26,623 nucleotides of DNA. It comes from a virus. Positions 1-26,623 of this stretch are shown here, one piece after another. The stretch lies in IMG/VR virus record IMGVR_UViG_3300037502_001941, positions 1 to 26,623 of that record; one strand, given 5' to 3'. Both the position numbers and the translations under genes were made by a program. The notes below the pieces were generated by a model. That model worked only from the letters and a program-made list of their open reading frames with translations. It was not told where the DNA came from and did not search any database. Every line of letters starts with the position of its first letter. Position 1 is the first letter of the stretch.

Positions 1-1694
1 TGGAAATAGACATAGCCATCCGTGGATGCCGCGCGAGGGTAATCCTCAATGCTGCGATCTATCCAAGCCGTGCGCTCAATGCTTCCAACAGCCCACGCTT
101 TCTCATTGTAGTTGTACAAAACATAGCGGTTGTTCTCGCTTGAGTCAGCCGATGGATAAAACCACCAGACCTCATTAAACGCCATGTTGCTGCCAGCGGT
201 TATTTTCTCTGCCTGATCCCAGTTTATGTTGTTAAAGACAAAATCCTTCACTGAGCATGGCAGACCAACAAGCCTACCATCGTACTGGAAAAAGCCATTC
301 TGCCCCATCCAGAACGTCACATCATTTGCTGAGGCAACAGCATTTGGCGCAGCAAGAGAGGTCATGCCAATTCTGGCGATGGAGTACTCAAACGGTGCGC
401 CAATGTACTTCAGAGAGTGAACAGAGTCGTCCGTCCAAACAAGGATTTCTTGCTTTGTCTCAAGGGCAGAAATGAACTCTGAACCTGTTGGGATACGAAT
501 CCCGCCAGCAGAGTTTGTCTCAAGAGGGGTCCATACGGCGGGGTTCTCGGTATCAGACCAGCGAATCAGAAGGCGGTCTTGAACGCCGGTCACGATGTCC
601 GTGCAGCCGAAGGCAATCACCTTCCTGTCTAAATCAGACACGATGATTTGTCTGGAAATGCCAGGAACATTAGCGGCACCCGGCAAAGAGGATAGAAGGA
701 CTGCCCTCGTGCCAAGGCCCCCGGAGTTCGACCAGTAGTATATGGCCGCGTCTCTGGGGTTGATAACAAGGTCTTGGCCAAAGTTATCGGCAGACCAAAG
801 CCTAAGCCTTGTGCCAGCAACCTGCGTATTCGATGGAGAGCCCCAACCAGTGCCAGAAAAGGCAAACATGGTTGTCGAGGAAACTGTTTGAGACACATTG
901 ACGGTGTATGTGCCAGCGCCACCAGTGCCGGTTCCGAGAGCGGTAATGTATGTGGCGGCAGAACCCGGTGGGCTTGCAGACACGCCGGAACCAGTGACCA
1001 ACTGACCTATACCCAAAGTCCCAGAAACAACCGACGACACGGTTAGCGTTGTGCCGCTTATAGAGCCGGTGAAGGTCACGCTGGTTCCGGGCAGGATGCC
1101 GCCCCAGGTTCCTGCCCCCCAACCATTTGCGTACAGCGTCGTGTCCAGGCCGGTGTTAATCTGGAAAACTGCGGTCACAGAGCCGCCGCCAGTCGCCGTA
1201 GAGGAAGCTGCCGACGCTGCCGTTATGGTGAATGTGGCAGAAGTTAAAACAGAATCAATTTGATACTCACCATTCAAGGTGAGCCCACCAACAGCACTCG
1301 CACCAGAAAAGGTCACGAAGTCGCCTTCGTTTGCTCCGTGACTTGGTATGTTTACAACAACACTGGTTGAACCATTTGTTGTGCTAAATGGATTACTCTG
1401 AGTGATTGTTGTTCTGTTTGGTGTGATATCATACAGAGAGCCACCGCGCTCAATGTAGTACTTGAGGTTGGTGCCAATCCCAAGGAAGTAGTTTCCGGTT
1501 AGATCGGAAAATGGAAACAGGTTTCTTGCGGTACCAAGAAACGCCTGACCTATGGCAACCTGCCACCCTCCAATCTTTTCTGGAAAGTTTGAACGAAATC
1601 TAACTTTGTCAGAGTCAGACCAGCCCCCGGACGTTGAGTACCGAGAGCCGTCGTGCATAACCCCAGGCTGGAATTGGAGTTTGGTGAGTGACAT
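1..1694 (-). CDS. Phage tail/hub structural protein, partial (runs off left edge)
   Basis: An open frame of 564 codons starts with ATG at 1694 and reaches the window edge without a stop, so the C-terminus is missing. The N-terminus ([20 protein letters not shown]) is followed by a region rich in Gly, Ser and Thr. A later part carries spaced W and Y residues and phrases such as [25 protein letters not shown] and [15 protein letters not shown], a pattern like the blades of a beta-propeller. Proteins of this type are common in environmental phages, and the layout recalls P22 gp10-like DNA-stabilisation or hub proteins; that link is inferred from style, not from an alignment. The start lies one base after the stop of the upstream collar gene, so the two are probably translated together. 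It is probably a virion protein at the tail hub. Confidence is high that it is a real gene and moderate for its role. Confidence 0.8.
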
Positions 1695-1695
1695 G

Positions 1696-2769
1696 TCAAA
1701 TCTTAATGATGAAGTTTGACGCGACGTATGGTGGCGTTACTGTGTGCGTGTGGGTTCCATCTGTTGATATTGTGTGAACGTGACCACCGCCACCACCAGT
1801 GTTGTCTGTGGTGAATGTGTGGCTATGGGCGCCAGCGGTGTTTGTGTTCCCGGTCAACTGAGTTACCGCAGACGAACCAGCGCCAGCAGTCGTATTAAGC
1901 TGCCCGCTAACCTGAGCCGCACTAAAGGTATGGAAGTGAGTCCCATCAACCGATGTGGTCCCAGTGTGATTGTGCGCTGGAATATCGGCGGTGGTTAGCG
2001 TTGTTGAGCCGGTGTTGCCGGTGTGGTTGTGGGAACCGGCGCTAGATGTGGTGGTGGAGCCACCAGAAGACCCACGGGTGTAAGTGCCATTCGCGCCAAC
2101 ACCAAACCGCCCGCGACGGTCAGGAACATTGAAAGTGGTAGAGCCGTCCCCTGCCCCGTAATCTGTACCAATTACAGCAAAAAGCGCGGCATATGTTGAC
2201 CTGCTAACCGGAGAGCCATCACAAATAAGCCAACCAGTAGGAGCAGCAGAACCACCGTATTCCAAGATTGCGCCAGTCGGCATGACTGGACCGCCGCCGA
2301 TGTTTATGGCGCCAGAGACAGACAAATCGCCGCCGACAGAAACGTTGCTGTTGGTTGAGTTAATTGGGACGGAGGCAAGAACCACATTGGTCCCATCGCA
2401 GTACATAAGCTGCGTGAAACCGTTGGCCAACGTTACGCCAGTGCCGCCAGAGGTTTTAACAATGACGCTCTGGCTGCCCGTTGTCGCATTGCGAACAGCG
2501 TAAAACTTGTTGCTCGTTGGGACAATGACGTTCCGAGTGGCAGTCAGGGCGCCGCCCAGGACAACAACAGCGTTCCTAGCCTCGTCTGAAATGCCGTTGC
2601 CCGTAGTCAGCGTGTAGTCAGCGTCCAGCATGGTGACGCTACCGACGCCGGTAATCGCCTGCTCAAGCAGGGTGCCCACGTTTGTATTCGTCGTGTTGCC
2701 CCAGTTAGCTGCCTGCTCACCACTTCCAATGAGTTCAAGCCGCAGGGCTGGCGAAAAGGTACTGGGCAT
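1696..2769 (-). CDS. Tail fibre protein with tail-collar domain and HxH motifs
   Basis: This 357-residue protein probably forms a trimeric tail fibre or tip. Its N-terminus ([19 protein letters not shown]) is the start typical of many phage fibre proteins. Residues around 165 to 225 match the phage tail-collar domain: [20 protein letters not shown], then [20 protein letters not shown], then [13 protein letters not shown]. The C-terminal 120 residues are Gly/Thr/Ser-rich and contain six His-x-His pairs (HNH twice, HFH, HSH, HVH, HTH). In T4-like fibres such pairs hold metal ions along the fibre axis. The protein ends in VASNFIIKI, a usual end for collar-family fibres. It starts 10 bases after the preceding gene and stops one base before the next start. 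The role is well supported by motifs; the receptor cannot be told. Confidence 0.88.
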
Positions 2770-2779
2770 CTACCCTACC

Positions 2780-3328
2780 TCAACACTGGATTTCGTATGT
2801 AACGGTCAGCGTGTCGCCGCTCAGTACGCTCCGGGCCACAGCAAAGTCCGTGGCAGAGAACAGGATTCCCGTGGTGCCACCCTTCGTGTTGTCGGTGGTG
2901 ATGAAGCATCCACCAACCGTCGCGGTGCCGTTGATGTTGAAGACAGCGGGAGAGCCAGAGTTGTCCGTCGCACCGCTGGATGCGGATGCTGCCGTGAAGA
3001 CTGGGCGCGTCGCATTGGAATAGGCAGTGATTTCCGTCCACGACTTGGAGGACATCGTATCGGCCGCGTTGATAGAACCGGCAGTCTTCAGGCCAACGTA
3101 ATGCGCCGCTGTATATCCAGACCCAAGGAAGTACTTGTCGAGAAGGTCGTTCTTACCGACCGTGACGACGAGGTTAATGATGCCCTCTTCCCACCGTACA
3201 GAGCCATCAGAGGCCCGGCATGTGACAACGAAAGAGCCGCGAATCCTAATCTGGTCAGAGACAGCATGACGGGCTGAAAGCCCGGCGCCTACAGTCTCAG
3301 AGAGGTTGAGGTTTTCTTTCGAGTTCAT
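2780..3328 (-). CDS. Conserved phage virion protein, probably tail-associated
   Basis: This 182-residue protein has a good ribosome-binding site (AGGAAACAGCTAG before ATG). It has patterns I associate with a widespread phage family: RGSFVVTCRASDGSVRWE, NLVVTVGKNDLLDKYFLGS, AADTMSSKSWTEITAYSNAT and a C-terminal SGDTLTVTYEI. It is beta-rich, with no signal peptide or membrane segment. It sits between the repeat protein and the collar fibre, which points to a tail or fibre-associated structural role. No enzymatic motif is visible. An exact function cannot be given. Confidence 0.8.
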   Translation of the reverse strand: MNSKENLNLSETVGAGLSARHAVSDQIRIRGSFVVTCRASDGSVRWEEGIINLVVTVGKNDLLDKYFLGSGYTAAHYVGLKTAGSINAADTMSSKSWTEITAYSNATRPVFTAASASSGATDNSGSPAVFNINGTATVGGCFITTDNTKGGTTGILFSATDFAVARSVLSGDTLTVTYEIQC

Positions 3329-4042
3329 CTAGCTGTTTCCTATGGGCGTCCAGGCCGCTGTTACTGGGGCTATGGGAGTCCAGGGACTTCCTGCCCCAGG
3401 AACGATTGGATTCCAGCCCGGATTTGGATTTGGTATCGGGTCCCACCCTCCATATCCCACCCCAACATCTACAAGAACGATTGTATCCGAAGCAAGCGCA
3501 ACCATGCCAGCGACATTTGTCGCTGTGTCAGAGAGAGTAATCGAATCAACAGATAGAGAAGCAATATTAATGTTTGCACTAGTTGAATCAACAAAAGCGA
3601 TAGAGTCTGACGCACTTTCAGATATAACAAAGAATCCTGCCGCAATTTCAGAAAACGATATTGAGTCAGAAACACTGTCAGAGAAAGAGAACCCGCCACG
3701 AGACTCTTCGATAAATGATAGTGTGTCTGAGGCAGAAGACACAAAAGACTGAGCGCAGGACGCTGCGTCCACCAGAAAAATAGAATCAAGCGACGAAGCA
3801 AAAACACCCAAAAAAGCAACAGAAGAATCTGCTATTGTTATGATGTCTGATGCAGAAGATTTACCATCTAGAATGACAGAAGAACTATCAGAAAGAAGAA
3901 GAGAGTCTGAAGCTGAGGACGATGCAGAAAAAACAGCAACAGCAACATCAGTAAGAGTTATGGCATCTGACACACTTTCGGCGTAAGCGGCATTTGCAAG
4001 GCCACTAAATGCAACGCCTGAAAATGGGTAAAAGCCAAACAA
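3329..4042 (-). CDS. Repeat protein: nine 20-residue Ser/Asp repeats plus WxPI tail
   Basis: This 237-residue protein starts at a TTG codon with a well-placed GGAG eight bases upstream. Residues 23 to about 194 form nine consecutive repeats of exactly 20 residues with consensus S-A-S-D-S-I-x-hydrophobic-x-D, for example SASDSIAFVDSTSANINIAS. The fixed length and the alternation of hydrophobic and polar positions suggest a regular beta-roll or beta-solenoid. The C-terminus has four Trp-x-Pro-Ile units (WDPI, WNPI, WTPI, WTPI) in a Pro/Gly-rich tail. It lies between a fibre-assembly-like gene and a virion gene, so it is probably a fibre, spike or surface decoration. An ice-binding or adhesin-like fold is possible but is only inference. 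Confidence 0.8.
   Translation of the reverse strand: MFGFYPFSGVAFSGLANAAYAESVSDAITLTDVAVAVFSASSSASDSLLLSDSSSVILDGKSSASDIITIADSSVAFLGVFASSLDSIFLVDAASCAQSFVSSASDTLSFIEESRGGFSFSDSVSDSISFSEIAAGFFVISESASDSIAFVDSTSANINIASLSVDSITLSDTATNVAGMVALASDTIVLVDVGVGYGGWDPIPNPNPGWNPIVPGAGSPWTPIAPVTAAWTPIGNS
3461..3976 (-). repeat. Nine-unit 60-bp (20-residue) coding repeat
   Basis: Within the gene above, nine units of 60 bases encode degenerate 20-residue repeats with no insertion or deletion between units. The unit start S-[AV]-S-D is kept in most copies. Two copies vary (SSLDS and LSVDS), so the DNA copies have diverged and the array is not recent. Confidence 0.8.
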
Positions 4043-4077
4043 TTAAATCACTCCGTCTTTGTGTTGAGCTTCATAAG

Positions 4078-4479
4078 CTACCTATGGGATGCGTCTGCAA
4101 ACAACTGATCAATGGTTGAATCATCAAGGCCAAGTGTAGAGCCAATAGCCAAAACCAACGGTGAATCCCTATCCACCACCGTTGCATATTCCCATTCTAT
4201 CCTCACCGCGCGATCAGCTTGAGCTATGGCTAAGTCCACATCATCAAGAAGATCGGAGGCCAAGAGTTGCAGGCGGCACTGGCGCATCGTGATCTGCGTG
4301 ACCGGAGGGGGCGGGGGCGGCACATAGGCTGCGATGGTCAGTTTGCCAGCGGCTACCAGTTCCATGATACGCGCATAGTCAGTGTTGGCCGGATCGCACG
4401 GCACAAAGCAGGTAGCGCCGTTGATGTCGCAGCGGATAGAAGTGTTGTCGGGGTTGGCGTATTGAGCGTTGCTGTACAT
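4078..4479 (-). CDS. Probable tail-fibre-assembly-like protein
   Basis: This 133-residue protein follows the large fibre gene directly, the normal place for a fibre chaperone. The N-terminal part contains DPANTDYARIMELVAAGKLT, the short helical segment found in many such proteins, followed by a run of prolines (about residues 53 to 59). The C-terminal half (ITMRQCRLQLLASDLLDDVD, then IEWEYATVVDRDSPLVLAIG) matches a domain common at the ends of phage tail proteins, with the IEWEYA motif and a final helix. It could be a chaperone for fibre folding or a small virion component. The stop of the upstream fibre gene is two bases before its start. Confidence 0.72.
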   Translation of the reverse strand: MYSNAQYANPDNTSIRCDINGATCFVPCDPANTDYARIMELVAAGKLTIAAYVPPPPPPVTQITMRQCRLQLLASDLLDDVDLAIAQADRAVRIEWEYATVVDRDSPLVLAIGSTLGLDDSTIDQLFADASHR

Positions 4480-4481
4480 GT

Positions 4482-5954
4482 TTACAACTCTATCGCTGCT
4501 GTGATTGTGTCATTTACTGCGTAACAGTCACCAGAGGCGTTAGAGGCAATAAGCCATCTTGCTCCGTAGGCAGATGAGTTTTGAGTTTGTGGATAACCAG
4601 TAAGAAGATTGCTTCTTATCCCACCACTTGTGATGGTGATTGTTGGTGCTGCACGCATAGTAACAGGCCAGTATATTTGATTTTCTGAAACTTGTCCTGC
4701 GCCAAAAGAAGGGAAGCGACCAGTAGCTCTGGTCTCACAGTAATATCTTTGGCTTAGAGAAAGTTCAGTTCCAATGGTGCGGCGCTCAAATGGCGTATAG
4801 GTAGGGCCAAGCTCAATCTGAACGTCAGTGATATAGAGGAAATCACCAAGGGTTGTGTCGGTCACATCGGACCAGATAAACACAATTATGTTTCCAGTGC
4901 TGGCCGTATCTACGGCAGCGGTGATTGAATATGTGGCCCAAGAAGTTGTGACGCTAAGATTAGCCGGGCTGTTCTCATAAGTCGCGTTGGCGATGAGGGT
5001 CGGGTTGGTGCCCTCCACATTCCAAGCGCTGATGATATCAGAGGTCACAGTATCAGCCGTCCCAGACCAAGCGACAATAGCCGCCTTCACGTTATCCAGT
5101 TTGGTTGTGCTGCTGACCTTTACCTTAAAAGACAGAGTGACCGTATTGCCAATAAGGCTCTGGCAATTACGCTGCTCGATTATTTGAGCAATGCCGAACT
5201 TCTTGTTGATCGTCTCAACGTCCAGAGCAATGCTTGTCTGGCTACCGTTGGTAGGAACCTGGGTTGTGCTTTGGGTGATATCAACAACATCATTGCCGTC
5301 GCTAAGAACATACCAGCGATCAAGGTTGTAAGTGTCATCGTTATTTGCACCAGCAACAAAAGAAGTGCCGCGTTGTGCAATATTAAAATTGCCATTTATG
5401 ATGGCATTGCGAAAGCCAGCAATAGGACCGGAGTTGATACTGGAAAGTCGAGCATCGCCAACAACGTGAAGTGGGCTTGCTGGAGAACTTGTACCGATGC
5501 CAACGTTTCCGCTAGAATCAACAACAAAAGGAGAACTATCTGGGTTTGCGCTGTCTTCAACTACAAGTGCATTTCCAGAACCAACCTGAGTAATGAGGAG
5601 TGCGTCAGAGGACGAGTTTACAGACACAACGTTCGGTTGGTCGTTTACGTTGGTCTTGCTGGCTGGCAGGCTAATGAAGACATCCTTGGTGCCAGCGCCA
5701 AAGGTGACGATGCTGCCCCCGTTGCTAGACGAGAGAATCGTCGTGCGGGCCAGGGTTGATGGCGATGTGAACGTGCCAATGCCAACCTCCCAGTTGGCAC
5801 CACCCTGGTCTGCAATCGTGTAGAAGGTCGTGTCTGCCGTGTTCAGAACGGCGTCGAAGGTCTGATAGCCCGTGACTGCGCCGCCAAGCGCAATGCTGCC
5901 CGTGCCAGTCGTTACGCTGGTTTCCCTGACGCGATCAGCAATCACAAAGGCCAT
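4482..5954 (-). CDS. Tail fibre / receptor-binding protein
   Basis: This 490-residue protein is probably the main fibre. The N-terminal 110 residues (MAFVIADRVRETSVTTGTGS, later GVGTF-like and FTSPSTLARTTIL) match the attachment region found in many phage fibres. Residues around 145 to 175 carry DSSGNVGIGTSSPASPLHVV, a phrase typical of fibre shafts and intramolecular-chaperone fibres. From about residue 185 there is a carbohydrate-binding-module-like jelly roll (NAIINGNFNIAQRGTSF, then NLDRWYV, ending DVQIELGPTYTPFERR). The C-terminal part (LSLSQRYYCETRATGRFPSF) also fits fibres with a sugar-binding tip. It is two bases away from the preceding gene, whose stop is at 5956 to 5958. The host receptor cannot be told. 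Confidence 0.85.
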   Translation of the reverse strand: MAFVIADRVRETSVTTGTGSIALGGAVTGYQTFDAVLNTADTTFYTIADQGGANWEVGIGTFTSPSTLARTTILSSSNGGSIVTFGAGTKDVFISLPASKTNVNDQPNVVSVNSSSDALLITQVGSGNALVVEDSANPDSSPFVVDSSGNVGIGTSSPASPLHVVGDARLSSINSGPIAGFRNAIINGNFNIAQRGTSFVAGANNDDTYNLDRWYVLSDGNDVVDITQSTTQVPTNGSQTSIALDVETINKKFGIAQIIEQRNCQSLIGNTVTLSFKVKVSSTTKLDNVKAAIVAWSGTADTVTSDIISAWNVEGTNPTLIANATYENSPANLSVTTSWATYSITAAVDTASTGNIIVFIWSDVTDTTLGDFLYITDVQIELGPTYTPFERRTIGTELSLSQRYYCETRATGRFPSFGAGQVSENQIYWPVTMRAAPTITITSGGIRSNLLTGYPQTQNSSAYGARWLIASNASGDCYAVNDTITAAIEL

Positions 5955-5955
5955 G

Positions 5956-6396
5956 TTAGTTGATCCTCACAATCGCGCTCAGGTCAGTGATCTGAGGGAA
6001 GTGGACCTGAAAGAGATTCCCTGTAGCGTACCGGGTGGACCCAAAGTCCAATACGAGACAGGCCGGGTTGGTATAGGTGTGGGCTGGCGTCGAGTTGTAG
6101 ATCAAAGCCCCGCGAGCCGAGAACGTAACGCCGGACCAAGTCGCCGTCTGGAATGAGCAAACGCCAGCGAGATTGTACTCGCTTGGGTCTATGTTCGTCA
6201 GGGTCAAACCGCCAGCGACATACCCCCCACCGGATATCTCACCTGTCGTCGTATAGGCTGTGGTGGTGGAGTTCAGATTCGCTGCCTCCGTGTAGAGAGC
6301 AATCTTAAACACATCACCACCAGTCGCCCGGAAGTCATGCACGCCCTCAAGAAGCTGTTTCTTGAAGCTGGTGCAGAAAGCCTGAACGATTGCCAT
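5956..6396 (-). CDS. Conserved phage structural protein
   Basis: This 146-residue protein has a good ribosome-binding site (AAGGACAGCCT before ATG). The N-terminal AIVQAFCTSFKKQLLEGVHD and the later FKIALYTEAANLN, GGGYVAGGLTLT, FSARGALIYNS and CLVLDFG are hallmarks of a family found in many phages just ahead of fibre genes. It is a beta-rich soluble protein. Its position between the adaptor and the fibre suggests it belongs to the tail or fibre base. The biochemical role is unknown. Confidence 0.8.
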   Translation of the reverse strand: MAIVQAFCTSFKKQLLEGVHDFRATGGDVFKIALYTEAANLNSTTTAYTTTGEISGGGYVAGGLTLTNIDPSEYNLAGVCSFQTATWSGVTFSARGALIYNSTPAHTYTNPACLVLDFGSTRYATGNLFQVHFPQITDLSAIVRIN

Positions 6397-6405
6397 AGGC
6401 TGTCC

Positions 6406-7041
6406 TTACGTTGGCATGATGCGGGGCAGGTCGAGACGGAAGTTGTCCCTCTTATCCATACCCTCACCAAGAACCTTCAGCCTGCCCAGAGCCTCGTCGT
6501 AGCGCTGCCTGTACAGGGTCTGAAGGTCCGCATCGCCCTTCATGTATGTATAAGCCTCACAGAGAGCGCCGTAAAACAGAACGCTCTCGGTGTTGTCGCC
6601 AAGCCAGGACGTGCCTGCATCCACAATGCTTGGCGGCTCGTAGAAGTAGTGAAGCTCTACCTCAAGAAAAGCATTAGGTGTTGGCGCAACAATAAACGTT
6701 GCGTCATTGAATAGCGCATAGTAGCGCGGCACACCTGTGCTTGCTGGATTTGGGAAAGCCTCATTGATATAACCAACCTCCTTCTCCAACATGAAGGAGT
6801 AAACACCAGAGGCGCTCTTAACTGCCATCGAGTACGACGCCAGGAAATCCGTTGGGGCAGCTAGATACTTATTGCCCTGGACGAAATTAGACGTGGCGTT
6901 GCGCTTGAGTGCTGGAATTTGGACGGATTGATAAATCCGGTCCTCAGCCAGCCGCACAATTTGAGGGATAGCGGCCACAAACTCAGTGGATGAGTTCTGC
7001 GTGTAGTCCTGTAGCAGGGCTACAAGGGTCGTGTAGTTCAT
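6406..7041 (-). CDS. Head-to-tail adaptor protein (SU10/gp11-like)
   Basis: This 211-residue protein is rich in helices. It begins MNYTTLVALLQDYTQNSSTE, followed by IPQIVRLAEDRIYQSVQIPA and later TESVLFYGALCEAYTYMKGD and LQTLYRQRYDEALGRLKVLG. This pattern, with a helical N-terminus, a beta middle and a helical hairpin near the C-terminus, is that of the adaptor proteins that join the portal to the tail in short-tailed phages of the SU10/phiEco32 type. The place, between connector genes and tail genes, agrees. Length fits the family (about 200 residues). It is read from an ATG with a GAGGG about 11 bases upstream. Confidence 0.82.
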   Translation of the reverse strand: MNYTTLVALLQDYTQNSSTEFVAAIPQIVRLAEDRIYQSVQIPALKRNATSNFVQGNKYLAAPTDFLASYSMAVKSASGVYSFMLEKEVGYINEAFPNPASTGVPRYYALFNDATFIVAPTPNAFLEVELHYFYEPPSIVDAGTSWLGDNTESVLFYGALCEAYTYMKGDADLQTLYRQRYDEALGRLKVLGEGMDKRDNFRLDLPRIMPT

Positions 7042-7055
7042 GGCCGCTTAGTCCC

Positions 7056-7340
7056 TCAGCCCATTGGACCGCTTGCAGTCGTGCCCTTGGTCGCTGCCCC
7101 GGTCCCACGAATCTTCGTGGTCTTCTTTGGGCTGCCCTCGTTGGCCACGATAGCCTGATCCGGCGCCGGCTGGATTCCCTTGGAGGGAACCGGCAGAGCA
7201 TTGTAGTCGTCCACCACCTTATACGGCGCAGGAAGCTTCTTGCCGTAAACATTCCCGCCAACCTGATTCATGGCGCGGGCGATGTTTCGACCGTACTTCT
7301 TCATGTCCATGCTGGTTGGGGTACGGGATTTACCCTTCAT
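7056..7340 (-). CDS. Small basic phage protein with RGTGAATKG C-terminal motif
   Basis: This 94-residue protein is preceded by GGAGCGAATC and ATG. It is basic and probably largely disordered. The C-terminus KIRGTGAATKGTTASGPMG contains the RGTGAATKG motif that I recognise from the ends of many small phage proteins near head-tail genes. No domain with known activity is visible. Co-location with the adaptor genes suggests a virion or assembly role, which is inference. Confidence 0.75.
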   Translation of the reverse strand: MKGKSRTPTSMDMKKYGRNIARAMNQVGGNVYGKKLPAPYKVVDDYNALPVPSKGIQPAPDQAIVANEGSPKKTTKIRGTGAATKGTTASGPMG

Positions 7341-7349
7341 GATTCGCTC

Positions 7350-7664
7350 CTATGCGATATAGACGCTGACAATCCCAACATTGCCGTTTGTCGTGGTTGC
7401 GGAATTGCCAACAGGGTTCCAACCACACAGGCTTCTGCCTGGATTAATATCCGGCCTTGGGTCCTGCAAGGCAACAGGATCGTTGATGGGGAACTTACCC
7501 AACTGATACTGTGGGTGGTCTACATCATTGCACTCAGAGCAAACCTTAAGACCTGTCGGCCTTTGGTTTACTACCTGCCAAGTGAGTTCCTTTAGGTCGT
7601 AGCGGGTGTAACACCTGTCACAGAAGGCATAGGCCCTGTTGCCACGAGCAAACTTCACGCTCAT
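7350..7664 (-). CDS. Zinc-ribbon-like conserved phage protein
   Basis: This 104-residue protein has two Cys-x2-Cys pairs, FCDRC near residue 16 and VCSEC near residue 42, arranged as a treble-clef or zinc-ribbon-like site. The following DVDHPQYQLGKFPINDPVAL is typical of a phage family found in head-tail gene clusters. Its ATG overlaps the stop of the preceding adaptor gene in an ATGA arrangement, so the two are coupled. It may bind zinc and help connector assembly. The function is not known. Confidence 0.8.
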   Translation of the reverse strand: MSVKFARGNRAYAFCDRCYTRYDLKELTWQVVNQRPTGLKVCSECNDVDHPQYQLGKFPINDPVALQDPRPDINPGRSLCGWNPVGNSATTTNGNVGIVSVYIA

Positions 7665-8335
7665 GGATAAGACGACCAGGGAACAAACCTAGCCGGCTCC
7701 CTGCCCCTGTCTTCATCCGCAGCAAGCTGGAACTGCTCAAGGTACTCCTGCTTCAGCATGGGGACCCTGGCAGCAGCCTCTGGGCGCTTCATCGCAATCT
7801 GGAAGGCAAGACCTGCCACAAGGCAGGGGACAAAGCGAACCGGCATATCCATTACGTCAGTTGACGTTGTGGCATCTTGGATGCGGCGCATCGTCCAGTA
7901 GAGGATTGTGTAGGGCAGATCGGGCACCGGCCAGAGCGTGTACTCTGGATTCACCTGCCTGTTGACGTAAATCTGAAGGGGTCTGCCCGTGGTGTTCTTG
8001 TTCGGAAGGCTGGCGTAGTCACCAACTCCGATACGAGACACGGTATAATCAAGCGAAGAGCCGGTGTTGTTCACGCGGATCATCGTCTCGATGACATCAA
8101 TCGTGTCGGCTGGGAGTGGGTAGGTCTTAACCCCAGGCGTCAGAACAAGGCTGTTCTCCTGAACAGTCCAAAGATTTAGACCCCTATTAGACCACTCAGC
8201 AGACAGGATATTCAGAGAGCGCCGGGCTGTACGGAAATCATATCCGGTGCGAGCTTCCAAGCCGGCACGCTCATACGCCTCCTCAATGAGGTCGGCTATG
8301 TCTAGATTCCATACAGCAGTGCCGGAAGTCGTCAT
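7661..8335 (-). CDS. Head-tail connector / adaptor protein (gp4-like)
   Basis: This 224-residue protein starts MTTSGTAVWNLDIADLIEEA and continues ERAGLEARTGYDFRTARRSL and NILSAEWSNRGLNLWTV, a helical N-terminus typical of connector proteins that sit below the portal. The middle includes YPLPADTIDVIETM and RPLQIYVNRQ, and later YWTMRRIQDATTSTDVMDMP. The C-terminal helices (AGLAFQIAMKRPEAAARVPM) also fit. The family is common in marine and freshwater podovirus-like genomes and resembles P22 gp4 or T7 gp11 in role. Its ATG abuts the stop of the 59-residue gene upstream with no gap. Confidence 0.8.
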   Translation of the reverse strand: MTTSGTAVWNLDIADLIEEAYERAGLEARTGYDFRTARRSLNILSAEWSNRGLNLWTVQENSLVLTPGVKTYPLPADTIDVIETMIRVNNTGSSLDYTVSRIGVGDYASLPNKNTTGRPLQIYVNRQVNPEYTLWPVPDLPYTILYWTMRRIQDATTSTDVMDMPVRFVPCLVAGLAFQIAMKRPEAAARVPMLKQEYLEQFQLAADEDRGREPARFVPWSSYP

Positions 8336-8515
8336 TTACGGGCGCCTCAACTTTGAAAGTGTCTGAGCCAGCCTAGCCCTCTGGCCCATCACTCCTGACG
8401 TTTTAGCAGCTTTGGCAAGGGTCTTGGTGGGAATCTTCTGCCCCGCCTTAACGCCCAGAGACTTACGGAAGGCACCCGGCTTTTTGATGGCGCCCTTAAT
8501 CCAGTTCTTCGGCAT
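8336..8515 (-). CDS. Very small basic phage protein (59 aa)
   Basis: Reading the minus strand from ATG at 8515 gives a complete 59-residue protein, beginning MPKNWIKGAIKKPGAFRKSL and ending TLSKLRRP. A GGGGGG five bases upstream is a plausible ribosome-binding site. It is extremely rich in Lys and Arg. I recognise the MPKNWI-GAIKKPG pattern from short proteins encoded in phage structural modules. Its stop directly abuts the start of the connector gene. It may bind nucleic acid or line the virion interior; this is inferred only from charge and position. Confidence 0.78.
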   Translation of the reverse strand: MPKNWIKGAIKKPGAFRKSLGVKAGQKIPTKTLAKAAKTSGVMGQRARLAQTLSKLRRP

Positions 8516-8534
8516 TAAAGCCCCCCGTCTAAAA

Positions 8535-8780
8535 CTACCTGAATCTCTTGGCTATCTTCGCTGCCGTCTCTGGCTGCTTAGAGAACTGCTTGCCAGATTT
8601 GATTGCCTTACGCTTTGCTGCGGTAGAGGCAGCGTAGGTAGAGGATGGCATGGCCTTGATGGCTGCCTCTGGCAGATACCTCTCGCCAGTCGCCTCTTTA
8701 CCCTGCGTCGATGGCTTGCCGCTGCGGGTGCGCCACTTCTGCTTGGTCCAGGCGGCAAGAGATTTCTGCGGAGCCTTCAT
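8535..8780 (-). CDS. Small basic protein, C-terminal half of a DUF5872-like region
   Basis: This 81-residue protein carries LAAWTKQKWRTRSGKPSTQG, then ATGERYLPEAAIKAMPSSTY and a Lys-rich end GKQFSKQPETAAKIAKRFR. In other phages and large viruses I recall this stretch directly joined to a GQWSARKAQ-x-YKAKGGGY segment in one polypeptide (DUF5872 from memory). Here that segment ends the preceding gene, and the two overlap by one base in a TGATG arrangement. The domain therefore seems split over two coupled genes. It is basic and lacks membrane segments. Function unknown. Confidence 0.78.
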   Translation of the reverse strand: MKAPQKSLAAWTKQKWRTRSGKPSTQGKEATGERYLPEAAIKAMPSSTYAASTAAKRKAIKSGKQFSKQPETAAKIAKRFR

Positions 8781-9100
8781 CAGTCCCTGTAGCCCCCGCC
8801 CTTAGCCTTGTACTGCAAGGCAACCATCTGAGCCTTCCTGGCAGACCACTGGCCGGGCTTGCCGCCCTTGTCACCAGCCTTGATCTTCTCCACCAGGGCT
8901 TTCCGCATTGTGGGCTTGGTGTAGTTCCCAGCCTCATTCACGCGGCTTTTGACTGCCCCACCAGACTTCATGCGGGAAGCCTCAGACAGGGCAATAGCCA
9001 CAGCCTGCTTCGGGTTCTTCACCTTCTGCCCGCTGGACGACTTGAGGGAGCCCTCTTTGAACTCCCTCATGACGCGGCTAATTTTAGCCTGCCTCTTCAA
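8780..9100 (-). CDS. Small basic protein: DUF6496-like plus SARKAQ/GGGY segment
   Basis: This 106-residue protein starts at a TTG codon with AGGA just upstream. A later ATG would remove the conserved KISRVMREFKEGSLKSSSGQ block, so TTG is preferred. Residues 1 to 45 match the DUF6496 pattern (VMREFKEGSLKSSSGQKV, then NPKQAVAIALSEA). Residues 54 to 106 carry NEAGNYTKPTMRKALVEKIK and KPGQWSARKAQMVALQYKAK, ending GGGYRD, which I associate with DUF5872. It overlaps the previous gene by four bases and the next by one. Role unknown; it belongs to the row of basic proteins in this region. Confidence 0.8.
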   Translation of the reverse strand: MKRQAKISRVMREFKEGSLKSSSGQKVKNPKQAVAIALSEASRMKSGGAVKSRVNEAGNYTKPTMRKALVEKIKAGDKGGKPGQWSARKAQMVALQYKAKGGGYRD

Positions 9101-9405
9101 ATCATCCTGCCCTTGGTCTTACCACGAGAGGCGCAGCCATCAGCCCGCTTGGAGGCGGAGCCACCGGCAGCCATCTTCTTGACAGCACCACCCTTAGCCA
9201 TGCGGCGCATAGGGCCACGGGGCGTTTCCTGAGCCGGCTCCATGCGAGGATTAAATCCACGCATGCCCGGAGGTGGCGTCATGTCTTCCTCGTAGGAGGG
9301 AGGCTCCGGGGCAGGGGACATCTCAGGACGATAGCCGCGCATACCACGCGGCGGCGTCATATCTTCCTCGTAGGAGGGGGCAGCGCGACGACGACGACGA
9401 TCCAT
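9097..9405 (-). CDS. Small basic/disordered protein with duplicated PSYEEDMTPP segment
   Basis: This 102-residue protein begins MDRRRRRAA and has an internal duplication: PSYEEDMTPPRGMRGYRPEM is followed by a second copy, PSYEEDMTPPPGMRGFNPRM. The C-terminus (GGAVKKMAAGG, then SRGKTKGRMI) matches the end of the neighbouring upstream protein. It is arginine-rich with acidic patches and is probably disordered. Its ATG overlaps the upstream stop (TAATG). No enzyme motif is visible. A scaffold-like, packaged or virion-internal role is possible but unproven. Confidence 0.75.
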   Translation of the reverse strand: MDRRRRRAAPSYEEDMTPPRGMRGYRPEMSPAPEPPSYEEDMTPPPGMRGFNPRMEPAQETPRGPMRRMAKGGAVKKMAAGGSASKRADGCASRGKTKGRMI

Positions 9406-10103
9406 TACACAAACCTTCCCTTGGTCTTGCCACGGCTCTCGATGCCGCCACCACGAGCCATCTTCTTAACGGCGCCACCACTCTTCATTGGCGCTGGCTT
9501 TTTGTCGTCTGGATTCTGCTCAATGAGGCGACGAAGCGCTTGGGTTTCAGAAAGCCGCCTTGCAGCCCCCTTGGTTTCCGAGTCATCTTCATATTCCCCG
9601 GAGGCAAACCCAGCCTGTGAAGCACGTTCATTTGCCTCCCAGTTACGAAGCTGGGCCTGCATTCTATCACGAGCGGTTCTTCCGCTTACATTGCGATAGT
9701 AATCACGATCAGCATCGTCGGCGTCTTTCATGGCGCGGCTAAATTCCATATCTTCAGCGGCACGCCCAGCATCATCCCCGCGCGCACGGGAAACACCGCC
9801 ACCACCAGCCATCTTCTTAGCGCCAACAGCAGAAGAGGCCATCTTGCGACCCATCGGCGTATTCTTGATGGCCATGATATCGCCACCCTTCTTCATGCCC
9901 TTCGCCTCAGGCTTCTTTTCCATCTTCTCAGCGCGGGCGATTTCCTTGCGGATCAGCTTGCGATCCATCGCCTCATCAGGGTGAACCTTGCCGCCCTTCG
10001 CCATGCCGCCTGGGCGCATCGCGCGGGCACCAAAGCGCGGCATCTCCATCCCGGCCTTGGGGACAGAAGGCGGTTTGGGCATACGGGGCTTACTCATCTT
10101 CAC
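9405..10103 (-). CDS. Basic, disordered phage protein with KGG and SRGKTKGR motifs
   Basis: This 232-residue protein uses a GTG at 10103, seven bases after AGGAG, overlapping the endolysin stop as GTGA; an in-frame ATG two codons later is the alternative. The sequence is rich in Met, Lys, Arg, Gly and Pro, with short repeats MAKGG, MKKGG, MAGGGG and MKSGG. The last 20 residues, ending SRGKTKGRFV, resemble the end of the next protein. A charged helical centre (residues about 110 to 185) includes DADDADRDYYRNVSGRTARD. Proteins with these tails are common in aquatic phage genomes, but their function is not known to me. Confidence 0.75.
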   Translation of the reverse strand: MKMSKPRMPKPPSVPKAGMEMPRFGARAMRPGGMAKGGKVHPDEAMDRKLIRKEIARAEKMEKKPEAKGMKKGGDIMAIKNTPMGRKMASSAVGAKKMAGGGGVSRARGDDAGRAAEDMEFSRAMKDADDADRDYYRNVSGRTARDRMQAQLRNWEANERASQAGFASGEYEDDSETKGAARRLSETQALRRLIEQNPDDKKPAPMKSGGAVKKMARGGGIESRGKTKGRFV

Positions 10104-10621
10104 GGCTTTTCTCCTGCCATCTGAAGTGACTCTTTCTCACACTCGTCAGTCCGGCGGAGCCACCCACGCCCAAACGTCTGGAAAGCCTTGAGGCTTCTGT
10201 AGAAATCACGCCGGTCTTCGGCAAACCGGACAATTAGGTTTTTGGTATTAGACTTGCCGACAGCGGACAGAGTCTTGGGGCCAAGCACTCCATCGGATTC
10301 TGCCCCAACGCAACGCTGTAGGATTTTCACAGCCCTGCTTGGTCCAGCATTTACCGCCAGATCAAAGACCGACAGATCAACCCCAGGGGGCAGATTGTCA
10401 CAACGGGCCTTGTCCCAGTACCTAGTACGATAGATGTCAGCAATCTGAGCGTCGGAAATATTCCGAAGCTCTTCCTTGGTAGCCTTGCGACCAAGGTACT
10501 CATTGAAGACGCCGATAGTGACGCCCTTCATGGTCGCCCCGCCTGGGTCGCGGGGGTCATCAGACCACCCGCCCTCATGCTTCAGGACGAAAAGAAGGCA
10601 ACGATCAAAGTTGCCCTTCAT
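10100..10621 (-). CDS. Endolysin: N-acetylmuramidase, GH108 with PG-binding domain
   Basis: This 173-residue enzyme should cut the glycan strand of peptidoglycan at the end of infection. The N-terminus FDRCLLFVLKHEGGWSDDPR carries the GH108 catalytic signature, with Glu16 in the HEGGW motif as the acid, followed by DPGGATMKGVTIGVFNEYLG. The middle (DIYRTRYWDKARCDNLPPGV and DLSVFDLAVNAGPSRAVKIL) is the expected continuation. Residues around 105 to 150 (ESDGVLGPKTLSAV) match the small C-terminal peptidoglycan-binding domain that usually accompanies GH108. Length is as usual for the family. There is no signal peptide, so a holin is needed for release; two small membrane-protein genes lie just upstream. 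Confidence 0.93.
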   Translation of the reverse strand: MKGNFDRCLLFVLKHEGGWSDDPRDPGGATMKGVTIGVFNEYLGRKATKEELRNISDAQIADIYRTRYWDKARCDNLPPGVDLSVFDLAVNAGPSRAVKILQRCVGAESDGVLGPKTLSAVGKSNTKNLIVRFAEDRRDFYRSLKAFQTFGRGWLRRTDECEKESLQMAGEKP

Positions 10622-10627
10622 CGTTAG

Positions 10628-10792
10628 TCACTTGCGCTTGTCGATAACAGACCAAGCAACACCAGCCAGCGCAACGGAGGCGCCAACGGCGGTGTTCACC
10701 GTGTCCGCATCAATGGTTCCACGGGCGACAAAGAAGCCACCAATGGTAGTGAGGAGGTGACGAGCAAGGCCAAGCCAAACATCGCGGTTCAT
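10628..10792 (-). CDS. Pam3-gp28-like putative holin (54 aa)
   Basis: Reading from ATG at 10792 gives 54 residues: MNRDVWLGLARHLLTTIGGF, a polar middle with GTIDADTVNTAVG, then ASVALAGVAWSVIDKRK. Two hydrophobic helices flank a short acidic turn. This size and arrangement match the Pam3-gp28 family of putative phage holins, as I recall it. It lies three bases after the upstream membrane protein and five before the endolysin, so it belongs to the lysis cassette. It could equally be an antiholin or pinholin. Confidence 0.8.
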   Translation of the reverse strand: MNRDVWLGLARHLLTTIGGFFVARGTIDADTVNTAVGASVALAGVAWSVIDKRK

Positions 10793-10795
10793 GTG

Positions 10796-10996
10796 CTACT
10801 CCTGATCTTTGCTGGGTTTCCGCTTGCTGCGGTTCATCAACCCCTGGACAGTTTCGGTCTCATATATCCGAATCCCAGTCCAGAAGATTGTAAAAATCGC
10901 AGCAATGCTTGGAAGAATACCCGCCAAAGTAGCTACCACAGTCCCAATCGAGAGGGCATCAACAACAGTCTTTGCTGCTTCTGTGCCTTCCGTCAT
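10796..10996 (-). CDS. Small membrane protein, holin-like
   Basis: The ATG at 10996 follows the upstream stop by one base and gives 66 residues. An in-frame GTG 18 bases earlier would overlap the upstream gene and is less likely. A central hydrophobic stretch (SIGTVVATLAGILPSIAAIF and TIFWTGIRIYE) makes one long or two short transmembrane segments. It is followed by ETVQGLMNRSKRKPSKDQE, a highly charged tail. The IRIYET-TVQ phrase is typical of short phage proteins placed before endolysins. I read it as a holin or holin partner. Two candidate membrane proteins before one lysin suggest a holin/antiholin pair. Confidence 0.78.
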   Translation of the reverse strand: MTEGTEAAKTVVDALSIGTVVATLAGILPSIAAIFTIFWTGIRIYETETVQGLMNRSKRKPSKDQE

Positions 10997-10997
10997 G

Positions 10998-11252
10998 TTA
11001 GCAATTCCACGCACGAAGGCTTTTGTTGATCCTGCTATTGGGGTCGTTGGCCGTTTTTGCAGAGGTAAGCTTCTTCTTCATGCCTTTCATTCTGGCACAG
11101 AAGCTATCTCTGCGAGGGCCACCCTCAGGCTGAGGGGCTTTCAACCCAGGCTTGCCTGGGTTGGCCCTGTTGTATGAGGCGCGACCCTTCGCATTTAGAC
11201 CGCCCTTTGGGTTCTTGCCCTCAGAGCGCTGCCATGCCGGTGTCTTAGCCAT
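10998..11252 (-). CDS. DUF6321-like conserved phage protein
   Basis: This 84-residue basic protein begins MAKTPAWQRSEGKNPKGGLN and continues AKGRASYNRANPGKPGLKAP, with RRDSFCARMKGMKKK and a final SLRAWNC. This is the conserved pattern of DUF6321: an EGKNPKGGLNAKGRASY block, an RRDSFCARM block and a LRAW end. It overlaps the upstream gene by eight bases. The family is common in phage genomes near structural and lysis genes, but its activity is unknown to me. Confidence 0.85.
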   Translation of the reverse strand: MAKTPAWQRSEGKNPKGGLNAKGRASYNRANPGKPGLKAPQPEGGPRRDSFCARMKGMKKKLTSAKTANDPNSRINKSLRAWNC

Positions 11253-11547
11253 AGACCACCATCACAGACGCAACGTCCGTAATATCCGCATAGATGCCCC
11301 GCTGGAAAAGAAGCCCCTCCCCAGGCATCAGAACCCAGTTCGTGCTAGTCGATCCAGCGATCGTGTTGACGGTGATCTTGTTGGTTCCGCCAGATGTTGA
11401 CCCATCCTTCAGGACAACAGAGCCAGCGCCAGCAGCAGGGACTATGTAAATCCCCTTTACCCGGCAACGGCCAATGGCGTTACCAGCCTGATCGTTCATT
11501 ACGCCGTCCGCAGTCAGGACGGCGCTTGCAAGGACATCTGTTTGCAT
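11245..11547 (-). CDS. Small beta-rich structural-type protein
   Basis: This 100-residue protein has a strong ribosome-binding site (AAGGGGGG nine bases before ATG). It contains ASAVLTADGVMNDQAGNAIG and RVKGIYIVPAAGAGSVVLKD, ending GIYADITDVASVMVVYG, an alternating beta-strand pattern with no charged clusters. It is similar in style to small capsid-decoration or tail proteins. It lies between another structural-type gene and the lysis cassette. A precise role is not visible. Confidence 0.72.
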   Translation of the reverse strand: MQTDVLASAVLTADGVMNDQAGNAIGRCRVKGIYIVPAAGAGSVVLKDGSTSGGTNKITVNTIAGSTSTNWVLMPGEGLLFQRGIYADITDVASVMVVYG

Positions 11548-11568
11548 GGCGCAAACCCCCCTTCGCTA

Positions 11569-12042
11569 TTAGGCGCTGGTCGGGTTCTGAGCGCCGTTAG
11601 AGGCCCGCTGGACGTAGGACACGGTAGCGATGAACTGCCCCGCCGTCAGAGTCGCAGTGCCCACCGCAACACGGACATAGACGCTCGTGTCGGCGGTCGT
11701 GGAGGTCTGCCAAGCGGCCTGGGTGGCAGCCGTAGCCGTCCCACGGAAGCGCCCACCAGCGGTCGTGGCAACGGCAGCCATAAGCTCCGCACCGCCCGAG
11801 GTCGAACCAACCGAGACGGTCGTGGTGCCAGCGGTCGCGGCAACAATCTGGTCGATGGTGATGTCAACGATCTGAGAGCCCTGCGGAATCTTGAACGCAA
11901 GGGTATCGACGTTGCCAACCTCAGTGCCGGTCAGGTCGCCACTGTTGTAGGACTGAGCCAAAACAACAAGGCCAGTATTGCGGTCAGCGCCCTCGCGGAC
12001 AGTGCCAGCGCGGACTGGACCAGAAAAAGTGGTGAAAGCCAT
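11569..12042 (-). CDS. Structural-type protein, possible capsid decoration or fibre
   Basis: This 157-residue protein is rich in Ala, Thr, Gly and Val (MAFTTFSGPVRAGTVREGAD, later QIVAATAGTTTVSVGSTSGG and VYVRVAVGTATLTAGQFIAT). It is probably an all-beta protein. It is the first gene after the capsid terminator and seems to have its own promoter and a long structured leader, which suggests high or separately timed expression, as for an abundant virion protein. No family name can be given with certainty. Confidence 0.75.
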   Translation of the reverse strand: MAFTTFSGPVRAGTVREGADRNTGLVVLAQSYNSGDLTGTEVGNVDTLAFKIPQGSQIVDITIDQIVAATAGTTTVSVGSTSGGAELMAAVATTAGGRFRGTATAATQAAWQTSTTADTSVYVRVAVGTATLTAGQFIATVSYVQRASNGAQNPTSA

Positions 12043-12061
12043 GGGTGTCTCGCACGATCTA

Positions 12062-12107
12062 GGCTCTACTGTCTTCGTGCTGGTCTGCCGGGACAGTCAG
12101 TAGAGCC
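12062..12107. promoter_or_regulatory. Inverted repeat in leader of the 157-aa structural gene
   Basis: GGCTCTACTG at 12062 to 12071 and CAGTAGAGCC at 12098 to 12107 are perfect 10-base inverted copies. The spacer contains a further partial complement (ACTGTC against GACAGT). On the minus strand it would fold into a long hairpin in the 5' leader, between the promoter-like stretch at 12130 to 12159 and the ATG at 12042. It may stabilise the transcript or affect translation. Confidence 0.6.
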
Positions 12108-12129
12108 GGATTAACCCGGAACTGTCTGC

Positions 12130-12159
12130 ATTATGCGCGGCATATAAAGACAACATCAA
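12130..12159 (-). promoter_or_regulatory. Sigma70-like promoter after the capsid terminator
   Basis: On the minus strand TTGATG (12159 to 12154) and CATAAT (12135 to 12130) are separated by 18 bases. They match the -35 and -10 consensus at four and five of six positions. The site lies just downstream of a strong minus-strand terminator and just upstream of the next gene, where a new promoter is expected. No experimental support is available. Confidence 0.45.
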
Positions 12160-12163
12160 GCAT

Positions 12164-12190
12164 AAAAAAACAGGGGGCCGAAGCCCCCTG
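12164..12190 (-). terminator. Rho-independent terminator after major capsid gene
   Basis: On the minus strand an eight-base stem CAGGGGGC pairs with GCCCCCTG around a TTCG tetraloop and is followed by seven Ts. It begins 14 bases after the capsid stop codon. It should end or reduce transcription after the capsid gene, separating the terminase-capsid unit from the later genes. Confidence 0.93.
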
Positions 12191-12204
12191 CCTTTTAGAC
12201 CAAC

Positions 12205-13113
12205 TCAGTTGGAGCCCGAAGACCCGTAAATACCGAGCGGATCAGACACGCCGAAGCTGTAACGCTCGCGAGCCTTGTAGCGGGCATTGCCCGTGTCGAA
12301 GTCCCCGTCCATCGAGGTCGAGAGCGGAGTACGGACAAAATGCTTCATGCCGTTCGGAACGTCCGTGGTCAGGAACCACGCGTTCGGATCGGTCAGGAAG
12401 TGGTTGACCGCATAGCCCTCGGGGATCGAGCCGTTGGACTTCAGCGCGTTGATGTCGTTGTCAGCCGTGCCGACACGGAGTTCCGTCTCCAGCAGGCGGG
12501 TGGCAACGAACATCAGGCCCGGCGGCACAATCAGCTTACGCGGGCGGGCCGCGATCAGCAGGCTGCGCTCGTCCGTCCAGGCGGCAATCTGAATGACCGC
12601 AGCCTCAAGGCTCGTCTCATTCAGGTCAACCGGCGTGGAGGGGCGGTTGCTGTTCACACCACCAGAAACCAGCGGGTGCTGGGTGCTGAACAGCGTGACG
12701 CCGTCACCAGACAGGTAGCTGGTGAAGCCGTTGTTGAGGGGGAAGGCAGCCTTGATCTGCTTCGTGTACGCCATCGAGCGCGCAAGCGCCTTGGTGTAAC
12801 GAGCCGACAGGCTGTCATACAGGTTGTCTTCCATCGCCTCTTCGGTGATGGCAAACCCGTAGGCGATGGTCTCGTGCGTATAACGAGCGGTCCAGGCTTC
12901 CTGGCCGTTGTCATACGCAATCGCCTGCCCTTCATTCTTGACCGGGGCAGCGGCAAAGCCCGAAAGCTTCACCTCCTCTTCAAAGGAACGCTCCGAGTTC
13001 TCGGTCTCGTAGATTTCCTTGTGCTCCTCGGCGTACCGCTTGTACTCCAGGCCGAACAGGGCGTTCAGGCCGGGAAGCAGTTCCTTGAGAAGCTGTGCGC
13101 GACTAATAGCCAT
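12205..13113 (-). CDS. Major capsid protein (HK97-fold type)
   Basis: This 302-residue protein is the best candidate for the main shell protein. It begins MAISRAQLLKELLPGLNALF, followed by a long charged N-terminal arm (YKRYAEEHKEIYETENSERS). It then has TARYTHETIAYGFAITEEAM, EDNLYDSLSARYTKALARSM and SQHPLVSGGV-like phrases (LFSTQHPLVSGGV), IAARPRKLIVPPGLMFVATR and ERYSFGVSDPLGIYGSSGSN. These match capsid proteins related to the Mu gpT/HK97-fold group. It has the strongest ribosome-binding site in the region (AAGGAGGG nine bases before ATG) and is closed by a strong terminator, both fitting abundant expression. It follows scaffold and a structural gene in the classical head-gene order. Confidence 0.9.
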   Translation of the reverse strand: MAISRAQLLKELLPGLNALFGLEYKRYAEEHKEIYETENSERSFEEEVKLSGFAAAPVKNEGQAIAYDNGQEAWTARYTHETIAYGFAITEEAMEDNLYDSLSARYTKALARSMAYTKQIKAAFPLNNGFTSYLSGDGVTLFSTQHPLVSGGVNSNRPSTPVDLNETSLEAAVIQIAAWTDERSLLIAARPRKLIVPPGLMFVATRLLETELRVGTADNDINALKSNGSIPEGYAVNHFLTDPNAWFLTTDVPNGMKHFVRTPLSTSMDGDFDTGNARYKARERYSFGVSDPLGIYGSSGSN

Positions 13114-13128
13114 GGTTCACGGCCCTCC

Positions 13129-13767
13129 TTACGACGCAGCCGTACCGGCAGAGCCGGTATTGCCCGTCCGGTGGAAGTGCGTGTTGATGCGGACAATCAC
13201 GTCCGTAAACGCATCGCCAATCTGGCTGGTCGTGCTGTTGACGAAGTCAACAATGCGAACCGGCAGCGTGTTGGTCGTTGCGACGCTGGAGGCGTCCAGG
13301 CCCACACCGGAGATGGTGTTGGCGCCGCCGCTGCCAGCCACGGTCTGAATCAGAGCCGCGTTGGTGCCCAGAGCCGTCTGGCCAAGGGTGTCGTCGGCCT
13401 GCACTTGGAACAGCGCGTCCGGGTCATCCACAACATAAGCCTGGATGTCCGTGGCGGTGTTGCCAGCGGTGTAGGTCTGACGGAACACCTTGCCATAGGT
13501 CGGGTCGGTGTAGGTGCAGCCCACGAACACACCAACGTAACCAAAGCCGCCGCCCGTCGAGGTGATGGTCGTGGCGGTCGTGGTCGCGTTGAAGCGGGCA
13601 AGATAGCCGCGCGTCGAGCCGGTGTTCGTGATGATAACCGGGTCGCCAAACTGAATGTTCACAGCATAGCTGGCGGGAATCGCGTAAAGGCGAGTCGAAC
13701 CAGCAAAAGCCTGACCACCCAGAAGGTTGATGGGCCGAAGCCCATACGGGGAAGAGGTCGAAGCCAC
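13129..13767 (-). CDS. Virion structural protein upstream of the capsid gene
   Basis: This 212-residue protein starts at GTG with an AAAGG upstream. The N-terminal SPYGLRPINLLGGQAFAGST is a widely conserved opening of phage structural proteins located next to the capsid gene. It continues with NIQFGDPVIITNTGSTRGYL and GYVGVFVGCTYTDPTYGKVF, ending RIVDFVNSTTSQIGDAFTDV and NTHFHRTGN. It is beta-rich and probably a head decoration or shell-associated protein. It lies 15 bases before the capsid gene in the same operon. Confidence 0.82.
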   Translation of the reverse strand: MASTSSPYGLRPINLLGGQAFAGSTRLYAIPASYAVNIQFGDPVIITNTGSTRGYLARFNATTTATTITSTGGGFGYVGVFVGCTYTDPTYGKVFRQTYTAGNTATDIQAYVVDDPDALFQVQADDTLGQTALGTNAALIQTVAGSGGANTISGVGLDASSVATTNTLPVRIVDFVNSTTSQIGDAFTDVIVRINTHFHRTGNTGSAGTAAS

Positions 13768-13813
13768 TTTCCGTTACCTTTCTTCTGAGATTGAGGGATT
13801 GCAGCCCAAGAGA

Positions 13814-14269
13814 TTATTCCCTGGGGCCACGGCCAAACGTGGTCCTAGACGACCGCTCAGGACGAAGAACGGGCATACGAGGATCACTCTCGCGCATGAG
13901 ATTGTTGTCAACGCTCTCCATCTGCTGATGCGCCATGTTCCTGTAGTAAGCTTCGCGCTGCTGCGCGACCTCTTCAGGAATCTTGCAGAGGAGAAGCCCT
14001 CCAATCTCAACGTTGCCGCTGAAGCGGCTGTTGGGATCGGCGGCAAGCATAAGCTCAGGCTGGTCCTCGGCGCGTACCGGAACATAGCCCTCACGAAGCT
14101 GCCGGCTTACATTCGTGTTGTCAGCAGAGTTCATCATGCTGGTACGAATGTAGCGGAAAGAATACCCCGGCTCTGGCTTGGGGTCTGGGAGGAGGGAAGG
14201 CGGGCGCCATGAGGCAGGCCGCGACTGGTGTTCGCGGGTCTCAAGGTCACGAGGGTTGCGATTAGCCAT
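13814..14269 (-). CDS. Conserved head-module protein of unknown role
   Basis: The ATG at 14269 is preceded by AAGGA at eight bases; an ATG two codons earlier is too close to that site. The 151-residue product is polar and Arg/Pro-rich (RNPRDLETREHQSRPASWRP, then LLPDPKPEPGYSFRYIRTSM). It has a central YVPVRAEDQPELMLAADPNS and NVEIGGLLLCKIPEEVAQQR, followed by a helical AYYRNMAHQQMESVDNNLM. It overlaps the scaffold gene by eight bases. The family is familiar from phage head clusters between scaffold and capsid, but no function is known to me. Confidence 0.78.
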   Translation of the reverse strand: MANRNPRDLETREHQSRPASWRPPSLLPDPKPEPGYSFRYIRTSMMNSADNTNVSRQLREGYVPVRAEDQPELMLAADPNSRFSGNVEIGGLLLCKIPEEVAQQREAYYRNMAHQQMESVDNNLMRESDPRMPVLRPERSSRTTFGRGPRE

Positions 14270-15176
14270 TCCCATATTCCTTGCGGAAAGCAGCGTAGTA
14301 TTGTTCGTAGGTCAGGCCCATCCGCCGCGCGACGGAAGCCTGAGATGGGGTCAGACGCACTGTGCGTGTGCTCTTGGCTGTCCGACTTGCGGGTGCAACC
14401 ACCGAAGCACTCCTTGCCGTCACGTCAACTTCCGGCTCGGGTTTCTTGAAGTATTCAGGAAAACGCCGCTGAACGCGAGCATTAATTTCCTGGAAATACT
14501 CATCACTGCGCGGATCAAGCTTTTTATCGCGAAGCAGCATGTCGCTGACCGCGTAAGCGTAACCCGTCATCTCCTTCTCAATTTCATTCTGCCCCTCGAA
14601 CCAGGGGTTCTTGTTCGCCCAATCAACAGCCTTTGAATCGGCCTGGGGGCGCGGGGCAGGAATCTCGTACTTGACCTCGGCCTGCTGGACCGGCTTGTAG
14701 TTTGAGTAGCGCTCGTGTTCATTCACAAGCCGCTGGAGATGTTCCTGATAGTCAAGGAACTTGTCTGTATCTCCAGACTCAAACGCCTCCTTCATCAGCC
14801 GCTTTGTTGCGGCAATGTCGGTTTCAGCGCGGGCCTTTGCCTGATCCGCCGCGAACTTCTCGGTCGTGCCGGCAAGCTCACGGAACTTCTGGTTTTCCTC
14901 CGCAAGACGGCGAGCAAGCTCAATGGCCTGATCACGCTCCTTTGCGGCGTACTCCTTAGCGCGCCTCTCAGAGTGCGTCTTAAACGAAAGCTCACGGAGT
15001 TGCTGTTTCCACTCGTCGCGGTACTTAGCAATCTCTTCATCACGAATCGTGATGTCGTCGTCGTTTTCGGTGACCTCGGGAGCAAGCGGACGACCACGAT
15101 CCTCTTCGGGGGTGTCGTCTACAATCTCAATCTCAAAGCCTTCGCTGTCTTCGGCGCTTTTCTGATTATCACTCAT
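14262..15176 (-). CDS. Scaffolding protein
   Basis: This protein (304 residues from MSDNQKSAEDSEGFEIEIVD) is very acidic at the N-terminus and has a long coiled-coil centre (REEL-rich: EEIAKYRDEWKQQLRELSFK, AKERDQAIELARRLAEENQK). Its C-terminal part is basic (SRTAKSTRTVRLTPSQASVA, then RRMGLTYEQYYAAFRKEYG). An acidic head, coiled coil and a basic C-terminal capsid-binding end are typical of phage scaffolds. The C-terminal LTPSQ-x-ARRMGLTYEQY phrase is frequent in such proteins. The start was taken at 15176, since the longer in-frame extension lies inside the preceding gene. It overlaps that gene by eight bases. Confidence 0.85.
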   Translation of the reverse strand: MSDNQKSAEDSEGFEIEIVDDTPEEDRGRPLAPEVTENDDDITIRDEEIAKYRDEWKQQLRELSFKTHSERRAKEYAAKERDQAIELARRLAEENQKFRELAGTTEKFAADQAKARAETDIAATKRLMKEAFESGDTDKFLDYQEHLQRLVNEHERYSNYKPVQQAEVKYEIPAPRPQADSKAVDWANKNPWFEGQNEIEKEMTGYAYAVSDMLLRDKKLDPRSDEYFQEINARVQRRFPEYFKKPEPEVDVTARSASVVAPASRTAKSTRTVRLTPSQASVARRMGLTYEQYYAAFRKEYGNG

Positions 15177-15444
15177 GGACGGCAAACCAATCTTCAGCAA
15201 GAACATCGCTTTGGGAAGCAAGCCAAGGCACAATAGTTCCTTGTGCTGTCCTCATGTCGATATGTGGCTGATAATTGATGACAGTCCCTTCTGGGTAAAT
15301 CCCAAGAAGTGGGGGACGATTAACGACAAACTGACTGCCGGGAACAAGAAAGAGAAACATGCCCTTTCCATTCCATCCATCGCGGGCGACCCGGCCGCCG
15401 TTTTTCAGAAGCGCAAGCGCCTCACCAAAAGACATTCCACTCAT
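15169..15444 (-). CDS. DUF2829 / Tad2-like protein (Thoeris anti-defence candidate)
   Basis: This 91-residue protein has the full DUF2829 pattern: MSFGEALALLKNGGRVARDG with WNGKGM (residues 24 to 29), the middle PHIDMRTAQG (60 to 69) and the end VPWLASQSDVLAEDW (72 to 86). Tad2 proteins, which bind the cyclic nucleotide signal of Thoeris and so block that defence, belong to DUF2829. Not every DUF2829 protein has been tested, so the assignment here is family-based. It overlaps the GroES-like gene as ATGA and the scaffold gene by eight bases, so it would be made together with head proteins, which is unusual timing for an anti-defence factor. Family call strong; activity inferred. Confidence 0.88.
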   Translation of the reverse strand: MSGMSFGEALALLKNGGRVARDGWNGKGMFLFLVPGSQFVVNRPPLLGIYPEGTVINYQPHIDMRTAQGTIVPWLASQSDVLAEDWFAVHE

Positions 15445-15818
15445 GCCCGCGCGATCCCCCTTGGGTCTTCTACAACGCCCTCGACCGTATCATCATTGAT
15501 GATACGAAACTCACGACCGTGAATCTTGATGCGAGTGCCGCTGTACGCGCGAAACAAAACCCAGTCACCCTCTTTACACCAGGGTCCATCAGGAAACTTG
15601 GATGCGTCTTTATAGGCAAGAGAGCCCATCTTCAAGACAAACCCAACAACAGTTGCAAGCGCTTCTTTCTCACGAACCTGCTCGGGCAGATAGATACCCG
15701 ACTCAGTCTTTTCCTCAAGCTCTGGGAGAGCAATGAGCATCTTAAAACCGGCGGGCTGAGGAAGCTGCGTAGCGCCCCTACCCTCACCTTCTGGAATCTT
15801 GATATCAACGTTAAGCAT
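15441..15818 (-). CDS. GroES-like co-chaperonin
   Basis: This 125-residue protein should act as a Cpn10 lid on the host GroEL to help fold the capsid protein, like T4 gp31. It shows GFKMLIALPELEEKTESGIY (residues 24 to 43) with the mobile loop SGIYLPE, then EALATVVGFVLKMG. GDWVLFRAYSGTRIKIHGRE leads to INDDTVEGVVEDP, the C-terminal Cpn10 signature. It has an N-terminal extension of about 22 residues and an insert (SLAYKDASKFPDGPWCKEGD), so it is longer than bacterial GroES (about 97). The ribosome-binding site is AAGGA. It is placed between portal and scaffold, in the head-assembly operon. Confidence 0.9.
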   Translation of the reverse strand: MLNVDIKIPEGEGRGATQLPQPAGFKMLIALPELEEKTESGIYLPEQVREKEALATVVGFVLKMGSLAYKDASKFPDGPWCKEGDWVLFRAYSGTRIKIHGREFRIINDDTVEGVVEDPRGIARA

Positions 15819-15876
15819 GTCAGTCCTTTTTGCACGCTGTTAGGGTCGCGCGGATACCCCACCCTTGCGTGGGTGT

Positions 15877-16074
15877 TTACTCCTGCCGACTGAGTCGTTC
15901 CTCCAAGTCAAGCAGTTCTCTCTCGGCTTTCGCCAATCCCTCAATAACGCCAACGTGCTGGCGGTATTCAGCCCAATCAGATGCTGCCCCAGTAGCAATA
16001 AAGTCAGCATGCTCGTTCATGATTGCTCTGATCTTCTTGCGAAGATACTCAAGAGCGTTTTCGTCAGAGACCAT
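15877..16074 (-). CDS. Small helical/coiled-coil protein after portal
   Basis: This 65-residue protein is almost entirely helical: LEYLRKKIRAIMNEHADFIA, then RQHVGVIEGLAKAERELLDL and EERLSRQE. Its ATG overlaps the portal stop (TAATG), so it is coupled to portal translation. Small coiled-coil proteins at this place are common in related phage genomes. It may assist portal or scaffold assembly; this is inference from position. Confidence 0.78.
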   Translation of the reverse strand: MVSDENALEYLRKKIRAIMNEHADFIATGAASDWAEYRQHVGVIEGLAKAERELLDLEERLSRQE

Positions 16075-18509
16075 TATTTGCCCCTAGATATATCTGCGCC
16101 GGTCTTCATTGCTTCCAGCTTGATCTTTGCTGTATCAACTTCCCGACGAAGGTCTATTTCCTGCTGCGCGGCAGCAGACCTAATGCCTGCGTTCATCCCG
16201 GCGATGCGCTCCTGGGACTGAATACGAAGGCGCTCAATTTCCTGCTGTGCGGCGCGAGCCTGCTGGTCTGCCCTGTCCTTCATGGCCTTGCGCTGGATTT
16301 CGGCTGCCTTGTTCTGGGCATCCTGCATCTGTGCCATGACAACAGGGTCCTGCATCTTCTGCATGTTCTCCTGCTGCTGGGCTTCAGCCTGATCCTTCTG
16401 AAGCAGCTTGGCTGCCGCATCTGCAACAAGCTTGGAGAGGGCAACCTCAATATCCTCGGGCAGGGGAGCATCCGGCGGCGGAAGCTCAACACCGAGTTGA
16501 TTCTCAATCTCACGCCGGTATTGGAAGCCAATATGCTCGGCAATGTGGGCCATTGCGGCAGCCTGGATTGTGCTGGCCTGCGGCGACTGCCCCACAAGCT
16601 GGAGGATTTTGGGGTCCTGCATGGCGGCCATGTGGACCTTAATATGAGCTTCGTGGTCCTGATAAAGGAACGCCTTGACCGGCTTGCCCGAGAGGATGGC
16701 CATATTCTCGGACACGGGGTCCATCGGCTTCTTCTCATCCTTATTGGGGATGATTTTGCCGGGGTCTTGGATTCCCAGGACGGTCAGCATCTGCCTGTGG
16801 AGTTCGGGCAGATCGTACATCTGGGGCGCCTGGGCAGCCAACTGGAGCGCTGCCTGATATTGGACAACACGCTGAGACAGAGAGGCGGCGTTTGGGTCGG
16901 TTACCGGGATTACGTCAATCCGCCCGTCGTAGTCTTCCGTGCGGGTGGCGCCCATGTCCGTCTCATATTCATAGTCGCCCTTCATGTTGGTCTGGATAAT
17001 CTCGACCAGCAGATCAAGCTCCTGCTTCATGGAAGCATGGAGGCGGGCCTGGACGGCGCTCATGACCTTCATGGCCCTCTCCATGAGGGCCAGGGTGGTG
17101 CCTACCGGGGCGGTCTGGTTGGCGTCGCCAATCTGAAGATCGGCAATAGAGGCGAAGCGCCTACCCTCTTCAACCAGAGTCCCAAGCAAGCCGGCGAGAA
17201 CCTGAGAGGGTTCCTTGTAGGGCAGGAAGGTGATGCTGTCTTTAATCGCCCCTGACGGCACATCCACGTCCCTGAACTCGCCCGGCATCAGCGGGGTGCT
17301 GTCGCCCTTGATCCTGAGCCCACGGGCCTTCAGGCCGGCTGGGAGGTTGGCCAGCGTGCCGGCATCAACAAGCTGCCGCAGGATCGAGGTGGCAGACTTC
17401 GCGATGCCACCAACAAGGTGAATCAGACCAAAAGGGTAGAACCCGAAGCCGGGGATATACCCATACTGGACGAAGTGCTGCCGCTTCAGCTTAAGCTCGT
17501 CGTCTTGCTTCCAGTTCCTGTAGATCGAAAGCACAACCCCGGTGCTGCGCTCGATGGTCACAACGTAGGGGAGGGCAATGCCCGTCTGCTCTCCGTCCTT
17601 CCCGACATCTTCATGGCCGGGAAGATCAAGATCAACGTGCATCTCCAGCAGCATGTGCCGGTCGTCGGTGTCTATCTGCTCTTCACCGGAGAGCTTGTCT
17701 TTAATCCGCTGGATTTCGTTCCGGTCGGGGACGGGCTCAGACAGATCAACGTCCCGGTAGAACCCCATCACCTGAAGCTTCCGAATCTCGTTCGGATGCT
17801 TCCTCATGATGTGCGTGTAGCGTGGGGCAGTCTGAAGATCGGAGGCCCCATATGGCGCCACAAAGTCTTCCGCCGGGATATAAATAGACGCCGGGCGGCC
17901 TAGGGTCGGGTCAAAGTACACTTTTTTAAAAGCCGCACCAGCCAGAGGGAGAGCAAAGAGCATGCGCTCATGCTCGCTCCGGTACTCCGACATCTTCTCC
18001 GTCAGGATGTAGTTCAGGTCTTCCTTGACCCGCTGGGCCTGACGCTCACGCTCTGGGGTAATTCTGCCCACAATCTTGGTCTTCACGGGACCGCCTGCGG
18101 GGAAGGTCTCCATGATTGCCTGGGACTGGAAGCGAACAGCCGCCTCAGAGAGAATCGGATGGAACACACCACAGGCCCCAGGCCAGGGGCTAGAGCGGTC
18201 TTCAATCTTCAGGCCGAGAAGGTCCAGACCCTTTTTGTAGGTCTGTTCCCAATCCTCACGCGAGCGGCTGTCTGATTCAAAATCTTCCAGAAGCTCATTG
18301 CCGATGGCGCCTAGGTCGCTCTCGTCAATGTACTCAGCGAGGTTAGCGTGGAAGTCAGGTTCCAAATCCTGAGACAGTTCAGGCCCAAGGATAATAAGGG
18401 CACCCCCGTCTTCTGTCTCAATAGAGACAGCGTCTGGGTTTATGATCTGTACCTCAACCGCCTCTTCAGAGGGGTTGCCCAGTGGATTCAGAGACTTATC
18501 AACCGCCAC
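16074..18509 (-). CDS. Portal protein
   Basis: This protein of about 811 residues forms the dodecameric DNA gate at one capsid vertex. Recognisable parts are DFESDSRSREDWEQTYKKGL, SSPWPGACGVFHPILSEAAV and RFQSQAIMETFPAGGPVKTK near residues 80 to 150. Also visible are YIPAEDFVAPYGASDLQTAP, GFGFYPFGLIHLVGGIAKSA and LGIQDPGKIIPNKDEKKPMD. The last 110 residues are a Gln/Ala-rich coiled coil (QEIERLRIQSQERIAG), as in the barrel of P22-type portals. Two starts are possible: TTG at 18515, too close to GAGGGGG, and GTG at 18509, which has it at seven bases; GTG is chosen. It follows terL by 11 bases. Confidence 0.92.
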   Translation of the reverse strand: MAVDKSLNPLGNPSEEAVEVQIINPDAVSIETEDGGALIILGPELSQDLEPDFHANLAEYIDESDLGAIGNELLEDFESDSRSREDWEQTYKKGLDLLGLKIEDRSSPWPGACGVFHPILSEAAVRFQSQAIMETFPAGGPVKTKIVGRITPERERQAQRVKEDLNYILTEKMSEYRSEHERMLFALPLAGAAFKKVYFDPTLGRPASIYIPAEDFVAPYGASDLQTAPRYTHIMRKHPNEIRKLQVMGFYRDVDLSEPVPDRNEIQRIKDKLSGEEQIDTDDRHMLLEMHVDLDLPGHEDVGKDGEQTGIALPYVVTIERSTGVVLSIYRNWKQDDELKLKRQHFVQYGYIPGFGFYPFGLIHLVGGIAKSATSILRQLVDAGTLANLPAGLKARGLRIKGDSTPLMPGEFRDVDVPSGAIKDSITFLPYKEPSQVLAGLLGTLVEEGRRFASIADLQIGDANQTAPVGTTLALMERAMKVMSAVQARLHASMKQELDLLVEIIQTNMKGDYEYETDMGATRTEDYDGRIDVIPVTDPNAASLSQRVVQYQAALQLAAQAPQMYDLPELHRQMLTVLGIQDPGKIIPNKDEKKPMDPVSENMAILSGKPVKAFLYQDHEAHIKVHMAAMQDPKILQLVGQSPQASTIQAAAMAHIAEHIGFQYRREIENQLGVELPPPDAPLPEDIEVALSKLVADAAAKLLQKDQAEAQQQENMQKMQDPVVMAQMQDAQNKAAEIQRKAMKDRADQQARAAQQEIERLRIQSQERIAGMNAGIRSAAAQQEIDLRREVDTAKIKLEAMKTGADISRGK

Positions 18510-18520
18510 AGCCAACCCCC

Positions 18521-20029
18521 TCAGTAATATTCTGCCCGACGCTGAATCTCAGGCTCATCATCGTAGTCAGAGGGAAGCCGGATAAACCCGCCCTGCCTGT
18601 ATCTCATGAGAGCCATAATCACGGCGTCAACATAGTCGTCATGCGCCCCATTTGGGAAGGCCGCACATTCCTCGATAACATCATCTGCCCATCGAGTTTC
18701 TGGAGCCCAGACTATACCAGAGGCAAACATATCGCTAATACTATTTGCGCGCATGATCTTATCACCAGAAGCGCGTGTTGGAGTGAACTCAGATACAGGT
18801 ATTCCTATCTGCCTAAGTTCATGTATCAGCGGCAAACCAGATGCCTTACCTTCAATCATCAATGTGTCTGGCTGCCATTCCTTATACACATCCAATGCAC
18901 GCTGCTTCAGGTCTGGGAACTCCATGCGTTCTTTGAACGCATCCAGCAGAATTAGATTCTGCCCCATGCTCCCTGATTCGTTTGGCTGCTCAAACACCCC
19001 CCATACCGTGAATGCGCTGTAGTCAGAGCGGTTGTTCTTGGTGAAGGCGGTGTCGGCTGAGATGATGATGTACTCGCAGTTGGGCGGCCTAGATGCCGGC
19101 CACCTCTTCCACCACTCCCGCTTGAGGATAGCCCCCTCTGCGTTTGTCGGCTGCTGCTGGTACTGAGCGTTCCACTTGTGGGCAGGCAACTCAGCCTTGA
19201 GCGCCTCAAGCGCCTCGATCTTCCAGAACTCAGGCCAAAGAGCATTGCCCGAAGGCATGATGGCGGGAAGCTCAATAACCTCCCACTCAGTCTCGCCGTC
19301 TCCCCTCTCCATAGAGGTTTGAATGAGACGGCCGGTCAGGTCCCGCTTACCCCAGCGGGTCATCACAATCACAATACGAGCATCTGGCTGCAAGCGCTGG
19401 CGGGGGCCAGAGGTGTACCAGTCGAAGGCTTTGTCATAAACCGAAGGATCGTGGGCAGCGAGAATCGCTTCCTGTTCGGTGTGCGGGTCATCAATGATGA
19501 ACAGGTCCGCACCCTTACCGGCAATAGCCCCGCCAACACCGACAGCGAAGTACTCCCCGCCTTTGTCAGTACCCCAACGGCCAGAAGCCTTTGAGTCAGA
19601 CTGAAGCTTCACCCCAGGGAATATCTTCTGGAACTCCTCACTATCAATGAGGTTCCTAACCTTACGACCAAAGTTTACTGCCAACTCCGCCGTATGTGTT
19701 GCTTGGATGATCTTCTTGTTTGGGAAGTTACCCATAAACCAAGCGGGCAGGAGAAACGACGCAAACTCTGACTTGGTATGCCTGGGAGGCATATTAATGA
19801 TCAGACGTTTGCAATCACCAAAGATGACTCTCTCAAACGCCTCAGCCATCACCTCATGGTGTCTGCCGTTGATAAACCCAGGCCATGTTTCCTTTACAAA
19901 AGGCAGAAACCTAGCCTTAGCTCTCTCCATCCTCTTCGCTTCCTCAAGCTTATCTACAAGCCTGAGAAGCTCCATCTGCTCTGATTCTGGCAGTTCCCGA
20001 ATCTTGGGCAGCAGTTCTTCAAGGTTCAT
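18521..20029 (-). CDS. terL: Terminase large subunit
   Basis: This 502-residue protein is the packaging motor and nuclease. The ATPase part has an adenine-binding/Walker A region INMPPRHTKSE (residues 78 to 88), Walker B DLFIIDDPH (175 to 183) and a coupling motif VMTRWGKRD (222 to 230). The RNase H-like nuclease has its acidic residues at D326 (ISADTAFT), E393 (MIEGKASG) and D464, D465 and D468 (AHDDYVDAV). Length is normal. ATG at 20029 is preferred: GGGAGG lies seven bases upstream, inside a hairpin. A GTG at 20044 in the same frame falls within that hairpin and is unlikely. terS is over one kilobase away, separated by two small genes and a long intergenic stretch. Confidence 0.96.
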   Translation of the reverse strand: MNLEELLPKIRELPESEQMELLRLVDKLEEAKRMERAKARFLPFVKETWPGFINGRHHEVMAEAFERVIFGDCKRLIINMPPRHTKSEFASFLLPAWFMGNFPNKKIIQATHTAELAVNFGRKVRNLIDSEEFQKIFPGVKLQSDSKASGRWGTDKGGEYFAVGVGGAIAGKGADLFIIDDPHTEQEAILAAHDPSVYDKAFDWYTSGPRQRLQPDARIVIVMTRWGKRDLTGRLIQTSMERGDGETEWEVIELPAIMPSGNALWPEFWKIEALEALKAELPAHKWNAQYQQQPTNAEGAILKREWWKRWPASRPPNCEYIIISADTAFTKNNRSDYSAFTVWGVFEQPNESGSMGQNLILLDAFKERMEFPDLKQRALDVYKEWQPDTLMIEGKASGLPLIHELRQIGIPVSEFTPTRASGDKIMRANSISDMFASGIVWAPETRWADDVIEECAAFPNGAHDDYVDAVIMALMRYRQGGFIRLPSDYDDEPEIQRRAEYY

Positions 20030-20065
20030 AAAAAAACCTCCCACTAACCACAGTTAATGGGAGGT
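20030..20065 (-). promoter_or_regulatory. Hairpin burying the terL ribosome-binding site; terminator-like
   Basis: On the minus strand ACCTCCCATTAAC (20065 to 20053) pairs with GTTAGTGGGAGGT (20048 to 20036) over 13 bases with one G-T pair and a TGTG loop. It is followed by a run of Ts and then at once by the terL ATG. The Shine-Dalgarno GGGAGG (20042 to 20037) is inside the 3' arm. The element can act as a terminator, a translational block, or both; it would reduce terL expression from upstream transcription. No second promoter is obvious between hairpin and ATG. Confidence 0.8.
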
Positions 20066-20146
20066 AAGTTTTCACTCAAGGGAGAACGCAAGCCCCAGGA
20101 AAGGAGGCAATCACACGAAAACATATTCTGCCCCCAACGTCAATGA

Positions 20147-20386
20147 TTAATCAACGACAACCAAAGACCTAGCCCTACGAGGCAGAGTCTCCAGCCTTCC
20201 TCTCTCAATCAAGCCGTCTATAATCCTCTTAACGCCAGACTTAGACGTTATACCAATAGCATCAGCTATCTCTTGGTATGATGGAGAATAGCCATGTTTC
20301 TCACAGTACTTGATTATATAATCAAGAACCATACTTTGACGCCTAGTTATACCTAGTTTTTGAGAGTATGTGTTTGTATATGGCAT
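20147..20386 (-). CDS. LexA-type winged-helix DNA-binding protein without peptidase domain
   Basis: This 79-residue protein matches the N-terminal domain of LexA: LGITRRQSMVLDYIIKYCEK, then HGYSPSYQEIADAIGITSKS, GVKRIIDGLIERGRLETLPR and RARSLVVVD. The recognition helix would be around SYQEIADAIGITSKSGVKR. The S24 autocleavage domain of LexA is absent, so it would not respond to RecA in the usual way. It is transcribed between a small unknown gene and terL. It may bind operators nearby, for instance the 21-bp tandem repeats at 20841 to 20882, and regulate the packaging operon. Confidence 0.82.
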   Translation of the reverse strand: MPYTNTYSQKLGITRRQSMVLDYIIKYCEKHGYSPSYQEIADAIGITSKSGVKRIIDGLIERGRLETLPRRARSLVVVD

Positions 20387-20397
20387 TGGTATATTGT

Positions 20398-20616
20398 CTA
20401 CTTCTTGTTGTTCTTCGCAAGTTTGACAACCAAACCCATAGCGCCAGAGGGCAGCCTCTTCTGAGCCATCAAAATATGGCCCTCCCTGTGCAGCATCTGG
20501 GCCTCATCAACGCTAATCGCCGCATCAGGGACAGAAACCCAGCGACTCCGCGCCATCTCGCCCGCAACCCGGTACTCAGCCTCAGCAATTAGCGTCCAAC
20601 TGCCCAGAGAATCCAC
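20398..20616 (-). CDS. Small hypothetical protein upstream of the LexA-like gene
   Basis: The frame is open from a GTG at 20661, but a GTG at 20616 has a better GGGGGTG upstream and is chosen (72 residues). The product contains LGSWTLIAEAEYRVAGEMAR, then SRWVSVPDAAISVDEAQMLH and REGHILMAQKRLPSGAMGLV, ending KLAKNNKK. The composition looks like that of a real protein, and the gene ends 11 bases before the LexA-like start, so they may be cotranscribed. I do not recognise the family. The start is uncertain. Confidence 0.6.
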   Translation of the reverse strand: MDSLGSWTLIAEAEYRVAGEMARSRWVSVPDAAISVDEAQMLHREGHILMAQKRLPSGAMGLVVKLAKNNKK

Positions 20617-20840
20617 GCCACACCCCCGATTTGGAACAAAGGATAACCAAAAACGGGACACGGATCAAGCCGACGCTGCCCCCAGACCTCGGCAGAGTGG
20701 CAAAAGCAACATATAGACTGATTTTTTAGTGATAGTGTGGGGTTTATGGTACCTAAAAATGCAAGGGGGTGGGTCTATATGTGTGGTTTTGTGTGATTTT
20801 GGCCGTAAAAATGTGTGGGGGTGGGGTACTTCTGGGGGAA
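20617..20840. other. Intergenic, keto-rich (G+T on plus strand) stretch
   Basis: From about 20715 to 20890 the plus strand is dominated by G and T, with runs such as GGGGGTGGG, GTGTGGTTTTGTGTG and GTGTGGGGGTGGGG. A reading frame on the minus strand crosses it but gives a low-complexity Pro/His/Thr product, so I regard it as non-coding. Such strand-biased stretches occur at replication or packaging landmarks, but nothing specific is shown here. Confidence 0.5.
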
Positions 20841-20882
20841 TATTGGATCGTTTGTGAGGAGTATGGGATCGTTTGTGAGGAA
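20841..20882. repeat. Two 21-bp tandem repeats, operator-like
   Basis: Two head-to-tail copies at 20841 to 20861 and 20862 to 20882 differ at two of 21 positions. The shared core is GGATCGTTTGTGAGGA. The period equals two helical turns, so a protein could bind both on one face. They are upstream of the minus-strand small gene and LexA-like gene. The minus-strand sequence TATACATAC just outside could serve as a -10 element. Confidence 0.7.
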
Positions 20883-20898
20883 TAGTATGTATAGCACG

Positions 20899-20910
20899 GG
20901 CGCGCGCGCC
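20899..20910. other. GC-only 12-bp palindrome at a composition boundary
   Basis: GGCGCGCGCGCC is a perfect palindrome. Sequence to its left is keto-rich and moderate in GC. Sequence to its right is strongly GC-rich through terS and most of the plus-strand genes. It marks the sharpest compositional step in the window. Confidence 0.6.
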
Positions 20911-20984
20911 TGCTCACAGGGGTGCCTCCCGCCCGGTGGGGTGCGCCACCGCCGCCTCGCCTCGCCGACCCCCCGTTTCCGCCG

Positions 20985-21148
20985 TCTAGACCGCCAAACC
21001 CCAGGCAAAGCCTAGGCTTGCGGCCCATCTAGACCGCCAAGCCTACGCTCTACCTAGTGTGCAGCCCTGGCAGCGCTGCCTGCCGTCTAGGCCCGCCGCT
21101 GAGGCGTCCTGGCAGCGTCCTGGCAGCGTCCTGGTAGCCTGCCAGGAC
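20985..21148. repeat. Repeat cluster beside terS, candidate packaging site
   Basis: TCTAGACCGCCAA occurs at 20985 to 20997 and again at 21028 to 21040, with related GTCTAGGCCCGCC at 21085 and GTCTAGCCCGCC at 21158. Three 11-bp tandem units GCGTCCTGGCA/TA lie at 21104 to 21136, followed by an inverted copy TGCCAGGAC at 21140 to 21148. A GGCAGCGCTGCC palindrome lies at 21069 to 21080. Clustered repeats with about one helical turn spacing next to terS are the expected look of a pac or cosB-type site bound by the small terminase. This is inference from position and pattern. Confidence 0.5.
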
Positions 21149-21159
21149 GGCGCCACGGT

Positions 21160-21750
21160 CTAGCCCGCCTTGTCTAGAATCGCCTTCAAGCGGGCTTCCA
21201 GAGTAGCGGCCAAGTCTTGGTGCGGCGCTGCCTTGTCTTCATCCTGTGCCTTGCCAGTAAAGGCTTGTACAACGTCCAACTTGCCGAGTAATTCCAGCGC
21301 TCTAACGCGGGATGCCGGTGTGGAATCGGGGTCTATACTTTCGGCATGCAGTCTTTCGATGACGTGTTGGCGGATTCTTGCTGCGTCATGCGATGTTTTC
21401 GCCCTTTTAGCCTGCACCAACGCATTGATGCGAAGGGCCACCGCAGGGTTTTGCATCAGTCTACATGCTTCAACATGCACAGCGGCCGGTGACATGCTGG
21501 CGGCGTCATAGGCTGCACGGTAGGACGCTGCGAGAGTTTCGCCGCGAGTGCCCACACCCTGTGCGAACTCTTCTTGCTTGGCTGTCAGACCGTTCGGGTC
21601 TTTGCCACGGCCACGGGCTAGGACAACGACACCGGCAGGGGGGTTGTCAGGGTCTAGAGCCCTTGCGGCGGGGATGACGGTGAGCCTCGGCTTGGTTCCT
21701 GCCCCCTTGGTTGTCTTCCCCTTCCCCTTGTTTCCGTCCCTTGTGTGCAT
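21160..21750 (-). CDS. terS: Terminase small subunit
   Basis: This 196-residue protein should recognise the packaging site and load the large subunit. Residues about 55 to 110 match the small-terminase helix-turn-helix family: GLTAKQEEFAQGVGTRGETL, AASYRAAYDAASMSPAAVHV, EACRLMQNPAVALRINALVQ. A helical oligomerisation region follows (IRQHVIERLHAESIDPDSTP, then SRVRALELLGKLDVVQAFTG). The N-terminal 50 residues are basic and look disordered. The base composition is clearly more GC-rich than terL and the head genes. It is the first gene of the minus-strand block, with AGGCGG upstream of its ATG, and lies more than 1.1 kb from terL. Confidence 0.87.
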   Translation of the reverse strand: MHTRDGNKGKGKTTKGAGTKPRLTVIPAARALDPDNPPAGVVVLARGRGKDPNGLTAKQEEFAQGVGTRGETLAASYRAAYDAASMSPAAVHVEACRLMQNPAVALRINALVQAKRAKTSHDAARIRQHVIERLHAESIDPDSTPASRVRALELLGKLDVVQAFTGKAQDEDKAAPHQDLAATLEARLKAILDKAG

Positions 21751-21899
21751 CGCCGCCTAGCCCGCTGTCGCGGTTACAGCCGGAACAAAGCGAGAACCAT
21801 TCCCGCCGCCGCTGCAACCCATTGAATCCACAGGATATCCGCATAAAAGACATTCCGCCACCGCATAAATAGACGCAACGCAATTCGCACCGTAGGACG

Positions 21900-21914
21900 T
21901 GAGAATGATTCTCA
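21900..21914. promoter_or_regulatory. Fur-box-like 7-1-7 palindrome
   Basis: TGAGAATGATTCTCA is a perfect 7-1-7 inverted repeat. It matches the 7-1-7 Fur consensus TGATAATNATTATCA at all but two symmetrical positions, a variant often found in proteobacterial Fur sites. It lies 150 bases upstream of terS and about 620 upstream of the first plus-strand gene. Chance palindromes of this length are expected once or twice in a window this long, so the resemblance to Fur sites is the main argument. Confidence 0.45.
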
Positions 21915-22052
21915 TTCGACAGTCTAGAACGCTGTAAGCCATTGGAATCATTGGATGATTTTTTTTCCAAAAACACTCTAGACGGCACATTTGAACGTCT
22001 ATAAAAGGGCTTTCGGCGACGCGATATGCCGAGAGGCCACCGCAGAGCCACC

Positions 22053-22065
22053 GCTCTTTGAAAAC
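22053..22065 (+). promoter_or_regulatory. boxA-like antitermination sequence
   Basis: GCTCTTTGAAAAC resembles the boxA element found in ribosomal RNA leaders (GCTCTTTAACA and the GCTCTTTGAAA variants). In phages, boxA with a structured element allows NusB/NusE-dependent antitermination. It directly precedes the structured leader and plus-strand operon. Confidence rests on sequence similarity alone. Confidence 0.45.
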
Positions 22066-22085
22066 CGCATACAGTCAACAGGCCA

Positions 22086-22215
22086 GCCCGCACGGTGGAA
22101 GCACCGGCAACTAGTGGCCTATGGGTGAAAGCTTCCGGGCCAGACATGGCAGGAAGGCGGGGCAAGTGATCGGACGCAATCATCCGCCGGGGATAACCTC
22201 CCCGACGGTGCGGGC
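22086..22215 (+). ncRNA. Candidate structured RNA leader
   Basis: The ends GCCCGCAC (22086 to 22093) and GTGCGGGC (22208 to 22215) are complementary. Between them are GGAAGC (22097) with GCTTCC (22131), GCCA-GACA-TGGC (22139 to 22150), and a two-part stem GGCGG/CCGCC with GTGAT/ATCAT (22156 to 22188) around the loop CGGACGCA. GGGG and CCCC follow around ATAACCT (22189 to 22203). An alternative pairing of 22184 to 22192 with 22200 to 22208 competes with two of these, as in a switching leader. GC-rich DNA makes chance pairing common, so this is a candidate only. Confidence 0.4.
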
Positions 22216-22455
22216 CGCCCGGAACGCCGATCACACTAGACTAGCAGCGCTGCATCATGATGCACGGTGCCGGGGGTCAAAGCCCGGCGTAATTCCGATA
22301 AGCGCGGCCGGTCCATCTCCCCTGCCTCTCATTGCGACGCATCGCGCCGGGCTCCACACCGCAGCGCGACCTAGACCGGGATGGACTAGCCCGAGGCCTC
22401 TCACTGATCGCGCGCCGCGAAAGACTGCTACCGGACGCAAGCCGCCCGGTAGACC
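22216..22455 (+). other. Untranslated leader, palindromes and hairpins
   Basis: No convincing gene is seen; a 137-codon frame across the area has an Arg/Pro-rich low-complexity product and conflicts with the hairpins. It holds palindromes GCAGCGCTGC (22244 to 22253) and TGCATCATGATGCA (22251 to 22264). A hairpin pairs GCCGGG with CCCGGC (22269 to 22288). Another pairs CTACCGG with CCGGTAG (22428 to 22452) and presents the octamer GGACGCAA at its loop. Confidence 0.55.
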
Positions 22456-22530
22456 TAGGCGGAGGAAACTCCGACCTACCGGCGATGCCGGCGCATCCCG
22501 CGCCGGATCGCTTGTAGGGACGCAACAAAA
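22456..22530 (+). promoter_or_regulatory. Two-hairpin leader element, copy 1
   Basis: Hairpin one is TAGGCGGAG with CTCCG and CCTA around a GAAA loop (22456 to 22478, one bulged A). Hairpin two is GCGAT plus CCGGCGC pairing with GCGCCGG plus ATCGC around ATCCC (22482 to 22511, one bulged G). Next comes GGGACGCAAC at 22517, the ribosome-binding position, and ATG at 22531. A second copy stands before the next gene. The pairing is kept between copies although bases differ. Confidence 0.75.
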
Positions 22531-22767
22531 ATGACTAGGGCAGCGATCACAACAAAGTTCCTTGGCCCCACGAACTACCGGGGCGCGAGGATAAAGGTCC
22601 GGACCATGGAATGGTCCATAACGGTAGCGTGGGACTATTCAATGAGCACCACAGAGAACTACGCCGCCGCCGCCGCCGAGATGCTGCGACAGCGCGGATG
22701 GGATTGGACGTTGATCCCCGGCATCCTGCCGGATGGGAACGGCGTTTTCGTGAAGGCGAACAACTGA
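22531..22767 (+). CDS. Conserved small phage protein (78 aa)
   Basis: The 78-residue product begins MTRAAITTKFLGPTNYRGAR and contains SITVAWDYSMSTTENYAAAA, ending GILPDGNGVFVKANN. The pattern of a short basic N-terminus, a TTKFLGPTN block and a helix with Tyr/Ala is familiar from small conserved proteins in phage and plasmid early regions. Function is unknown to me. It is preceded by the two-hairpin leader with GGGA at ribosome-binding distance, so its translation may be controlled. It is the first gene of the plus-strand block and is likely expressed early. Confidence 0.8.
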   Translation: MTRAAITTKFLGPTNYRGARIKVRTMEWSITVAWDYSMSTTENYAAAAAEMLRQRGWDWTLIPGILPDGNGVFVKANN

Positions 22768-22776
22768 CGCGCACAA

Positions 22777-22848
22777 GGGCGGGGAAACCCCGCCCCCATC
22801 TGCGATGCCGGCGCATGGTGCGCCGGGTCGTTCATGGGGACGCAACGA
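22777..22848 (+). promoter_or_regulatory. Two-hairpin leader element, copy 2
   Basis: Hairpin one is GGGCGGGG with CCCCGCCC around AAA (22777 to 22795). Hairpin two is GCGAT plus CCGGCGC pairing with GCGCCGG plus GTCGT around ATGGT (22802 to 22831), with the same single bulged G as copy 1. It continues with GGGGACGCAAC and ATG at 22849. Relative to copy 1, stem-one bases changed on both sides, and the outer part of stem two uses G-T pairs in place of Watson-Crick pairs. Confidence 0.75.
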
Positions 22849-23598
22849 ATGATCATATACCGTGGGCCGTCGATGCTAGACGGCCAGCCCATTGTGGCGG
22901 TTGCCACGGGCTTCAACGGCGCCCGAAACGAAAAGACGGGGGCCGGACTCGTGCAGGTCTACATCCTGCGCGACGACATGAACCCCGCCGAGGCGTCCCG
23001 GACGGGCGCGGACGTGTCAATCTGTGGGGACTGCCCCCTGCGCGGCACCTACCGCGACGGGCTCCGAATTGAAGGGTCCCGCCGATGCTATGTGAACCTC
23101 GGGCAGGGACCGATGACGGTTTACAAGTCACTGGCGCGCGGCGTCTATGCCGAGGTCGCGCCGGAAGAACTCCCCGAATTGTTCGAGGGCAGAATGATAC
23201 GCATGGGCGCATATGGCGACCCTGCGGCCCTGCCGGAATGGCTCTGGCGCGCCGTGCTGTCGCGCGCGGCGGGGCGCACAGGCTATACCCATCAATGGCG
23301 GGATGCGCGCTTCGCCTACCTCGCGGAATACGCAATGGCTTCCGCCGACAGCGAGACGGACGCGCGCGAGGCCCAGGCCATGGGCTGGCGCACGTTCAGG
23401 GTCTCCGAGCCCGTGGGCTGGTCTAAAATGGCAGGGGAGGGGCTTTGCCCTGCCAGTGCCGAGGCAGGCAAGCGCACAACATGCGACAAGTGCATGCTTT
23501 GCAGCGGCACGACCGGCAAAGGGCGGGCGTCGATCATGATCCCCCGCCACGACATTTCAGCCAATACGGCGAAGCGCCGCGCAGGCATCGCAGCCTGA
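22849..23598 (+). CDS. Cysteine-rich conserved phage protein (DUF7227-like)
   Basis: The ATG at 22849 is preceded by GGGGA; an earlier in-frame ATG inside the leader hairpin region is rejected. The 249-residue product has MIIYRGPSMLDGQPIVAVAT, GDCPLRG (part of Cys-x2-Cys), a CYVNLGQGPMTVYKSLARG segment, and MIRMGAYGDPAALPEWLWRA with TGYTHQWRDARFAYL. It ends with LCPASAEAGKRTTCDKCMLC. Seven cysteines in three clusters suggest zinc or an iron-sulphur cluster. I associate this layout with a family of unknown function (DUF7227 from memory) widespread in phages. It follows the hairpin leader and may be an early protein. Confidence 0.82.
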   Translation: MIIYRGPSMLDGQPIVAVATGFNGARNEKTGAGLVQVYILRDDMNPAEASRTGADVSICGDCPLRGTYRDGLRIEGSRRCYVNLGQGPMTVYKSLARGVYAEVAPEELPELFEGRMIRMGAYGDPAALPEWLWRAVLSRAAGRTGYTHQWRDARFAYLAEYAMASADSETDAREAQAMGWRTFRVSEPVGWSKMAGEGLCPASAEAGKRTTCDKCMLCSGTTGKGRASIMIPRHDISANTAKRRAGIAA

Positions 23599-23617
23599 AA
23601 GAAAGGGATAACGGAAC

Positions 23618-23842
23618 ATGAAAATTAACTCCCCCCGCGCCCTGCGCGATGCCGCCTTCAATGAAGGCTGGAAGGCGGGATATTCCGCCGCGAAGTACTG
23701 GGCGGCCAGGGATGAAGGACCGGGCTCGCTCTTTCCGGAGTTTATCGCCCAGGAAGCCGCGAGTAACTGGTTCGGTCTCCGAGGGCGGGGGAATGTATGG
23801 CTCTCCGGTTTCTGGCAGGGCGTGGAGTTCTGCCAGGGCTGA
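23618..23842 (+). CDS. Small conserved phage protein (74 aa)
   Basis: The 74-residue product contains ALRDAAFNEGWKAGYSAAKY, then EGPGSLFPEFIAQEAASNWF and NVWLSGFWQGVEFCQG. It is rich in aromatic residues and Gly, soluble and probably helical. A ribosome-binding site AAGGGA is present upstream. It sits 19 bases after the cysteine-rich gene and 65 before the ATPase gene, in the same transcription unit. I do not know its function. Confidence 0.78.
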   Translation: MKINSPRALRDAAFNEGWKAGYSAAKYWAARDEGPGSLFPEFIAQEAASNWFGLRGRGNVWLSGFWQGVEFCQG

Positions 23843-23907
23843 CCGTTCTAAGCGCGCCGGGAGACTGGCGCGCTCATCAACGGCCAGACATGGAAAGGAA
23901 ACTAATA

Positions 23908-25335
23908 ATGGCCCGTACAAGTAAATACACCCCCGCCGAGGCGGAGGCGGAAGCGCTGAGGAATGGCGTACCCAGGCGCGGCTCTTACGAGCAAGTCACA
24001 TCCGCGCACCGTAACTACGTGCGCGCTTGGATGACAGCCTGCGGCGTGCCGGCAATCGACGTTGTCGGTATGCCGCTGGGCACACTGACAGTCGTATGGC
24101 ACGACACGAGCAACCGAGAGGTCGTGAAGCTGGCGAAGGATAAAGACAAGGTCCCGCCCGTCAGCCCATCGAAGATCGACCTTCCGCCGCCCGTCACAAG
24201 CGAACGGAAGGACAACCCCGCCCCGGCGCCGGTTGCGCCCATCATCAACCCCAATCCCACCACGGGAGACGACAACATGAGCGACGCCGACGAACGCGCG
24301 CGCAAGCTGCGCGCGCTGGAAGAACTGTTGAGCCCGAGCAAGCCCGCGCTTGACGAGGATGCGGTGCTGGACATTGTCCGTCGCCGCATGAGTGAGACGG
24401 TCACCCAGGCGACGCGCGGCGCCGCTGAAGAGGTCCGCAAGGAACTCGGTGACCTGCTGGAAGAGGCGCGCGCCATTGTCAACGGCGCGCCCCGCAAGCT
24501 GCGGATCGAGATCGCCGGCCGCGTGAAGGACATGCCGCCCGCCGTGCGGCATCCCCTCTTCGACACCCTGCTGACCCTGGCGGTGTGCAGCAAGGAGCCG
24601 CGCGCCCTGCACCCCATGCTCGTGGGGCCGCCCGCCGGGGGCAAAACGACCGCCGCCGAGCAGGTCGCCCAGGCCCTGGGCCTGCCGTTCTTTACGAACG
24701 GCGCCTTGAGCGGGACCCATGAATTGCTGGGCTACTGCGACGGCGGTGGAAAGTACCACACCACCCCCTTCCGCCGGGCTTTCGAGACGGGCGGCGTCTA
24801 CCTCGCCGACGAAATCGACGGCAGCACCGATGCATCGGTCCCGCTGGCACTCAACTCCGCGCTGGCCAATGGGTTCATGGGCTTCCCCGACCAGCCCGAG
24901 CCCGTGCGGATGCACAAAGACTTCTACTTCATCGGGGCCGCGAATACTTACGGTCGGGGTGCCGATCGACTGTTTGTGGGGCGCACTCAACTTGACAGCG
25001 CCACCACCGACCGCCTCGCAATGCTCGACTGGGATTATGACGAGGTGCTTGAGCGGTCACTGGCGGGCGACGACGCATGGACCGCCTACGTCCAGGCCGC
25101 ACGGGCGGCGTGTTCGGACCTGAAAATTCGGCACGTCATCAGCCCGCGCGCGACCTACGGCGGCGCGATCTACCGCCGCACGGGCAGCATGTCCTTCGAC
25201 CTGATCTGTAACCTGACGGTCTGGAAGGGCCTGGATCGCGAGCAGCGGGACAGGATCGTTGCAAAGATGCCCGAGCGGGTGATCCGCCGGGCGGAGGCGC
25301 CCGTCATCACCACCACCACCATCGCAGCGGAGTGA
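23908..25335 (+). CDS. AAA+ ATPase of the CobS/MoxR type
   Basis: The ATG at 23908 has AAGGAAA at a good distance; longer starts run into the previous gene. The product has 475 residues. An N-terminal small domain (about 1 to 65) precedes a Pro-rich linker and a helical stretch. The AAA+ core has Walker A GPPAGGKTT (240 to 248), Walker B VYLADEID (298 to 304), sensor 1 in GAANTYGRG (N346), likely arginine fingers around R359/R369, and sensor 2 near R414 (ISPRA). The ANTYGRGADRLFVGRTQ and DRLAMLDWDYD phrases match CobS-like ATPases. In cellular systems such ATPases work with a VWA-domain partner, and the next gene codes for a candidate. The target is unknown. Confidence 0.87.
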   Translation: MARTSKYTPAEAEAEALRNGVPRRGSYEQVTSAHRNYVRAWMTACGVPAIDVVGMPLGTLTVVWHDTSNREVVKLAKDKDKVPPVSPSKIDLPPPVTSERKDNPAPAPVAPIINPNPTTGDDNMSDADERARKLRALEELLSPSKPALDEDAVLDIVRRRMSETVTQATRGAAEEVRKELGDLLEEARAIVNGAPRKLRIEIAGRVKDMPPAVRHPLFDTLLTLAVCSKEPRALHPMLVGPPAGGKTTAAEQVAQALGLPFFTNGALSGTHELLGYCDGGGKYHTTPFRRAFETGGVYLADEIDGSTDASVPLALNSALANGFMGFPDQPEPVRMHKDFYFIGAANTYGRGADRLFVGRTQLDSATTDRLAMLDWDYDEVLERSLAGDDAWTAYVQAARAACSDLKIRHVISPRATYGGAIYRRTGSMSFDLICNLTVWKGLDREQRDRIVAKMPERVIRRAEAPVITTTTIAAE

Positions 25336-25339
25336 AAAC

Positions 25340-26293
25340 ATGAAGCGCATTGCAGAGTTGATGGTTGACGGGTCAAGGGCGCACCTCGCGCCCTACCTGC
25401 CAGAAATCCCCAACAGGGTGGGCGGGAGCATCGCGCGGATGCATTTTGACAGCCTCGCGGAACTCGCGGAGTTCATCCCCGAGACGGCGCCGGCTGATGC
25501 TTTCAGCAAATGGGGCTGGGGCGGTAACGACCCCAGCTTCTACGGCAGCGCGAAAACCATGGCCGATGCGCTCAAGCTGGCCCGTGATGGGTGGCAGGAG
25601 GGGGCCGAGCAGGCCCTGCCCCTGCTGGAGCGGGTCAAGGTAGCGCGGCCCACCCGCAAGACGCTGACGCGCTACGCTATCGCCGGGGCGGTGGCATCTG
25701 TCCCCCGCTACCTCGCGAACAACCCGCTGCACATGAGGTCGGTGCAGCGTAGTGACACCGCGCAGCGGCCCGTCATTACCATCGTCTCCAGCACGGCTGC
25801 GCCCTGCTATGTAGATGAAAAGACATTCCGCGCCCTGGCGGTTGCTGCGGTTGCGATTGTTGACCGGCTGGAAGATGCCGGATTCCGCACCGAGGTAATC
25901 GCCGGCCGCCGCGAGAGTAACTCTAGCACCGGAACAGCCGACGCGACCGGGGAGAACAACGCTGCGGGCAATCGGTCGGAGGTATTTTTCCGGCTGAAAG
26001 CCGCAGATGACAGCCTCGACATGGCGCGGGTGGTATTCGGCATTGGCCACCCTGCTGTCCATAGGCGCCTGCTGTTCGGCGCCTGCGAGATGCATCCCGG
26101 CTACGAGCCGAGCATAGGCACCAACCAAGGCTATGCTGTTGGGCTCACAAATCTAGACCGCCCGCCCGGGACCTACATCCTCCCAGCTATGGCTAGCCTC
26201 GCAAAGAATAAGCTGAGTGATCCAATCAAGGTCTTCGACTATGCGGTTGAGGTCTTGAAGAAGCAGGGCTGCCCCGGCCTGACGGATGAGTAG
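25340..26293 (+). CDS. VWA-like partner protein of the AAA+ ATPase (DUF7192-like)
   Basis: The gene starts four bases after the ATPase stop, with GGAG upstream, so it is cotranscribed. The N-terminal part (HFDSLAELAEFIPETAPADA, then SAKTMADALKLARDGWQEGA) matches a family common in phages (DUF7192 from memory). The C-terminal half (about 143 to 305) has RPVITIVSSTAAPCYVDEKT, then FRALAVAAVAIVDRLEDAGF, RTEVIAGRR and ARVVFGIGHPAVHRRL, which follows the strand-helix order of a von Willebrand A domain. The metal-binding motif is degenerate: the usual Asp-x-Ser-x-Ser is replaced by VSSTA. It ends with a helical region and LKKQGCPGLTDE. The partnership is inferred from gene order. Confidence 0.75.
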   Translation: MKRIAELMVDGSRAHLAPYLPEIPNRVGGSIARMHFDSLAELAEFIPETAPADAFSKWGWGGNDPSFYGSAKTMADALKLARDGWQEGAEQALPLLERVKVARPTRKTLTRYAIAGAVASVPRYLANNPLHMRSVQRSDTAQRPVITIVSSTAAPCYVDEKTFRALAVAAVAIVDRLEDAGFRTEVIAGRRESNSSTGTADATGENNAAGNRSEVFFRLKAADDSLDMARVVFGIGHPAVHRRLLFGACEMHPGYEPSIGTNQGYAVGLTNLDRPPGTYILPAMASLAKNKLSDPIKVFDYAVEVLKKQGCPGLTDE

Positions 26294-26312
26294 GGGGGGG
26301 GGAGTACCCCCC
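26293..26312 (+). other. G10 tract and G/C hairpin after the VWA-like gene
   Basis: A run of ten Gs is followed by AGTA and six Cs, able to form a six-base G/C stem. The sequence after it is not T-rich, so a classical terminator is not shown. The long G run is also a place where sequencing or assembly errors are likely. Confidence 0.5.
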
Positions 26313-26325
26313 TCTTCACCCAGAA

Positions 26326-26352
26326 CAATTAGACAACAAAGGATACTAGACA
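26326..26352 (+). repeat. Leader repeat copy 1 before small gene
   Basis: CAATTAGACAAC at 26326 to 26337 recurs exactly at 26584 to 26595. Each is followed by an AAGGA-type ribosome-binding site, a short A/C/T spacer ending in AGACA or AGAC, and an ATG. This copy precedes the ATG at 26353. Confidence 0.7.
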
Positions 26353-26565
26353 ATGACCAGCAACTATCGCGACCCGCTGCCGCTGCTTGAGAGCTTCATG
26401 TCCGAGGACGAGAAGAAAACAATCCTCGCAAGCGCTGCCAATGCAATCGTCAAGCACCGCAACTCTAACGGCGGCGCTCCTGTCACCTGCGATGGGTTCG
26501 GCTCTCTTCTCGCGGATGTACAGAACATCGCCTCCAAGTTTTATGAAGCCAAAAAGGACCGCTGA
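26353..26565 (+). CDS. Small conserved phage-type protein (70 aa)
   Basis: This 70-residue product contains LPLLESFMSEDEKKTILASA, then NAIVKHRNSNGGAPVTCDGF and LLADVQNIASKFYEAKKDR. It is helical and charged with no membrane segment. A good AAGGA ribosome-binding site and a repeated 12-base leader precede it. I do not recognise the family. The composition is somewhat less GC-rich than in the genes before it. Confidence 0.72.
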   Translation: MTSNYRDPLPLLESFMSEDEKKTILASAANAIVKHRNSNGGAPVTCDGFGSLLADVQNIASKFYEAKKDR

Positions 26566-26583
26566 TTACTGGCAAAGCAACAG

Positions 26584-26611
26584 CAATTAGACAACGCGAA
26601 GGAATACAGAC
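26584..26611 (+). repeat. Leader repeat copy 2 before the next gene
   Basis: This is the second copy of CAATTAGACAAC, followed by GCGAAGGAATACAGAC and ATG at 26612. The match of leader, ribosome-binding site and start suggests that gene and leader were duplicated or that the leader is a shared control unit. Confidence 0.7.
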
Positions 26612-26623
26612 ATGGACCAGAAC
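26612..26623 (+). CDS. Start of a gene cut by the right edge
   Basis: ATG GAC CAG AAC begins 16 bases after the repeated leader and about nine after AAGGA, giving MDQN before the window ends. The first gene with this leader begins MTSN. Nothing can be said about the product. Confidence 0.45.

Follow-up and report, generated by a model that had tools for sequence, protein, structure and literature searches.

A rightward operon with two-hairpin leaders

The window, that is, the whole stretch of 26,623 nucleotides analysed here, is an IMG/VR virus contig from an uncultivated phage. Its structural genes (terminase, portal and others) run leftward from 21750, while a rightward operon starts at 22531 and comprises phrog_3199, phrog_2554, a small ORF, an AAA ATPase gene (CobS-like, phrog_249) and the gene for a DUF7192 protein; judging from the genome layout, this operon is probably early. 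On the - strand, a terminator-like hairpin with a T-run is found at about 20027-20066, directly before the large terminase gene.

Directly before each of the first two operon genes, which are mutually unrelated, sits one copy of a 72-nt element (22458-22529 and 22778-22849). The two copies are 74% identical and form direct repeat D2, the second-longest in the window; as the genes are unrelated, it is the leader that was duplicated and not the gene. In both copies a short hairpin is followed directly by an 18-bp irregular hairpin, the 3' arm of which reaches the Shine-Dalgarno (SD) position, and then by GACGCAAC and the ATG (22531; 22849). The features are the following:

22460-22473, + strand: copy 1, hairpin 1; CGGAG-GAAA-CUCCG, 5 bp with a GAAA loop, in both the MFE and the centroid fold
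22475-22518, + strand: copy 1, hairpin 2; 5 bp, a 1x1 C-U mismatch, 6 bp, a bulged G, 7 bp (CCGGCGC/GCGCCGG) and a 5-nt loop
22517-22526, + strand: GGGACGCAAC of copy 1, the same in both copies, between hairpin 2 and the start codon
22531-22767, + strand: gene after copy 1; 78 aa, phrog_3199 (family of unknown function), E 5e-16
22777-22795 (22777/8 to 22794/5), + strand: copy 2, hairpin 1; GGGCGGGG-AAA-CCCCGCCC, 7-8 bp with an AAA loop
22795-22838, + strand: copy 2, hairpin 2; 5 bp, a 2x2 internal loop, 5 bp, a bulged G and 7-8 bp
22837-22846, + strand: GGGACGCAAC of copy 2
22849-23598, + strand: gene after copy 2; 249 aa, phrog_2554 (family of unknown function)
23843-23883, + strand: third pre-gene hairpin; CCGTT...AACGG basal stem and AGCGCGCC/GGCGCGCT inner stem, from folding (upstream z -5.9)

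In copy 1, one nucleotide separates the two hairpins and the 3' arm GUAGG of hairpin 2 overlaps the SD-like position. In copy 2, a single C is both the last base of hairpin 1 and the first of hairpin 2, the overlapping 3' arm is AUGGG, and the 2x2 loop replaces the mismatch of copy 1. Folding gave -41.7 kcal/mol for copy 1 (z -5.4, 0 of 200 shuffles as low) and -43.9 kcal/mol for copy 2 (z -2.7, 3 of 200 shuffles as low). Both the location of the elements and their anatomy, with GAAA and AAA loops, the CCGGCGC/GCGCCGG core, the bulged G and the final GACGCAAC and ATG, are as the first-pass annotation had described them, and the folds are stable. Across the 39 gene starts tested in the window, the three lowest upstream z scores belong to the AAA gene (-5.9), copy 1 (-5.2) and copy 2 (-4.0), the next lowest (-3.3) being due to a terminator-like hairpin. 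The third pre-gene hairpin, ahead of the AAA ATPase gene (ATG 23908), is unrelated in sequence to both copies.

The start of phrog_2554 at 22849 is backed by homologues beginning MIIY; a second in-frame ATG (22834) lies inside copy 2, and the homologues begin at the position equivalent to 22849. The family ranges over Autographiviridae, mycobacteriophages, roseophages and others. Its protein in the window (22849-23598) has invariant Cys/His positions and yields a confident AlphaFold model (pLDDT 94.6, pTM 0.91), for which no match was obtained against PDB folds at E <= 0.001, so that its candidacy as a binder of the element gave no lead.

Searches with the element identified no known RNA family. 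At the gathering score of Rfam 15, neither the window elements nor those of the relatives gave any match, and at E up to 10 only a chance miRNA match on the other strand (E 3.5) was obtained, in agreement with the earlier remark that this is no known riboswitch class. A metabolite riboswitch or transcription attenuator is accordingly most improbable: besides the absence of Rfam matches, both elements are without a terminator stem and T-run (no T-run follows a GC-rich stem on the + strand at either), and they show a single irregular hairpin with no obvious pocket or alternative fold. Counted on its side is GGGACGCAA, which also occurs in c-di-GMP-I riboswitches.

Pairing between the copies and counterparts in related phages

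Between the second hairpins of the two copies there are 11 differences, affecting 4 of 8 unpaired and 7 of 36 paired positions. Six of the seven stem differences keep pairing: they consist of two double changes (U-A/C-G and C-G/U-A) and two one-sided G-U changes, the seventh being the loss of one weak G-U pair. The first-pass annotation had proposed that the changes in this stem preserve pairing, which stands, and had placed the G-U switches at its outer bases, which does not: the exchanges in the outer stem are between U-A and C-G, and the middle stem holds the G-U changes. Its further claim, that the first stem changes on both sides, comes down to one double change, obtained only if a gap is placed in the loop of hairpin 1. 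For the two copies by themselves, covariation is modest, being matched by 102 of 500 shuffles; if seven stem changes fell at random, 17 or more of the 18 pairs would survive with a probability of 0.008-0.08, depending on the assumed transition/transversion bias. The pairing kept between the two window copies is by itself only suggestive of selection on RNA.

The G-U changes fit the + strand only, where copy 2 retains 17 of 18 pairs, against 15 of 18 on the - strand. This bears on the possibility of a DNA palindromic operator, or of a mobile palindrome that was duplicated recently and does nothing as RNA. The inverted repeats are GC-rich, and cluster O phages are known to carry many DNA-type 17-bp palindromes (PMC4351075), but changes that pair on the + strand only, elements placed only directly before start codons on the transcribed strand, and a sequence that turns over while the structure stays all make this explanation a disfavoured and quite improbable one.

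By sequence, the element is a family found in this contig only and outside Rfam. A covariance model of both copies, run over 47 related contigs, recovered only these two, the best outside match being in L149 (E 0.12). The core pattern gave 33 chance matches across viral contigs, none positioned like the elements. The pattern of GGGACGCAAC plus ATG occurs in at least 120 stretches and, among the matches listed, one has a clear abutting hairpin: L149 (7667-7738), where a hairpin of about 18 bp is followed by GGGACGCAACAACAATG before a 60-aa ORF. It is the best outside candidate for the sequence family of the window, and is possibly a real member, or merely the expected best of the 120 matches listed. 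Moreover, patterns of 19 and 22 bases had no match in bacterial genomes, and a DNA search of phage records returned none for the window or L004 leaders. A scan with the L004-type motif gave, among the matches listed, the contig of L004 itself and chance matches, including an unrelated repeated 25-nt sequence.

The comparison covered 80 contigs carrying the phrog_2554 gene. The covariance search suggested earlier yields no further copies by sequence, but structural counterparts do exist in relatives. In the closest relative, L002 (phrog_2554 protein 79% identical), the gene is immediately preceded by two hairpins, one of the UUCG type and one of 16 bp that extends into GGAGGG, and their sequence differs from that of the window. 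In L003, two-hairpin gaps of likewise different sequence precede two genes. L004 carries a duplicated module of its own, with one copy ahead of each of two genes. Over 18 hand-aligned pairs, three have changed on both sides and three on one side, and none is lost (P 0.0007-0.006); in addition, both arms of the second copy are one position shorter. Automatic alignment puts gaps in the wrong places when the elements of the window, L004 and L002 are combined, and the counting of pairs was therefore done on arms trimmed by hand. Caulobacter phage S2B (Autographiviridae, a T7-like family) carries a near-identical two-hairpin pair before the phrog_2554 gene and the next gene, with the SD GGAG inside the basal helix, and phage jiawei has two hairpins in the same region. 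Finally, four copies of an analogous hairpin are found in Mycobacterium phage Nanosmite (cluster M), where 11 of 22 pairs are changed on both sides, 97.7% of cells are paired and 0 of 500 shuffles do as well, on arms trimmed and anchored by hand in an alignment that leans towards structure.

Loss of the hairpins with the gene kept had been named in advance as counting against selection on structure. It is seen in some relatives, L005 and L008 (about 61-63% identity) retaining the gene without a structured upstream region, while the layout is kept in others. In 22 of 56 phages, the region upstream of the phrog_2554 start has z < -2, compared with 25 of 220 random windows (p 0.007), a coarse test in which the controls are random positions and not other gene starts. 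Relatives of phrog_3199 (6 loci) are without such hairpins. In L023, L029, L031-L033, L067 and L068, a different small hairpin lies directly before the phrog_2554 gene, with the SD apparently in its loop (GTTCATGGGAGTGAAC, GTTCTTGGGAGAGAAC, TTTTTTGAGGGGTCAAAAAA).

Selection on + strand RNA structure, as first postulated, is supported, because the changes preserve pairs, the G-U changes are strand-specific, and the same architecture recurs in other sequence in L002, L003, L004 and S2B.

Possible roles in ribosome access, RNA processing and protein binding

From sequence, the presence of two hairpins, their duplication before unrelated genes, the pairing kept on the + strand and the same layout in relatives with other sequence are established. 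With hairpins kept and sequence changed in the relatives, the shape of the RNA appears to matter, most likely for the control of translation or for mRNA cutting.

The reading preferred here, tentatively, is that of a cis-acting intergenic RNA module partly occluding the ribosome site, a putative gate. Two stacked hairpins would occupy the gap before the gene, and the basal helix of hairpin 2 would pair with weak SD-like bases 8-11 nt before the ATG, thereby setting, and possibly regulating, ribosome access; that the occlusion is the working part, and that any regulation takes place, we infer. Hairpin 1 may be a companion insulating or stabilising the transcript. Candidates for opening the gate are RNase III, a phage or host protein, or ribosome standby binding.

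In the window copies, in L002 and in both elements of L004 and of S2B, the 3' arm of hairpin 2 contains or adjoins the SD-like bases, which are for the most part paired, with P(unpaired) of 0.45 and 0.24 in the window, 0.30 in L002, 0.21 and 0.44 in L004, and 0.21 and 0.28 in S2B. The start codons are mostly open (0.85 and 0.88 in the window), and the combination therefore fits a gate on ribosome access. Several points stand against it. The SDs of the window genes are weak (-4.5 and -5.5 kcal/mol), so occlusion may matter little; the first L003 element, Nanosmite and the third window hairpin have an SD that is free of the hairpin, and there an mRNA-processing or stability site fits better; and to these must be added the unstructured L005 and L008 and the weak two-copy covariation. 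The cis-acting translational control first suggested is plausible in view of the SD-like bases in the 3' arm of the basal helix, but mRNA processing fits nearly as well.

The main rival, itself a possible though doubtful explanation, is a putative site for RNase III-type processing or mRNA stability. Host RNase III would cut hairpin 2, which has 18 bp and a mismatch close to its base, or this hairpin would form a cap at the 5' end of the mRNA downstream; hairpin 1 would shield the 3' end of the mRNA upstream. The amount of mRNA would then be set separately for each operon gene, in the manner of the T7 early region. T7 has 10 RNase III sites, several of them intergenic (PMC9135205), and paired 3' and 5' stem-loops surround the processing sites of cip-cel (PMC10311766). 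Such a site calls for an irregular double helix spanning about two turns between genes, and the element offers one (18 bp, with mismatch and bulge); irregular helices of 16-20 bp are found again in the intergenic gaps of several of these phages, including places with a free SD; and S2B, closest in layout, belongs to the T7-like Autographiviridae. However, there is no gene upstream of copy 1 whose 3' end needs protecting (although a long leader lies there), the hairpins abut, 0-1 nt apart, with no single-stranded cut site between them, and overlap with the SD is unnecessary for a processing role. Gating and processing could also be combined, as an RNase III cut in hairpin 2 could free the SD.

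The constant parts of the element raise another, unlikely, alternative: a putative translational operator, at which a phage or host RNA-binding protein would coordinately repress or activate the genes carrying it. One element stands before two unrelated genes, the inner core, the bulged G and GGGACGCAAC are identical in both copies, and the 1x1 mismatch context UACCGG/CUUGU is common to copy 1 and both L004 copies; among 257 contigs, ACCGG...CTTGT in a stable hairpin directly before an ATG occurs only in these three. On the other hand, terminal loops and outer stems vary freely and the sequence is not kept in L002, the closest relative. For binding by a phage protein, which the first-pass annotation had thought possible, no evidence was found.

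Described systems, possible significance and further leader features

Hairpins sequestering the SD at mRNA 5' ends, and translational operators, occur in phages such as T4 and the RNA phages. As in these, SD-like bases lie in a helix beside the start codon, the SD pairing itself being weak, whereas the window element recurs ahead of several genes, each time together with a hairpin upstream of it. With the RNase III sites of T7 it shares irregular hairpins in intergenic gaps, directly before genes; it differs in that the basal helix reaches the SD and a second hairpin abuts.

The closest described layout is that of the Extended Start-Associated Sequences (ESAS) in mycobacteriophages of cluster K (Pope et al. 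2011, PMC3203893). These are imperfect inverted repeats with 17-bp arms and a 4-13 nt spacer; many copies stand before unrelated genes, mostly outside the structural module, and each is directly followed by an SD-like sequence and the start codon. A role in translation was proposed (PMC3203893), and they have been surveyed again (PMC12699233). The two copies and the third, unrelated hairpin resemble ESAS in that several unrelated genes have an inverted repeat close upstream of their SD. ESAS, however, have conserved arm sequences and a 13-bp SAS (GGGATAGGAGCCC), whereas the window has two hairpins, variable arms, an SD in the basal helix and a phage of alphaproteobacterial type. With up to three mismatches, GGGATAGGAGCCC has 7 matches in the window, against 8.8 expected by chance, none of them at the elements; the element is therefore laid out like an ESAS but is not one.

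Cluster M phages (Nanosmite, with Bongo and PegLeg also matched) have an irregular hairpin of 18-20 bp, mismatched a few bp up from the base. It occupies most of the 75-100-nt gaps before rightward genes, including phrog_2554, and its copies covary strongly. They differ in their conserved sequence ACGGAGGA/UCUGCUG, in an SD outside the hairpin and in their actinobacterial host. The cluster M genome paper reportedly describes repeats suggesting translational control.

A broader generalisation, rather unlikely as it stands, would be a widespread design of phage operons, in which a double hairpin, variable in sequence and conserved in structure, fills each pre-gene gap, either acts as a gate on the ribosome site or serves as an RNase III cut site, and spreads as copies from one gene to another. 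The phages of alphaproteobacteria, the T7-like Caulobacter phages and the cluster M mycobacteriophages would then have this plan in common. It is common for phages to express adjacent genes of a single transcript at widely differing levels with no additional promoters, and a copyable RNA module setting dosage gene by gene would, if real, explain such differences and give a functional lead for the ESAS-type repeats described in 2011. S2B, an isolated phage with an annotated genome, offers a test system for the module.

Upstream of the elements, a separate structured leader RNA of about 330 nt is found in the window (22068-22395) and in L002 (2504-2832), with no Rfam match and no third member found. 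The two are 80% identical, with the match in L002 covering 2504-2818 (72% for the following gene), and their joint fold energy lies 6 SD below column shuffles. The automatic fold contains five double changes, no more than shuffles give; compensatory helices are GUGAUCGG/CCGAUCAC versus GGAACCGG/CCGGUUCC and CGGUG/CACCG versus CGAUA/UAUCG, and a pseudoknot GCCCGC/GCGGGC is possible. L004 has a long leader (2120-2460) with a repeated motif, AGATGAGTAGG, unrelated to the leader RNA of the window. Finally, boxA occurs in rRNA antitermination leaders, and a boxA-like GCTCTTTGA(A/C)A is seen near the start of the rightward leader in the window (about 22052-22063), in L004 (about 2126) and in L378 (about 625-640), and in a much weaker form in L002.
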